Shown in pieces: positions 1 through 64,000 of a DNA stretch of 64,000 nt. Position 1 is the first letter of the stretch, and the number at the start of each line of letters is the position of its first letter. Origin of the DNA: Halostella limicola (GTDB taxonomy: Archaea > Halobacteriota > Halobacteria > Halobacteriales > Natronoarchaeaceae); assembly GCF_003675875.1 (NCBI RefSeq), contig NZ_RCDI01000002.1, forward strand, positions 560,786-624,785. The letters run 5' to 3'. The notes beneath the pieces are model-generated. The model made no database searches. It was not told the DNA's origin and saw nothing but the letters and a program-made list of their open reading frames with translations. A program made the translations under genes and the position numbers.

Positions 1-950
1 AACTCGGTCCACGACGCGCCGTCGTGCTGCCACAGCGTCAGGGTGGACTCGTCGACGCCCGTCGCGTTCGCGTAGCGGACGGTGAACGCGTCGAGCGACG
101 TGCCGCCGCCGGCGGTCATGCTGAGCTCGACGTGCGCGCCGGCGTCGGTCATGTTACCGGGTGCGGCCGGCGGGCTCTCGGTCGGCCGGAAGGCGGTGCT
201 TCGGCCGCCCTCGAAGTCGACGGAGACGCGCGCGTCGCCCTCGCCCATCGTGAGGTTCTCGACCGCGTAGTTCGCCGGCTCCTCGACGTAGTTGGTGTAG
301 AACGAGTACTTGCTGTTGCCCGCGGCGTAGTTGTCCGTGAGCGCGTGGCCCGTGCTGTTGCCCTCGAAGTGGTACCCCCACTTGTTCTCGACGGCCGAGT
401 TGTTCCGGAACGTCAGGTTCTCTGACCGGCGGTCGGTGAAGCCGAGCGAGTTGTACCGGGCCTCGGAGTCCGCGACGGTCAGGCCCTCGGCGTAGAGCGT
501 CCGGACGCCGTAGAGGTTCCCGAGCGACCGCACGTCGCTGACGGTGCCCCCGGAGGTGCGCTCGTAGTAGACGCCGAGCCGCCAGTTCTCGACGGTCATG
601 TTCTCCACCGTCACGTTCGTCAGGGAGCGGTCCGTCCCGTTGACGTACACGCCGTCGGTCGTCGAGTTCTCGGGGTACGGCCCCGTCTGGCTGAGGAAGT
701 AGCCGTTCCCGTCGATCGAGACGTCGCTGGTCCGGATCTCGATACACGGGCCGCTCTCGTTGGTCTCGACGTCGCCGGTGAACTCGTAGGAGCCGGGCTC
801 GTCGATGACGGTGCATCCCTCGATCTCCCCCTCGTTCGCGGCGGGGGGCGCGGTCGCCAGCGCCCCGCCGACGCCCGCCGTCGTCGCCGAGAGGAGAAGC
901 ATCGCGGCGGCGCAGAGCGCCCCGAGCCGTCGCGCGCTCGTCACGCGCAC
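1..950 (-). CDS. exported right-handed beta-helix (NosD-like) surface protein, 3' part outside window
   Basis: This is the N-terminal portion of a secreted protein that runs off the left edge. Reading from a GTG near 950 (GTGs at 953 and 944 are alternatives) gives a short basic N-terminus, a hydrophobic segment around residues 15-32 typical of a signal peptide, then a repetitive Asn/Gly/Val-rich region with recurring 'NVTVEN', 'LTFRNNS' and 'LTVADS' turns, as in pectate-lyase/NosD-type beta helices. Near the window edge a segment reading 'GVDESTLTLWQHDG' resembles the beta-sandwich that often follows the helix in haloarchaeal surface proteins. Many N-x-S/T sequons suggest N-glycosylation. 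In the NosD family such proteins are cell-surface or periplasmic and bind carbohydrate or metal; the ligand here is unknown. The C-terminus, and any surface anchor, cannot be seen. The start codon is inferred from the signal peptide. Confidence 0.75.
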   Translation of the reverse strand, partial: MRVTSARRLGALCAAAMLLLSATTAGVGGALATAPPAANEGEIEGCTVIDEPGSYEFTGDVETNESGPCIEIRTSDVSIDGNGYFLSQTGPYPENSTTDGVYVNGTDRSLTNVTVENMTVENWRLGVYYERTSGGTVSDVRSLGNLYGVRTLYAEGLTVADSEARYNSLGFTDRRSENLTFRNNSAVENKWGYHFEGNSTGHALTDNYAAGNSKYSFYTNYVEEPANYAVENLTMGEGDARVSVDFEGGRSTAFRPTESPPAAPGNMTDAGAHVELSMTAGGGTSLDAFTVRYANATGVDESTLTLWQHDGASWTE

Positions 951-1242
951 CACCCTCGTCTCGCGCCGGTCCCGGGCGGGGAGCGCCCCCGTTTGCCGGT
1001 CCGGCGGGTCCGTTCAGTCGATACTGCGTCGCGATACGATTCCATCGTGACCGATTCGTGGTCGGACACGTCCGCCCTTTGTTACGTCCGGCATTCCGGT
1101 CAGTCAGTCGGCACCTTCCGCGCCGGCGCGTCCGTCAGCCGCCCCCTACGCCGTCGAAGGCGGCGTTTACGGCACGGTTCTTGGTTCTCATCTGACACGT
1201 CGTCAGGTTCATAGGTGGCCTCGTCGAACCGACCAGTGAACG

Positions 1243-2367
1243 ATGTCAGCATCCGACACGGAATCGGCGGACGCGATCCGGCGGCTCTTCGACCGGCACC
1301 TCGAAGCAGGCCTGCACCACGGCGGACAGCTCGCGGTGTACAGCGACGGCGAACTCGTCGTCGACGCGGCCGGCGGCGAGACCGGTCCCGACGGCGGCGA
1401 GACGACGGCGGAGCAGCGCCACCTCCTGTTCTCCTGCACCAAGCCGTTCGCCGGCGTCTGCCTCCACCAGCTCATCGAGGACGGCGACCTCGACTACGAC
1501 GACCCGGTCGTCGAGCACTGGCCGGAGTTCGCCGACGACGGGACGGCGAAGGCCGGGATCACCGTCCGGCAGGTGCTCAGCCACCAGTCGGGGCTCAACG
1601 AGAGCGCGTTCGACGACCGGCCGGACCTGTGGGGGGACTTGGACGCCGCGGCCGCGGCAATGGAGGACGCCGAACCGCCGCTCGATCCCGGCACGCCGGC
1701 GTACCAGACGCTTACCTACGGCTGGCTGGTCGGCGAACTCGTCCGCCGGGTCTCCGGGACGCCCATCGACGAGTACGCCGAGGAGAATCTGTTCGGCCCG
1801 CTCGGGATGGACCGCACGTCCATCGGCGCGGACGACCCCGAGGAGATCGCGACGCTCGTCGGCTTCGACGAGTTCGACCGCTGTCGCGACCCCGGCGAGG
1901 GCCTCGAAGACATGACGGAGAAGGAGGCCGCGGCGGCGTTCAACGAACCGGGCGTGCAGCGGGCCGCCGTCCCCGCCGCGACCGGCGTCGGCACCGCCCG
2001 CGACATGGCGCGGTTCTACGCCTGCATGGCCAACGGCGGCGAACTCGACGGGACGCGGGTGTTGGGGCCGGAGACCGTCGACGCGATGACGACGCTTCAG
2101 GCCGAGACCGAGGACGACGGCACGCTGTCGCGGCCGGCCCGCTACGGCCTCGGCGTCTGGATCGGCGGCGGCGTCACCGACTCCTTCGGCACGGTGAGTT
2201 CCGCGTCGACGTTCGGCCACCTCGGCCTCGGCAGCATCGCGGGCTGGGGCGACCTCGACTCGGATCTGGGATTCGCCTACGTCACCAACGGCGTCCGCGA
2301 GGAGTCGTTCGAGCACTGGGCGCGCGTGAACACGATGACCGACGCCGTGAAGCAGCTATTCGGCTGA
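1243..2367 (+). CDS. serine hydrolase, beta-lactamase/penicillin-binding-protein fold (class C / EstB-like)
   Basis: This 374-residue cytoplasmic-looking protein has the active-site S-x-x-K at S64-C-T-K67, a tyrosine motif at Y159-G-W (the usual Y-x-N has lost its Asn), and an H-L-G at about residue 326 in place of K-T-G, the pattern of EstB-type esterases rather than true beta-lactamases. No signal peptide is visible, which argues against a peptidoglycan role (haloarchaea have none) and for an esterase or amidase acting inside the cell. The substrate is unknown. It stands alone on the plus strand and its 3' end overlaps the 3' end of the convergent DNA polymerase gene by 12 bp. Confidence 0.85.
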   Translation: MSASDTESADAIRRLFDRHLEAGLHHGGQLAVYSDGELVVDAAGGETGPDGGETTAEQRHLLFSCTKPFAGVCLHQLIEDGDLDYDDPVVEHWPEFADDGTAKAGITVRQVLSHQSGLNESAFDDRPDLWGDLDAAAAAMEDAEPPLDPGTPAYQTLTYGWLVGELVRRVSGTPIDEYAEENLFGPLGMDRTSIGADDPEEIATLVGFDEFDRCRDPGEGLEDMTEKEAAAAFNEPGVQRAAVPAATGVGTARDMARFYACMANGGELDGTRVLGPETVDAMTTLQAETEDDGTLSRPARYGLGVWIGGGVTDSFGTVSSASTFGHLGLGSIAGWGDLDSDLGFAYVTNGVREESFEHWARVNTMTDAVKQLFG

Positions 2368-4563
2368 TCGATCGCCGTAGGCCGTCACGGCGGCGTCCTC
2401 CCGGTCCGCGAGGTACGCGGCGATCCGCTCGCGGTCCCACCCCAGCGGCGAGAGGACGCTCTCGGCGGCGCGGAGGGTCCGGTCGCGGTAGTAGTCGGCG
2501 TCGTAGCCGTCCGGCTCCTCCGCAGCGAGCGCGACCCGTGCCCTGGTGTCTCTCTCGTCGTCCACGACGACGTAGTCGACGGACTGGCCCGGCTCGACGT
2601 CGATGCCGGCGTCGTCCGCGCGGTCGAGCGCCGCCGTCGACCGGGTGTAGTGCGCGTACTCCCCCGGTTCCTTCGAGACGCGGTTCGTGACGGCGAGGCG
2701 CGCGGGGTCGACGCGGCCCGCGTCGAGGCGCTGGAGGAACTGCGCGAGGACGCCGCAGACGGGTTCCGGCTCGCGGTATTCGTCCAGCGCCGCGATCAGG
2801 TCGCGCTGCACGTCGGCGACCCACTCGGGCGTCGAGCGCTGGCGGCACTCGATCCCGCGGTACTTGAAGGCGTCTCCCGCTCCGTCCGCTGCTTCCGTCG
2901 CCCCGTCGCCCCTGCTCGCCCGCTTCCCGAAGTACTTCGTGAGCGCGCCGGCGTTCGAGTCCCGCCGCGGGACGAACGCCACCCAGTCGTGCGCCGCCTC
3001 GTACTCCAGTCGGATACCGGCGTCCTCGCTTATCTCCCGCGCGAGATCGTCGAGCGGCCGCTGATCGACGCCCTCCCGCGGCGTCACCCAGAGGCTGTCG
3101 ACGATGCCGTGGACGACCTCCCAGCCGCCCGCTTCGAGGGTCTCTTTCGCGTCGAGCAGGATCTCGCGGGCGAAGGCGTTGATCGCCTCGTGGCACTCGA
3201 TCCGGCCGAACTTCGCGTTGCTGAACCCCTGATAGCCGAAGCAGGCGACGAGGATCCACTTCAGCGCCGACGACCGGCCGGAGAGCGCCGCGCGGCGCTC
3301 GGGGTCGTCCGTCTCGCGGAGCGTCCGCTTGATGCCGTCGCGCGCCACCACCAGTTCCTCCAGCACGTCCGGGAGGTACCCCCGCTCGTCGCAGATGCTG
3401 TACCCCAGTTCCGGCACGTCCGCGCGGTCGAGATGGCAGTCGCACCGCACCGTCTCGGGGCTGACGTTGCGCGTGACGATAATGTTGGGATACAGCGACG
3501 AGAAGTCGAGTTCGCGGACGTCCTCGTGGAGGCCGGCCCGCGGCGAGAGCGTGTAGCCGCCGCGGTCCGCCGCCCCCAGCTGGCGCATCGACTTGAAGAA
3601 CTCCGCGCGCCACGACCGCCACGGGACGAGCACGCCGCGGGACTTGGCCTCGCGGATCTGGATCGCCGTGAGCACGTTGCCGATGGAGGCCCACGCCAGT
3701 TCCTGCAGCGGCTTCCCCGACCGACCGACGAGGTCGAGACAGCCCGACAGGTTCGTCTCGCGGTAGAAGAAGGTGTTCTCGCGGTCGATTATCGCCCTGC
3801 CGGGGACGCCGTACCGCGCTGGCGAGTGCCCCACCTGCCCGTAGCTCTCGTAGGTCGACGCGCCGGCCCGTTTCCGGTAGCCCGGTCGGCGACCCAACTG
3901 GAAGTCGATCCCCGCCTCGCGCGCCGTCTCGAACAGGACCGGAACGATCCGGGCGGTGCTCACGACGAGCACGTCCGGGTCCGCCGCGGCGACGCGCTCG
4001 CCGACCGCCGCCGCGACGGTCGCCGGGTCGCCGGTGATCGTCTCCGCCTCGGTCACCGCACTGGTCGCCGCGCTGCTCCCGACGCCGCCGGCGTCACCCG
4101 GTCCGACCGTACACTCCGTGATCCGGGGTTCGTCGCCGGCGAGTTCCGCTGGCGGCACCTCGATCGACAGCGTCCGGAGCGGGCTCTCCGGCGTCGGGTC
4201 CGTCCCCGTCTCCAGGCAGTAACGAAACCCCGGCGAGAGGTCCACGTCGAACAGCCGGTACGTCCCGGCGCGCTCCCAGCGCCGGAACTGGCGGGCCAGC
4301 GGGCGGACCGCGTCGACGTCGGTCGCGTCGATCCTGAGCACGTCGGTCGGCTCCTCGCGGAACCCCGGCCGCCACTCCTCGCGGGCCGTCGAGACGACGT
4401 CGGGGTGTGCTTCCACGCGGTCACGGTTCGCGGCGACCGACGCCCAGTCGTCGGCTTCCAGATAGAGCGTCGGCGCGTACTCGTCGTCGCGCTCTACCTC
4501 GACGCCGTCGGCCGTCCGCGACCAGACGTCGACGCCGTCGTCCCGGAAGTCGAGCGCGAACAT
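2356..4563 (-). CDS. polB2: B-family DNA polymerase, diverged PolB2-type paralog
   Basis: This 735-residue protein is homologous to archaeal B-family polymerases. Motif A reads DFSSLYPNII (Asp at about 353) and motif B KWILVACFGYQG (K435, Y444). Motif C, normally YGDTDS, reads HGIVDS at 485-490, so the first of its two Asp residues is Ile. The exonuclease domain is also eroded: the Exo I D-x-E reads S-I-E (133-135), and no Exo II or Exo III acidic motif is evident. A Cys cluster (C374, C376, C391) lies between motifs A and B. It is shorter than the replicative PolB. Diverged PolB2 paralogs are known in archaea and suspected of damage tolerance; here the 3'-5' exonuclease is probably dead and polymerase activity is doubtful or altered. 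ATG 4563 is chosen because it overlaps the upstream stop as ATGA, implying translational coupling. Confidence 0.88.
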   Translation of the reverse strand: MFALDFRDDGVDVWSRTADGVEVERDDEYAPTLYLEADDWASVAANRDRVEAHPDVVSTAREEWRPGFREEPTDVLRIDATDVDAVRPLARQFRRWERAGTYRLFDVDLSPGFRYCLETGTDPTPESPLRTLSIEVPPAELAGDEPRITECTVGPGDAGGVGSSAATSAVTEAETITGDPATVAAAVGERVAAADPDVLVVSTARIVPVLFETAREAGIDFQLGRRPGYRKRAGASTYESYGQVGHSPARYGVPGRAIIDRENTFFYRETNLSGCLDLVGRSGKPLQELAWASIGNVLTAIQIREAKSRGVLVPWRSWRAEFFKSMRQLGAADRGGYTLSPRAGLHEDVRELDFSSLYPNIIVTRNVSPETVRCDCHLDRADVPELGYSICDERGYLPDVLEELVVARDGIKRTLRETDDPERRAALSGRSSALKWILVACFGYQGFSNAKFGRIECHEAINAFAREILLDAKETLEAGGWEVVHGIVDSLWVTPREGVDQRPLDDLAREISEDAGIRLEYEAAHDWVAFVPRRDSNAGALTKYFGKRASRGDGATEAADGAGDAFKYRGIECRQRSTPEWVADVQRDLIAALDEYREPEPVCGVLAQFLQRLDAGRVDPARLAVTNRVSKEPGEYAHYTRSTAALDRADDAGIDVEPGQSVDYVVVDDERDTRARVALAAEEPDGYDADYYRDRTLRAAESVLSPLGWDRERIAAYLADREDAAVTAYGDRSAE

Positions 4564-4868
4564 CAGTCGCCGTCGGCGTCGTTGCACTCCGCCTCGTCGC
4601 CCCCGCCCTCCCGGTCGTCCTCCACCGCGTCGAGGCGCGCGCCGAGTTCATCGATCCGTCGCTGGTGTTCGAGCGCCATCGAGAACAGCGCGGGGACGAT
4701 GGGGTCCGGGTGGTTCAGCAGGCCGCTCGCGTCGGCGTGACGGTGGGCGTGCTCCCACAGGTCGTCGAAGCGGCGGCGCTCCTCCCGGCGGAGGCCGCGG
4801 CGGAACGTCTCCCAGCGCTCGGCCGTGCGACGGAGCAGGTCCCGGTACGTGGGGTTCGTGCGGCCCAT
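4563..4868 (-). CDS. small helical protein linking RecA-like and PolB2 genes
   Basis: This 101-residue protein of unknown function is Arg/Glu-rich and predicted largely alpha-helical. The N-terminal half (residues 1-40) is basic, with 'RDLLRRTAERWETFRRG'. The middle carries a conserved-looking 'LLNHPDPIVPALFSMALEHQRRIDELGARLD' region (about 50-80) that could form a coiled coil, and the tail is acidic. It starts by sharing one base with the stop of the RecA-like gene (TGATG) and ends in an ATGA overlap with the polymerase start, so the three are almost certainly one co-translated unit. By position it is a candidate adaptor between the RecA-like protein and the polymerase; that role is inference. 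Confidence 0.8.
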   Translation of the reverse strand: MGRTNPTYRDLLRRTAERWETFRRGLRREERRRFDDLWEHAHRHADASGLLNHPDPIVPALFSMALEHQRRIDELGARLDAVEDDREGGGDEAECNDADGD

Positions 4869-5617
4869 CACCGCCCCCCCGCGTCCGCGGGCGACGCCGT
4901 CGCCCCGCGGCGCAGCTCGTCGGTCTCCGCCGTCGCGCCGTGGACCGGGGTCCGCGCCCGCAGGATCCGCGTCCAGTACGCGAGCGTCGTCTGCGCGGTG
5001 CCGTCCGGGCCGCCGGGATAGACGAGCGTCTCGAACTCGTCGGAGCGAAAGCGCGGGCCGAACTCGGTCCGCTCGCAGGCGAGCGTCGCGTCGGCCGCGC
5101 TCGACAGGGGCGCGGCGAACTCGTCGTCCCGACGCCGCGTGACCAGCACTGGCAGGTCGCGCTCGCGGGCGACGCCGGCGACCGTCGCGAGGCTCCGCAG
5201 GAACAGCCCGCGGGCGTCCTCGGTCGGTAGCTCGTCGCCGCGGTACTGGCCGTCCATCGCCGGCAGGACGAGCAGCGACGTCTCCGGCGCGATCCGATCG
5301 GGCAGGCGCTCGACGAGCGTCGCGTGCTGGGTGGGCGTGAACCCCCGAGCGACCCGCACGCGGTCGAGGACGCGCCGCCCCGGCGCGAGGCGGGCGAGCA
5401 ACTGGGACTGCGCGTGGCCGTGGCTGTCGACCCACAGCGCGTCGCCGCCCTCCAGTAGGAGGTGGTCGAGCGCGAGCGCCTGCAGCGGGCCGGTCGCCCG
5501 CTCGTCGGTTTCGAGCAGCGTGATCCCCGGGTCGAGCGTCGGTAGCTCCGGCACGTCGAGTCGGTCGTCGCGGGTCGCCGTCAGGTCGCGACCGTCGGGC
5601 GGTGGCGTTCGAACCAT
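4868..5617 (-). CDS. RadA/RecA-superfamily protein with inactivated Walker motifs
   Basis: This 249-residue protein aligns by eye with the RadA ATPase core. 'LDRVRVARGFTPTQH' (about 84-98) matches the RadA 'LDNIxVARAYNSDHQ' strand, and 'LLVLPAMDGQYRGDEL' (115-130) matches the Walker B/L1 'LIIVDSLTSHFRAEY' segment. The Walker A position reads DSHGHAQSQ (64-72) where RadA has GxxGxGKSQ, so the P-loop lysine is gone, and the Walker B Asp is Pro. ATP hydrolysis is therefore unlikely. It lacks the RadA N-terminal HhH domain. It overlaps the next gene by one base and heads a three-gene unit with PolB2. The ATG at 5617 has a TATA-like 'TTATG' at 5643-5647 on the minus strand, fitting a leaderless start. 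It might be called RadB-like, but RadB keeps its P-loop. Confidence 0.8.
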   Translation of the reverse strand: MVRTPPPDGRDLTATRDDRLDVPELPTLDPGITLLETDERATGPLQALALDHLLLEGGDALWVDSHGHAQSQLLARLAPGRRVLDRVRVARGFTPTQHATLVERLPDRIAPETSLLVLPAMDGQYRGDELPTEDARGLFLRSLATVAGVARERDLPVLVTRRRDDEFAAPLSSAADATLACERTEFGPRFRSDEFETLVYPGGPDGTAQTTLAYWTRILRARTPVHGATAETDELRRGATASPADAGGR

Positions 5618-5659
5618 ACTTTCGAGTTTCCCGCCGGCCCGCATAAGCCGCGGCGTGGC

Positions 5660-5678
5660 GTTTCCGGAGTTTCCGGAG
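5660..5678. repeat. tandem 'CTCCGGAAA' motif, promoter-proximal copy
   Basis: On the minus strand this reads CTCCGGAAACTCCGGAAAC, two 9-10 bp units in tandem. It sits just upstream of the TATA-like box of the RecA-like gene, about 43-61 bases before the start codon, where haloarchaeal activators usually bind. An exact second copy lies at 5736-5754. The core TCCGGA is self-complementary. Confidence 0.7.
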
Positions 5679-5735
5679 TCCGGCGACGAGCTCAAAAACC
5701 GCGGGCAAGCGGCGGGGGTATCCACTCCGGGGTCC

Positions 5736-5754
5736 GTTTCCGGAGTTTCCGGAG
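5736..5754. repeat. tandem 'CTCCGGAAA' motif, distal copy
   Basis: This is an exact second copy of the 19-bp tandem motif at 5660-5678, with start-to-start spacing of 76 bp. It lies 13 bp beyond the stop codon of the Orc1/Cdc6 gene. Two identical 19-bp copies in a 150-bp intergenic gap are unlikely by chance and suggest a cooperative protein-binding site controlling the RecA-like/PolB2 unit. The half-sequence GGAAAC resembles part of haloarchaeal origin-recognition-box cores, so Orc1/Cdc6 binding is one possibility. Confidence 0.7.
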
Positions 5755-5767
5755 CGCGCTTCCGGCA

Positions 5768-6772
5768 TCACTCGACGGTCCGGTACACCCGGTCGCTGCT
5801 GGTCCCCTCGATCTCGATCAGGTCGTAGTGCGCCATCTTCCGCATGTAGTTCCGGAGCGTCCGCTCGGACTTCGCGTCCTCGACCCGCTTGCGGTATCGG
5901 TCGTACAGGTCGCCGGGTTCGATCGCCTCGGCGTCCTCGACCACGTCGTACAGGATCTTCTGGTGGCGGGTGAGGTTCTCCAGGTTCGCCCGATGGACCG
6001 CTTCGCGGGCGTCCGGGATGGCCGCCTCGACAACGTCGGCGGTGATCCGGTCGCGGCCCTCGCGGTCGGCGCGCCGGGCGGCGCTGCGCAGGACGCTGAT
6101 CCCGACGCGTGCGTCGCCGGCGGCCGCGTCGGCGATGCGTTCGAGTTCGGGCGTGTCGACGGCGTCCTCGGCCAGTCCCGACCGGGCGCGGGCCTCCAGG
6201 ATGGCGGCGAGCTGGTCCAGCGTGTACTTCTCGAAGCGGATCCGCTCGCTGCCGCGGAGGCGGCTGGTCATGCGCTCGCCGATCTGGCCGAACAGCTCCG
6301 CCTCGCGGTTGGCGATCAGCACCGGGGCGAACCGCGGCATCGAGTGGAGGTCGTACAGCAGGCTCAGGTCCTCCAGCTGGTCGACCTCGTCGAGGACGAG
6401 CACGCGCGGCGGCCCGTCGTACTCCTCTAACCGCGCCAGCAGCTCGTCCCGCGGCGTCGACTGCCGGTGGACGTCCATCGTCTGGTTCATCCCGTCGAGG
6501 ACCGCGTAGGCGCAGCGGAAGAAGGTGTAGTGCCGCCAGCAGTTGACGTACTGGAACTCGACGTCGAGGGTCTCCTCGCGCAGGCGCTCGCCGACGAACC
6601 GCGTCACGCAGGTCTTGCCCGTCCCCGTCGGCCCGGTCACGAGTACGGTGTCCGCCGGCTCCCCGTCGGTGAGCGGCCGGAGCACGCCGGAGAGGTGGGT
6701 CACCTCGTGGTCGCGGTGCTCGACCTCCCGCGGGACGAAGTCGGTCCGGAGGACCCGAGCGTCGCGGATCAT
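5768..6772 (-). CDS. Orc1/Cdc6-family AAA+ protein
   Basis: This 334-residue protein has an AAA+ core followed by a winged-helix domain. Walker A is GPTGTGKT (47-54), Walker B is VLVLDEVDQ (124-132, D128-E129), and a sensor-type 'PVLIANREAELFGQIGE' follows. The C-terminal part (from about 255) contains the 'LTRHQKILYDVV' helix and a winged helix ending near residue 334, as in archaeal Orc1/Cdc6. It is somewhat shorter than main-origin Orc1 proteins. Haloarchaea carry many paralogs; some bind origins, others appear to be regulators. ATG 6772 has a TTTAT box at about 6799-6804. It precedes the RecA-like/PolB2 unit on the same strand with a 150-bp gap holding the tandem motif, so it may regulate or load that machinery. 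I see no obvious origin (no AT-rich unwinding element) beside it. Confidence 0.9.
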   Translation of the reverse strand: MIRDARVLRTDFVPREVEHRDHEVTHLSGVLRPLTDGEPADTVLVTGPTGTGKTCVTRFVGERLREETLDVEFQYVNCWRHYTFFRCAYAVLDGMNQTMDVHRQSTPRDELLARLEEYDGPPRVLVLDEVDQLEDLSLLYDLHSMPRFAPVLIANREAELFGQIGERMTSRLRGSERIRFEKYTLDQLAAILEARARSGLAEDAVDTPELERIADAAAGDARVGISVLRSAARRADREGRDRITADVVEAAIPDAREAVHRANLENLTRHQKILYDVVEDAEAIEPGDLYDRYRKRVEDAKSERTLRNYMRKMAHYDLIEIEGTSSDRVYRTVE

Positions 6773-6848
6773 CGTCGGACAGTGCTTTCCGGACCGACAT
6801 AAAGTCGCCGGGCGTCCGCTCGCGGCGTGCGGCGGACCGCCACCCGCC

Positions 6849-7790
6849 TCACGCCGGGTCGGGGAGGGAATACGCGACGCCCGTCTCCGCCTCGGAGACC
6901 GCCCACAGGCGGCGGCCGACCGACCCGTCGTACGACCGGTCGCTGGAGCGCTGCGTCTCGGGCGGGCCGCGCATGTTCAGCAGGCCGCCCGGGCCGACGT
7001 AGTCGCCGCCCTCGACGGCCGGCGCGGTGGCGGCGTACAGCAGCGGGAGCGCGCCGCCGGCCGCCGACTGGGCGAAGACCCGGTTGGCGACCTCCATCAG
7101 CCGCAGGCGGAGCCGCGACCCCGCCATCTCCGGGCCGCGCCGCTGGAGGTTCGTGGCGGCCCACCCCGGGTGGCAGGCGACGCTGCGGACGTCCGCCCCC
7201 GCCGCGTCGAGCCGACGGTCGAGTTCGTAGGCGAACAGCACGTTCGCGAGCTTGCTCTGTGCGTAGGCGTCCCACTCGTCGTAGGACGCCTCGCCGTGGA
7301 GGTCGTCGAAGTCGATCCGGCCGCGCTCGTGGACGCCGCTGCTCTGGGTGACGACCCGCGTCTCCCCGGGCGTCTCGCGGAGAGTGGGAAGGAGCAGGCC
7401 CGTCAGCGCGAAGTGCCCGAGGTGGTTGACGCCGAACTGCCGCTCGAAGCCGTCTTCCGTCTCCCGGCGGGGGATCGCCATCACGCCGGCGTTGTTACAG
7501 AGCACGTCCAGCGCCCGCTCCTCGTCCGCGACCGCCTCGGCGAACGTCCGCACCGAGTCGAGGTCCGCGAGGTCGAGTTCACGCACCGTCAGCGACGCGG
7601 CCGGGGCGTCCTCGCGGACGGTCGCCTTCGCCGACTCGCCGCGGCCGACGTCGCGACACGCCATCACGACGTGTGCCCCCTTCCGCGCGAACGCCCGCGT
7701 CGCTTCCAGACCGATCCCGCTGTTCGCGCCGGTGACGACGACCGTTTTCCCGGACAGGTCCGGCATCGACGAGGCGTCCCATTCGCTCAT
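6849..7790 (-). CDS. short-chain dehydrogenase/reductase
   Basis: This 313-residue SDR has the NAD(P)-binding TGANSGIG at 20-27, the structural NNAG at 99-102, and a catalytic Ser near 150 with Y176-x-x-x-K180. 'ACRDVGRGESA' after beta-2 (Arg present) suggests NADP(H) preference. It resembles the retinol-dehydrogenase/WWOX-like subgroup, whose members often act on aldehydes, ketones or polyprenyl-type alcohols; the substrate here is unknown. It stands alone, convergent with neither neighbour, between the Orc1/Cdc6 gene and hyuB. ATG 7790 is taken because it gives the usual short N-terminal lead to the Rossmann motif. Confidence 0.85.
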   Translation of the reverse strand: MSEWDASSMPDLSGKTVVVTGANSGIGLEATRAFARKGAHVVMACRDVGRGESAKATVREDAPAASLTVRELDLADLDSVRTFAEAVADEERALDVLCNNAGVMAIPRRETEDGFERQFGVNHLGHFALTGLLLPTLRETPGETRVVTQSSGVHERGRIDFDDLHGEASYDEWDAYAQSKLANVLFAYELDRRLDAAGADVRSVACHPGWAATNLQRRGPEMAGSRLRLRLMEVANRVFAQSAAGGALPLLYAATAPAVEGGDYVGPGGLLNMRGPPETQRSSDRSYDGSVGRRLWAVSEAETGVAYSLPDPA

Positions 7791-7861
7791 ACGCTCGCTA
7801 GGGACCGGCGCGAAATCTATCTGGCGTCACCCGCGGGTGTCGCCGGGACCGTCGCCCGCGG

Positions 7862-9511
7862 CTACTCCTCCGTTTTCCCGTCCCGCCGGTCGCGCTCTCG
7901 CGCGTCCGCATCGCGGTCGGCGGGGTCGCCGTGACCGCCACCGCCGGGCGTCCGAACGGTGACAGTCGTCTCCGCGGACACGTCGACGGTCGCCTTCGCG
8001 GGCACGCGCTCGCCGCCGACGAGGTTCTCGCCGGTCGCGCCGTCCCCGCCGCCGGCGACGCCGCGCGGGCGGGTGCGCCGGCGCTCGGTGAGCAGGGACA
8101 CCGTCGCGTCGCGCTCTACGGTGAGCGAGCGTTCGAGGCCGAGACCGCCGCGGTGCTCGCCGTCGCCGCCGGTTCCCGGGCGGAGGGCGTAGCGCTCGAC
8201 GCGGAGCGGGTACTCCGCCTCCAGCACCTCGACGGGGGTGTTCAGCGTGTTCGTCATGCCGACCTGCACGCCGTCCGTCCCGTCGCCGGCGGCGGTCGCG
8301 CCCGCGCCGCCGCCGATGGTCTCGTAGTACGCGAAGTCGCCCTCGCGCGAGCCGACGATCAGGTTGTTCATCGTGCCCTGGCCCTGCGCCGGGGCGCGCT
8401 CCGGGACGGCCTGCGCCAGCGCGGCGAAGACAACGTCGGTGACGCGCTGGCTGGTCTCGACGTTGCCGCCGACGACGGCGGCCGGCGGTCGGGGGTTCAG
8501 GAGCGACCCCTCGGGCGCGTCGACCGTCACGGGGTCGTAACACCCCTGGTTCGGCGGGATCTCGGGGTCGGTGAGACAGCGCACGACGAAGTAGACGGCG
8601 CTTTTCGCCACCGCGAGCGGGGCGTTGATGTTGCCGGTCACCTGGTCGGCCGTCCCCGAGAAGTCGACCCGAATCTCGGTGCCGTCGACGGTGACGGCAA
8701 CCCTGATCGGCACGTCGTCCTCGGTCACGCCGTCGCCCTCCATCGCGTCGCGGGCCTCGTAGGTCCCGTCCGGTATCTCGGCGATCTCCGCCTCGATCCG
8801 GTCCCGTGAGTAGTCGATCACGGCGTCGAACGCGTCGAACAGCGTCTCGCCGTGCTCGTCGAGCAGGTCACCCAGGCGCTCCTCTGCCCGGTCGTGGGCG
8901 GCGAGTTGCGCCCGGAGGTCGGCCCGGCGCTCGTCCGGCGTCCGGACGTTCGCGAGGAAGAGGTCCAGCACGTCGTCGTTTATTTCGCCGTCGCGGACGA
9001 GGCGGACGCCCGGCAGGCGGACCCCCTCCTCGTAGATCTCCCGCGCGCCGGCGGGCATGCTGCCGGGCGTCGACCCGCCGACGTCGGCGTGGTGGGCGCG
9101 CGAGACGGCGTAGCCGACCACCTCGTCGCCCTCGCTGTCCCCGCCATCGCTCGCCCCGTCTCCCCCGCCGGGCGCGAGCGGCGAGACGAGCGTCACGTCC
9201 GGCAGGTGCGTGCCGCCCGCGAACGGGTCGTTGAGGGCGTACACCTCGCCCGGTACCGGATCCTTCTCGGCGATGGCGTCGACGGCCTCGGGCATCGCGC
9301 CGAGGTGGACCGGGATGTGCTCGGCCTGCGCGATCATCCGACCGTCCGCGTCGAATAGCGCCGTCGAGCAGTCCTGGCGCTCCTTGATGTTCGGCGAGTA
9401 CGCGCCGCGGATCAGCACCTGACCCATCTCCTCGGCGACGCCCTCCAGCTGGTTGCGCAGGATCTCCAGCGTGACCGGGTCGACCCGGCTCTCGGTGTCG
9501 CTCCCGGTCAT
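7862..9511 (-). CDS. hyuB: hydantoinase/oxoprolinase subunit B (HyuB-like)
   Basis: This 549-residue protein belongs to the hydantoinase B/oxoprolinase family, which pairs with HyuA for ATP-dependent opening of cyclic amide rings (5-oxoproline, N-methylhydantoin, or carboxylation of related substrates). It begins 'VDPVTLEILRNQLEGVAEEMG', contains the family segment 'LNDPFAGGTHLPDVTLVSP', and has 'FSGTADQVTGNINAPLAV' in the middle, followed by 'PGGGGHGDP' near the end, all typical. The start ATG overlaps the hyuA stop as ATGA, so the two are co-translated as subunits of one complex. The exact substrate cannot be deduced; oxoprolinase, hydantoinase and acetophenone/acetone carboxylase subunits all share this fold. 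Confidence 0.9.
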   Translation of the reverse strand: MTGSDTESRVDPVTLEILRNQLEGVAEEMGQVLIRGAYSPNIKERQDCSTALFDADGRMIAQAEHIPVHLGAMPEAVDAIAEKDPVPGEVYALNDPFAGGTHLPDVTLVSPLAPGGGDGASDGGDSEGDEVVGYAVSRAHHADVGGSTPGSMPAGAREIYEEGVRLPGVRLVRDGEINDDVLDLFLANVRTPDERRADLRAQLAAHDRAEERLGDLLDEHGETLFDAFDAVIDYSRDRIEAEIAEIPDGTYEARDAMEGDGVTEDDVPIRVAVTVDGTEIRVDFSGTADQVTGNINAPLAVAKSAVYFVVRCLTDPEIPPNQGCYDPVTVDAPEGSLLNPRPPAAVVGGNVETSQRVTDVVFAALAQAVPERAPAQGQGTMNNLIVGSREGDFAYYETIGGGAGATAAGDGTDGVQVGMTNTLNTPVEVLEAEYPLRVERYALRPGTGGDGEHRGGLGLERSLTVERDATVSLLTERRRTRPRGVAGGGDGATGENLVGGERVPAKATVDVSAETTVTVRTPGGGGHGDPADRDADARERDRRDGKTEE

Positions 9512-11520
9512 GCGTCTCCCCCCGTGAGGACGAGCGCGCCGTCGGAGCGCACCTCGGCGTCCCACGCCGGCGGAACGACCACGGTGCTCTCCGCCTGCTC
9601 GACCACCGCGGGGCCGCCGACCGTCCGCCCGGTCGGCAGCGCCGAGTGGGCGTAAACCGGCGTCTCGCGCGCCGCGCCGTCGCCGAACCGCGCCTCGCGG
9701 CGGTCGGTCAGGGCCTCGCCCGCCGCCTCGCGCTCGGCGGCGGGACCGCTCCGGGCGGCCGTCGCCGTCGCGCGCAGGTTCACGAGGTCGACCGGCTCGT
9801 CCATCCGGTAGCCGTACGTCGACTCGTGGGCGTCGTGGAAGCGTTCGGCGGCGCGGGCCGGGTCGAACGATCCCTCGACGTCGACGGCGAGTTCGAAGCT
9901 CTGGCCGGCGTAACGCAGGTCGGCCTGCCGGCGGACGACGCTCGACGCCGGGTCGCGGGCGTCGGCGAGCACCTCTTGCTCGAGGTCGGCGTACAGGTCG
10001 TCGACCCGGTCGGGGTCGGTGTCGCCGAGCGCGACGCGGTGGGTCCGGACCGCGTCGTGCTTCTCGTCGGCGGCGAGGAGGCCGTACGCGGAGAGGACGC
10101 CCCCCGCCGTCGGGACGACGACCGTCCCGACCCCGAGGTCGGCGGCGAGCGCCGCGGCGTGCATCGGCCCGGCCCCGCCGAACGCGACGAGGCCGAACCG
10201 CCGCGGGTCGTGCCCGCGCTCGACCGTCGCCGAGCGGATGGCCCGCGCCATGTTCGCGTTGGCGACGCGGTAGACCCCCCGCGCGGCCTCTACCGGGCCG
10301 TCGAGGCCCGCCTCGTCCGCGAGGGCGGCGAGCGCGTCGTGGGCGGCGTCCGCGTCGAGCGAGAGCTCGCCGCCGAGCTCCGTGCTCTCGCCGACGTAGC
10401 CGAGGACGAGGTTGGCGTCGGTGACGGTCGGCTCCGTCCCGCCTTTCCCGTAGCAGGCGGGACCCGGCTCCGCGCCGGCCGAGCGGGGGCCGACGCGGAG
10501 CGCGCCGCCCTCGTCGACCCACGCGATAGAGCCGCCGCCCGCGCCCACGGTCGTCACGTCGACCATCGGCGTTCGGACGGGCCGGCCGTTGATCTCCGCG
10601 TCGGTCGTGCGCTCGGCCTCGCCGTCGCAGACGAGGCTCACGTCGCTGGACGTGCCGCCCATGTCGAAGGTGACGAGCCCGCGGAGGCCGCGCTCGGCGA
10701 CCAGTTCGCCCGCGGCGGCGCTCGCGCCGACGACGCCCGCCGCGGGGCCGGACATCGTCGTGGTCACGGCGTTCTCGCGGACGGTCTCGGCATCGGCGAT
10801 CCCGCCGTTTGCCTGCATGACGAGCGGTTCGGGCAGCCCCGCGTCGACGGCCTCGCTGGTGAGCCGGCCGAGGTAGCTGTCGATCGTCGGCGTGACGTAG
10901 GCGTCGACGACCGTCGTCGACGCCCGCTCGTACTCGCGGAACTCGGCGAGCACCTCGTGAGAGGCCGAGACGGGCGCGTCGAGCTCCGCTTCGAGGATCT
11001 CGGCGACCCGCCGCTCGTTCTCGGCGTCGGCGTACGCGTGGAGCAGACACACCGCGACGCTCTCGGCGCCCGACTCGCGGACCGCCTCGGCGACCTCGTG
11101 GACGGCCGCCTCGTCGACCGGCTCCTCCACGCCGTCGGGGGTCGCCCGCTCCGGCAGTTCGAAGCGGCGGCGGCGCGGCACCAGCGGGTCGGGCCGCCGC
11201 GCGTCGAGGTCGTAGAGGTCCGGCCGGTCCTGTCGGCCGATCTCCAGCACGTCGCGGAACCCCTCGGTCGTGACGAGCGCCGTCCTCGCGCCCGTCTCCT
11301 CCAGCAGGGCGTTGACCGAGACGGTCATCGCGTGGGTGAACTCGTCCACCGCGGACGGATCGATCCCCGCTTCGTCGCAGGCCGTCCTGACGCCGTTCAT
11401 GACGCCGACGCTCTGGTCGGCGGTGCTCGGGACCTTCGCCGTGACGATGCCGTCGCCGGTGGCGAGGACGACGTCGGTGAACGTGCCGCCGACGTCCGCG
11501 CCGAGTCTGACCCGCGTCAT
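9508..11520 (-). CDS. hyuA: hydantoinase/oxoprolinase subunit A (HyuA-like)
   Basis: This 670-residue partner of the following HyuB starts at ATG 11520 with the family's nucleotide-binding strand 'GADVGGTFTDVVL', an actin/ASKHA-fold phosphate loop. It then has 'DEFTHAMTVSVNALLE' (N-terminal domain) and 'FDMGGTSSDVSLV', the second phosphate-binding motif, at about residues 280-300. 'AFGGAGPMHAAALAADLG' and a C-terminal beta domain complete the family architecture, and length is normal for HyuA. Together with HyuB it should hydrolyse ATP to drive opening or carboxylation of a small cyclic substrate in the cytoplasm. An upstream GTG/ATG extension in the same frame is rejected because it is Arg-rich and non-conserved in character. 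Confidence 0.9.
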   Translation of the reverse strand: MTRVRLGADVGGTFTDVVLATGDGIVTAKVPSTADQSVGVMNGVRTACDEAGIDPSAVDEFTHAMTVSVNALLEETGARTALVTTEGFRDVLEIGRQDRPDLYDLDARRPDPLVPRRRRFELPERATPDGVEEPVDEAAVHEVAEAVRESGAESVAVCLLHAYADAENERRVAEILEAELDAPVSASHEVLAEFREYERASTTVVDAYVTPTIDSYLGRLTSEAVDAGLPEPLVMQANGGIADAETVRENAVTTTMSGPAAGVVGASAAAGELVAERGLRGLVTFDMGGTSSDVSLVCDGEAERTTDAEINGRPVRTPMVDVTTVGAGGGSIAWVDEGGALRVGPRSAGAEPGPACYGKGGTEPTVTDANLVLGYVGESTELGGELSLDADAAHDALAALADEAGLDGPVEAARGVYRVANANMARAIRSATVERGHDPRRFGLVAFGGAGPMHAAALAADLGVGTVVVPTAGGVLSAYGLLAADEKHDAVRTHRVALGDTDPDRVDDLYADLEQEVLADARDPASSVVRRQADLRYAGQSFELAVDVEGSFDPARAAERFHDAHESTYGYRMDEPVDLVNLRATATAARSGPAAEREAAGEALTDRREARFGDGAARETPVYAHSALPTGRTVGGPAVVEQAESTVVVPPAWDAEVRSDGALVLTGGDA

Positions 11521-11718
11521 CGACGTGCGCCGCGCTCCGTCGCGACCGCGTCCCGCTCGGCCGAGGGCTGCTCCGGTGCGCGGCGAGCGCCGCGCGCGAG
11601 GGGTGTGCTCATGGTTCGTTCGACGGCGACGGGACTGGTATAACCCACGGCCCGTGGCTGTGCGCGGCCGGCACACCCGAACGCCCGCCTTTTACGTGTG
11701 AATCGTCTATCGGAACCC

Positions 11719-12354
11719 ATGAGCCAACAGCAGGAGGATGCCGCCATCACGGTGTTCGCCGACTACGTGTGCCCGTTCTGTTACCTCGGGCGCGAGTCGC
11801 TGCGACAGTATCAGGACTCGCGAGACGAGGAGCTCGAAGTCGACTGGCACCCGTTCGACCTGCGGGCGCAGAAGCGCGACGAGAACGGCGAGATCGACCA
11901 CGACGTCGACGACGGCAAGGACGACGACTACTACTCGCAGGCCCGGGAGAACGTGAAGCGCCTTCAGGAGCAGTACGACGTGGAGATGGTCCAGGAGCTC
12001 GTCACCGACGTCGACTCGCTCGACGCGCAGGTCGTCTCCTACTTCGTGAAGGAGCACTACCCCTACGAGACGTGGGCCGAGTTCGACGAGTCGGTGTACG
12101 ACGCGCTCTGGAAGGACGGCCGCGACATCGGCGACGCGGACGTGCTCGTCGAACTGGCCGACGAGGCCGGCGTCGACCCCGACGAGGTCCGGTCGGCGCT
12201 CGACGACGACACGCTCCGGAGCGAGGTCGAGGAGCAGTTCCAGGTCGCCCACCAGCAGGGGATCACCGGCGTCCCAACGTTCGCGTACGACGGCCACGCC
12301 GCCCGCGGCGCGGTCCCGCCCGAGCAGCTGGAGCGGCTGGTCGAAGGCGCGTAG
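11719..12354 (+). CDS. DsbA-family oxidoreductase (FrnE-like)
   Basis: This 211-residue thioredoxin-fold protein has the CxxC motif C-P-F-C-Y near the N-terminus in 'VFADYVCPFCYLGRESL' and a cis-Pro region 'GITGVPTFAYDG' near the end, with a helical insertion between them. This matches the FrnE/2-hydroxychromene-2-carboxylate-isomerase branch of DsbA-like proteins. There is no signal peptide, so it acts in the cytoplasm, probably as a thiol-disulfide oxidoreductase or glutathione-like (in haloarchaea gamma-glutamylcysteine) dependent enzyme. ATG 11719 is preferred over an upstream start at 11698 because a 'CTTTTAC' box at about 11690-11696 would place transcription at the ATG. Divergent from hyuA. 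Confidence 0.85.
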   Translation: MSQQQEDAAITVFADYVCPFCYLGRESLRQYQDSRDEELEVDWHPFDLRAQKRDENGEIDHDVDDGKDDDYYSQARENVKRLQEQYDVEMVQELVTDVDSLDAQVVSYFVKEHYPYETWAEFDESVYDALWKDGRDIGDADVLVELADEAGVDPDEVRSALDDDTLRSEVEEQFQVAHQQGITGVPTFAYDGHAARGAVPPEQLERLVEGA

Positions 12355-12480
12355 TCCCCGTTTCGACGCTGTCCTCGATGCCCGGCTCCTGACCGCCGAC
12401 CGGCGACCTGACCGCTCGTCGCTCGACGAGAAGAGAACCGGTCGCGCAGTCGATGCGTTACCGCGGGGCCGACGCGAGCG

Positions 12481-12855
12481 TCAGCCCTCGATCTCGATGG
12501 TCTTGCCGCGGGTGGTCGCGCTCTCGGTGGTCGGGAGGGTCACTTCGAGGACGCCGTTCCGGTAGGCCGCGGCGATCTCGTCCTCGTCGATCTCTTTGGG
12601 CATCCGGAAGCTCCGGTGGTAGGTCTTCTTGCGGCCGCGGCTCGCGTCCTCGTGTTCGGCCGCGACGTTCAGGCGGCCCTCGTGCCAGCTGACGTCGATC
12701 TCGTCGCGCTCGAAGCCGGGCATCTCAACGCTGAGGACGAACTCGCCGTCGTCCTCGTACAGTTCCACGTCGTTGTCGCCTGTACTACCGAACAGCTGGG
12801 TGGGCAGGTTCAGGCCTCGCGTCCAGGAGCTGACGGGACTGGTCGGCAGGGCCAT
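12481..12855 (-). CDS. Hsp20/alpha-crystallin small heat-shock protein
   Basis: This 124-residue protein carries the alpha-crystallin domain: 'VELYEDDGEFVLSVEMPGFERDEIDVSW', the central 'RSFRMPKEID' and 'AAYRNGVLEVTLP', which contains the A-x-x-x-N-G-V-L signature of the family. The short N-terminal arm (about 25 residues) and C-terminal tail ending 'TIEIEG' supply the usual oligomerisation I-x-I. It acts as an ATP-independent holdase in the cytoplasm. An AT-rich promoter with 'TTTATTTA' lies at about 12890-12897, leaving a leader of some 10-15 bases. Convergent with the DsbA-like gene. Confidence 0.93.
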   Translation of the reverse strand: MALPTSPVSSWTRGLNLPTQLFGSTGDNDVELYEDDGEFVLSVEMPGFERDEIDVSWHEGRLNVAAEHEDASRGRKKTYHRSFRMPKEIDEDEIAAAYRNGVLEVTLPTTESATTRGKTIEIEG

Positions 12856-13040
12856 GACGCATCACCCAGTCGTCACTAGACTCGCGGTTCTAAATAAATC
12901 TTCGGTAAAATACAGCCAGGTGCGAGCGGTGAAATAGACCAACTTCCTGCGGTTTTCGATACAGTCCCCCCAACGGATATCCGACGCGGTCGATTTCGGC
13001 GAGGTATTTAAGTCTTTGGACGATCAACGATCGGACGGCC

Positions 13041-13304
13041 ATGGAGTCCACGTGGCTCTACGCGGCGCTGTTCGCCCTCGTCGCCGTACAGTTGGCCGCG
13101 ATATACCTGAACCTGACCGCGCGGCGAGACACGAAGCGAGAGGACGGGTCGGTAGCGGCGTCCGCGGACGCCGTCACCTGTCCCGACTGCGGGGCGGAAA
13201 ACGAGCGCGAGTATCGGTTCTGTCGGCGGTGCGTCGGCGAGCTTCCGGGGTCCGCGCCGCTCCCGGCCGGCGGCGGCGCGCCCCGGGGGCGGCGGATGTT
13301 CTAG
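13041..13304 (+). CDS. small membrane-anchored zinc-ribbon protein
   Basis: This 87-residue protein has one transmembrane segment (about residues 5-25, 'LYAALFALVAVQLAAIYL') and then a zinc ribbon with CPDC (about 49-52) and CRRC (about 64-67). It belongs to the large class of haloarchaeal single-span zinc-ribbon proteins of unknown function. A 'TATTTAAG' box at 13005-13012 sits 28 bases upstream of the ATG, giving a leaderless transcript. Its stop overlaps the convergent 66-residue gene by 4 bp. Confidence 0.8.
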   Translation: MESTWLYAALFALVAVQLAAIYLNLTARRDTKREDGSVAASADAVTCPDCGAENEREYRFCRRCVGELPGSAPLPAGGGAPRGRRMF

Positions 13305-13501
13305 TTCGGTCGGTAGTCCACCCTGTCGACCGTTCGACCGACGCGGTCGCCGCCGAAGAGGCGGTCGAACACCCACAGGACGGCGAGGAACGGCGCGAGG
13401 GGGATCAGCAGCAGCGCCGTCCCCGCGGCCAGCACGTAACCGATCAGGCTCATCTCCGCGTTCGGCTCCGATTCGGACGGTTCGGTTACGCTTCGGGGCA
13501 T
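13301..13501 (-). CDS. small single-span membrane protein
   Basis: This 66-residue hypothetical protein has a polar, Ser/Glu-rich N-terminus (1-16), a hydrophobic span of about residues 18-45 ('SLIGYVLAAGTALLLIPLAP' and on) and a basic tail. This looks like a widespread haloarchaeal family (I recall it as DUF7535, without checking). Function unknown. Convergent and overlapping by 4 bp with the zinc-ribbon gene. Confidence 0.75.
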   Translation of the reverse strand: MPRSVTEPSESEPNAEMSLIGYVLAAGTALLLIPLAPFLAVLWVFDRLFGGDRVGRTVDRVDYRPN

Positions 13502-13568
13502 ACACGCGTTTCTACGGGCTCGCGAACGAAAAATTTCCCGCCGGTCGTCCCGAACGCTGCGGCGGCCG

Positions 13569-13718
13569 TCAGATCCGGTCGCCGGCGTACGACAGGGTCA
13601 GCTCCTCGGCCTCGTAGATGTTGATCAGTTCGGTGAGTATCTCGTCGTACGATTCGTCCTCGACGCGGAGGTCGTCGAGCCGTTCGAGCGTCTCCTCGTC
13701 GAGGTGGACCTGGGGCAT
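13569..13718 (-). CDS. small antitoxin-like protein (CopG/RHH-like)
   Basis: This 49-residue protein starts 'MPQVHLDEETLERLDDL', has an acidic 'ESYDEILTELINIYEAEEL' helix and ends 'YAGDRI'. A short beta strand followed by two helices is the layout of ribbon-helix-helix antitoxin-type proteins, and very similar short proteins are common in haloarchaea. No adjacent toxin (PIN, RelE) is present, so it may be an orphan. A TTAAGTCC-type box lies about 27-35 bases upstream on the minus strand (13745-13753). ATG 13718 is chosen because the longer in-frame extension is Arg/Ser-rich and antisense-like. Confidence 0.7.
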   Translation of the reverse strand: MPQVHLDEETLERLDDLRVEDESYDEILTELINIYEAEELTLSYAGDRI

Positions 13719-14016
13719 AGGCGATCGGAGATCGATCGGTGACGGACTTAAGCTCCTCGCCGCCGAGCCCCGGAACCGCACGACGCGGAGGCCCTCACCG
13801 TCCGCGCTTGCGCTTCGAACCGACCGCTCTACCGATAGTGACCGCCGCCGTCCGCGGCGCCGGCGACGCGTCGGCACCGGAGCGTACCCGTGAGGACTGT
13901 GATCGAACCGGGGCCGTCGTCCCGCCCGTATCTCCCCCAATCCTTTTGCGGAACCCGACTCGATAGAGGGTACGGTTAGTCCGATTCGGACGATGCCGGA
14001 CCACCGAGAGACACAG

Positions 14017-14517
14017 ATGACTGACAACGACAGCCGCGACCGAGGGATCCTCACGCCGGCCGACAGGGCGTTCCTCCGCGGCGACGCAACCCACGAGAGC
14101 GACCAGTCGGCGTACGACGCCCGGTACCGCATCCGCAAGCGCCTGCGGGACGCGGTGCTCGACCTCGCGCTCCTGTTCGAGCGGATGGAACCGCGCGACC
14201 GCGACCGGGTGTTCGCCGACGAGGCGCTGGACGAACCGCTCGTCGACGCGCTCGCCTTCTTCTACCTCGGCGTCGGCGCGGGCGACCGGTCGCGGAAGGC
14301 GACGTTCCTCGAAGCGATCTACCGCGCCGAGCGCCGCCGCGCCGACGGCGAGTGCCACGTCAGCGCCACGTTCGAGGTGGAGCGGACCGCCGCCGCCGTG
14401 GACGACGCGCTAGCGAAGATCGCGGAGGGCGCGTACCAGGAGCTATCCGAAGAGGAACTGCGTGCGTTCGCCCACTACTGCGGGGAACGCGGGGACGTGC
14501 TCGACGACCTCAGATGA
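14017..14517 (+). CDS. conserved hypothetical haloarchaeal protein, mainly helical
   Basis: This protein of about 166 residues begins 'MTDNDSRDRGILTPADRAFLRG', followed by 'YRIRKRLRDAVLDLALLFERM' and 'DALAFFYLG', with a C-terminal helical part. The opening resembles a family of haloarchaeal proteins that I remember only as uncharacterised, possibly with an HTH-like fold. No membrane segment or catalytic motif is visible. An ATG at 13993 would add eight residues; 14017 is preferred from the likely conserved beginning. Its last 8 bp overlap the 3' end of psmB, which is convergent. Confidence 0.75.
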   Translation: MTDNDSRDRGILTPADRAFLRGDATHESDQSAYDARYRIRKRLRDAVLDLALLFERMEPRDRDRVFADEALDEPLVDALAFFYLGVGAGDRSRKATFLEAIYRAERRRADGECHVSATFEVERTAAAVDDALAKIAEGAYQELSEEELRAFAHYCGERGDVLDDLR

Positions 14518-15226
14518 CGTCGTCGAAGTCCTTGTGGCCCTGGATGTCGACGCCGTCGCCGGTGATCTCGGCGAGGTAGACGCCGTTACCGGAGCCGGTG
14601 TCGCGCTCCGCGGCGCTGTGAATGCTGCGGGCCGCGATGGTCTTGGCTTCCTCGTTGGAGAGACCTTCCTCGTACTCCTGTTCGAGGAGGCCGTAGGCGA
14701 CCTGCATGCCGGAGCCGGTAACGGTGTAGTCGTCCTTGACGACGCCGCCGGCGGGGTCGATGCTGTAGACGTGGTGGCCCTCGTCGTCGACCCCGCCCAG
14801 AATCGGGTGGATCGCGAAGAAGGGGCCGCCGCGGGCGAAGTTGCCCGCGAGCGTCGCTAGCGCGTGGATGCTCATCGGCTCGCCCCGGCGCGCCTCGTAG
14901 AGGTTCGACTCCGCGCGGAGGCTGCTGATGAACGACTGCGCGCCGCCGACCGAGCCGACGAGCGTCAGCGCGGCCGTGGGGTGGATCTGTTCGACCTTCT
15001 GGACGTTCTTGTTCGAGACGAACCGGCCGCCGAGGCTGGCGCGCATGTCCGTCGCGACGATGACGCCGTCCGCGGTCGTCAGCCCGATCGTCGTCGTCCC
15101 CGTCTTGTTCACGTTGTCGAGGTCGTCCATCGTCAGGGAGTTCGTCGGCGTCTCGCCGATCTCGGGCTCCCGAGCGCCGGACAGACCGTCGTCGATGCCG
15201 CCGTCGGTGGTGAAGTTGTCGTGCAT
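14510..15226 (-). CDS. psmB: proteasome subunit beta (20S core peptidase)
   Basis: This 238-residue beta subunit has a propeptide of about 41 residues ending at K-T-G, after which the N-terminal nucleophile Thr begins 'TTTIGLTTADGVIVATDMRA'. The catalytic-centre Asp and Lys equivalents lie in 'ATDMRAS' and in the following strand, and 'GSGMQVAYGLLEQEYEEGLS' is typical of archaeal beta subunits. It assembles with alpha rings into the 28-subunit peptidase fed by PAN/Cdc48 ATPases and ubiquitin-like SAMP tags. The ATG overlaps the psmA stop by one base (TAATG), so the two are translationally coupled. Confidence 0.97.
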   Translation of the reverse strand: MHDNFTTDGGIDDGLSGAREPEIGETPTNSLTMDDLDNVNKTGTTTIGLTTADGVIVATDMRASLGGRFVSNKNVQKVEQIHPTAALTLVGSVGGAQSFISSLRAESNLYEARRGEPMSIHALATLAGNFARGGPFFAIHPILGGVDDEGHHVYSIDPAGGVVKDDYTVTGSGMQVAYGLLEQEYEEGLSNEEAKTIAARSIHSAAERDTGSGNGVYLAEITGDGVDIQGHKDFDDVI

Positions 15227-15978
15227 TATTCGTCCTCCTCCTCGGCTCCTTCGAGGAGGTCGAGTTCGCTGAGGTGGGCCTCGACCCGGTCCTCGTCGAG
15301 TTCGTCGTACTGCTCGGTCTCGACGTCGACCGTCGCGACGCCGACGCCGGACGGTTCGAACGAACCGTCCTTGACCGAGGCGAGGGCTTCGAGCGCGAGG
15401 TCGATCCCCGCGTCGAGGTCGGCGCCCTCCTCGTAGTTCTCCTCGAGGTGTTCCTGTATCTCGCCGCGGTCGCGGCCGACGGCCAGCGCCTTCCACTCGT
15501 TGGGGGTGCCGCTGGGGTCGGTCTCGAACAGGCGGGGTTCGCCGTTCTCGACGCCGGCGATGAGCAGCGCGACGCCGAACGGGCGCGCGCCGCCCGTCTG
15601 CGTGTACTGCTGGATGTGGTCGGTGACGTTCTTTGTCAGCGTCTCGACCTCGATCGGCTCGCCGTAGCGGATCTGGTTGACCTGCGCCTGGCGCCGAGCG
15701 AAGTCGATGAGCTGGCGGGCGTCGGCCACGTGGCCGGCGCTCGCGATGCCGACGTGGTCGTCGGCCTTGTGTAGCTTCTCGATGCTGTTCGGCTCCATCA
15801 GCCGCGAGCGGAGCTGCTTGTCGACGACGAGAACGACGCCGTCCGCGGTCCGGACGCCGATGCTCGCCGTGCCGCGCTTGACCGCTTCGCGGGCGTACTC
15901 GACCTGGTACAGGCGACCGTCCGGGGAGAAGATGGTGATCCCCCGGTCGTAGGCCTGCTGTTGGTTTTGTCCTTGCAT
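15226..15978 (-). CDS. psmA: proteasome subunit alpha
   Basis: This 250-residue alpha subunit has the gate-forming N-terminal helix with 'AYDRGITIFSPDGRLYQVEYA', the alpha-subunit signature. No Thr nucleophile is exposed, and the tail is the acidic C-terminus usual in haloarchaea. Alpha rings form the gate and docking surface for the regulatory ATPases. It is the first gene of a psmA-psmB operon; in some other haloarchaea the two are unlinked. The 200-bp leader region before 15978 is shared with the 3' end of the next minus-strand gene upstream. Confidence 0.97.
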   Translation of the reverse strand: MQGQNQQQAYDRGITIFSPDGRLYQVEYAREAVKRGTASIGVRTADGVVLVVDKQLRSRLMEPNSIEKLHKADDHVGIASAGHVADARQLIDFARRQAQVNQIRYGEPIEVETLTKNVTDHIQQYTQTGGARPFGVALLIAGVENGEPRLFETDPSGTPNEWKALAVGRDRGEIQEHLEENYEEGADLDAGIDLALEALASVKDGSFEPSGVGVATVDVETEQYDELDEDRVEAHLSELDLLEGAEEEDE

Positions 15979-16181
15979 GATAGAAAGCCGTGGTGACCTT
16001 CACCTCGGGTTAAGGCGGGGTCGTTCAAGTACCTTTTGTCTAAGCTGGCTAACTCGGCCGCGCGGTTAGGGCGGTTCCGGCTAACTGCGCGAACCGGCGT
16101 CCGGCCGTTGCACACTCCGACTCCCAGAACCAAAAGCCCTCGATTGCCTGCAAACCTGACCTGTACGGACGCGGAACCGAC

Positions 16182-16841
16182 CTACCTCGTGCGCCGGTTC
16201 GCGGCGAGGTACTCCTCCAGCAGGGACGGGAAGTCCCGGCCCTTGAGGTAGCGCAGGCCGAAGTCCTCCGCCCAACTGATGATCCCCGTGTCCTCCGTGA
16301 CGACGCCCGCGTCGAGCTCCCGCGCGAGGATCAGGAGGTCGAAGTCCTCCCGGGAGTCGAGCACGCCCTGCCGGAGCGTCCGGCGGTACTCCTCTCGCAG
16401 GTCGGAGATGACCGCGTCCGCCTCGGTCATGTAGTCGTGGTCCTCGACGGGGTCGCCGCCGGACTCCTCGGCCTTGCGGACGGCCTTCTCGGAGACGCGC
16501 AGTCCCTTGTCGACCCGGTCGCTCATCTCGTCGATGAAGCCGTACACGATCTCGGCCGGGATCATCACCTCGTAGCGGGCCGGGTTCTTCTTGATCACCC
16601 AGGTGTTGAGCTTCGAGATCACCGCCTGGTCGACGTCGCGGTCCCGGAGCATCACGTCGACCTCGTCGTACACCGACGGCGGGATGTAACAGGAGATATT
16701 GAGGTCGAGTTTCGCCTCCGCAACCATGTCCAGCACCCTGTCAAGCGTCTCCTCGACGTCCTCCCCCTCTCGCCGTATCTCGTCGGTCAGCAGCGCCGAG
16801 GTGTCGAGCACGAACCGCTGCTTGAGCGGGTGGTCGACCAT
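16182..16841 (-). CDS. RNA ligase partner protein, PIN domain
   Basis: This 219-residue protein has a PIN-like fold: it opens '[13 protein letters not shown]' with the first catalytic-type Asp, has acidic residues at '[15 protein letters not shown]' and ends '[20 protein letters not shown]', the closing Asp cluster. It matches the archaeal 'RNA ligase partner' family, always found next to the homodimeric RNA ligase that here lies divergently at 17001. It may be an endo- or exonuclease producing or trimming ligase substrates; activity has not been inferred beyond the fold. ATG 16841 gives the expected N-terminus. Confidence 0.88.
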
Positions 16842-16979
16842 CGATCGACCTTCGGGGCGCGTGGTAATATGTCTCACGGACGACCGGACGGCGGACCGAC
16901 GAGCGACGCGCCATCGATCGGCCGCGGACGAGGAGCGCGGCCGCGCCGCGTCCCGGCGGCCGTCGTCACGCTTTTCGTG

Positions 16980-16998
16980 CATGCTATTCTCTAGCATG
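16980..16998. promoter_or_regulatory. 19-bp inverted repeat between TATA box and RNA ligase start
   Basis: CATGCTATTCTCTAGCATG has perfect 7-bp arms around a TTCTC spacer and ends two bases before the ATG of the RNA ligase gene. A TATA-like CTTTTCG lies at about 16969-16975, so the repeat spans the likely transcription start. It could be an operator or, if transcribed, a 5' hairpin hiding the start region. The divergent PIN gene begins 140 bp away. Confidence 0.6.
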
Positions 16999-17000
16999 AC

Positions 17001-18104
17001 ATGGGGTACGCCGAACGGCTGGGGGTCGCTCCCGAGCGGGCCGGCGACGTGCTCGAACACTTCGAGCGGGAGCGCTACGAGGGACGGGAGTACCGACGAC
17101 TGGGGGACGCGCGCCACGGCCTCGAACGGGGGACCGTGCTGATAGACGGCGTCGTCGTCCGCGGCTACCCGAAGGTGCCCCGGACGCTGACGCTCTCCGA
17201 AGGCGTCCCCCGCCACTTCGACGGCCCGCTGATCGTCGAGGAGAAGCTGAACGGGTACAACGTCCGCGTCGCCCGGGTAGGCGACCTGCTCGCGTTCACG
17301 CGCGGCGGCTACGTCTGTCCGTACACGACGCATCTGGTGCGCGAGCGCGACTTCGGATCGCTGTTCGAGGACCGCCCCGACCTCGTCCTCTGCGGCGAGG
17401 TGATCGGCCCCGAGAACCCGTACACCGAACACGACTACGACGGCGTCGACTCGGCCGCCTTCCGCGCGTTCGACCTCCGCGAGCGCGAGACGGGGGCACC
17501 GCTCCCCGTCGACGAGCGCCGCCGCCTCTGCGACAGTCGCGGCGTTCCGCAGACCCGATCCTTCGGCCGTTACGACTCCGCAGAGGCCCCCGACGCGGTC
17601 GAGAATATCGTCCGCAGCCTCGACGACGAGGGCCGCGAGGGCGTCGTTATGCAGTCGCTCGATGGCCGCCGACAGCTGAAGTACACGACCGCGAGCGCCC
17701 ACCGCGACGCGCTGGCCCACGCCTTCTCGCTCCCCTTCGACTACGGTCGGGACTTCGTCTTCCGCCGGGTGATACGCGAGGCGTTCCAGTCCGTCGAGTT
17801 CGAGGAGGACGAGGCGACCGCCCGCGAGCGCGCCCACCGTCTCGGGGAGGCGATCCTCCTGCCGATGATCGAGACGATCGAGGCGGTCGAGGACGGCGAG
17901 ACGCCCGGCGAGCGCCACACCGTCCGCGGCGACCCGGACGCGATAGAGCGCCTGATCGCCCACTTCCGCGAGTGCAACCTCCCCGTGACGGTCGAGTCGG
18001 ACCGCCGCGAGGACGGCGAGCGCGTCGTCGCCATCTGCAAGGAGATGCAGTCGACCGCGGACAAGGTGGAGAACTACCTGAACGGCCACGTCGTCGACGA
18101 GTGA
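17001..18104 (+). CDS. ATP-dependent RNA ligase, archaeal Rnl3 family
   Basis: This 367-residue nucleotidyltransferase-fold ligase has the adenylated lysine in motif I, '[11 protein letters not shown]' (Lys at about residue 77). It is followed by '[12 protein letters not shown]' (motif IIIa-like), '[18 protein letters not shown]' (motifs IV and V with Lys), and a C-terminal helical domain used for dimerisation in this family. Members circularise or join RNA 5'-phosphate and 3'-OH ends, and archaeal versions are linked to circular RNA and box C/D RNA. Its divergent neighbour at 16182-16841 is the family's PIN partner. ATG 17001 is supported by the TATA-like box about 27 bases upstream. Confidence 0.92.
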
Positions 18105-18455
18105 GGTGTCGCAGGGGCGGGAGGTTCCGCAAGGCTTTTTCGCGTGGTCTGCTAACGTTTGCCACGCTGGGGGAGACGGCCGACCGGACGACCTATCTCG
18201 GTCCGTGTTGGTCGGGGAGAGGAAAGGGCGAAACCCGACATACCGAAGTCGAGGGGATAGCCCGATGGCGGACCGCACCGGCCCGTCCCTCCTCTGTGCG
18301 AGAGGAGTACGAAGACCGAGTACCGGACCGCGCGCGAGGGCGGTCCGGGAACCGGCGGACGGTCGTACGGACCGGGGAACGCGCCGCCCGTCCGATCCCC
18401 TGGCACTTTCGACGGCGTGGTCGACGCTTTTAGCCCGCCGCGTTCTTTTTCGAAC
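18105..18455. other. intergenic, no supported gene; likely ligase terminator
   Basis: There are 351 bases between the RNA ligase stop and the glutaredoxin start. A run of five T at 18136-18140 could end the ligase transcript. A TATA-like CTTTTA at 18427-18432 serves the next gene. Open frames here on either strand are Arg/Pro-rich and look like chance frames in GC-rich DNA. Confidence 0.5.
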
Positions 18456-18722
18456 GTGCTCGAACTCTACCAGGCAGAGGGCTGTCCGCACAGCGAGTCG
18501 GTCCGCGAGAAGCTCACCGACCTCGGACTCTCCTACGTCGCCCACAACCCGCGGCGTCCGGGCGAGGACCCCGAGGTGCTGAACGAGCAGGTCTACGACG
18601 AGTTGCAAGCGATCGCGGAGGACCAGATCCCCGTGCTCGTCGACCACCAGCACGGCGAAGTGATCGCGGAGAGCGAGGACATCCGGGACTACCTCGCTGA
18701 ACGCTACGGCGAAGTTCGCTGA
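18456..18722 (+). CDS. glutaredoxin / GST N-terminal-type thiol protein
   Basis: This 88-residue thioredoxin-fold protein begins '[19 protein letters not shown]', with a monothiol-type C-P-H-S active site, and has the cis-Pro segment '[20 protein letters not shown]', as in glutaredoxins and GST N-terminal domains. It probably catalyses thiol-disulfide exchange with gamma-glutamylcysteine in the cytoplasm. The GTG at 18456 is chosen because the TATA-like box at 18427-18432 lies 26 bases upstream and the fold begins immediately; in-frame codons further upstream add only an unstructured extension. Confidence 0.85.
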
Positions 18723-18878
18723 GGGGGGCAGTCGGGACAACCTCCCCGACTCGGATCACCTCGGCGACCCGTCCCGTTTTTTCCCCGCTCACTTGCCGGG
18801 AGCGGACGACCGCGAACGTCGTATCGCCGTCTCCGATCGCGCTCTATAAGTTATGAGTATGCAACATCGTAAATAGGA

Positions 18879-18908
18879 GAATTCACCGTTTTGTTCATAT
18901 GTGAATTC
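18879..18908. promoter_or_regulatory. inverted repeat GAATTCAC...GTGAATTC in an AT-rich promoter island
   Basis: Perfect 8-bp arms (18879-18886 and 18901-18908) are separated by 14 bases, within an AT-rich stretch (about 18842-18950) that stands out against the surrounding high GC. A TATA-like ATTTTAG at 18941-18947 follows and serves the small membrane protein gene. The repeat is placed like an operator upstream of that promoter. Confidence 0.5.
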
Positions 18909-18987
18909 GGAGTGTGTTGGCTGAACTGAACTACGATAAGATTTTAGTGGGAGTCCGTCGTACGTGTCAATGGAGGGTGGTGATAGT

Positions 18988-19215
18988 ATGACGGATAGTG
19001 TCAACGACGGCCGTCGCACGGCCCGCAACGTCGAGGTATCGCGCTACGACCTCGTTCTCGCTGTCATTCCGGCAGCCCTTCTGCTCTCCCTGCTCGCAGG
19101 CCACTTGCTCTCTGTCCCGTCGCGCACCGCGCTGGTCGCCGGCGCCGCGGTCGGTGCGCTCGCGATGATGGACGGTCTCTTCCGCAACCCGCCGGAAGGG
19201 ACCGGCCCCGCCTGA
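18988..19215 (+). CDS. small two-span membrane protein
   Basis: This 75-residue protein has a polar N-terminus of about 23 residues, a hydrophobic span (about 25-45, 'LVLAVIPAALLLSLLAGHLL') and a second weaker span (about 52-68, 'ALVAGAAVGALAMMDGLF'). Function unknown; similar short membrane proteins are common in haloarchaea. GGAGGG at 18972-18977 is a plausible ribosome-binding site for ATG 18988, while ATG 18970 would suit a leaderless transcript from the TATA-like box at 18941. Both share the frame. Confidence 0.7.
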   Translation: MTDSVNDGRRTARNVEVSRYDLVLAVIPAALLLSLLAGHLLSVPSRTALVAGAAVGALAMMDGLFRNPPEGTGPA

Positions 19216-19323
19216 TTCCTTTCGGTTCCGCAACCGCGCATTCGATCGTCCCCCAGAGCTAAGCGTCTCTCCCCCGTAGTACGCGCACCGTTACCCGGCC
19301 GAGGCCGGGGTGGGGGACTCACA

Positions 19324-20718
19324 ATGGAGAGTGTCAATCCGGCGACCGAGGAGACTCTGGACTCGTACGAGACGCACGGCGAGGGGGACGTCGACGACCT
19401 GCTCGACCGCGCGAACGACGCCTTCGAGGAGTGGCGCGAGCAGCCGATCGCGGAGCGCGAGGCGCTGCTGGAGCGGGCCGGCGAGGTGCTGCGCGAGAAC
19501 AGCGACGAGTACGCCGAGCTGATGACCGCGGAGATGGGCAAGCCCATCGAGCAGGGCCGGTCGGAGGTCGAGAAGTGCGCGTGGGTCTGTGACTACTACG
19601 CCGAGCGCGCGGCGGAGTTCCTGCAGGACGAGCACGTCGGCGGCGAGACGGACGCCGACACGTTCGTCGCGCGCCAGCCGCTCGGTCCCGTGCTCGCCAT
19701 CATGCCGTGGAACTTCCCGTTCTGGCAGGTGTTTCGCTTCGCCGCGCCGACGCTGACCGCGGGCAACGTCGGCCTGCTCAAGCACGCCTCGAACGTACCG
19801 GGCTGCGCGAAGGCCATCGAGGACGTGTTCAGGGAGGCCGGCTACCCCGAGGGCGTCTTCACGACGCTCATGGTCGGCTCCGACGCCATCGAGGACGTGA
19901 TAAGCGACGACCGGGTCCGCGCCGTCACCATCACGGGCAGCGAGGGCGCGGGTCGCAACGTCGCCGAGACGGCCGGCAAGAACCTCAAGAAGCACGTCCT
20001 CGAACTCGGCGGGAGCGACCCCTTCGTCGTCCTCGACGACGCGCCGATGGAGCGCGCCTGCGAGGTCGCCGCCCGGGCGCGGATCATCAACTCGGGGCAG
20101 TCCTGCATCGCCGCGAAGCGCTTCATCGTCCACGAGGACGCGTACGACGAGTTCCTCGACGGGTTCCTGAACGAGATGGAGAGCCTGCAGACGGGCGACC
20201 CGACCGACGAGGACACCGACGTGGGGCCGCAGGCCCGGGAAGGGCTCATGGAGGACCTGCACGAGCAGGTCGAGGAAACCGTAGCGCAGGGCGCGGAGGT
20301 GCGGCTGGGCGGCGAGCCGATGGACCGCGACGGCTACTTCTACCCGCCGACGGTGCTCACCGACATCCCCGAGGGGTCGCCTGCCGACGAGGAGGAGGTG
20401 TTCGGCCCGGTCGCGACCGTCTTCGAGGTGCCGGACGAGGAGGCGGCGATCGAGAAGGCCAACGACATCGACTACGGACTGGGCGCGAGCGTCTGGACGG
20501 AGGACCTCGAACGCGGTGAGCGCGTCGCCCGGCGGTTCGAGTCCGGTCTCGCGTACGTGAACGAGCTGGTCAAATCGGACCCGCGCCTGCCGTTCGGCGG
20601 CGTGAAAGACTCCGGCTACGGCCGGGAACTCGCGAAGCAGGGCATCCGCGAGTTCGTCAACGAGAAGACGGTCTGGGTGTCCCACGGCCCGAGCAAGGAG
20701 GGAGATCTCGTCGAATGA
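19324..20718 (+). CDS. NAD(P)-dependent aldehyde / succinate-semialdehyde dehydrogenase
   Basis: This 464-residue ALDH has the catalytic C261 in 'NSGQSCIAAKRF', the general base E227 in 'VLELGG', and the oxyanion N130 in 'PWNFPFWQ'. The coenzyme-binding 'TGSEGAGRNVA' follows. Sequence character is closest to succinate-semialdehyde/aldehyde dehydrogenases of the GabD group. It oxidises an aldehyde to the acid in the cytoplasm. Its stop overlaps the start of the acetolactate-synthase-like gene as ATGA, so the products probably act in one pathway; the specific aldehyde is not decidable from sequence. Confidence 0.93.
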   Translation: MESVNPATEETLDSYETHGEGDVDDLLDRANDAFEEWREQPIAEREALLERAGEVLRENSDEYAELMTAEMGKPIEQGRSEVEKCAWVCDYYAERAAEFLQDEHVGGETDADTFVARQPLGPVLAIMPWNFPFWQVFRFAAPTLTAGNVGLLKHASNVPGCAKAIEDVFREAGYPEGVFTTLMVGSDAIEDVISDDRVRAVTITGSEGAGRNVAETAGKNLKKHVLELGGSDPFVVLDDAPMERACEVAARARIINSGQSCIAAKRFIVHEDAYDEFLDGFLNEMESLQTGDPTDEDTDVGPQAREGLMEDLHEQVEETVAQGAEVRLGGEPMDRDGYFYPPTVLTDIPEGSPADEEEVFGPVATVFEVPDEEAAIEKANDIDYGLGASVWTEDLERGERVARRFESGLAYVNELVKSDPRLPFGGVKDSGYGRELAKQGIREFVNEKTVWVSHGPSKEGDLVE

Positions 20719-22292
20719 CGAACGCTGCCGACCTGCTGGCGGAGTGCCTGGAGGCGGAGGGCGTCGACTACGTCTTCGGCATCCCCGGCGAGGAACTGGA
20801 GGACGTCCTGTTCGCCCTGCGGGACTCGGACGTGGAGTTCTTCCCGGTGCGCCACGAGCAGGGCGCGGCGTTCATGGCCGACGTCCATGGGCGCGTGACG
20901 GGGGAGGCCGGCGTCTGCCTCTCGACGCTCGGCCCCGGCGCGACGAACCTGCTGACGGGGGTCGCCGACGCCCACCTCGACAAGAGCCCGCTCGTCGCCA
21001 TCACGGGACAGGGCGGTCTGGAGCGCCTGCACAAGGAGAGCCACCAGGCGCTCGACGTCGTCGACACGTTCGAACCGGTCGTCAAGTGGAACACGCAGGT
21101 GAGCGCGCCCGAGACCGTCCCCGAATCCGTGCGGAAGGCGTTCAAGCTCGCCGAGCACGAGAAGCCCGGCGCGACCCACCTCGAAGTCCCCGAGGACGTG
21201 GCGGCCGAGTCGATCGACGCGACGCCGCTGCCGACGCGCGACCGGGTGCGCCGCCCCGATCCCGACGGGGCGTCGCTCTCGCGCGCCGCCGACCTGATCG
21301 GCGCGTCGGACCGTCCCATCGTCCTCGCGGGCAACGGCGCGGTGCGGACCCGCGCCGCAGAGCAGCTGCGGGCGTTCGTCGAGACGACGAACGTCCCGGT
21401 CGTCGCGACGTTCATGGGGAAGGGCGCGGTTTCGGACGCCGACGAGCACTCGCTGCTGACGCTCGAATCCGGCCCGGACGACGAGGCGGCGACGGCTATC
21501 GAGCGCGCCGACTGCGTCGTCGCCGTCGGCTACGACATCGCGGAGCACGACCCCCAGGAGTGGAACCCCAGTCCCGACAAGACGGTGATTCACGTCGACG
21601 CCGAACCCGCGGAGGTGTACCGCCACTACAACCCCGACGTGGAGGTCGTCGCGGACGTCTCCCGGACGCTGGAGGAGCTAACGGCCCTGCTCTCGACCGA
21701 GTGCTCGACGTGGTGGCAGGACCTGCGCGAGCGCATCGCCGCCGACGTCAGCGAGCGGCCCGACGCCGGCGACCCGATATCGGTCCGCCGGGTCCTCCCG
21801 CTGCTGCGCGACGCGATGGCCGACGAGGACGTGCTGATCTCCGACGTGGGGAGCCACAAGATGGCGATCGCGAAGCACTTCCCCGTCTACGAGCCGAACA
21901 CCTGCATCATCTCGAACGGGCTGGCGACCATGGGCATCGCGGTCCCCGGCGGCGTCGCGGCCGACCTCGCGCTGGACGAGGACGTCGTCGTCGCGACCGG
22001 CGACGGCGGGTTCCTGATGAACGCCGCCGAGATCGAGACGGCGAGCCGCCTCGGCTGCTCGTACACCATCGTCGTGTTCCGCGACGACGACTACGGGATG
22101 ATCTCCGAGCATCAGGAAGAACACCGCAACGAGCACTTCGGCACGGCGCTCTCCAACCCCGACCTCGTCGCGTTCGCCGAGAGCTTCGGGATCGAGGCCC
22201 GCCGCGCCGACGACTGGGCGACGATCGAGGAGACGCTGAACGAGGTCGTGTCGGCCGACGAGATGACGCTCGTCGAGGTGCCGCTGGGCTGA
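20715..22292 (+). CDS. thiamine-diphosphate enzyme, acetolactate synthase large-subunit-like
   Basis: This 525-residue enzyme has three domains: the N-terminal pyrimidine-binding domain with the activating Glu in 'FFPVRHEQGAAFMAD' (E48), a central Rossmann-like domain, and a C-terminal diphosphate-binding domain with GDGGFLMNAAEIETA followed by 'VVFRDDDYGM'. The expected Mg-binding Asn in the usual N-D pair appears as Arg here. Length fits AlsS/AHAS-like enzymes, but no regulatory small subunit is adjacent, suggesting a catabolic acetolactate synthase or another carboligase/decarboxylase rather than the biosynthetic one. It is translationally coupled to the upstream aldehyde dehydrogenase. 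The stop codon abuts an 80-bp inverted repeat. Confidence 0.88.
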   Translation: MTNAADLLAECLEAEGVDYVFGIPGEELEDVLFALRDSDVEFFPVRHEQGAAFMADVHGRVTGEAGVCLSTLGPGATNLLTGVADAHLDKSPLVAITGQGGLERLHKESHQALDVVDTFEPVVKWNTQVSAPETVPESVRKAFKLAEHEKPGATHLEVPEDVAAESIDATPLPTRDRVRRPDPDGASLSRAADLIGASDRPIVLAGNGAVRTRAAEQLRAFVETTNVPVVATFMGKGAVSDADEHSLLTLESGPDDEAATAIERADCVVAVGYDIAEHDPQEWNPSPDKTVIHVDAEPAEVYRHYNPDVEVVADVSRTLEELTALLSTECSTWWQDLRERIAADVSERPDAGDPISVRRVLPLLRDAMADEDVLISDVGSHKMAIAKHFPVYEPNTCIISNGLATMGIAVPGGVAADLALDEDVVVATGDGGFLMNAAEIETASRLGCSYTIVVFRDDDYGMISEHQEEHRNEHFGTALSNPDLVAFAESFGIEARRADDWATIEETLNEVVSADEMTLVEVPLG

Positions 22293-22371
22293 TACGGACT
22301 GTTGTAGTCCTTTACCGGTCATCGCCGATCCGCACCGGCGATGACCGGTAAATCGTTACAACAATCCGTAT
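22292..22371. repeat. 80-bp near-perfect inverted repeat (hairpin element)
   Basis: Arms run from ATACGGA through TGTTGTA and TTTACCGGTCATCGCCG, then after a 7-8 base loop the same blocks return in inverted order to TCCGTAT. Only one base and one 4-base block fail to pair over a 36-base arm. It begins inside the stop codon of the upstream gene. It may act as a strong transcript-end hairpin, or be one copy of a dispersed palindromic/MITE-like element; no encoded protein is present. Confidence 0.85.
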
Positions 22372-22412
22372 GACTCGGCGCGTACCGGGCCTCGCCCGCT
22401 GTCAGCGCGGGC

Positions 22413-22505
22413 CTACATGCCCACCGCGGCCATTATCAGCCCGACGAGGATGAGCGCGAAGATCAGCAGCGTCACGACCAGAAAGAACCTGTCAGCGCCT
22501 GTCAT
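22413..22505 (-). CDS. 30-residue single-span membrane peptide
   Basis: A tiny gene whose product begins 'MTGADRFFLVVTLLIFALIL' and is a single transmembrane helix with almost no soluble part. A TTTTATG box at about 22528-22535 on the minus strand lies 24-30 bases upstream of the ATG, matching leaderless haloarchaeal promoters, which makes it more than a chance frame. Function unknown; comparable tiny hydrophobic proteins accompany respiratory or transport complexes elsewhere, but nothing here ties it to one. Confidence 0.55.
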   Translation of the reverse strand: MTGADRFFLVVTLLIFALILVGLIMAAVGM

Positions 22506-22669
22506 AGGTCTGGATACGGCGACGCGCGGCATAAAACGTGGTCCCGAACGCCGCCGCGGAAGAGTGTGGCACTGACGGACCTCGTTCGCCGGCGCTCCGC
22601 GTCGGGGTGACCGCAACCGTTCCGCACCCGCCGCCCCGCGCATAAGTGTCTCTCCGTTGTCCTCCGCCT

Positions 22670-23749
22670 ATGCCCAGAGAGCGGGCCGCCGAGTTCACGA
22701 TAGACCACGTGCAGGTCCTCGACGAGTCGGGGGAGGCCGACGAGGATCTCGTCCCGAACCTGTCCGAGGAGGAACTGCTCGACCTGTACCGAAACATGAA
22801 GCGGGCGCGCCGCTTCGACACGCGGGCCATCGCGCTCCAGCGTCGCGGCGAGATCGGCACCATCGCCCCAGCGATCGGGCAGGAGGCGGTGCAGGTCGCC
22901 AGCGCGACGGCGCTGTCCGAGGCCGACTGGATGGTGCCGTCGTTCCGCGAGAGCGCCGCCTACCTGACCCGCGGGATCGACCCGCACCTCCTGCTGTGGT
23001 ACGCCATGGGGATGGAGGAGGGCGCGGAGGTGCCCGAGGGTGAACACACGATGCCGCCCTCCATCGCCGTCGGGGCCCAGACCCTCCACGGCGCGGGGCT
23101 GGGGTGGGGGCAGGCGATCACCGACGACGACGCCGCGTCGCTCGTCTTCTTCGGCGACGGGGCCTCCAGCGAGGGCGACGCCTACGAGGCGTTCAACATG
23201 GCCGGCGTGTTCGACGCCCACACCGTCTTCCTCTGTCAGAACAACCGGTACGCTATCAGCGTCCCGACCGAGAACCAGACCCGTGCCGAGACCATCGCCC
23301 AGAAGGCCATCGCGGGCGGCATCGACGGGATCCAGGTCGACGGCAACGACGTGCTCGGCACGTACAAGGTCGTCACGGAGGCGCTGGAGCAGGCCCGGCA
23401 GGGGAACCCGATCCTCGTCGAGGCGCTCACCTACCGTCAGTCGATGCACACGACCGCGGACGACCCCTCCGTCTACCGGACGCCCGAGGAGGAGGCCGAG
23501 TGGGAGGAGCGCGACCCCATCGACCGGTACGAGGACTACCTGCGCTCCGAGGGCGTGCTCGACGACGAGACCGTCGCCGAGATAGAGGAGGACGTCGAGA
23601 CCGAACTGGAAGCCGCCATCGAGCGCGCCCGCGAGGGGGAGAAAGAGGTCGTCCCCGCGGAGATGTTCGACCACGTCTTCGACGAACTGCCGCAGTCGCT
23701 GCGGAAACAGCGCGACGAGTTCCGGCGCGAGGAGGTCGACCATGACTGA
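22670..23749 (+). CDS. 2-oxoacid dehydrogenase E1 component, alpha subunit (pyruvate/branched-chain type)
   Basis: This 359-residue E1-alpha has the thiamine-diphosphate motif 'GDGASSEGDAYEAFNMAG', ending in 'CQNNRYAIS', and 'YRQSMHTTADDPSVYR', the phosphorylation-loop region of the family. It pairs with the beta subunit encoded next to decarboxylate a 2-oxoacid and pass the acyl group to a lipoyl E2. ATG 22670 lies 24-30 bases after a 'CATAAG' box at about 22640-22645, so the in-frame GTG at 22646 is rejected. No E2 or E3 gene follows, which fits the orphan OADH-type E1 pairs of haloarchaea whose physiological substrate is unclear. Confidence 0.92.
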   Translation: MPRERAAEFTIDHVQVLDESGEADEDLVPNLSEEELLDLYRNMKRARRFDTRAIALQRRGEIGTIAPAIGQEAVQVASATALSEADWMVPSFRESAAYLTRGIDPHLLLWYAMGMEEGAEVPEGEHTMPPSIAVGAQTLHGAGLGWGQAITDDDAASLVFFGDGASSEGDAYEAFNMAGVFDAHTVFLCQNNRYAISVPTENQTRAETIAQKAIAGGIDGIQVDGNDVLGTYKVVTEALEQARQGNPILVEALTYRQSMHTTADDPSVYRTPEEEAEWEERDPIDRYEDYLRSEGVLDDETVAEIEEDVETELEAAIERAREGEKEVVPAEMFDHVFDELPQSLRKQRDEFRREEVDHD

Positions 23750-24710
23750 GCAGCTGAACATGCTGGAGGCGATCCGCTCGACGCTCCGGGCGGAGATGGA
23801 GCGCGACGACGGCGTGATCGTCTACGGGCAGGACGTGGGCCGGAACGGCGGCGTGTTCCGCGCGACGCAGGGCCTGATCGACGACTACCCCGGCCAGATC
23901 TACGACGCCCCCGTCGCCGAGTCCGGCATCGTGGGCATGGGCGTCGGCCTCGCCGCGCACGGCCTGACCCCCGTCCCCGAGATCCAGTTCTCGGGGTTCA
24001 TGCACCAGGCGTTCGCCCAGATCCAGCAACACGCCGCGCGCCTGCGGAGTCGCTCGCGCGGGACGATGAACTGCCCGATGACGATCCGCGCGCCCTCCGG
24101 CGGCGGCATCCGCGCGCTCGAACACCACTCCGAGAGCTTCGAGGCGGGGTACGCCCACACGCCCGGCCTGCAGATCGCCTACCCGTCCTCACCGGCGGAC
24201 GCGAAGGGCCTGCTCGCCGCCTCGATCCGCAACCCGGACCCGGTCATCTTCCTCGAACCGACGCGGCTGTATCGCGCGGTCAGCGGCGAGGTGCCGGAAG
24301 AGGAACATCTGGTCCCCTTCGGCGAGGCGAACGTCGTCGAGGAGGGCGAGGACATCACGGTCGTCGCGTGGGGCGCGATGCGCCGCGAAACCCAGCGCGC
24401 TGCGAACAACGCCGACGCCGACGTCGAACTGATCGACCCGCGGACGATCGTCCCACTGGACGAGGAGACCATCCTCGACTCGGTGCGCAAGACCGGCCGC
24501 TGCGTCGTCGTCCACGAGGCCCCGAAGACTGCGGGGATGGCCGCCGAGATCACCGCGCGGATCAACGACGAGGCGCTCATGTACCTGGAAGCGCCCGTCG
24601 AGCGCGTGACGGGGTACGACGTCCCGTTCCCGCTGTACGCCCGCGAGGAGGACTACCTGCCCGACCCCGAGCGGATTCGGTCGGGGATCGAGCGGGCGGT
24701 GGAGTACTGA
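23742..24710 (+). CDS. 2-oxoacid dehydrogenase E1 component, beta subunit
   Basis: This 322-residue transketolase-like beta subunit begins 'LNMLEAIRSTLRAEMERDD', then has 'YGQDVGRNGGVFRATQGL' and 'YDAPVAESGIVGMGVG', the PdhB-type pyrimidine-binding face, with a C-terminal transketolase domain ('VVAWGAMRRETQRA', 'VVHEAP'). It overlaps the E1-alpha 3' end by 8 bp, so the heterotetramer subunits are co-translated. It belongs functionally with the alpha subunit at 22670. Possible substrates include pyruvate, branched-chain 2-oxoacids or acetoin; the neighbouring acetolactate-synthase-like gene makes acetoin metabolism worth considering but does not prove it. Confidence 0.92.
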   Translation: MTEQLNMLEAIRSTLRAEMERDDGVIVYGQDVGRNGGVFRATQGLIDDYPGQIYDAPVAESGIVGMGVGLAAHGLTPVPEIQFSGFMHQAFAQIQQHAARLRSRSRGTMNCPMTIRAPSGGGIRALEHHSESFEAGYAHTPGLQIAYPSSPADAKGLLAASIRNPDPVIFLEPTRLYRAVSGEVPEEEHLVPFGEANVVEEGEDITVVAWGAMRRETQRAANNADADVELIDPRTIVPLDEETILDSVRKTGRCVVVHEAPKTAGMAAEITARINDEALMYLEAPVERVTGYDVPFPLYAREEDYLPDPERIRSGIERAVEY

Positions 24711-24762
24711 CGGGTCGCTGCTGACCCACCTAACGTATCCGTTCGGTCGTCGGATCTACCGT

Positions 24763-25833
24763 ATGGGAACAGACGGCGCGGACACCGCGTCCGAAAACGT
24801 GACCGAACGCGTGGAAGCGGCCAAAGGGACGCTGCTCGAACCCGAGGAGAACTCGTTCAAGCGGTGGCTGCTGCTCAGCGGCGGCCGGGGAGTCGTCACG
24901 GCAGTCGCGATGCTGGTCGTCATGACGGGGTTCGTCGTGCTTGGGGTCGTCTGGACGACCGAAATGCGGGACCTCGTAACGGAGACCGAAATCGTACAGA
25001 CCCTGTTGTTCACGCTGCTCAGCGGGACGATACTCCTCGTCTCTATCGCCGTCTCTATCAACTCCGTGGTGCTCTCTCAGGAGCTTACGTCGATCGGAGA
25101 CCAACTCGACGAGATCGAGAACTCCCTCTCGTTCCGGAGTTCGATCCGGGAGATGAGCGACCCGGACGTGAGTCCGGCGCGGCCCGCGGAGTTCCTCCTG
25201 ACTATCCTCCGGGCGGTTCGCGACCAGTCGGAGGAACTCGACACCGTGGTGGAGGACGATGGCTCCGCGTTCAGTGAGCGCGTCGACGCCTTCGTGGACG
25301 ACGTCGTCCGGCAGACCGAGAGCATCGAAAAGCGACTTCAGCGGGGACAGTTCGGAACGTCTGAGGTGCTGCTCGCCGGGCTGGACTACGATTACTCCTG
25401 GCAGATGTACGTCACGCAGCGTCTCCTGAGTACCCATGGTGACGAACTCACCGACCGGCAACGAGATGTCCTAGAGGATATCGTCGAGACGCTGAAACAG
25501 TTCACGACGGGGCGGGCGTATTTCAAGACGCTATACTTCAAGCGGGAACTCGCCAACCTCTCGCGGTGGCTGTTGGCGATCTCATTTCCCTCCATCGTCT
25601 ACCTCTCGTACGCGCTCCTTGCCCTCAAGGCGAACCTGATCCCGGATATCTCGGTTCTCGGCATCGGGTCGCTCATTCTCTTCACCGGCGCCGCCTACGT
25701 TGCCGGCCTCGTTCCGTTCGCGCTGTTTACGTCGTACGTACTTCGGTCTGCCACGATCTCCTTCCGGACGCTCGCGGCCGGACCGTTCATCCTCAAGGAC
25801 GAAGACAAGCGCGGCCGGATCGATTGGGACTGA
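24763..25833 (+). CDS. multi-span membrane protein of unknown function
   Basis: This 356-residue protein has two N-terminal transmembrane spans (about 43-64 and 79-101), a long helical cytoplasmic or external region of about 165 residues, and two to three C-terminal spans (about 268-288 and 296-326). The middle contains conserved-looking 'DYDYSWQMYVTQRLL' and 'RAYFKTLYFKRELANLSRWLL'. This layout is seen in a recurrent haloarchaeal family without known function. No catalytic or transport motif is recognised. It lies alone downstream of the E1 genes and is slightly less GC-rich than its neighbours; convergent with rpl15e. Confidence 0.8.
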   Translation: MGTDGADTASENVTERVEAAKGTLLEPEENSFKRWLLLSGGRGVVTAVAMLVVMTGFVVLGVVWTTEMRDLVTETEIVQTLLFTLLSGTILLVSIAVSINSVVLSQELTSIGDQLDEIENSLSFRSSIREMSDPDVSPARPAEFLLTILRAVRDQSEELDTVVEDDGSAFSERVDAFVDDVVRQTESIEKRLQRGQFGTSEVLLAGLDYDYSWQMYVTQRLLSTHGDELTDRQRDVLEDIVETLKQFTTGRAYFKTLYFKRELANLSRWLLAISFPSIVYLSYALLALKANLIPDISVLGIGSLILFTGAAYVAGLVPFALFTSYVLRSATISFRTLAAGPFILKDEDKRGRIDWD

Positions 25834-25966
25834 GCGAACTCTCCACCGGGCTGTCGATCCGAAGGTCCGATCACCGGTTCCTCTCGATATGGCCGGTACG
25901 AGCACTACGGACGATAGAAAACGGAGTAGTCAGTCGGCCGCTCGGCGACGCGATGTCGCGTCGACG

Positions 25967-26557
25967 TTACTTCCCGCGGCCCTTGCCGCCGTTGTTGCTC
26001 GGGCGGGTGTGCTCCGTGCCCTTGCCCTTCTGGGAGAGGCCACGGTTCTTCTTGCCGGCGCTCGTGAGGCCGCGGAACGCGCGGTTCTCGTGAGCGTCGT
26101 CGCAGATCCAGTTGAGGTCGTCGTCGTTCTGGATGGCGGGGTGCTCCGGGTCCACCATGATCGCTTCGAACCACTTCTGGCTGCCGTCCTCGCCGACCCA
26201 GTAGGAGTTGAGGACGCGCAGGTTGCGGAACTTCCGGGAGGCGCGCTCCTCGGCGATCCGCTGGAGGTTCTTGCGGCGGGTGATCGCGTTGACACCCTGG
26301 CGCTTCGAGCGTCGCCCGGCGCGGAACCGTTCCTTGCGGGCCGAGCCCTTGCGGACGCTCACGCGAGCGACGACGACGCCCTGCTTCGCCTTGTAGCCCA
26401 GCTCGCGGGCCTTGTCGAGGCGGGTCGGGCGCTCGACGCGCTCGATGGCGCCCTGGTCGCGCCACTCCTGCTTTCGCTGCCACTGGAGTTCGGCGAGTTT
26501 GCCGTCGTCCGGGTTCTGCCACGCTTCCTTGATGTGTGAGTAGAAGCTCTGTGCCAT
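25967..26557 (-). CDS. rpl15e: 50S ribosomal protein L15e
   Basis: This 196-residue archaeal/eukaryotic-type L15e starts 'MAQSFYSHIKEAWQNPDDG', contains 'RKNLQRIAEERASRKFRNLRV', and ends in a Gly/Lys-rich tail 'NNGGKGRGK'. It is unusually basic for this genome, as expected for an rRNA-binding protein lodged deep in the large subunit. The ATG at 26557 follows a GGTGAT-like ribosome-binding site, and an upstream TATA-like 'CTTAAAG' at about 26676-26690 implies a leader of roughly 100 bases containing a hairpin, unusual in a genome of mostly leaderless genes. Confidence 0.97.
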   Translation of the reverse strand: MAQSFYSHIKEAWQNPDDGKLAELQWQRKQEWRDQGAIERVERPTRLDKARELGYKAKQGVVVARVSVRKGSARKERFRAGRRSKRQGVNAITRRKNLQRIAEERASRKFRNLRVLNSYWVGEDGSQKWFEAIMVDPEHPAIQNDDDLNWICDDAHENRAFRGLTSAGKKNRGLSQKGKGTEHTRPSNNGGKGRGK

Positions 26558-26618
26558 GGTTATCACCACGGGCGCTTGTGGTTCAGCCGGTGACCCGGCC
26601 ACATTCCGTCCCGAGTAA

Positions 26619-26640
26619 ACGGGTGCCCGCTGGTGCCCGT
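26619..26640 (-). promoter_or_regulatory. rpl15e: hairpin in the rpl15e leader
   Basis: In the minus-strand transcript these 22 bases fold into a roughly 9-bp stem (with two G-U pairs) and a 4-base loop, about 60-80 bases upstream of the L15e start. The same bases also contain a direct repeat of GGTGCCCG, so it could be a folded autoregulatory element bound by L15e or simply a repeat. Confidence 0.4.
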
Positions 26641-26969
26641 CGTCCAGCGAGTTACCCACTCGTACTCGGCTTCCGGCTTTAAGCGCTTCGAAACGTCCGG
26701 CGGCCGGTCGCGTCGGTAGATCGGATCTACTCCGATCTCCACCGGTCTTCGGCGACCGCACGATCAGTAAACCCCATCATACCTAGCGAAAGCGAAAAAT
26801 TTTAGGCCCTATACTGTGATATATTCCGTATGGCACGCCGTTCCACCGTCGGTCGTCCGGTCGCGCTGCGGCGGCGTAGCCACGGCGCCGGCAGACACCG
26901 GCGCTTCGCTTCTCCTGACACGCGTCACCGGCGCAGGCGCTGAGGTTCGCCCCGCCCGGTGTTCGGTTC

Positions 26970-26989
26970 CCGGAGCCGCTCGGCTCCGG
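26970..26989 (+). promoter_or_regulatory. 9-bp perfect stem-loop upstream of HNH-like gene
   Basis: CCGGAGCCG-CT-CGGCTCCGG forms a perfect inverted repeat in the presumed leader, ending 42 bases before the ATG at 27032. It could pause transcription or regulate translation, or act as an operator; nothing in the sequence decides. Confidence 0.45.
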
Positions 26990-27031
26990 CCGCACTCTCC
27001 CGCGAGCAGCCGCTCGCCAGAACCTACCACA

Positions 27032-27796
27032 ATGTGCAACGCGTTCGCGTTCGACCCCGAGGTACCGCCGTACAACACCGCCTACGTCGTCGACGACCGG
27101 TCGCACCTCTACGCCGCGTTCGACCTCGACCGGGACGGCGACGACGGCGTCGTCGAGAACGGGGAGCGAAACGCCCCAGCGGACTACGGTGCTCGCCGCG
27201 AGGCGGTCCTGTCGTTCTACGGCGACCGGTGCGGCCGCTGCTTGACCGAACTCGGCCGGACCGGCGACGCCGAACAGTCGCTCGGCTTCGTCGTCTCCGT
27301 CGCCGACGGCGAGCGCCGGTGGGCGCTGGAGTCGCTGGTCGCGGTGTGCGAGGCGTGTTACGACCTGCTGACCGGGGAGACGCCGGCCGAACTCTCGCAG
27401 TTCGGGACGGCGTTCGAGTCCGCGCCGCAGTTCCCGCAGTGGGCCTGCGACCCCCGGGTCGCCGTCGAGCGCGCCCCGCTGTCGGGGCGGGAGGCGTGGC
27501 GACGGGAACGGCTGGCGGCGGCCGCGCGGTCGCCGCCCGACTGCGGCGCGAACGCGGTCGCCGCAGAGCGGGCGTGGCTGGCGCGGGAGACGTCCGCGGC
27601 AAGGGCCGTCGCGCTCGGCGAGCGGCACCTCACCCGCGCGTGGCGGAGCCCGCCGGCGCGCGGGCTCGACGAGGAGTGGGAGTCGCTGTCGCCGGCGCGT
27701 CGACGGCAGTACGAGGAGCGCGCCGTCGACGTGGAGTCGGTCGTCGACGCCGACGGGGTCGACCCGACCGAGGAGTCGCCCTCGTCGGGCCGGTGA
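27032..27796 (+). CDS. HNH-like zinc-binding protein, probably catalytically inactive
   Basis: This 254-residue protein has two Cys pairs, C-G-R-C in 'FYGDRCGRCLTELG' (about 69-72) and C-E-A-C in 'AVCEACYDLL' (about 109-112), spaced and embedded as in HNH nucleases ('RDGxRCxxCG ... LCxxCH'). The His residues that coordinate the catalytic metal are absent (the first position reads F-V-V), so this looks like an HNH-derived zinc fold without nuclease activity. The C-terminal 130 residues are Ala/Arg-rich and helical. No partner gene is apparent. ATG 27032 starts the part with conserved character; the long upstream in-frame stretch is Arg/Pro-rich and taken as leader. Confidence 0.65.
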   Translation: MCNAFAFDPEVPPYNTAYVVDDRSHLYAAFDLDRDGDDGVVENGERNAPADYGARREAVLSFYGDRCGRCLTELGRTGDAEQSLGFVVSVADGERRWALESLVAVCEACYDLLTGETPAELSQFGTAFESAPQFPQWACDPRVAVERAPLSGREAWRRERLAAAARSPPDCGANAVAAERAWLARETSAARAVALGERHLTRAWRSPPARGLDEEWESLSPARRRQYEERAVDVESVVDADGVDPTEESPSSGR

Positions 27797-28069
27797 TCAC
27801 GGCGACGGGGCGTCCTTCGGTTCGACGGTGACCGCGCCGTCGCCCTCGACGACGACGTGGTAGTCGCAGTACTCGAACTCGACCCGGCCGCTCGCGCGGG
27901 GGACGCCGCCGGTCTGCGAGAACAGTTCGTCCAGCGCGTCGAGATCGACGACCGCGTTGAGCGGCGGATCGAGCGCGACCGGGTCGACGCCCTCCGCCTC
28001 GGCTACCGATTCGATCACGCGCGAACTCGGCGCCCACGTGGACGCCAGTTCGACCTCGGTGTTACTCAT
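27797..28069 (-). CDS. HalOD1 output-domain protein
   Basis: This 90-residue stand-alone HalOD1 domain has 'SSRVIESVAEAEGVDPVALD' and 'PPLNAVVDLDALDELF' followed by 'VEFEYCDYHVVVEGDGAVTV', the halobacterial output domain thought to act downstream of sensory proteins. The mechanism of these domains is unknown. The ATG at 28069 is in-frame with the only domain present. It abuts the 3' end of the convergent HNH-like gene with no gap. Confidence 0.9.
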   Translation of the reverse strand: MSNTEVELASTWAPSSRVIESVAEAEGVDPVALDPPLNAVVDLDALDELFSQTGGVPRASGRVEFEYCDYHVVVEGDGAVTVEPKDAPSP

Positions 28070-28210
28070 TACCTCTGATCCCACGCACCGGGGTATAAAT
28101 TCGGTGGCCGCCGCGGGGAGACGGAGCCGCGGACCGCAGCGGAACAAACACCTAGGTGCCTAGACTGAGCGTTCTTTGACGGCGGGGTACAACGATCTAA
28201 CGAATCAGAC

Positions 28211-28609
28211 ATGAGCGACGACCACGGGGACGGCGCCGACGACGGCCGATCCGACGCAGGCGCGAACGGGGAGCGCTCCGCGCCGACGCCGTCGCTCGAC
28301 ACCGTCTTCGACCTCCTCTCCGACCAGCGGCGTCGATACGTTCTCTATCACCTCGTGAACGCGGGCGACGACGTCGTCGACTACGAGGACCTCGCCGAGC
28401 AGGTCGCCGTCTGGGAGGCGGAAGGCGACCCGAGCGGGGACCACGTCGACCGGGTCGCCGCCAACCTCTACCACATCCACCTGCCGAAGCTGACCGACGC
28501 GAACGTCATCGACTTCGACCAGCGGAGCGGCGACGTGCGGTTCTGGGGCCAGCCGACCGTCGAGGAGTACGCCGAACACGCGGCCATGCAGGAACTCTCC
28601 GAGCGGTAG
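28211..28609 (+). CDS. winged-helix regulator (DUF7344-type)
   Basis: This 132-residue protein has a disordered acidic N-terminus (1-28) and a winged-helix domain opening 'LDTVFDLLSDQRRRYVLYHL', then 'VDYEDLAEQVAVWE' and 'HLPKLTDANVIDFD', the signature of a large family of haloarchaeal transcription regulators (DUF7344, from memory). It lies 100 bp upstream of the nitric oxide reductase gene on the same strand, so it is a candidate regulator of norB and perhaps of the multicopper oxidase beyond it. Sensing mechanism unknown; no metal-binding Cys set is seen. Confidence 0.85.
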   Translation: MSDDHGDGADDGRSDAGANGERSAPTPSLDTVFDLLSDQRRRYVLYHLVNAGDDVVDYEDLAEQVAVWEAEGDPSGDHVDRVAANLYHIHLPKLTDANVIDFDQRSGDVRFWGQPTVEEYAEHAAMQELSER

Positions 28610-28709
28610 CGCCGCGACGAGGATTACTCCCCGAACGTGTTCGGACGCGTTGTCAGCCCCTGAGAACCCGCGGCCGCTACAAGGGTTTCGGGGACCGAGG
28701 TCCACCCGT

Positions 28710-30998
28710 ATGAAAGTCCGAAGACAAAGTATCGCGAAGGCGCTCGTCGTCGTCTTCGTCCTGAACCTGGCCGTGATGGGAGCGGGCGCGTGGCTCTCCT
28801 ATCAGGAAGCGCCCCCCATCCCCAAGACCGTCGAGGACGCGGACGGCGAGACGGTCGTCACCGACGAACAGGTCCGCGACGGGAAGAAGGCCTTCCAGCA
28901 GTACGGGCTGATGAACCACGGGTCGATACTCGGCAACGGCGCGTACTACGGCGTCGACTACACCGCCGACGTGCTCGACCTGAAGGTAGAGCACATGCGG
29001 GCGTACTACGCCGAGGAGCGCTACGGCGACGCCTACGACGCCCTCAGCGTCGAGGAGCGCGCGGTCGTCGACGAACGGGTCGAACAGGACCTGGAGAACG
29101 GCGCCCCCGGTGAGGAGATCGAGTACACCGAAGCCGAGCTGTACGCGCACGAGCAGGTGCGCCAGGAGTACGTCGAGCGCTACCACGAGGGCGAAACCGA
29201 GCGCGGCGTCCCCGCCGGGATGGTCGAGTCCGAGGAGGAGGCTCGGCAGTTCGCCGACTTCGCGCTCTGGACGGCGTGGATCGCCCACACCGACCGACCC
29301 GGCTCCGACCACAGCTACACGAACGACTGGCCCTACCAGCCCGCCGCCGGCAACGAACCCACCGGGTCGACGATGACGTGGAGCGTCATCTCGATGGTGC
29401 TGCTCGTCGCGGGCGCGGGCATCGGCGTCTGGCTCTACCGCTCGGTCGACCTCGCCGAACCGGAGACCGAGGGCATCTCGGTGCCGAGTCCCGACGACGT
29501 CGACGTGTTCCCGAGCCAGATCGCGGCCGCGCGGTTCGTCCCCGTCGCGGCGCTGCTGTTCCTCGGACAGGTGCTGCTCGGGGGGCTGCTCGCGCACTAC
29601 TACGTCGAGCGCGACGCCTTCTTCGGCCTCGGCGAGCTGCTCGGCGTGGACTTCCTGTCGCTGCTGCCGTTCGCGATGGCGAAGACCTGGCACCTCGACC
29701 TGGGCATCCTCTGGATCGCGACGCTGTGGCTCGGCGCTGGCCTCTTCCTGCCGGCGCTGCTGACGGGCTACGAACCGCGGAACCAGGCGAAGTACGTCAA
29801 CGCCCTGCTCGCCGCGCTCGTCGTCGTCTCCGTCGGCGGGCTCGCGGGCATCTGGCTCGGCGCGAACGGCTACATCGACGGCGACCTCTGGTGGATCCTC
29901 GGCAACGAGGGCCTGGAGTACCTCGAAGTGGGCCGCCTCTGGCAGTTCGGCCTGCTCGCCGGCTTCCTCGGGTGGGCGGCGCTGGTCGCCCGCGGGTTCA
30001 AGCCGCTGCTCGACCGCGAGCCGCGGTACGGCCTCGCGCACATGATCCTCTACGCCGGCGGCTCCATCGCCCTGCTGTTCGTCGCCGGGACGCTGTACAC
30101 GCCCGACACGAACATCGTCGTCACGGAGTTCTGGCGCTGGTGGGTCGTCCACATGTGGGTCGAGGGCGCGTTCGAGTTCTTCATCGTCGCCATCGTCGGC
30201 CTGACGCTGGTGTCGATGAACCTGCTCGACAAGCGCTCCGCCGAGAAGGCCGTCGCCTTCGAGGCCCTGCTCGTCATGGGTAGCGGCATCATCGGCGTCT
30301 CCCACCACTACTGGTGGATCGGCCAGCCCGACCTCTGGATCCCGCTGGGGAGCGTCTTCTCGACGCTCGAACTCATCCCGCTCGTGTTCATCCTCTACGA
30401 GGCGCTCGGCGAGTACTCCGCGATGCGCGGGGCCGGCGAGTCGTTCCCCTACACGCTCCCGTTCGCCTTCATCGTGGCCAGCGGCCTGTGGAACTTCGTC
30501 GGCGCGGGCGTGCTCGGGTTCTTCATCAACCTGCCGCTGGTGAACTACTACGAGCACGGCACCTACCTCACCGTCGCGCACGCTCACGCCGCGATGTTCG
30601 GCGCGTTCGGCTTCCTCGCGCTCGGCATGGCGACGTACCTGCTGCAGATCACCACCCGTAGCGCGGCCTGGAACGAGCGCCGCCTCTGGTGGGCGTTCTG
30701 GACCTGGAACGTCGGCCTCCTGCTGATGGTCGTCGTCTCCCTGCTGCCCGTCGGCTTCCTCCAGCTGGAGGTCGCGTTCACCGAGACGTACGCGGCCGCC
30801 CGGAGCCTGGCGTTCTACAGCGGAGAACTCGTCCAGCTGCTGTTCTGGGCGCGCATGCCGGGCGACACCCTGATCATCCTCGGGACGGCCATCTTCGCCT
30901 ACGACGTCGGGGTCAAGCTGCTCCACCAGCGGACCGCGACGCCCGAGGAGGACCGCGAGCGGTCGCCGGTCTCCGACCGCGTGATGAGCGACGACTGA
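28710..30998 (+). CDS. norZ: quinol-dependent nitric oxide reductase (qNOR type)
   Basis: This 762-residue protein is a single-chain NO reductase of the haem-copper oxidase superfamily. It has an N-terminal membrane anchor (about 11-30), a 190-residue outward domain as in qNORs, then about twelve to thirteen membrane spans. Metal-ligand histidines are visible in 'WWVVHMWVEGAFEFF', 'GVSHHYWWIGQP' and 'TVAHAHAAMFGAFGF', and the NOR-typical Glu follows the first. It reduces two NO to N2O using menaquinol. ATG 28710 is preferred over an in-frame codon at 28650 because the extension is polar and unlike the anchor. Also called norB in haloarchaeal annotation. Preceded by a winged-helix gene. Confidence 0.93.
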   Translation: MKVRRQSIAKALVVVFVLNLAVMGAGAWLSYQEAPPIPKTVEDADGETVVTDEQVRDGKKAFQQYGLMNHGSILGNGAYYGVDYTADVLDLKVEHMRAYYAEERYGDAYDALSVEERAVVDERVEQDLENGAPGEEIEYTEAELYAHEQVRQEYVERYHEGETERGVPAGMVESEEEARQFADFALWTAWIAHTDRPGSDHSYTNDWPYQPAAGNEPTGSTMTWSVISMVLLVAGAGIGVWLYRSVDLAEPETEGISVPSPDDVDVFPSQIAAARFVPVAALLFLGQVLLGGLLAHYYVERDAFFGLGELLGVDFLSLLPFAMAKTWHLDLGILWIATLWLGAGLFLPALLTGYEPRNQAKYVNALLAALVVVSVGGLAGIWLGANGYIDGDLWWILGNEGLEYLEVGRLWQFGLLAGFLGWAALVARGFKPLLDREPRYGLAHMILYAGGSIALLFVAGTLYTPDTNIVVTEFWRWWVVHMWVEGAFEFFIVAIVGLTLVSMNLLDKRSAEKAVAFEALLVMGSGIIGVSHHYWWIGQPDLWIPLGSVFSTLELIPLVFILYEALGEYSAMRGAGESFPYTLPFAFIVASGLWNFVGAGVLGFFINLPLVNYYEHGTYLTVAHAHAAMFGAFGFLALGMATYLLQITTRSAAWNERRLWWAFWTWNVGLLLMVVVSLLPVGFLQLEVAFTETYAAARSLAFYSGELVQLLFWARMPGDTLIILGTAIFAYDVGVKLLHQRTATPEEDRERSPVSDRVMSDD

Positions 30999-31272
30999 CG
31001 GGCGCAATCTCTTCTCTCCCGTCGCAGTTTTTTTGGAAATAGGCCGTAGAGGAGCGGCCCCACCGCCGTTCTCGTCGCCACTGGCACCGAGTTCGTCGCC
31101 CCGACCTCGTACTGCAGTCTCCGCGGCCGCGGTCACGAGGTCGCGGATACGGCGCGTCGGTCCTCGTGGTCGCCGCGGGCTCGACGGGAGGCTGTCCCCG
31201 ACGGTCGCGGTACCCTACGTCGCCGGTCGGCACTCGTACTCGCCCCGCAGGATCTCGATCCCGTAGCGATGT

Positions 31273-31527
31273 CTAGCCGTGCGGGCGGCGCCCCGGTTTT
31301 CGTCCGGGTGCCGTCGCGGGGCAGTTCCCCGCGGCGCTGTCCCGTCGGCAGAGTGCTCGCGCTTCCCCGGCGGTTCGCTCGGTCCTGTCGGCTTCTCCCT
31401 CGTGGCGGGCCGCCTCCGGGATCGTGCTGTCGTGGGTCAGCGTGCCGGGCGGAATCGCGTCGACCGACATCCGGTGGTCGCTGTCGCGCCGCGTCTCGCC
31501 GTCGGGACTCGCCGACCACCGCGTCTC
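31273..31527 (-). pseudogene. gene remnant with a block copied from the multicopper oxidase
   Basis: A minus-strand open stretch reads '...DHRMSVDAIPPGTLTHDSTIPEAARHEGEAD...'. 'TIPEAARHE' is identical in protein and DNA (29 bp, 31399-31427) to residues about 300-308 of the multicopper oxidase encoded at 31724-32863, and 'IPPGTLTHDS' loosely recalls its 'VPPGETHTYE'. The rest is not recognisable as a cupredoxin, and there is no plausible start or full domain. I read it as debris from a partial duplication or recombination; it could also be an unrelated small gene that shared a short tract by gene conversion. Confidence 0.35.
31399..31427. repeat. 29-bp direct repeat, copy outside multicopper oxidase
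   Basis: Identical over 29 bp to 31940-31968 inside the multicopper oxidase gene, 541 bp away in the same orientation; the flanks diverge at once. An exact match of this length is not expected by chance even at this base composition. Confidence 0.85.
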
Positions 31528-31723
31528 GCCACCGAGACCCGTCCCGAACCGCGTCGCTGCCGCTCGCCGCGACGATGGCGCTCGGGTGCGACTACTCGGC
31601 GTTCTCGGCCGTCGGCGAACTGATCTTCATCGAGGAGAGAACTGCGTACCGGGGTGCTTCAGCGGCGCCGGGTTCGCGCTGCCGGCGTAATCGGCGCGGA
31701 CTGCTAGAAAAACGGGGTCGGTA

Positions 31724-32863
31724 TCAGCCTTCGTAGCCCGCGTACTCCATCAGGTCGGCGAAGATGTCCGTGTCCATCGCGGACTCGTAGACGATGCCGC
31801 CGACCATCCCGCCGGGGTAGCTCTCCCCGTTCATGGCGTGGCTGACCTTGTGGCAGTGCATGAGGTAGATGCCGGGGTCGGCGTCCGCCTCGAACTCGAT
31901 GGTGTGGCGCTCCGCGGGCGCGATGTTCGTGATGTCCATCTCGTGGCGGGCCGCCTCCGGGATCGTGCCGCCGTCCTTCTCGACGCGCCGGAAGCGGTGG
32001 TTGTGGAGGTGCATCGGGTGGGACATGTACCCGCCGTTGGCCAGGTGGAGGCGGACCGTCTCGCCCTCCGAGACGATGACCGGCGAGCCGTCCTCGGGGT
32101 GGAGCGTCCGGGGCGCGGACTTCCCGTTTATCGTGAACACGTCGGGGTTGCGGTTCCGCGGGCTGTAGCTCACGTCCTCGCCCGCGTACATCCGGTTGAG
32201 CCGGGAGTCCCAGTCCTTGAACGTCAGGAAGTACTCCCGGTCTGCGGGCTCGTATCCCTCGGGGTCGACGCGGAAGATGCCGTACATCCCCATGTCGATG
32301 TGGCGGTGGGTCTGGTAGTGGCAGTGATAGAGGTGCGTCCCCGGGACGTTCGCGGGGATCTCGTAGGTGTGGGTCTCGCCCGGCGGGACCGTGATCCCCG
32401 TGGTCGTCGGGACGCCGTCGTTCTCCCACGTCTTGCGCACCCCGTGGAAGTGCAGCGTGTGCGGGTGCTGGCTGTCGGTGTTGTCGAGGGTCACCTCGAT
32501 GTCCTCGCCCTCGGTCGTCCGGATGATTGGACCGGGGACGCTCGGGTTACCGTCGTCGGCCTGGAACGCCCACACCCGGGGCAGTTCGACCGGGCCGCCC
32601 ATCGACTCGCCGGGGTGGGCCATGTGGCGAGCCGGGACGCTCTTCATCGTCACCTGCCCGCCCTGCTCGTCGACGTTCACGACCTCCGGCGGCGAGGTCA
32701 GCGGAAGGTCGGACTGGGCCGCGCCGCCCGCGTTCGGCTGGTTGCCGACGCTCTGGTTGCTGGGCGCGGTACAACCTGCGAGCGCGGCGCCGGTCGCGCC
32801 GGTCGCCGCGAGAAACGCTCTGCGAGACATGCCGTCACCGGGGGCACCGATCTTCTGGGTCAT
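31724..32863 (-). CDS. Tat-exported lipoprotein, two-domain multicopper oxidase
   Basis: This 379-residue protein begins with a Tat signal, 'MSRRAFLAATGATG' (12-25), and a lipobox-like L-A-G-C ending at C31, so it is probably exported folded and lipid-anchored. All four copper motifs are present: HFHG (138-141), HCH (180-182), HPMHLHNH (282-289) and HCHKVSH (336-342), the set for a type 1 plus trinuclear centre, giving laccase-like O2 reduction. This distinguishes it from NirK, which has a different Cys/His arrangement. The TATA-like CTTTTAG at about 32891-32897 places transcription at ATG 32863. The nearby NO reductase suggests a shared respiratory context; the electron donor is unknown. A 29-bp block of this gene recurs at 31399. 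Confidence 0.88.
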   Translation of the reverse strand: MTQKIGAPGDGMSRRAFLAATGATGAALAGCTAPSNQSVGNQPNAGGAAQSDLPLTSPPEVVNVDEQGGQVTMKSVPARHMAHPGESMGGPVELPRVWAFQADDGNPSVPGPIIRTTEGEDIEVTLDNTDSQHPHTLHFHGVRKTWENDGVPTTTGITVPPGETHTYEIPANVPGTHLYHCHYQTHRHIDMGMYGIFRVDPEGYEPADREYFLTFKDWDSRLNRMYAGEDVSYSPRNRNPDVFTINGKSAPRTLHPEDGSPVIVSEGETVRLHLANGGYMSHPMHLHNHRFRRVEKDGGTIPEAARHEMDITNIAPAERHTIEFEADADPGIYLMHCHKVSHAMNGESYPGGMVGGIVYESAMDTDIFADLMEYAGYEG

Positions 32864-33103
32864 TGGTTCACCCGGAGTTTCGAGTTACCACTAAAAGAGA
32901 CCGTCTCGAATTCCAAGAATCTGAGAACGGGGTGTGGGCAGTGGCGACGCTCCGCTGACCCTGGATCGGTGCGCCCGACCCCGCAACTCGATCGTACGTG
33001 CACTCGCGGCCTCAGTGCTGCGGCGAACGTGTTCGAGCGCTGCGGCGGCGCCTGCGCCGGCACGGGACGCCGCCCCACAGGGTTCTCTATAGCGGCATTC
33101 GAT

Positions 33104-34018
33104 TTACTGGCTGACGTGAGACCGGATCCGGTCGTCGTCCCCCTCCGCGACGGCGGCCGCGAGACCCGGGATGTCGACGTCGTCGGGCACCAGTTGGGGG
33201 TACTTCCGGCGGAAGTACCCGACCACGTTCTCGACGTCGCGTTCGAGGAACTCGTCGGCGTTCTCGTGGTCGGTCGGCACCGACTGCGGCCAGTCGAAGA
33301 TGGTGATCCCCTGCTCGTTGACGAAGACGTTGTACTCGCTCATGTCCGCGTGCACGCGCCCGTGCGCGTACGCCTCGCCCATCTCGTCCAGGATCAGCGC
33401 GAGCACCGGCACCACCTGTTCGTCCTCGAGTTTCGTCCGCGACAGCTCCACGCCGTCTATCTTCTCCATGACGATCGCGTGGCGGTTCTGGTCGATCGGT
33501 CGCGGTACCGCGACGTCGGGGTACACCGCTTCCAGCGCCTCGAACTCGCGTTCGGCCGCCTTGCGCGCGGTGTAGAGCCAGGAGACGTGCTCGCGGTCGG
33601 AGGTGTAGTCGCGCTCCTTCATCACCTCACGGAAGTTGGTGAAGCCCTCGCGGTGGAACTTCAGCGCCAGCGGCTTGTAGGACTGCACCTCGAACACGTC
33701 GCTTTCCTTGCCGACGCCAAGCGACGCTCCGAACCCCTCTATCGTCTCGCGCTCGGCGAAGGCGTGCAGCGCCAGCGCGTCGTACCCCTCGAACTTGAGG
33801 CTGTACCCCTCGTACTGGATGGTCTTTCGCTCGATCAGGCCGTAGTCGAGACAGCGGTCCACCCGGTAGTCGACCTCCTCTTTGGTCAGGCTGGAGAACT
33901 CCGGCAGTTTCTCCTTCTGGACCCACTCGGAGAACCGCATCCCCTGCTCGACGCCCGAGAGCAGGTAGAAGTCCTCGGGTTCCAGTTCCGGGAGTATCCC
34001 GGCCACGTTCTGCACCAT
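33104..34018 (-). CDS. rio2: Rio2 serine/threonine protein kinase
   Basis: This 304-residue Rio2-type kinase has an N-terminal winged helix (about 1-85, 'SSLTKEEVDYRVDRCLDYGLI'), then the RIO kinase domain with the nucleotide loop 'LGVGKESDVFEV', the invariant Lys in 'PLALKFHREG', catalytic loop 'HADMSEYN' and metal-binding 'IFDWPQ'. In archaea and eukaryotes Rio2 acts in late small-subunit ribosome maturation. The ATG at 34018 starts 'MVQNVAGILPELEPEDFYLL', as expected. Monocistronic; divergent from the lipoate ligase gene. Confidence 0.95.
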   Translation of the reverse strand: MVQNVAGILPELEPEDFYLLSGVEQGMRFSEWVQKEKLPEFSSLTKEEVDYRVDRCLDYGLIERKTIQYEGYSLKFEGYDALALHAFAERETIEGFGASLGVGKESDVFEVQSYKPLALKFHREGFTNFREVMKERDYTSDREHVSWLYTARKAAEREFEALEAVYPDVAVPRPIDQNRHAIVMEKIDGVELSRTKLEDEQVVPVLALILDEMGEAYAHGRVHADMSEYNVFVNEQGITIFDWPQSVPTDHENADEFLERDVENVVGYFRRKYPQLVPDDVDIPGLAAAVAEGDDDRIRSHVSQ

Positions 34019-34190
34019 ACCGATCCGTAGCGGGCGGGCGGGTTTAAGCCCCGTGTGTCCCGGCAGACGGAGTGATAAATCTCATCTCGGTATACGAAAT
34101 CTCGGGATCGGCGCGGAACGGCCGAGCGACAGCCCCGCGGTCGCCCCGTACTGCACAACGGCTTTGTCCCGACCGGTCGTACCCCACGGC

Positions 34191-35024
34191 ATGGCCGACG
34201 ACTCTGGCTCCTTGCGGTCCTCGCTCGCCGACAGAGACTGGCGTTTCGTCAGCGAAGAGTCCCGCTCCGGCGCGATGAACATGGCGCTCGACGAGATCGC
34301 CGCCGAGACGGCGTCGTCCGGGGGGCCCCGGACAGTCCGGGTGTATCGCTGGGACCCGAGTTGCCTCTCGCTCGGCTACCGACAGGACCCGGAGACGGTC
34401 GACTGGGCGTACTGCAAGCGCAAGGGGATAGATGTCGTCCGGCGTCAGACCGGCGGGGGCGGCATCTACCACGACAACGTCGGCGACATCTCCTACAGCG
34501 TCGTCGCGCCGGCCGACGAGCTTCCGGGCGACCTGCTCGACTGCTACTCGCTGCTCTGTGAGCCCGTCGTCGAGGCGTTCCGCCGGATGGGCGTCTTCGC
34601 CGAGTTCGCCGACGAGGACCTGCCGGCGATCCACGAGCCGGCGTGCTACCTCCGGGCGGTCAACCCCGCCCACGACCTGGTCTGTGGCGGCCGCAAGATC
34701 AGCGGCAACGCCCAGTACCACCAGCGCGACGCCGTCATCCAACACGGCTCGCTCAACTTCGACCTCACGATCCCCGACCACCTCGGCGTGTTCTCGAATC
34801 CCGAGACGACCGACGAGGAGTTCGAGGGACGGGTGACGAGCATCACGAACCACGCGGACGTGACCCGGGAGGAGGCCGTCGAGACGCTGGAGGAGTGCCT
34901 CCGCGAGTGGGCCGACGCGCGGACGGGCGGGTGGACAGACCAGGAGATCGACGACGCGCGCCTCCGCGCCGAGCGCAAGTACGAGTCGGAGGCGTGGAAC
35001 CGCCACCGCGACGACCCGACCTGA
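34191..35024 (+). CDS. lipoate-protein ligase A family protein
   Basis: This 277-residue enzyme has '[17 protein letters not shown]' and '[23 protein letters not shown]', the lipoate/adenylate-binding R-R-x-(T)-G-G-G loop, and the catalytic Lys in '[12 protein letters not shown]'. It attaches lipoate or octanoate to E2 and GcvH proteins. Many archaea split this enzyme into LplA and LplB; the single chain here carries a C-terminal extension of about 60 residues that may serve the second part. The 2-oxoacid dehydrogenase E1 pair elsewhere in the window would need a lipoylated E2. ATG 34191 is preferred; upstream in-frame residues are not conserved in character. Confidence 0.9.
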
Positions 35025-35097
35025 CCGACCCTACCCCGCCGCCCACCCCGCACCCCGTTCCGAAGTACCTTTGACAGTCCGGTCGCTCTCCGTACAC

Positions 35098-35928
35098 ATG
35101 CGAGTCGGAGCACACGTGTCCATCGCCGGCGGCGTCGACAACGCCGTCGACCGGCAGCGCGACGTCGGCGGGAACTGCGGACAGATCTTCACTCACTCCC
35201 CCCAGGTGTGGCAGGACCCCAACGTCGGGGACGACGAGGCGGCCGCCTTCCGGGACGGCACCGCCGCGAAGCTCGACGGCCCGTGGGTCATCCACTCCTC
35301 GTACCTCGTCAACCTCTGTACGCCCAAGGACGACCTCCGAGAGAAGTCCATCGACGCCATGCAGAAGGAGGTCGACGCCGCGGACAAGCTCGACATCGAG
35401 TTCGTCAACGTCCACCTCGGCGCGCACACCGGCGCGGGCGTCGAGGGCGGCCTCGACAACGCCGCCAGCGCGCTCGACGAACTGGAGATCCCCGATGGCG
35501 TCACCGTCCTCGTCGAGAGCGACGCCGGCAGCGGCACGAAGCTCGGCGGCGACTTCGAGCACCTCGCGGAGGTGCTCGACCGCTCCGAGCAGGACCTCGA
35601 CGTCTGTCTCGACACGGCCCACATGTTCGCCGCGGGCTACGACCTCTCGACCGCGGCGGGCGTCGAGGAGACGGTCGCTGAGTTCGACGACGTGGTCGGC
35701 CTCGAACATCTTCGCTGCATCCACCTCAACGACTCCAAGCACGAGTGCGGCACGAACAAGGACGAGCACGCCCACATCGGCGAAGGCCTCATCGGTGAGG
35801 AGGGGATGCGGACCCTGATCAATCACGACGACTTGGCCGACGTTCCGCTGGTGCTCGAAACCCCGAACGAGGACGGGAAGGGCTTCGAGTGGAACATCGA
35901 GCGCGTGAAGGAGCTGCGGGAAACGTAG
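35098..35928 (+). CDS. nfo: endonuclease IV (AP endonuclease)
   Basis: This 276-residue TIM-barrel AP endonuclease begins '[19 protein letters not shown]'. It carries the metal-binding residues in 'HSSYLVNL', '[12 protein letters not shown]', '[15 protein letters not shown]', '[14 protein letters not shown]', '[10 protein letters not shown]' and 'HAHIGEG', the three-zinc site of the Nfo family. It cleaves 5' to abasic sites in base-excision repair. ATG 35098 corresponds to the canonical start. Seventy-three bases separate it from the lipoate ligase; a common transcript is possible. Confidence 0.96.
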
Positions 35929-35976
35929 ACACCGCGAACCGACCGGCTTTTTTCGCCGTCCCCGCAAACGACGGGC

Positions 35977-36771
35977 GTGCGCCAGTTCACCGAAGAGTAC
36001 CTGCGGCACACGCGCCGCGGGATGTGGGAGAACCGGGCGGCGCTCGACCCCCTCGACCTGGAGGACGCAGAGCGCGTCTTAGACGTCGGCTGCGGCACGG
36101 GGGAACTGAGCCGCGTCCTCGCCGAGGAGTCGCCCGGCGAGGTGGTCGGCCTCGACGCCGATCCGGACCTGCTCGCCGTCGCGGGCGAGCGCGTCCCGGT
36201 CGTGGCGGGCGACGCGACCCGGCTCCCGTTTCCCGACGACGCCTTCGACCTCGTGGTCTGTCAGGCGCTGCTGATCAACCTGCCCGACCCGGCGGCCGCG
36301 GTGAGGGAGTTCGCCCGCGTCTCGCGGGACCGCGTGGCCGCCGTCGAACCCGACAACAGCGCCGTGGCCGTCGAGTCGAGCGTCGAAGGCGAGTCCCGAC
36401 TGGAGGGGCGAGCGCGCCGCGCCTACCTCGACGGCGTCCCGACCGACGTGTCGCTGGGCGGGGCCGGCACGCGACGCGTGTTCGACGAGGTCGGGATCGA
36501 CGACGTAGAGACGCGGCGGTACGACCACGAGCGCACCGTCGCACCACCGTACTCCGAGGCGGCGCTGGCCGACGCGAAGCGCAAGGCGACCGGCGAGGGC
36601 CTCGCCGACGACCGCGAGACGATGCTGTCGGGCGACCTCTCGGCGGATGAGTACGACGACCTGCGGACCGAGTGGCGCGCGATGGGCCGCGACGTCATCG
36701 ACCAGATGCAGGACGAATCGTACCGCCGGACGGAGGTCGTCCCCTTCTTCGTCACCGTCGGGCGGGTCTGA
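35977..36771 (+). CDS. class I SAM-dependent methyltransferase
   Basis: This 264-residue methyltransferase has motif I 'VLDVGCGTGELSRVLAE', 'VVGLDADPDLLAVA' (acidic residue ending beta-2), 'DATRLPFPDDAFDLVVCQALL' (motifs II and III), and a variable C-terminal part. The UbiE/methyltransferase-11 type suggests a small-molecule or quinone-like substrate, unidentified here. Translation appears to begin at GTG 35977; a TATA-like 'CTTTTTT' at about 35946-35952 supports it. It lies between nfo and a glycosyltransferase, all on the plus strand with short gaps. Confidence 0.87.
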   Translation: MRQFTEEYLRHTRRGMWENRAALDPLDLEDAERVLDVGCGTGELSRVLAEESPGEVVGLDADPDLLAVAGERVPVVAGDATRLPFPDDAFDLVVCQALLINLPDPAAAVREFARVSRDRVAAVEPDNSAVAVESSVEGESRLEGRARRAYLDGVPTDVSLGGAGTRRVFDEVGIDDVETRRYDHERTVAPPYSEAALADAKRKATGEGLADDRETMLSGDLSADEYDDLRTEWRAMGRDVIDQMQDESYRRTEVVPFFVTVGRV

Positions 36772-36840
36772 GCGCCTCCGCGACGGCCGCGGCGCTACCG
36801 CGACCTTGAAACCACCGGGGTGTGGAGAGTCGGGTAACGA

Positions 36841-37836
36841 ATGCGCGTGAGCCACTACTTCGAGTGGGAGGACCACATCACCGGCGGGCACGCCCAGTCC
36901 GTGGAGAACCAGCGGACGGTCATGGACGAGCGGGGGATCGAGTACACCACCGACCCCGACCTGTCGGCCGACATCCTCCACCTGAACAACATGGGGCCGC
37001 GGTCGGTCCGGTACGCCCGGAAGGCCCGGAAGCGCGGCGTCCCGGTCGTCGTCCACGCCCACCAGACCGCGGAGGACTTCCGCGAGAGCTTCGCCTTCTC
37101 GAACCTGCTTGCCCGGCCGATGCGGCCGTACCTGGAGTACGCCTACTCGCTCGCGGACCGGCTCGTCTGTCCCTCGGAGCACAACCGCGCGGTGATCGAC
37201 CGGTACACGGGCGTCCCGAAGACCGTCATCAGCAACGGGTTCGACCCCGACATGCTGGAGGGGTACGAGACCCTGCGCGAGGAGTACCGCGAGCGCTACG
37301 ACCTCGACGGCACCGTCGCGTTCATGGTCGGCCACGTCATCGAGCGCAAGGGCCTGCGCTCGTTCGTCGAGACGGCGCGCCGACTGTCCGACACCGACTT
37401 CGTCTGGTTCGGCTACCTCAACCCGACCGGCGGGGGCGCGGTCGACCGCCTGCTCCGGAGCCGCGAGGCGACGAAGATCGTCGAGAGCGCGCCGGAGAAC
37501 TGCACGTTCACGGGGTACGTCGAAGACATCCGCGGCGCGTACGCCGCCGGCGACGTGTTCTTCTTCCCGACGAAAAACGAGAACGAGGGGATGGCGCTGC
37601 TGGAGGCGATGGCCTGCGGCAAGCCGCCGGTCGTCCGCGACATCCCGACGTTCGAGTGGCTGGAGGACGGCGAGCAGTGCCTGAAGGCCGACCGCGACTT
37701 CGCGGCCCCGCTGGAGCGACTGCGGGACCCCGACCTGCGTCGGCGACTGGGCGAGAACGCGGCGTCGACCAGCGAGCGGTTCGAACTCGACCGCGTCGGC
37801 GACGACCTCGTCGCGCTGTACCGCGAACTGGCGTGA
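36841..37836 (+). CDS. GT4-type glycosyltransferase
   Basis: This 331-residue GT-B-fold enzyme begins 'MRVSHYFEWEDHITGGHAQSV' and has a short N-terminal acceptor domain, an 'ISNGFDPDML' linker, and a C-terminal nucleotide-sugar domain with 'NENEGMALLEAMACGKPPVV', the E-x7-E motif of retaining GT4 enzymes. There is no membrane anchor. It likely transfers a sugar to a lipid or glycan precursor; nothing adjacent builds a polysaccharide locus, so the acceptor is unknown. ATG 36841 is the natural start. Confidence 0.9.
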   Translation: MRVSHYFEWEDHITGGHAQSVENQRTVMDERGIEYTTDPDLSADILHLNNMGPRSVRYARKARKRGVPVVVHAHQTAEDFRESFAFSNLLARPMRPYLEYAYSLADRLVCPSEHNRAVIDRYTGVPKTVISNGFDPDMLEGYETLREEYRERYDLDGTVAFMVGHVIERKGLRSFVETARRLSDTDFVWFGYLNPTGGGAVDRLLRSREATKIVESAPENCTFTGYVEDIRGAYAAGDVFFFPTKNENEGMALLEAMACGKPPVVRDIPTFEWLEDGEQCLKADRDFAAPLERLRDPDLRRRLGENAASTSERFELDRVGDDLVALYRELA

Positions 37837-37934
37837 CCGCGCCGCGTAGTTCCTCCGCTTTCGGATAATTTCACCTCATGATGTAAGTTCAGTATAAATA
37901 TGATTTATCCCCGAGAGCGATAGATTTCCCGAGG

Positions 37935-39125
37935 ATGACTGGGGTGTACGCGGTAATCGGGGGAACGGACGACGTGGGGACGACGACGACCGCGGCGGCG
38001 CTGGGGGCGTCGCTCGCGGAGGGACCGCGGCGCGTCGCGGTGATCGACGCCGATCTCGGGAGGTCGACGCTCTCGGGCGCGCTCGGCCTGTCCGTCGACG
38101 GCCCGACGATAGAGTCGGTACTCGGGGGCCGCGCGACGCTGCTCGACGCGACGTACGAGCGGTCGCGGGGTCTCGCGGTAGTGCCCGGTGACCCGGACCG
38201 CAAGCGGTACCGGGACGCGAACCTGCGGATCCTCGCCGACGTGGTCGAGGTCGCCAGGAAGCGCTACGACGCGGTGCTGCTGGACGTCGGCGCGGGCGAC
38301 CGACCGGCGGCCATGGCGTGGGCGGCGCGGGCCGACCGGACTCTCCTCGTGTCGACGCTCGACGAGGAATCGCTGGCGGCGACCGCGCAGGCCCGGCAGG
38401 CGGTCGAGTACGTCGGCACGCCGGTCGCCGGCGTCGTGACGACCCGCGTCGACGCCGGCGGGACGCCCGACCTCGCGGCGATCGAGCGTCGACTCTCCGC
38501 GCCGGTGCTCGCCGCGCTCCCGCGCGACGAGGCGGCGGTCACAAGCGTGGCGGCGGGCGCGCCGGTGATCGAGCACGCGCCCGACAGCCCCACGGCGGCG
38601 GCGTACTGGGAACTCGCGGCGCACCTCGCGGCGGACGACCTGCCGACCGACCCCGTCGTCCCGTCGCCGCTGTCGGACGGATTCGACGACGGGAGGGTCG
38701 TCGATCCGGACGCGTCGACGGCGGCCGCGGACGGAACCGCGAACGAACCGGCCGACGACGCCGCGCCGACCGGGACCGCAGAGGACGACGACGCCTTCGA
38801 CTGGGTCGGCGGCGACGACGCCGATGCGGTGGACGACCACGCCGAGGACAGCGGTGCGGCGGACGACGACGCGGCGGGGCGCACAGTCGGCGGCCCGGAG
38901 GCCGTCGCCACCGCGGCCGACGGTTCCCGGACGGGCGGAACTGATCCGACGGCCGACACTCCCGGAGAAGGTCCCGAATCGACGGGCGACGAGGCCGCCG
39001 CTGACGAGGAGGACGAGGTCGCGGCGGCGTTCAAGGAGACGATGGACCGCGTGCGCGAGGAGCGGGAGGCGGAGCGGGACGACGCCGTCGATGGCGACGG
39101 CCTGCTCGGCCGACTGTTCGACTAG
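37935..39125 (+). CDS. MinD/ParA-like ATPase homolog lacking both signature lysines, with acidic tail
   Basis: This 396-residue protein has a MinD-fold N-terminal domain (1-240): 'VYAVIGGTDDVGTTTTAAAL' stands where MinD has 'KGGVGKTTTxxNLG', so both the signature Lys and the P-loop Lys are replaced by Thr. The switch I 'VIDADLGRSTLSGALG' and Walker B-like 'DAVLLDVGAG' regions remain. Residues from about 245 to 370 are a low-complexity Asp/Ala/Thr-rich tail, ending with a helical 'AAFKETMDRVREEREAE' and 'GLLGRLFD'. Haloarchaeal MinD paralogs position chemotaxis and motility machinery and some have long tails; this one may bind nucleotide weakly or not at all. Two TATA-like boxes precede it (about 37891-37907). 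Overlaps the next convergent gene by 4 bp. Confidence 0.82.
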   Translation: MTGVYAVIGGTDDVGTTTTAAALGASLAEGPRRVAVIDADLGRSTLSGALGLSVDGPTIESVLGGRATLLDATYERSRGLAVVPGDPDRKRYRDANLRILADVVEVARKRYDAVLLDVGAGDRPAAMAWAARADRTLLVSTLDEESLAATAQARQAVEYVGTPVAGVVTTRVDAGGTPDLAAIERRLSAPVLAALPRDEAAVTSVAAGAPVIEHAPDSPTAAAYWELAAHLAADDLPTDPVVPSPLSDGFDDGRVVDPDASTAAADGTANEPADDAAPTGTAEDDDAFDWVGGDDADAVDDHAEDSGAADDDAAGRTVGGPEAVATAADGSRTGGTDPTADTPGEGPESTGDEAAADEEDEVAAAFKETMDRVREEREAERDDAVDGDGLLGRLFD

Positions 39126-39775
39126 ACGACGTCGCCGCGGACCGTCGCGCCCTCCTGCTGCTCGCGCCAGGCGTGGATCTCGGCGGCGGCGGTCTCGGCC
39201 TGCTCGGGTTCGAGGCCGAGCATCTCCAGCGACTCCGACAGCGTCGGGAACGGGAGTTCGCTGTTGCGGAGCTTCTGGAGGGCGTCGTCGCTCCGGGTGC
39301 CGTCGACCCAGAGGCAGGCCCCGCGGGGGTCGAGGATCTCCTCGTAGGCCCCCCGGTCGACCGCGCCGCGCAGCCGCTGCGTGACGTTGTCCTCGAAGCT
39401 CGCGTTGCACACCTCCAGGTGGATCGGTTCGTCGTCGTCGATCAGGTGGGCGGCGAGGCACTTCTCGGGGGCGGCGTGGCCGTTCGGGTTCGCCCGGAGG
39501 TGTTCGGGGTGCTCCTCGGCCCAGTCCGCGCGGACCGACTTGCCGACGCCCCGAACCCCGTGTGACTCGACGAACTCGTCCTCGCGGTCGGCGTCGCCGT
39601 CCAGGAGGATGTCCTTGGTCAGGTAGATGTCGAGGCGGTCGACGGGGTCCAGCCCTAGCGCCACGTCGCCGTACACCCACACCTCGCGAACGGGGACGGG
39701 CATCCGCTCGTTCTCGACGGCGTCGACCAGTGCCTCCACGCGGTCTAAGGCGTCCTCGCGGTCCAGTCCGCTCAT
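39122..39775 (-). CDS. conserved haloarchaeal protein (DUF7095-like)
   Basis: This 217-residue acidic protein includes 'VPVREVWVYGDVALGLDPVDRLDIYLTKD' (about 28-56), which loosely recalls a nucleotidyltransferase G-x-x-A/D-x-D layout but lacks the GS motif. It also has 'AWEEHPEHLRANPNGHAAPEKCLAAHLI'-like central text and a C-terminal helical part. I recall this as the uncharacterised DUF7095 family. No partner is evident. It ends in a 4-bp overlap with the MinD-like gene, convergent. Confidence 0.85.
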   Translation of the reverse strand: MSGLDREDALDRVEALVDAVENERMPVPVREVWVYGDVALGLDPVDRLDIYLTKDILLDGDADREDEFVESHGVRGVGKSVRADWAEEHPEHLRANPNGHAAPEKCLAAHLIDDDEPIHLEVCNASFEDNVTQRLRGAVDRGAYEEILDPRGACLWVDGTRSDDALQKLRNSELPFPTLSESLEMLGLEPEQAETAAAEIHAWREQQEGATVRGDVV

Positions 39776-39882
39776 TGCCGTCCGCTACTCGCCCGACGCG
39801 CAAAACGTCTTCGCGCCGCGGGCGCGACCGCGGGGGCGGGACCACCGGACGGTTTTTGTGAAAACGGAGTGAAAGTAACCCC

Positions 39883-40587
39883 ATGGACCGGCGCACGTTC
39901 GGCGACGACGGCGACGAGGACCTCGTGTTCGTCCTCGGCTGGGGGAACAAGCTGTTTCACGAGAACGTCCGCTGGCTGATCGACCGGCTCGTGGAGGCGG
40001 GCTACCGGGTCCACGCGTTCCGCATCCCGACGACGATCGAGGACTTCCGGAGCGAGTACGTCGAGCCCGTAGCGGAGTTCACCAGCCAGCTCGACGACTA
40101 CCGACTGCTCTCGCACAGCACCGGCGGCCTCATCGCGGCGTACCTCGACGGCGCGGAGCGGCGGGTGTACCTCAGCCCGTTCTGGGGGTTCCCCGAGGGC
40201 CCGCAGGAGCTCCTGTTCGACCTGCTCGCGAAGGTACCGACGAACGCCGAACTCCTCCCGGCGGGGACGACGGACCGGGAGGCGCTCGGCGATCTGGCGA
40301 CCGACCGCCAGTTAGAGACCGGCGCGGACGCCGCCGCGCCGACGTGGATCCGGGAGTGCCTGGAAGCGCAGGAGAACCTGCCGCCGATCGACGACGACGC
40401 CGTCGTGTTCTGTAGCCTGCGCGATCAGGTCGTCAGCACGCGCGCCATCGGCGAGCGCGTGCCGGCAGACCGGGTCGTCCTCTACGACGGCGGGCACGAA
40501 CTGTTCTCCTCGTCGTCGCGCGAGCGACACATCGATACGGTCCTCGCGGCGCTCGACGAGGGCGCGGCCGCCGTCCGCGGCGAATAA
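39883..40587 (+). CDS. alpha/beta hydrolase-fold protein
   Basis: This 234-residue protein has 'LVFVLGWGNKLFHENVRWLI' (strand with oxyanion region), the nucleophile elbow H-S-T-G-G in 'RLLSHSTGGLIAAYL', a late Asp in 'CSLRDQVVS' and a His in 'YDGGHELFSS', completing a Ser-Asp-His triad. It is cytoplasmic and small with little cap, suggesting an esterase or thioesterase-like role; the substrate is unknown. A TTTTTG box precedes ATG 39883 by about 27 bases. It lies 40 bp upstream of ncsA on the same strand. Confidence 0.85.
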   Translation: MDRRTFGDDGDEDLVFVLGWGNKLFHENVRWLIDRLVEAGYRVHAFRIPTTIEDFRSEYVEPVAEFTSQLDDYRLLSHSTGGLIAAYLDGAERRVYLSPFWGFPEGPQELLFDLLAKVPTNAELLPAGTTDREALGDLATDRQLETGADAAAPTWIRECLEAQENLPPIDDDAVVFCSLRDQVVSTRAIGERVPADRVVLYDGGHELFSSSSRERHIDTVLAALDEGAAAVRGE

Positions 40588-40627
40588 GGCGAAACCGTGA
40601 TGGGCGGCGCTCGGCAAGGGTCCGGTG

Positions 40628-41605
40628 ATGGACTGCACCAAGTGCGACCGCGAGGCGGTCATGCACGCGGCCTACTCCGGGTCGCACCTCTGCGAGCACC
40701 ACTTCTGCGAGTCGGTCGAGCGCCGCGTCCGCAGTCGCGTCCGCGAGGACAACCTGCTGCCGCGCTCGGCGACGCCCGACGACCCCGAGACGTGGGTGAT
40801 CGGGCTCTCCGGCGGGAAGGACAGCGTCGTCCTCGCGCAGATCTTGGACGAGACGTTCGCCGAGGACCCCCGCGTCGAGATGATCGCCCTGACCATCCAC
40901 GAGGGGATCGAGGGCTACCGCGACGAGAGCGTCGCCGCCTGCGAGGAACTCGCCGCCGATCTGGACATCCGCCACGAGATCGTGACCTACGAGGACGAGT
41001 TCGACGTACGGATGGACGACGTGGTCGAGAAGGACCCCGAGAACATGGCCGCCTGCGCGTACTGCGGCGTGTTCCGCCGTGACCTCCTCTCCCGGTACGC
41101 CGAGGAGTTCAGCGCGACGAAACTGCTGACCGGCCACAACCTGGACGACGAGGCCCAGACCGCGCTGATGAACTTCTTGGAGGGCGATATCGCCCAGATG
41201 GCCAAGCACTTCGACGCCAGCCTCGGCCCGTTCGGCGACGGTCCGGACGCCCGCGGCGAGCAAGACGAGTTCGTCCCGCGCGCCAAACCCCTACGGGACG
41301 TCCCTGAGAAGGAGGTTGCGCTGTACGCCCACCTGCGGGACCTGCCCGCCCACATCACCGAGTGTCCCCACTCCAGCGAGGCGTACCGCGGCGAGATCCA
41401 GGAGCTCCTGCTCGGCCTGGAGGAGAACCACCCCGGCGCCCGCCACTCGATCATGGCGGGCTACGAGGAGATGGCCGCGATGGCCGCCAGCCACTACGGC
41501 GACGACGGCGACCGCGACCTCGACGAGTGCGTCGAGTGCGGCGCGACGACGACGAGAGAGAAGTGTCGGAAGTGTGCCTTAGTCGAATCGGTGCACGCCG
41601 TTTAG
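40628..41605 (+). CDS. ncsA: tRNA 2-thiolation enzyme NcsA/Ctu1 family
   Basis: This 325-residue PP-loop ATPase is flanked by zinc fingers. The N-terminal finger has C-x2-C and C-x2-H/C residues ('CTKCDREAVMH', 'CEHHFC'), the PP-loop is 'LSGGKDSVVL', the catalytic Cys pair sits in 'ACAYCGVFRRDLL', and a C-terminal finger has 'CVECG' and 'CRKC'. It adenylates U34 of tRNA-Lys/Glu/Gln and, with the ubiquitin-like SAMP2 and UbaA, introduces the 2-thio group. Start is taken at ATG 40628, one codon inside a GTG-ATG pair. The last 23 bp of the gene are duplicated just downstream. Confidence 0.94.
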   Translation: MDCTKCDREAVMHAAYSGSHLCEHHFCESVERRVRSRVREDNLLPRSATPDDPETWVIGLSGGKDSVVLAQILDETFAEDPRVEMIALTIHEGIEGYRDESVAACEELAADLDIRHEIVTYEDEFDVRMDDVVEKDPENMAACAYCGVFRRDLLSRYAEEFSATKLLTGHNLDDEAQTALMNFLEGDIAQMAKHFDASLGPFGDGPDARGEQDEFVPRAKPLRDVPEKEVALYAHLRDLPAHITECPHSSEAYRGEIQELLLGLEENHPGARHSIMAGYEEMAAMAASHYGDDGDRDLDECVECGATTTREKCRKCALVESVHAV

Positions 41606-41660
41606 GGCGTGTCCGTGTGCGAGAGCGCACAGCCTCGGTCGAATCGGTACACGCCGTTTG
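41582..41660. repeat. direct duplication of the ncsA 3' end
   Basis: The 23 bases at 41582-41604 at the end of ncsA recur at 41638-41660 with two mismatches, spacing 56 bp. The second copy is outside the gene and would encode the same last residues, suggesting a small tandem duplication after the stop codon. Confidence 0.7.
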
Positions 41661-41760
41661 AGCACGTCCGACAGACGCGTGTAAGACACGCCGCGTACGC
41701 GCTTCGCTCGGAAGCCGCTACGCTGTCGAACGCCGTACCGCCAAAAGAAAACGAGCGGGT

Positions 41761-42957
41761 CTACCGGATGACGTCGAGGCCGTTGCTCTTCTCGACCTCG
41801 TCGCGTCCGCCGTCGCTCTGCGCGCCGCCGGCTCCGTGGACGTGCTCGTCGCCGAGGTTCTGGCTGGCGTCGAAGCTCGCGTCCTCGACGCCCTCCAGGC
41901 TCTGCCGGGACTTGTTCGCCTGCTTCTGGGTCGTCGGACCGAGCACCTGCGCGCTCTGGACGCCCGTCATGATCGCCATGACGCGCACCTTGCCCTTGTA
42001 GTTCTCCTGGATCCGTGCGCCCCAGATCACGTTCGCGCTCGCTTCGAGGCGCTCGGTGATGTTGTTGGCGATGCCCTCGGCCTCCTTCAGCGTGAGGTCG
42101 GGGCCGCCGGTGATGTGGACGAGCCCGCCGCTCGCGCCACGGTAGTCGACGTCGAGGAGCGGATGGCTCATCGCGTCGTTGACGACTTCGCGGGTCTTGT
42201 TCTTGTCCTGAGTCTCGCCGACGAGCATCACCGCGACGCCGCCCTGGTTCATGATCGTCGTCATGTCCGCGTAGTCCAGGTTGATGAGCGACGGCTGGGT
42301 GATGGTCTCGCTGATTCCCTTGACGGTCTCGGCGATGATCTGGTCCATCACCGAGAACGCCTTCCCGATCGGCAGGTTCGGGACATAGTCGAGCAGCCGG
42401 TTGTTGTCGAGCACGATGATCGAGTCGGCCTCCTCGCGGAGCTTCTCGAGGCCTTCCTCGGCTTTCACCGTGCGGGCGCGTTCGACGTTGAACGGCGTCG
42501 ACACCATGCCGACGACGATGGCGCCTTGTTCGCTCGCGATCTTCGAGACGACGGGTGCGGCGCCCGTACCGGTACCGCCGCCCATGCCCGCGGTGACGAA
42601 CACGAGGTCGGCGTCGCCGAGCACTTCCTTGATGGTCCCCTGAGCCATCTCGGTCGCGCGTTCGCCCATCGACGGGTCGCCGCCCGCGCCGAGGCCATTC
42701 GTGAGCGACTTGCCCACGAGGATCTTCGTGTCGGCCTCGATCATCTTCAGGTGCTGCTTGTCGGTGTTGATAGCGACGGTCTCCGCGCCGTCGACGCCGA
42801 TGTTGTACAGGCGGTTGACGGTGTTGTTGCCCGCGCCGCCCGCGCCGACGATGACGATCCGGGGGTCCCCGAACTCGTCGTCGTCGTCGTCCGCGAGCTC
42901 CATGTCACGCTTCTCCTCCTCCGCGTTCTCCAGCGCGTCCTGAACGATATCCTGCAT
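41761..42957 (-). CDS. ftsZ2: cell division protein FtsZ, FtsZ2 type
   Basis: This 398-residue tubulin homolog has '[19 protein letters not shown]', the GTP signature '[12 protein letters not shown]', '[23 protein letters not shown]' and the T7-loop '[10 protein letters not shown]', so it should polymerise and hydrolyse GTP. The N-terminal acidic extension and C-terminal tail fit FtsZ2, the haloarchaeal paralog required for constriction after FtsZ1 scaffolds the ring. The start lies two bases after the cdrS stop, so it is the second gene of the cdrS-ftsZ2 operon known in haloarchaea. The C-terminal tail (about 345-398) is polar and variable. Confidence 0.96.
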
Positions 42958-42959
42958 TG

Positions 42960-43139
42960 TTACACCTTCGCCCAGGTGCGCTTGCCGGAGCTCTCCTGGG
43001 AACTCTCGCTCTGCTCGTTGATCATTTCGCGGACGGCCGACCGGATCGCCTCGCTCCGGTTCGGGAACTCGCCCGTCTCGACCAGCTGTTCAACTTCGTC
43101 GATCTGCTGTTTCGGGATTCGCAGTGTCACACGCTCCAT
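42960..43139 (-). CDS. cdrS: ribbon-helix-helix regulator CdrS
   Basis: This 59-residue protein begins '[20 protein letters not shown]' with the DNA-contacting beta strand, then '[15 protein letters not shown]', the second RHH helix, and a short polar tail ending 'KRTWAKV'. It sits directly upstream of ftsZ2 with a two-base gap. CdrS is the short RHH regulator shown in haloarchaea to control ftsZ2 and cell division. Palindromic GTAAGAC boxes upstream are candidate binding sites. ATG 43139 follows a GGGGAAGT ribosome-binding-like stretch. Confidence 0.95.
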
Positions 43140-43157
43140 ATTTTACTTCCCCTTTGG

Positions 43158-43164
43158 GTAAGAC
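43158..43164 (+). promoter_or_regulatory. GTAAGAC box, cdrS core promoter
   Basis: A single GTAAGAC half-site 19-25 bases upstream of the cdrS start, overlapping where a leaderless core promoter would lie. A matching inverted copy is at 43195-43201, and a full palindrome of the same unit at 43252-43269. Confidence 0.5.
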
Positions 43165-43194
43165 GGACGCGCATGAGTTCCTCACACGCGCGGT

Positions 43195-43201
43195 GTCTTA
43201 C
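43195..43201 (-). promoter_or_regulatory. GTCTTAC box in GGTGTCTTACACC palindrome
   Basis: An inverted GTAAGAC unit in the near-palindrome GGTGTCTTACACC (43192-43204), about 56-68 bases upstream of cdrS. Part of a four-site group of the same 7-mer upstream of the operon. Confidence 0.55.
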
Positions 43202-43251
43202 ACCACGGAACCCCTGTACGGGGCACCGATCCGTCCACATCTCCCCGTCGT

Positions 43252-43269
43252 GTAAGACGACCGTCTTAC
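43252..43269. promoter_or_regulatory. 18-bp palindrome GTAAGACGACCGTCTTAC upstream of cdrS-ftsZ2
   Basis: Two 7-bp arms (43252-43258 and 43263-43269) with a 4-base spacer form an exact inverted repeat 113-130 bases upstream of the cdrS start. RHH dimers bind such paired half-sites; the likely binder is CdrL or CdrS. Confidence 0.7.
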
Positions 43270-43357
43270 GCGAGTCTACACAGCATGGCATTTGTAATAA
43301 AAGTACCGACCAGTGTAGGACAGTGTCCGCAAACGGGCGTTTCGAGCCCTGTATTCC

Positions 43358-50091: not shown

Positions 50092-53000
50092 TCACTCCGC
50101 CGCCGGCAGCGTGAAGCGGAACGTCGACCCCTCGCCCGGTTCCGACTCGACCCAGATGTCGCCGCCGTGGCGCTCGACGATGCGCTGACAGAGCGCGAGG
50201 CCGACGCCGGTGCCCGCGTGCTCGTCGACGCCGTGGAGCCGCTGGAACACCTCGAAGATCCGGTCCTGATCCTCGGGGTCGATGCCGATGCCCTCGTCGC
50301 TGACCGAGACGGTCCACGCAGAGCCCGTCCGCTCGGCGTCGACGGTCACCCGCGGTGGCTCGTCGCCGCTGTACTCGAGGGCGTTCGAGAGGAGGTTCTG
50401 GAACAGCTGGCGCAGCTGGTTGTCGTCGCCCTCGACGCGGGGGAGGTCCCCGACGTCGACGTCGGCGTCGCTCTCCTCGATCCGGACCCGCAGGTCCGCC
50501 CGGACGTCGTCGAGGACGGCGTTCAGGTCGACCGGTTCGAGCGGGTCGCCCGCCGTCTCGACCCGCGAGTACGCGAGGAGGCTGTCGATCATGTCGCGCA
50601 TCCGGTCGGCGCCGTCGACCGCGAACTCCAGGAACTCGCGGCCCTCATCGTCGAAGTCGTCCCCGTACCGGCGCTCGATGAGTTGAAGGTAACTGGACAC
50701 CATCCGCAGCGGCTCCTGCAGGTCGTGAGAAGCGGCGTAGGCGAACTGTTCGAGGCGCTCGTTCGACTCCTCCAGTTTACGCTCCCGCTCTAGCTGGTCG
50801 GTGATGTCGACCGCGAAGCTCTGGCCGGCCGTGATCTCCCCGTCGGCGTCGCGCAGCGGCGTCGCCCAGACGCGGTAGGTCCGCCCGCCGAGCGTGGAGA
50901 CGACGCTGTCCGTCTCGCCGTCCAGCGCCGACCGGAAGATCGGTTCGACGTCGTCGGCGGTGTCCGGGGGGAGCGTCTCCCAGATGGTTTCGCCTTCGAG
51001 GTCCTCGGCGTCGGGGTCGATGTCGTCCCACATCGTCCCCGCGACCAGCGTGTACCGGAGGTCCTCGTCGAACACGCCGACGCCGCCGTTGGGGAAGTTC
51101 TCGACGAGCGTCCGGTACCGGTGCTCGCTCTCCTCCAGCTTGCGTCGGTACTCGCGGCGCTCGGTCACGTCCGTCAGCGTCACGACGCCGCGGACGACCT
51201 CGCCGCGCTCGTTTCTGATCGGCATCCCGTCGGCCCTGACGACCCGGCGCTCCCCGTCGGCGGTCTCGATCTCGAACACGTCCGGCTCCTCGATCGCCTC
51301 GCCGCGGAGAACCTGGGACATCGTCCACTCGTCGTGCTCGACCGGCTCGCCCGACTCCGCCCACCACGCGGTGTAGCGGTCGTACTCGTTTATCGACTCG
51401 GCGTCGAACACCGACCCGCCCCAGATCTCCCGGGCCGTCTCGTTCGACTCGACGAGGCGGCCGTCGACGTCGGCGACCACGACGCCGACGGGCAGCACCT
51501 CGAACAGCGTCTCGAGCTGGTCCTTGTGGCGTTCCACCTGCTTCTCCGCCCGCTTCCGGTCGGTGATGTCGATGAGCGCGCCGGGGAAGGTGAGCGGCTC
51601 GCCGTTCTCGTCTGCCTCGACGCGCCCGCGGGCGACCACCCAGCGGAGCTCGTCGTCGGCGTTTCGGACCCGGTACTCGGCCTCGTACTCCCCGCAGGAC
51701 TCGATAGCGTCCGCTATCTTCCGCCGGACGCGATCGCGGTCGTCCGGGAGGATCGACGAGGTGAAGCGGTCGAGCGACACGCCCTCGCGGGCCTCATCGG
51801 GGTCGACGCCGAACGTCCGCGCCATCGACGCCCCGGCGACGAACCGGTCCTCGGGGATGTGCCACTCCCAGGTGCCGACCGCGCCGGCCTCCGTCGCGGC
51901 CTCCAGTTGCGTCTTGGCCTCGCGCAGGTCCCGCTCCCGCCGCTTCCGTTCGGTGACGTCCTGGGACGTTCCCATCGCGGCGAAGACCTCCCCGCCCTCG
52001 TCGCGGACCGGGACCACGTGGAACTGGTAGACGCGGCCGTCGGCCTCGTGCTCGAACGAGTTCGACTCGCCGTCGAAGGCGGCCTCGTAGCTCGGGACGA
52101 GTCGGTCGGCCAGTTCCGGCGGGAGGGCCTCTCGGACCGGGAGTCCTTCCACCTCGTCGGGCGAATCGACGCCCCGTGGCGGCGTGCCGCCGACGGTCCT
52201 GTACCGCAGGTCCTCGTCGACCAGTGCCACCGCGCCGTTGGGGAAGTGTTCGACCAGCGTTCGGTACTGCCGTTCGCTGCGCTCCAGGGCCCGCTGGCGC
52301 GCTTTCCGCTCGGTGACGTCCTGCACCATCACCATGCCGCCGAAGATGTCGCCGTCGTCCTCCTCGACGGGCAGCGTGTACGCGGACCAGTGCCGACCGT
52401 GGAACTCCATCTCGAACGCGTTCGCCTCCCCCCGGAGCGCGGCCCGGAAGTTCGGTTCGAGCTGGGCGGCCAGCGCCTCGGGGTAGCGCTCGCCGACGGT
52501 CTGGCCGACGATCTCCTCAGACGAGCCGCCGAGGTCGTCGAACGCCTCCCCGCCGACGGCCGTGTACCGGAGGTCCTCGTCGAACAGTCCCACCGCGCCG
52601 TTGGGGAAGTTCTCGACGAGCGTCCGGTACCGGTGCTCGCTCTCCTCCAGCCTGCGCTCGTACTCCTTGCGCTCGGTGATGTCCTGGGCCATCGTCATCC
52701 CCGCGAAGACGTCGCCGCGCTCGTCGGTGATGGGGACCGCGCGGACGACCCACTCCCGGCCCTCGTAGGAGAGCTCGACCGACCGCGTCTCGCCGTCGAG
52801 CACGGCCTCCAGGGCGGGTTCGAGCGCGTCCGCGGTATCGGCGTCCCAGGCGTCGCGGAACCACCGTCCTTCGAGGTCGGCCGGGTCGACGGGGATGTCC
52901 TCGAACCCCCGGCCGGCGGCCAGGGTGTACCGGAGGTCCTCGTCGAACAGGGTGACGATGCCGTTGGGGAAGTGCTCGGCCAGCGCCCGGTAGCGCTGCT

Positions 53001-54894
53001 CGGACTGCTCCAGTTCGCGCTCCCGCTCCTTGCGCTCGGTGATATCGCGGAAGTACACCGACAGCCCCGTCTCCGACGGGTAGGCGTTGACCTCGTACCA
53101 CGCGTCGAGCGGGTCCGGGTAGTACAGTTCGAACGACCTGGGCTCCTGGGTCTCCATCGCCTGCCGGTACTCCTCGCCGAGCTTGGAGTCGTACCCCCAC
53201 TCGAACACGTCCCACATGTTCTCCCCGACGAGGCCCTCGCCGCGGTAGTCGATCAGCTCCTCGGCCCGGTCGTTGGCGTGGGTGATCCGCCACCGGTCGT
53301 CGAGCGCGTAGAACGCGTCCGAGACCCGCCCGAACACCTCGCTCAGTTCGGACTCCAGGCGCTTGCGCTCGGTGACGTCGATGATGACGCCTTCGAGCGC
53401 CGCGACCTCGCCGTCCTCGACGATCGCCCGCCCGTGGTCCCGCACCCACCGCACCTTGCCGGCGGCGGTCTCGATGCGGTAGGTCGCGGAGAACTGCTCG
53501 GCCTCGTCGATGCCCCGCTGGACCTCGACCCAGAGGTCGTCGCGGTCCGCCTCGTGGACGAGGTCCTCGCCGTAGGACACGTCCCCGCGTTCCAGCGCCT
53601 CGGCGTCGTAGCCCGTCAGCTCGCGCGCACCCTCGCTGACGAACGACATCGGCCAGCCGCGCTCGTTCCGGCAGCGATAGACCATGCCGGGGACGTTGTC
53701 CATCAGCGTCGAGAGCTGTCGCCGCCGCTCGCCCAGCTTTCGCTCCATCTCCTTGCGCTCGGTGATGTCCCGGAAGTACACCGACAGCCCCGTCTCGGAG
53801 GGATAGGCGTGGACTTCGGCCCAGAACCCCAACGATTCGGAGTAGCGCTCGAACGTCGACGGCTCCTGCGTCTCCATCGCCTCGCGGAAGCGGTCCCGGA
53901 GCTCCGACTCCGACTCGGGGAACGCGTCCCACAGGACTTCGCCGCGGAGGTCCTCGGACGACTGCCCCAGCAGCTCCTCGGCGCGGTCGTTGACGTGGGT
54001 GATCCGCCACCGGTCGTCGAGCGCGTAGAACGCGTCCGAGACCCGACCGAACACCTCGCTCAGCTCGCTCTCGAGTTCCCGCTCGCGCTCCTTGATGTCG
54101 GTGACGTCCTCCCCCGTCGTGACGACCCGGTCGACCTCGCCGTCCGCCGTCAGTATCGGCGCGGCGTTGACCCGCAACCAGCGGCGCTCGCCGTCGGGTC
54201 GTTCGACCTGTAGGATCCGGTCGTACACCGGTTCGCCGGTCACCAGCGCTATCGCGAAGGGGTGCTCGTCGACCGAGAGCGGGGTCCCGTCCTCGTCGTA
54301 GGTGTCCCTGTCTCCGGGGGAGTACCCCTCCGCGTCGTCGCCGATGCCGAGGATCGCCCGCGCGCGCTCGTTGGTCTTCGCGACCTCGCCGTCGCTGTCG
54401 ACGACCATGATCCCGACGGGGCTGGTTTCGAGCACCCGGTCGATCAGGTCGCGTTCCCGCTGTAGCTGACGCTCGCGGTCCGTCCGTCGGTTGCTGACGC
54501 TTCGAACGGTCCCCGCGGCCCCGCGGACCGCGTCGTCCTCGACGATCGTACTCAGCGTGAGTTCGCACGGGACCCGCTCGCCGTCGGCGGTCCGCACCGC
54601 GACGTCGAGCGCGTCGTCGTCACGGCCGGCGGCGCGGCGGTCGATCGCGCGTTCGACGGCCGCCGCGTCGGCGTCGCCGAGGAGCTTCGAGACGTGCTCG
54701 CCGAGGAGGGCGTCGCGGTCGTAGCCGGTCAGGTCGACGACCGCGTCGTTGACCGCGACGAGGCGGCCGTCGGCGTCGACCCTGTAGATCCCGTCGTCGA
54801 TGACGTTGACGAGCGTCCGAAACCGTCGGAGGGCCTCCGCCTCACCCGGTTCGTCCCGGAAGACCGCCCCCGTGGCTTCCGCTCGTTCGCTCAT
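50092..54894 (-). CDS. soluble histidine kinase with about eleven PAS domains
   Basis: This 1600-residue cytoplasmic sensor has no membrane span. I count eleven PAS/PAC units before the kinase core. Units 3 and 5 share 'ESELSEVFGRVSDAFYALDD' almost exactly, and units 6, 7, 8 and 11 share a 'FPNG(G/A/I)V...DEDLRYT' core, indicating internal duplication. The HisKA helix carries the phosphorylated His in 'AASHDLQEPLRMV' (about residue 1375). The HATPase has 'QLFQNLLSNALEYSG' (N box), 'VSDEGIGIDPED' (G1) and 'GTGVGLALCQRIVERHGG' (G2). No receiver or output domain is attached, and no response regulator is adjacent. A TATA-like ATTTATC lies about 30 bases upstream of ATG 54894. The stimulus is unknown; such multi-PAS kinases usually read redox, oxygen or small ligands. 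Confidence 0.93.
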   Translation of the reverse strand: MSERAEATGAVFRDEPGEAEALRRFRTLVNVIDDGIYRVDADGRLVAVNDAVVDLTGYDRDALLGEHVSKLLGDADAAAVERAIDRRAAGRDDDALDVAVRTADGERVPCELTLSTIVEDDAVRGAAGTVRSVSNRRTDRERQLQRERDLIDRVLETSPVGIMVVDSDGEVAKTNERARAILGIGDDAEGYSPGDRDTYDEDGTPLSVDEHPFAIALVTGEPVYDRILQVERPDGERRWLRVNAAPILTADGEVDRVVTTGEDVTDIKERERELESELSEVFGRVSDAFYALDDRWRITHVNDRAEELLGQSSEDLRGEVLWDAFPESESELRDRFREAMETQEPSTFERYSESLGFWAEVHAYPSETGLSVYFRDITERKEMERKLGERRRQLSTLMDNVPGMVYRCRNERGWPMSFVSEGARELTGYDAEALERGDVSYGEDLVHEADRDDLWVEVQRGIDEAEQFSATYRIETAAGKVRWVRDHGRAIVEDGEVAALEGVIIDVTERKRLESELSEVFGRVSDAFYALDDRWRITHANDRAEELIDYRGEGLVGENMWDVFEWGYDSKLGEEYRQAMETQEPRSFELYYPDPLDAWYEVNAYPSETGLSVYFRDITERKERERELEQSEQRYRALAEHFPNGIVTLFDEDLRYTLAAGRGFEDIPVDPADLEGRWFRDAWDADTADALEPALEAVLDGETRSVELSYEGREWVVRAVPITDERGDVFAGMTMAQDITERKEYERRLEESEHRYRTLVENFPNGAVGLFDEDLRYTAVGGEAFDDLGGSSEEIVGQTVGERYPEALAAQLEPNFRAALRGEANAFEMEFHGRHWSAYTLPVEEDDGDIFGGMVMVQDVTERKARQRALERSERQYRTLVEHFPNGAVALVDEDLRYRTVGGTPPRGVDSPDEVEGLPVREALPPELADRLVPSYEAAFDGESNSFEHEADGRVYQFHVVPVRDEGGEVFAAMGTSQDVTERKRRERDLREAKTQLEAATEAGAVGTWEWHIPEDRFVAGASMARTFGVDPDEAREGVSLDRFTSSILPDDRDRVRRKIADAIESCGEYEAEYRVRNADDELRWVVARGRVEADENGEPLTFPGALIDITDRKRAEKQVERHKDQLETLFEVLPVGVVVADVDGRLVESNETAREIWGGSVFDAESINEYDRYTAWWAESGEPVEHDEWTMSQVLRGEAIEEPDVFEIETADGERRVVRADGMPIRNERGEVVRGVVTLTDVTERREYRRKLEESEHRYRTLVENFPNGGVGVFDEDLRYTLVAGTMWDDIDPDAEDLEGETIWETLPPDTADDVEPIFRSALDGETDSVVSTLGGRTYRVWATPLRDADGEITAGQSFAVDITDQLERERKLEESNERLEQFAYAASHDLQEPLRMVSSYLQLIERRYGDDFDDEGREFLEFAVDGADRMRDMIDSLLAYSRVETAGDPLEPVDLNAVLDDVRADLRVRIEESDADVDVGDLPRVEGDDNQLRQLFQNLLSNALEYSGDEPPRVTVDAERTGSAWTVSVSDEGIGIDPEDQDRIFEVFQRLHGVDEHAGTGVGLALCQRIVERHGGDIWVESEPGEGSTFRFTLPAAE

Positions 54895-54944
54895 ACACCT
54901 CGTAGTTCATCCCGACGGTGATAAATTCCGGGCCTGGACCGCAC

Positions 54945-56333
54945 TCAGTTCCCGCCGCCCTCGCGGAACACCGGCGACCGGAAGCCGATCCCGCGGGAGC
55001 GAAGCAGCCAGCGGAGTTCGGAACCGCCCCACGCCAGCCCGGTCAGGACGGCGATCGCCGCCGCGCCGAACTCGGGGCGGCCCATCCACGTCGGCCCGAC
55101 GTAGATGATGGCGTTGACGACGCGCGAGGGCAGCAGGTCCCGGACGGCGTCCCCGATGGCGGTGAAGATACCGGTCCCGACCCCGGCCGACTCCTCGCTT
55201 CCCGATTCCGTCCGGGACTCCAGGCCGAGCGCCTCCGCGCTCTCCCCGCCGGCGCTTTCGTCGCCCGTCTCGAGGCGCTCTGCGTCGTAGGGGTGCGAGA
55301 GTTCGACCTGCCAGACGATCTCGCCCTCGGGGTTGACCTCGATCAGGCGCTTGCCGTTCGTGTCGGTGATGAGGGTGTTACCGTTGGGGAGGCGGTCGGC
55401 GTCGCGGGGCCACTGCATGCGCTCGTCGGACCACTCCCACGTGCGCGTCCACTCGCCGTCCTCGCGCTGGAACTCCTGGACCCGCTCGTTCTCGGAGTCC
55501 GCGACGATGACCGCCGGGCCGCCGCGCTCCTCGGGGATGTAGTCCGGATTGTGCTGCTCGTACTGCACGTCGTAGTCGTTCTCCTCCCCGAGCGTCCAGG
55601 ACTCGTCCAGCCCCGTCTCGGGGTCGATGAACACGACCTGGTCCTGGTTGCGGAGGCTCACCATCACGCGCCCGTCGTCGAGCATGCTCACGTCGTTGAT
55701 GTGGGCCCAGTCACTGGGGTAGGAGCCGCCTTCCTCCACGGGGAAGTCGCTCTGCGCGCTCCACGCCCACTCCCGCATCCCCGTCGAGGTGTTCAGCATG
55801 AACACCTGGTCGTCGGCGATGTCCGCGACGACGACGCGGTTCTCGTCGACGCGCACGTGGTCGTGCCACTCGCCGGCGTTCTCACGGTGGTCGTAGCGGA
55901 CGACCATCTCGGTCACCTCGCCGGTCGAGAGGTTCGCCCGCTCGATGATGTTGCGCGAACACGGAGGGTCCTGACACCGCGGTCCGCTGGTGTGGATGGT
56001 GTCGGTGGCCGTGTACTCGACGGTCATCGACTCGTTCTCCACCGGGTCGACGTCGAAGTACTTCGTGTGCGAGTTGTTGTAGTAGGCGACGCTCCCGTCC
56101 GGCGCGTACGCGATGATCGTCCCGAACTTTGCGGACTCGGTGACGACGGTGTGGTTCTCCGTCGGCGGCGCTTCCGGCACGCCGCTCTCGGTCGCGGTGG
56201 TGACCCCGGTCGCGGCGCCGTAGGCCAGATACGCGCCGCAGACGATGATGATCAGGAAAAAGAGGACCCGCAACCGGCGACGCGTGATGCCGGAGCGGAT
56301 CTCGTCCAACCTGCGGGTCGGCTCGCCGTTCAT
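54945..56333 (-). CDS. membrane-anchored arylsulfotransferase-like protein
   Basis: This 462-residue protein has an N-terminal membrane anchor (about 23-43, 'LFFLIIIVCGAYLAYGAATG') and an outward six-bladed beta-propeller with 'EWHDHVRVDENRVVVADI', 'DWAHINDVSMLDDGRVMVSL' and 'WPRDADRLPNGNTLITDT'. This is the repeat pattern of ASST-family enzymes and PQQ-like propellers. A second membrane segment lies near the C-terminus (about 410-430). A Cys pair in 'CQDPPCSRNIIERAN' may form a disulfide. ASST proteins transfer sulfate between aryl donors and acceptors; catalytic residues for that reaction are not certain here. ATG 56333 is chosen because it just precedes the anchor. Confidence 0.85.
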   Translation of the reverse strand: MNGEPTRRLDEIRSGITRRRLRVLFFLIIIVCGAYLAYGAATGVTTATESGVPEAPPTENHTVVTESAKFGTIIAYAPDGSVAYYNNSHTKYFDVDPVENESMTVEYTATDTIHTSGPRCQDPPCSRNIIERANLSTGEVTEMVVRYDHRENAGEWHDHVRVDENRVVVADIADDQVFMLNTSTGMREWAWSAQSDFPVEEGGSYPSDWAHINDVSMLDDGRVMVSLRNQDQVVFIDPETGLDESWTLGEENDYDVQYEQHNPDYIPEERGGPAVIVADSENERVQEFQREDGEWTRTWEWSDERMQWPRDADRLPNGNTLITDTNGKRLIEVNPEGEIVWQVELSHPYDAERLETGDESAGGESAEALGLESRTESGSEESAGVGTGIFTAIGDAVRDLLPSRVVNAIIYVGPTWMGRPEFGAAAIAVLTGLAWGGSELRWLLRSRGIGFRSPVFREGGGN

Positions 56334-56425
56334 ACTCGGACCTGCAGAGGAACGATAATATGGTTTGCCAATCCGTGCGAGTGGATCGGGTGCGCGTCGA
56401 CGAAACGGTCGGCGCGCACCGGCGG

Positions 56426-56590
56426 TCAGTCGCCCGAGTTGCTCCAGTCGACCCGCTCGACGCTGAATCCGCCACAAGACGGGCAGACCTGATGCTGTAG
56501 TTCGAACGGCTGTCCGCAGCCCTTACACTCGTACGTGTACTCCGAGTCCTCGCTCCGGAGCACCTGCCGCAAGTTATCGATAACCCTCAC
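56426..56590 (-). CDS. 54-residue zinc-finger protein
   Basis: A small gene with start GTG 56590 encodes 'VRVIDNLRQVLRSEDSEYTY' followed by 'ECKGCGQPFELQHQVCPSCG', a C-x2-C...C-x2-C zinc ribbon, and ends 'VDWSNSGD'. Small stand-alone zinc-finger proteins of this kind are widespread in haloarchaea and some affect growth and biofilm. No promoter element is obvious beyond an AT-rich patch around 56620-56635. Confidence 0.75.
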   Translation of the reverse strand: MRVIDNLRQVLRSEDSEYTYECKGCGQPFELQHQVCPSCGGFSVERVDWSNSGD

Positions 56591-57030
56591 TCGTTGATCC
56601 TCCGGTAATGATCCCTACACGAACCCGTCCGATATAAGAAGGTATCTTCGTTCAATCACCGAAGGAGGCCGTTATTGTGCGCTATACGCCGCGGATCCGC
56701 CCTCACTCGGCCGCCGGGGACGGCGACGAGGCGCCGGAACGTCCGGTATCGGGGTGAACCGCCCGCATTCGCGCCGGATGCGTTCCCGATCACGAGTATC
56801 CGTCTCCACACGCCTCACGACCGTGATCGATGACTGACGTATCGGTCGATAGAACCCAACGACGGCTGCGAGACCGTTTCCCGCCGAAACCCAGGCCAGG
56901 AGACCCGTTTTCTGCGCCGCGAGTGGTGCCGTAAAATGAAGGTAATCTGTTGGTTGATCCGGCACGAGTGTGTCAATAGTTGCCACTATAGAGACGTTAC
57001 GGAAGGCGCCGAGAGAAGTACGTGCTCCAG
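56591..57030. other. intergenic, no supported gene
   Basis: 440 bases without convincing coding sequence. A TATA-like GATATAAG at 56631-56638 and an AT-richer patch follow the zinc-finger gene start. Short open frames on the minus strand (56672-56986) and a 26-codon GTG frame on the plus strand near 56676 look unsupported. Confidence 0.45.
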
Positions 57031-57192
57031 TTACAAACTCGTTCGCGCTTCGACCTGGTCGAGGCCAGCACCGTTTTTCACGGCCGTAGCCCCGACGCAG
57101 TCCAGACAGCCGTACACTTCGTCTTCGTTCCCGCCGAAGACGCGCGCGAAATCCGGTGTGACGAACGACCCACAGTTGTTACATTCCGGCAT
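57031..57192 (-). CDS. 53-residue zinc-binding protein (DUF7563-like)
   Basis: Encodes 'MPECNNCGSFVTPDFARVFG' then 'GNEDEVYGCLDC' and a short tail. The C-x2-C ... C-x2-C pattern and the opening phrase are characteristic of a haloarchaeal family I recall as DUF7563. A GAGGTG ribosome-binding site sits 7 bases before ATG 57192, and a TATA-like 'TATAACTA' at about 57231-57240 lies upstream, so this gene has a short leader, unlike most here. Function unknown. Confidence 0.85.
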   Translation of the reverse strand: MPECNNCGSFVTPDFARVFGGNEDEVYGCLDCVGATAVKNGAGLDQVEARTSL

Positions 57193-57434
57193 TTTGATGC
57201 ACCTCGTTCTCGTCCACTCACAGTATCGGCATAGTTATACACCGCGTAATACCCGTTAAACAGTTACTTAGGGTGTGCGTTACGGCGCGGTGCGGCCGTT
57301 TAGGCCGGCCGTTCGTCCGTCACGAGATAGTTGGAAAAACGACCATTACGGGGCCGAACTGGAGTTAAAAAATTTACACTTCCCGGGCAGCGCCGGACGG
57401 GAACCCCTTTACTTCTCGGGTGCGTTGGACGGCT

Positions 57435-58043
57435 ATGGACTACGAAGCCAGCCTCGACCGCGCGCTCGACGCGGTCCCCGACTACGAAGGCTCCGATGAG
57501 CGACTCTCCGTCCCAGACGCGACAGCCCAGAAAGACGGCGCGTTCACGCGCCTCACCAACCTCGGCGCGATAGCCGACGCCCTCTCGCGCGATCCCGAGC
57601 ATCTCCACAGCGCCATACAGCGCGAACTCGGTACCGCCGGCCAGTTCGACGACGGCCGCGCGCGCTACAACGGCACCTTCTCCGGCAGCGACTTCGACGC
57701 CGCCATCGACAGCTACGTCGACGAGTTCGTCACCTGCTCGCAGTGTGGCCTGCCGGACACCAGACTCACCATGGAGAACCGAACGCAGATGCTGCGCTGC
57801 GAGGCCTGCGGCGCGTTCCGCCCCGTCACGAAGCGGTCGAACACCGAGACGACCCAGCAGCGCGACGAAGTCGAGGAGGGCAAGACCTACGAGGTCAAGA
57901 TCACCGGCACCGGGCGCAAGGGCGACGGCGTCGCCGAGAAGGGCAACTACACCATCTTCGTCCCCGGTACCCAGGAGGGCGACGTCGTGCAGATCTACAT
58001 CAAGAACATCAGCGGCAACCTCGCGTTCGCGCGGCTCGCCTGA
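57435..58043 (+). CDS. translation initiation factor aIF2 subunit beta with C-terminal TRAM domain
   Basis: This 202-residue protein has the aIF2-beta core 'AFTRLTNLGAIADALSRDPEHLHSAIQRELG' region, the zinc ribbon 'CSQCGLPDTRL...RCEACGA' (about 102-125), then a TRAM domain 'EEGKTYEVKITGTGRKGDGV...GDVVQIYIKNISGNLAF'. aIF2 alpha/beta/gamma delivers initiator tRNA to the small subunit. The TRAM fusion, a beta-barrel RNA-binding module, is seen in some haloarchaeal aIF2-beta proteins and not in most other archaea. ATG 57435 is preceded by a 'CTTTACT' box 20-27 bases upstream. Confidence 0.93.
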   Translation: MDYEASLDRALDAVPDYEGSDERLSVPDATAQKDGAFTRLTNLGAIADALSRDPEHLHSAIQRELGTAGQFDDGRARYNGTFSGSDFDAAIDSYVDEFVTCSQCGLPDTRLTMENRTQMLRCEACGAFRPVTKRSNTETTQQRDEVEEGKTYEVKITGTGRKGDGVAEKGNYTIFVPGTQEGDVVQIYIKNISGNLAFARLA

Positions 58044-58134
58044 CTCCTGACGCCGTTTTCTCTCCGCGCCCGCGCCGTCACAACGGTTGCCCCATGCGAA
58101 AATTATACACTATCGTTTATTGAAGTCCCACGAC

Positions 58135-59748
58135 ATGGAGAAGCCGCTCCTCGTGACCGACTTCCTCGACCGGGCGCGCGACCACTACGGCGACGACGAA
58201 GCGGTCGTGGCGACGACCGGCGACCGTTACACGTACGACGAGCTCGGCGATCGGGCCGACCGCGTCTCGGCGGCGCTGCAGGCGCGGGGGATCGAGAAGG
58301 GCGACCGCGTCGCGGTGCTCGACCCGAACACGCACTACCACCTGGAGGCGGCCTACGGGATCATGCAGACCGGCGCGATCCACACGCCGCTGAACTACCG
58401 ACTGACGCCCGACGACTACGAGTACATCCTGAACGACGCCGGCGTCGACGCGATAATCGCCGACCACGAGTACGCCGAGAAGATCGAACCGGTCCGCGAC
58501 GACGTGCCGACGGAGGCGTTCATCGCGACCGACGCCGACGCGGTCGAGGGCGACTGGGAGGACTTCGACGAGGTGATCGGGAGCGTCGACGCCGAGTACG
58601 ACCGCCCGGAGATGAGCGAGGACGAGATAATCACCATCAACTACACCTCCGGGACGACCGGCGACCCGAAGGGCGTCTGTCGCACCCACCGCACTGAGAC
58701 CCTCCACGCGTACCTCGTGACGGTCCACCAGGAGATCCGCGACGACGACGTCTACCTGTGGACGCTCCCGATGTTCCACGTGAACGGGTGGGGCCACATC
58801 TACGCGGTGACGGGGATGGGCGCGAAGCACGTCTGCACGCGGGGCGTCGACGCCGGCGAGATCTTCGAGGCCGTGACGACCGAGGACGTCTCGTATATGT
58901 GCGGCGCGCCGACCGTGCTGAACCTGCTCTCGGAGTACTACGACGAGCACGACCCCGAGACTGCGGGCGCGAACGACGTGCGCATCGCGACCGCGGGGAG
59001 CGCGCCGCCCGAGGCCACGATCCGCACCGTCGAGGACGAGTTCGGCTGGTACCTGAAACACGTCTACGGCGCGACGGAGACGGGGCCGCTCATCACCACG
59101 TCCGACGCCCGCCGGCACTTCGACGACGACAGCAGCGACCGCTTCGCGATCAAGAAGCGCCAGGGGCTCGGCTACCTCGGCACCGAGGTCCGCGTCGTCG
59201 ACGAGGACGGGAACGACGTGCCCCGCGACGACGCGAGCATCGGCGAGATCGTCGTCCGCGGCAACCAGGTGATGAAGGAGTACTGGAACAAGCCCGAGGC
59301 GACCGAGGAGGCGTTCAACGACCGGATCGAGGGGTACTACCACACCGGCGACCTCGCCACCGTCGACGAGAACGGGATGATCGCCATCCAGGACCGGAAG
59401 AAGGACATCATCATCAGCGGCGGCGAGAACATCTCCAGCATCGAACTGGAGGACGCGCTGTTCGAACACGACGCGGTGGCCGACGCCGCCGTCATTCCCG
59501 CGCCGAGCGAGGAGTGGGGCGAGACGCCGAAGGCGTTCGTCGTCCCCGCGAACGGCGACCCCGACGACCCCGGCGTGACGGCGGACGAGCTGGTCGACTT
59601 CACCCGCGACAACCTCGCGAGCTACAAGGCCGTCCGCCGGGTCGAGTTCGTCGAGGAACTGCCGACGACGGCGACCGGGAAGGTCCAGAAGTACGAGCTC
59701 CGCGAGAAGGAGTGGGACGAGGAGGACCGGATGGTCGGGCAGGGGTAG
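58135..59748 (+). CDS. acyl-CoA synthetase / AMP-dependent ligase
   Basis: This 537-residue ANL-family enzyme has the phosphate loop 'YTSGTTGDPKGV', 'VYGATETGPLI' (A5), 'YYHTGDLATVDENGMIAIQDRKKDII' (A7/A8) and the C-terminal catalytic Lys in 'TTATGKVQKYEL' (A10). Such proteins activate fatty or aromatic acids as CoA thioesters; it resembles medium/long-chain fatty-acid-CoA ligases. The ATG at 58135 is preferred over an in-frame TTG at 58087 because the intervening residues are non-family. TATA-like elements lie at about 58099-58107 and 58114-58121. Confidence 0.94.
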   Translation: MEKPLLVTDFLDRARDHYGDDEAVVATTGDRYTYDELGDRADRVSAALQARGIEKGDRVAVLDPNTHYHLEAAYGIMQTGAIHTPLNYRLTPDDYEYILNDAGVDAIIADHEYAEKIEPVRDDVPTEAFIATDADAVEGDWEDFDEVIGSVDAEYDRPEMSEDEIITINYTSGTTGDPKGVCRTHRTETLHAYLVTVHQEIRDDDVYLWTLPMFHVNGWGHIYAVTGMGAKHVCTRGVDAGEIFEAVTTEDVSYMCGAPTVLNLLSEYYDEHDPETAGANDVRIATAGSAPPEATIRTVEDEFGWYLKHVYGATETGPLITTSDARRHFDDDSSDRFAIKKRQGLGYLGTEVRVVDEDGNDVPRDDASIGEIVVRGNQVMKEYWNKPEATEEAFNDRIEGYYHTGDLATVDENGMIAIQDRKKDIIISGGENISSIELEDALFEHDAVADAAVIPAPSEEWGETPKAFVVPANGDPDDPGVTADELVDFTRDNLASYKAVRRVEFVEELPTTATGKVQKYELREKEWDEEDRMVGQG

Positions 59749-59767
59749 CGTCGGAGGAGAGGGCGGA

Positions 59768-60412
59768 TCAATCTAACACGTCGGTGAGTCCGCGGTCCGA
59801 TCCCGGCGATCCGCCGGTCCGTAGCCGGTATATCCCCGCCGTGACGGTCGCGGCGAGGACGAAGCCGCCGATAGACTGTGCCCAGGTGTGAGCGTCCAGG
59901 TAGATGCGGTTAGGGACCATCACGACCGGAACGACGAGCAGCGGCCAATACGACCGGTCGACGAGCGTCAGGAACAGCGTCGGCGCGAGCGCGATGAGGA
60001 CGTGTCCCGAGACGTTCCAGAACGGCGAGAGAGCGACGTACGGCACAGCCACGACGGCGACGACCGTCATCAACCCCGGGACGAGTTCCCCCCAGTCGAA
60101 GCGGCGCCACGCTCCCCACGTCGCGGCGGCGGCGATGAACAGGCCGCTCGCGACCAGCGCGTCCATCACCCAGGCGTTCCCCATCGTGGACCGGATCACG
60201 GCCGCCCCGGTGACGGCGAAGTACGTCACCGTCGGGACGAGCGCCAGCAGTCCCGCGCCGAGGAAGGCCACCACGCGCCGTCGGAGTGACGACCGGTCGT
60301 CGCTCCGCCGCGCCCACTCGTAGCGGATCAGCAACAGGACGCTACCGCCGACCACAGTGATCGGGTGGAAGACGTACGGGTAGTACGTCATCGCCTGCGA
60401 GAGCAGACTCAT
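59768..60412 (-). CDS. PAP2-like membrane phosphatase
   Basis: This 214-residue protein has six predicted membrane spans. It contains degenerate PAP2 motifs: 'WNVSGHVLIALAP' for the second motif (P-S-G-H) and 'NRIYLDAHTWAQS' for the third (S-R-x5-H-x3-D), with Arg and His present and the final Asp changed to Gln. The fold suggests dephosphorylation of a lipid phosphate such as an isoprenoid pyrophosphate, but the altered acidic residue makes activity uncertain. ATG 60412 gives an N-terminus just before the first span; a longer in-frame start is rejected as polar and unstructured. Confidence 0.75.
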   Translation of the reverse strand: MSLLSQAMTYYPYVFHPITVVGGSVLLLIRYEWARRSDDRSSLRRRVVAFLGAGLLALVPTVTYFAVTGAAVIRSTMGNAWVMDALVASGLFIAAAATWGAWRRFDWGELVPGLMTVVAVVAVPYVALSPFWNVSGHVLIALAPTLFLTLVDRSYWPLLVVPVVMVPNRIYLDAHTWAQSIGGFVLAATVTAGIYRLRTGGSPGSDRGLTDVLD

Positions 60413-60522
60413 CACCGACACGTACGGTCGCGGTCGGGAAAACTCCCCCGCCGAGTCGCCGTATTTACCGCATACGAACCACGAAGACGGCGATTTATCC
60501 GTTCCGGTGCCGTAGTGCGACC

Positions 60523-61110
60523 GTGGCTTCGCTCGACGCACTCACGCGCAGCGAACCGGTGAACGCCGCTCTCTCGTGGCTGTTCGCGAGCGTCGTCGTG
60601 CTCGCGGCCGTCGAGAGCGTCTTCACGGCCGCATACCTCTGGGCCGGATTCGCGTTCCTCGTCGCGGCCGTGACCGCGGTGCCTCCCCTGCTGTCCGGCG
60701 ACTGGACGATGGTGGTCCCCTGGCCGCTACCGCTGGTCGCGGCCGCCGCCGCCGCCGCCCGGGCCGTCGGACTGTACCCCGAGATAGCCGGCTACGTCGC
60801 CGTCGCGGCGCTGGCTCTCGTCGCAGTGGTCGAACTCGACGCCTTCACGTCGGTGGAGATGAGCCGCCGGTTCGCCGTCGCCTTCGCCGCCATGACGACG
60901 CTCGCGGTGCAGGCGCTCTGGACCGTCGCGCAGTTCGCCTCGGACGTGTGGCTCGGCACCGACTTCCTCACCACGCAGCGCGAACTTCAGGTCGATATCG
61001 TCGCGGTCACCGTCGTCGCGGTCGTCATGGGCGCGGCGTTCCAGTGGTACTTCGCGCGGTTCGAACACGCGGGATCGCACGAGCACCCGACCGTCACTCG
61101 CTCACCATGA
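60523..61110 (+). CDS. multi-span membrane protein
   Basis: This 195-residue hypothetical membrane protein has about five to six predicted spans and short loops ('AALSWLFASVVVLAAVESVF', 'VAALALVAVVELDAFTS', 'VDIVAVTVVAVVMGAAFQWYF'). The start is GTG 60523, with a 'GATTTATCC' TATA-like box at 60491-60497, 29 bases upstream. Its last bases overlap the next gene as ATGA, so the two membrane proteins are co-translated and probably form a complex. No functional motif recognised. Confidence 0.8.
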   Translation: MASLDALTRSEPVNAALSWLFASVVVLAAVESVFTAAYLWAGFAFLVAAVTAVPPLLSGDWTMVVPWPLPLVAAAAAAARAVGLYPEIAGYVAVAALALVAVVELDAFTSVEMSRRFAVAFAAMTTLAVQALWTVAQFASDVWLGTDFLTTQRELQVDIVAVTVVAVVMGAAFQWYFARFEHAGSHEHPTVTRSP

Positions 61111-61754
61111 CCCTCGGCGAAGCTCTCGGACTCTCAGACGACCGTGAACGCCTACTCGCGCGGGCACTGCAGGCCGTCCTCGCGGGACTGGTCGTCTACG
61201 GCCTGGCGACGCTCCGACTCGGGCTGGCGGCCAACGCCGGGATCGCGTTGGCCGTGACGCTCTTGCCCGCGCTCCTGCGGCGGGAGTACGGTTACTCGAT
61301 GGACGCCGGACTTGTCCTCTGGATCGTGCTCGCCGTCCTCCTCCACGTCGTCGGATCGCTCGGCCCCTATCGGTGGTTCTCGTGGTACGACGAGATCACT
61401 CACACCGTGTCGGCGGCGTTCGTCGCGGGCGTCGGGTACGCGCTGCTCCGGACGTTCGAGATCCACTCCGAGGAGGTCGACGTACCCTCGGAGTTTCGCG
61501 CGGTCTTCGTCGTCGTCTTCGTGCTCGCGTTCGGCGTCGTCTGGGAGGTGTTCGAGTTCGGTGCCGTCCTGGTGTCTCGCCTCCTCGGCGTCAGGTCCCC
61601 CGTACGCATCTTCGGGATCGACGACATCGTCACCGACATGGTGTTCAACGCGTTCGGCGCGGCGGTCGTGGCGGCATGGGGGACGGGCTACTTCGACGGC
61701 GTCGTCGGCTTTCTCATACGCAGAACCGGATCGGCGAACGAGGAGGGCGGGTGA
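61107..61754 (+). CDS. multi-span membrane protein, DUF2238/YjdF-like
   Basis: This 215-residue protein has about seven spans. The segment 'WYDEITHTVSAAFVAGVGYAL' (D-E-x-T-H near a membrane edge) and 'VVWEVFEFGAVL' resemble the acid-rich motifs of the DUF2238/YjdF family of bacterial membrane proteins, whose function is unknown. Start ATG 61107 overlaps the stop of the preceding gene. Located in the accessory membrane cluster with the PAP2-like and HMA-like genes. Confidence 0.75.
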   Translation: MTLGEALGLSDDRERLLARALQAVLAGLVVYGLATLRLGLAANAGIALAVTLLPALLRREYGYSMDAGLVLWIVLAVLLHVVGSLGPYRWFSWYDEITHTVSAAFVAGVGYALLRTFEIHSEEVDVPSEFRAVFVVVFVLAFGVVWEVFEFGAVLVSRLLGVRSPVRIFGIDDIVTDMVFNAFGAAVVAAWGTGYFDGVVGFLIRRTGSANEEGG

Positions 61755-61760
61755 GCGCGG

Positions 61761-61973
61761 TTACTCGACCTCGTAGCCCAGCTCCTCGACGGTGATCTCG
61801 ATCCGCTCCTCCGACTGGATGTCGTGGTCGAACTCGATCTCGGCCGCGCCGGTCTCCGCGTCGATCTCCGTCCCCATCACCCCCTCCAGTTCCGAGAGTT
61901 CGCTCTCGATAGCCTGTACGTCGTCCGACGATTCGATCTCTCGCACGGTGAACTCCGCGTTGCTAACTGCCAT
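61761..61973 (-). CDS. HMA-fold protein lacking the metal-binding CxxC
   Basis: This 70-residue protein matches the heavy-metal-associated fold (beta-alpha-beta-beta-alpha-beta): 'FTVREIESSDDVQAIESELSELEGV', then 'VMGTEIDAETGAAEIEFDHD' and 'IEITVEELGYEVE'. The M-x-C-x-x-C loop is replaced by 'IESSDDV', so it cannot bind soft metals with Cys. It may be a protein-interaction or regulatory relic. ATG 61973 gives the domain start; a longer upstream start is rejected. Confidence 0.7.
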   Translation of the reverse strand: MAVSNAEFTVREIESSDDVQAIESELSELEGVMGTEIDAETGAAEIEFDHDIQSEERIEITVEELGYEVE

Positions 61974-61984
61974 AGTGTCCCGGT

Positions 61985-62887
61985 TCACAGTACGTCGGGG
62001 AGACGGGTTACTCTAGCCCTCCGGGTGGCGTCAGGGCGGTCGCTACTCGGCGGGGGCGTCCGCAGGCCGAACTCGGTCTCCAGCACGTCGTGCCACTCCT
62101 CGGGGTCGACCGAGCGCTCCCGCTTTCCGCCGTCGGCGTACACGGTCAGCGTCTCCGTCGACAGCCGTTTGTGTCCGCGCTCGGTCGCGATCGTGACGAC
62201 CGGGTCGCCGGTGAAGGGGGACTCGGGCGCGGTCGCAAGGAAGTCGCAGGTCGCCGCGAAGTACGAGCGGTCCCGCGGCACGTCGCTGAAGACGTAGCGG
62301 TCGCTCCAGCCGTCGGCACCGTCGCTTTGGTCGCTCTCGTCGTCGCCGTCCGCCTCGCCGTCCTCGCCGGGCGTTCGGTACTGCGACACGTACGCCGCGT
62401 CGGGGCGGTCGGACTCGACGACGCGCCACTCGACGCCGGCGGCGTCCTTCCTGACCGTGCCGTCGAGCGGCGTCGCCCGTCGCATCGTGGGCGTCCCCAT
62501 TCCCACGTCGACGACGTATCGCCGGTCGAACTCGACGACGTGGGTGAGGTGGTTCGCGGGCGGGCGCGCGGTGCCGTCGTTCACGACGCGGGCGGCGACC
62601 CGGTCCGGGTCGAAACCGAGGTGGCGAAGCAGTCGCCCGAACAGGCCGTTGAGTTCGTAGCAGAAGCCGCCGCGGCGTCGCTCCACGATCTTCTCGTAGA
62701 GGCGGGCAGGGTCGAGGCTCACGTCCTCGCCGTCGCGGGGACCGAAGGGGTCGCCCGTGATCGACAGCGTCTCGAACGGGACGCTGGTGACGTGGGCGCG
62801 CTGGAGGCGTTCGAGCGTCTCGCGGTCCGCGGCGTCGACCGCTGCGGCGTCGAGGCCGATCCGGTCGAGGTAGCGGTCGGGGTCCAT
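61985..62887 (-). CDS. arylamine N-acetyltransferase
   Basis: This 300-residue NAT-family enzyme has the catalytic triad: Cys in 'RRGGFCYELNGLFG', His in 'NHLTHVVEFDRRYVV' and Asp in 'VVDVGMG'. 'TSVPFETLSI' near the N-terminus is also typical. It moves acetyl (or another acyl) groups from CoA to arylamines or hydroxylamines; in other lineages homologs serve ring-forming steps of secondary metabolism. The ATG at 62887 shares one base with the stop of the flavin-reductase gene, so the two are coupled. The family is of bacterial type and uncommon in archaea. Confidence 0.9.
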   Translation of the reverse strand: MDPDRYLDRIGLDAAAVDAADRETLERLQRAHVTSVPFETLSITGDPFGPRDGEDVSLDPARLYEKIVERRRGGFCYELNGLFGRLLRHLGFDPDRVAARVVNDGTARPPANHLTHVVEFDRRYVVDVGMGTPTMRRATPLDGTVRKDAAGVEWRVVESDRPDAAYVSQYRTPGEDGEADGDDESDQSDGADGWSDRYVFSDVPRDRSYFAATCDFLATAPESPFTGDPVVTIATERGHKRLSTETLTVYADGGKRERSVDPEEWHDVLETEFGLRTPPPSSDRPDATRRARVTRLPDVL

Positions 62888-63468
62888 CAGTCCACGCTCG
62901 CCGGTTCGGGCGCGGGCGCGGCGGCCTCGGGGTAGCCCTCGACGCCGGCGTAGCGGACCAGCGCCTCGCCCAGTTCGCGCACCCGACGCTCGATGTCGCC
63001 GTCCCGAATCCCGTCCGCGCCGACCGTCGTCCCCGAGTTCGGGACGGCGACCTCGCAGGGAAGGGGCCACGCATCGAGCGTCAGCGCGACCTCCCGCAGG
63101 TGTTCGAGGGTCGACCCCGGGAAGCCCCCACCGGCGACCGCCAGCCCGGCGACGGCCGTCCCGTCGAAGTCGTCGCGCTTGCAGTAGTCGAGGGCGTTTT
63201 TCAGCGCCCCCGAATACGAGCCGTGGTACACCGGGGTCCCGAGGAGGACGGCGTCGGCCTCCCGCACGCGGCGGCGGAGGTCGACGGCGTCGCTCGCGTC
63301 CCGTCCCTCCCAGCCGTACGGTAGGAGTTCGTAGTCGCGCAGGTCGATCAGGTCCGTCATCGCGCCCGCCGCCGCCGCGGCGTCGAGCGCTGTCTCCAGC
63401 ACGGCCCGCGTCTTGCTGTCGTCGTTCAGGCTCCCGCACACCGCCGCGACGCGTGGACTTCCGTTCAT
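62887..63468 (-). CDS. NAD(P)H-dependent FMN reductase / flavodoxin-like fold
   Basis: This 193-residue flavodoxin-fold reductase has the FMN phosphate loop 'AVCGSLNDDSKTRAVL', 'DLRDYELLPYG', and 'LLGTPVYHGSYSGALKNALDYC', the isoalloxazine-binding part of NADPH-dependent FMN reductases (SsuE/ChrR group). It supplies reduced flavin or reduces quinones or metals. ATG 63468 begins 'MNGSPRVAAVCGS', just ahead of the loop. It is translationally coupled to the arylamine acetyltransferase, hinting at a shared detoxification or biosynthetic role. Confidence 0.88.
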   Translation of the reverse strand: MNGSPRVAAVCGSLNDDSKTRAVLETALDAAAAAGAMTDLIDLRDYELLPYGWEGRDASDAVDLRRRVREADAVLLGTPVYHGSYSGALKNALDYCKRDDFDGTAVAGLAVAGGGFPGSTLEHLREVALTLDAWPLPCEVAVPNSGTTVGADGIRDGDIERRVRELGEALVRYAGVEGYPEAAAPAPEPASVD

Positions 63469-63581
63469 CGTTACTCGCAACTACCCGGGAAGCCCACTAA
63501 AGCGCTCCCTGAAGCGAATTTTTGGCGAGAGAGTGACACGTTCGGAGAGGCGGGCGACGGCACGCCTCCCTCTCCCAGATC

Positions 63582-63980
63582 TCACCCCTCCGCGCGCCCG
63601 GGGAGCACCACGGGGACCGGCGAGTTCAGGATCACCTGCTGGCTGACGCTCCCGAACAGCGCCTTGCCCGTCGGCGACCGCTTCCGGCCGCCCACGCAGA
63701 TGGCGTCGGCGTCGACGCGGGACGCCTCCTCGACGACGCTCTCCGCGGGGTCGCCGCTTCCCTCCCCGACGGCGACCTCGACCCCCCGCTCCTCCAGCAC
63801 GTCCCGCGCCCGGCGCACGCCCTCGATCTGCGTCGCCGACGCGCCGGACGGGTTGTCGGTGAACGAGTGGTACACGGTCGCCTTGACGGCGTCGGGCGCT
63901 TCGGGAAGACCCGCGACCGTCTCGGCCTGTCGTCGCGCCTGGTCGCCGTCCGTGTCCACGGCCAGCAGTACGTGGTACAT
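63582..63980 (-). CDS. universal stress protein A-domain protein
   Basis: This 132-residue UspA domain begins 'YHVLLAVDTDGDQARRQAE' and ends with the ATP-binding 'VGGRKRSPTGKALFGSVSQQVI' followed by 'PVPVVLPG', matching G-x2-G-x9-G-S/T. It likely forms dimers that bind ATP. Haloarchaea have many such proteins, with poorly defined roles in stress. A slightly shorter start is possible. Confidence 0.93.
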   Translation of the reverse strand: MYHVLLAVDTDGDQARRQAETVAGLPEAPDAVKATVYHSFTDNPSGASATQIEGVRRARDVLEERGVEVAVGEGSGDPAESVVEEASRVDADAICVGGRKRSPTGKALFGSVSQQVILNSPVPVVLPGRAEG

Positions 63981-64000
63981 GCGTGACCGTTCGTCGAGGG

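Follow-up and report, generated by a model that had tools for sequence, protein, structure and literature searches.

In Saccharolobus islandicus, the Orc1/Cdc6-family protein Orc1-2 is not a replication initiator but binds the DDRE (ANTTTC) in its own promoter and in other damage-response promoters (PMC9738581; Sun et al. 2018). The targets induced by DNA damage in Saccharolobus include the polB2 (Dpo2) operon. Halobacterium is devoid of a LexA-type SOS system (PMC1224876), and no paper naming a regulator of the haloarchaeal damage response was found in the literature search. One published haloarchaeal UV motif is the UV-B motif TTTCACTTTCA of Halobacterium NRC-1 (PMC2556686), a short, internally repeated element residing upstream of TATA in the damage-induced genes radA1, top6B, vng17 and vng280. 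In addition, two papers (PMC11791011; PMC4104785) already describe the iRadA-PPB2-PolB2 mutasome operon and the enrichment of orc1/cdc6 genes beside archaeal polB2. The former also describes the N-terminal MGRT motif of PPB2, while the latter assigns polB2-linked euryarchaeal orc genes to the arORC2 subfamily.

The window considered here, a stretch of 64,000 nucleotides from Halostella limicola, features such an operon. On its minus strand an orc1/cdc6-like gene is followed by a 150-bp gap, which holds both copies of a tandem box, and then by the genes for iRadA, PPB2 and PolB2 (Table 1). According to the operon criteria of PMC11791011, from which the naming of iRadA is also adopted, the latter three belong to the mutasome operon: they are adjacent, co-directional and in the right order, and PPB2 displays the MGRT motif at its N-terminus. 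In the proximal box, the second GGAA is located at -48 from the iRadA ATG, and the site ends 12 bp before CTTATG, which bears out the TATA-like box reported near the motif by the first-pass annotation. With the centre of CTTATG some 27 bp ahead of the iRadA start codon (ATG at 5617), the transcript of the iRadA operon is likely leaderless.

Table 1. Features of the orc-iRadA-PPB2-PolB2 locus of Halostella limicola (positions within the window).
Feature	Position	Strand	Remarks
PolB2 (P0004), family-B DNA polymerase	2356..4563	-	PF00136 1.6e-23; NF004418 1017.6 bits, cut-off 692
PPB2 (P0003), small, arCOG07300-like	4563..4868	-	N-terminal MGRT motif
iRadA (P0002), inactivated RadA/RadB-like, first gene of the operon	4868..5617	-	weak RadB match, TIGR02237 5e-4; conserved order
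TATA-like CTTATG, iRadA-PPB2-PolB2 promoter	5642..5647	-	TTAT/TTAA at the same box distance in relatives
Proximal tandem box CTCCGGAAACTCCGGAAAC	5660..5678	-	same position in relatives
Distal tandem box, identical 19-mer	5736..5754	-	76 bp further upstream, 13 bp past the orc stop codon
Orc1/Cdc6-family gene (P0001), 334 aa	5768..6772	-	AAA+ plus winged helix; likely box reader
Single TCCGGAAAG	6785..6793	-	between TATA-like TTTATG and the orc ATG

Both boxes consist of the same 19-mer, in which a near-palindromic unit (TCCGGA) is directly repeated with a period of 9. The annotation had described a 19-bp tandem motif occurring exactly twice, 76 bp apart; both positions were recovered, this distance being measured from start to start, and the 4.1-Mb genome contains no further exact copy, its remaining matches comprising one site with one mismatch (contig C8, position 12676) and three sites with three mismatches. 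The reversed 19-mer, used as a control, yielded no match in a genome-wide search. Upon tolerating up to three mismatches, the two boxes are the only copies in the window, while 100 dinucleotide shuffles of the window gave a mean of 0.07 copies and none reached two. For the decamer of the box, the window contains exactly four occurrences, all within these boxes (0.2 expected), and the genome 14 including these four, which is not the similar random density across the genome that would have spoken against a dedicated regulator. Other GGAA pairs in the genome that are likewise positioned relative to TATA lie ahead of unrelated genes, for example those of secreted and membrane proteins, and seem to be due to chance.

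Among 80 retrieved PolB2 relatives, most of which share the gene order, the recurring element before iRadA is a tandem TTCNGGAA-N-TTCNGGAAAC placed just upstream of TTAT/TTAA. By a simple rule, at least one tandem box is present at 58 of 66 iRadA loci, compared to 6% of Markov shuffles, and at least two at 56% of these loci as opposed to 0.2% in shuffles; when the loci are grouped at 70% identity, 21 of 26 iRadA clusters retain the tandem box (6.3% in shuffles). The box is also kept at iRadA promoters to which orc is not linked. The spacing of the distal box, taken at the second half-site, mostly amounts to 73-79 bp in the relatives, with exceptions of 64-65, 84 and, in one genome, 124 bp, and is thus too variable to claim that the two boxes are strictly phased on the helix, an idea that was dropped. 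Halostella pelagica harbors a different box, TTCTGGAACTTCTGGAAACG, likewise twice, and hence the copies match within a promoter while the sequence drifts between species. Judged by this comparison, the box is a real phylogenetic footprint, i.e. a conserved and functionally placed regulatory element.

The same element recurs upstream of orc itself, where the tandem is found in 10 of 13 clusters (<80% identity), its second GGAA falling between -47 and -53 relative to the start codon and thereby at the same distance as before iRadA, against a background of 0.6% in shuffles of 200 bp. One more cluster of 14 members carries a single palindrome, TTTCCGGAAAC or close to it, in the same place. Where orc genes are unlinked, six of eight promoters possess the tandem and the remaining two a single TTTCCGGAAAC at this place. 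Box and Orc also co-occur in genomes with unlinked polB2 operons, 14 of 15 of which encode orc elsewhere, while no Orc ortholog was found in one box-bearing MAG (L009). Within the Halostella group, the tandem box is absent from the promoter of the orc gene, which has only TCCGGAAAG after TATA; in relatives outside this group the orc box is situated upstream of TATA. The best reading of these sequences is a putative autoregulation of orc in most lineages, though not in that of Halostella limicola. Separately, a recurrent TCCGGGAACTTCCGGAAA was observed about 140-155 bp upstream of orc orthologs and pointing away from them (L167, L170, L180, L192 and L199), which in several genomes of one family represents a divergent or distal orc box.

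A search of 293 haloarchaeal genomes with the query TTCNGGAANTTCNGGAAA, in which palindromic double counts were merged, returned 25 distinct exact sites, compared to one for the reversed control. In 16 of the 25 cases the next gene behind the site is an orc ortholog or belongs to iRadA/PPB2, with a distance to the start codon of typically 62-63 bp. The other nine comprise three promoter-like sites before small genes (L125, L127, L138), one site after orc (L128) and five devoid of a promoter-like setting. With one mismatch tolerated, 119 of the 293 genomes contain a match and control matches are few. The dedicated regulator proposed in the first-pass annotation is thereby strongly supported, as the boxes are conserved, occupy a fixed place before TATA and precede almost exclusively two gene units. 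Beyond these units, L128 and L190 (genus g38) exhibit a box 190-195 bp past the orc gene, where the iRadA promoter would be expected, and no iRadA was recognised behind it. In the set of genomes G136 and G097, a box lies at a promoter-like distance from a short ORF with a zinc-ribbon-like ORF behind it (L138/L229) and, in the same genus, from a small HicB-like ORF (L176/L230); both are possible extra members of the regulon.

The candidate reader of the boxes is encoded next to them. P0001 matches TIGR02928 nearly end to end (2.1e-51), yet below the curated cut-off, gives a Cdc6_lid match in the profile search, and contains the Walker A and B motifs GPTGTGKT and LVLDEVDQ. Its AlphaFold2 model (pLDDT 88) comprises an AAA+ domain and a C-terminal winged helix, and the best-matching folds are those of archaeal Orc1/Cdc6 proteins, first of all 2qby_A and 2v1u_A (bound to origin DNA). 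These results assign P0001 to the Orc1/Cdc6 proteins, the AAA+ and winged-helix domains included. Its family constitutes a clade of its own (100/100) that excludes the eight other Orc paralogs of the genome, to which P0001 is 24-30% identical, some paralog branches being long in the tree. By sequence, P0001 is placed in a non-initiator Orc clade, given its separation from the origin-linked Orcs and the lack of an ORB origin alongside. Moreover, the likeness of the boxes to origin-box cores, as pointed out by the annotation, is real: the initiator boxes of the same genome are of the type AGCATCGGAAACG[TC]GGGG, and the CGGAAAC core of these ORBs, which the box shares, supports an Orc-type reader. 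P0001 probably reads the boxes, a prediction drawn from linkage, motif-core similarity and analogy to the literature.

By analogy, Orc1-2/DDRE is the closest known system, of which the boxes look like a haloarchaeal version. Common to both are an Orc1-family protein outside initiation (here a predicted regulator), sites before the regulator gene (here in most lineages, though not in the Halostella group) and before damage genes, including the polB2 operon as the boxed target, and a GAAA/TTTC core. This likeness is one of protein class and targets. On the other hand, the box of haloarchaea is longer, a tandem palindrome TTCCGGAA-N-TTCCGGAAAC that is often duplicated before iRadA, and its regulon seems much smaller. 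AGTTTC, a DDRE-type hexamer, occurs once in each copy of the window; the conserved haloarchaeal unit, however, is TTCNGGAAAC, mostly followed by G, so that the ANTTTC hexamer is not the conserved part. The UV-B motif resembles the boxes in being short, internally repeated and upstream of TATA in damage-induced haloarchaeal genes, but differs in sequence and targets, and a direct reading of 5618-5767 revealed no TTTCACTTTCA upstream of TATA.

Taken together, the boxes are best regarded as operator or activator sites of the iRadA-PPB2-PolB2 promoter that would be bound by the non-initiator Orc P0001 as a transcription factor, with a probability of roughly 0.7. The two hypotheses of the annotation, an Orc1/Cdc6 site and a damage-response operator, need not compete: they fit best when combined into a predicted transcriptional site with a non-initiator Orc reader beside a damage-polymerase operon, as is known for Sulfolobus Orc1-2. 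The boxes with their conservation, geometry and targets are observed, as are the Orc fold and the co-occurrence of Orc with the box, whereas we infer that P0001 binds them, in what stoichiometry it does so, which way it regulates and that DNA damage is the signal. The winged helix of P0001 would read palindromic units of the TTCCGGAA type, and a dimer would be held by two such units with a spacing of 9 bp, which is about one helical turn. A second dimer, approximately seven turns upstream, may cooperate with the proximal one, and dimers directly upstream of BRE/TATA would control the recruitment of TBP/TFB. As an outcome, the damage-tolerance polymerase would be made upon DNA damage, while the box before orc itself in most haloarchaea would confer autoregulation. 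Several observations count against this explanation, namely the missing tandem in the orc promoter of the Halostella group, the box-bearing MAG without an Orc ortholog, the not strictly constant spacing of the distal box and the different sequence of the published haloarchaeal UV motif. Furthermore, radA1, nrdJ and other genes are reported in the papers on Halobacterium UV arrays (PMC2556686, PMC1224876), and neither orc nor polB was mentioned there according to a text search, which equally counts against a damage operator read by P0001.

Another transcription factor, encoded elsewhere, might instead read the boxes and control both orc and the polB2 operon, with Orc being a co-regulated target only. 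The persistence of the box at iRadA promoters with an unlinked orc would suit such a factor, as would the fact that the case for P0001 as reader is built on linkage, motif-core similarity and literature analogy. This alternative is nevertheless rather improbable, in view of the resemblance of the unit to the ORB core of the same genome, the Orc ortholog in 14 of the 15 genomes with unlinked polB2 and the precedent of Orc1-2, for which the own promoter is a known target.

Even less probable is a role of the boxes as origin recognition boxes, with the gap serving as an orc-adjacent replication origin. The intergenic position next to orc, the Orc/Cdc6 partner and the GGAAAC portion of the CGGAAAC core are indeed shared with haloarchaeal ORBs (PMC3528665). 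Those, however, are distinguished by a G-string and by an inverted arrangement around an AT-rich element. At the P0001 locus, neither an ORB with a G-string nor inverted ORBs flanking an AT-rich element were found; both boxes are co-oriented in a gap of 150 bp with 67% GC. Their distances to TATA and to the start codon are fixed in two different genes, and boxes persist where orc is not adjacent. An origin was hence rejected on the grounds of the absent G-string, orientation, GC content and promoter geometry. By comparison, the Orc paralog with the best TIGR02928 match (L087, contig C4 near 335739) is accompanied by five ORBs, AGCATCGGAAAC, with a G-string and on both strands, which likely constitute an active origin of this genome. 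Finally, a local duplication or promoter element without a dedicated regulator, its similarity being coincidental, is scarcely credible: copies within a genome do resemble each other more than those of other genomes (window versus L008), yet the conservation in diverged clusters far exceeds shuffles and the footprint already contradicts it, as do the near-exclusive targets in 293 genomes; with only these copies in the genome, the box is no general promoter element either.

The box also occurs outside these loci, on what may be mobile elements. On contig C8 (44.6 kb), the region 12600-12710 (L003, L210) encompasses the box with one mismatch, another tandem some 75 bp further upstream and, suitably spaced, a TATA-like ATTAAAG; it is flanked by a small winged-helix regulator (phrog_2440) on one side and an MCM operon on the other. 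As the next clear coding start is about 440 bp away, this site may be either a promoter or an origin; no Orc was among the matches listed for this contig, and a 196-aa protein encoded there has no relatives in IMG/VR. In two genomes of another genus, a tyrosine-integrase operon has the same box twice in its promoter (L227:7878-7895 in G136; L228:7027-7044 in G097); the operon is located within proviruses that carry a pleolipovirus-type spike gene and is divergent from a small winged-helix regulator. The tandem is absent from the matching control region of SNJ2, HRPV9, Halfgib1, HHPV4 and plasmid pHALXA03, and mobile-element use is therefore not general. Matches to TTCYGGAANTTCYGGAAAC in IMG/VR, 52 in number, were dismissed as chance, since none looked haloarchaeal: for the most part they had a low GC content, fell into open frames or lacked a suitable TATA. 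The use of the box by mobile elements is thus suggestive, not established. A more far-reaching and tentative idea, which we consider doubtful at present, is an SOS-like haloarchaeal switch in which a non-initiator Orc1 and the tandem TTCCGGAA box would control the PolB2 mutasome and orc, the box having been adopted by mobile elements for control regions of their own. If true, damage to the host could trigger excision or replication of the box-bearing elements, as is known for prophages with LexA boxes.

The conservation of the operon and its linkage to orc are known. The mutasome-operon papers (PMC11791011, PMC4104785) cover the operon behind the boxes and the orc linkage, but their available sections describe no control box, and literature searches turned up neither the sequence of the box nor an Orc-type damage regulator of haloarchaea; within the literature searched, the box hence appears to be new. 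With a specific box, a protein that probably reads it and two promoters as targets, in haloarchaea that are tractable, the question of the regulator becomes testable. If the reading of the boxes by P0001 is true, replication-initiator proteins acting as transcription factors would be linked across both major branches of the archaea.
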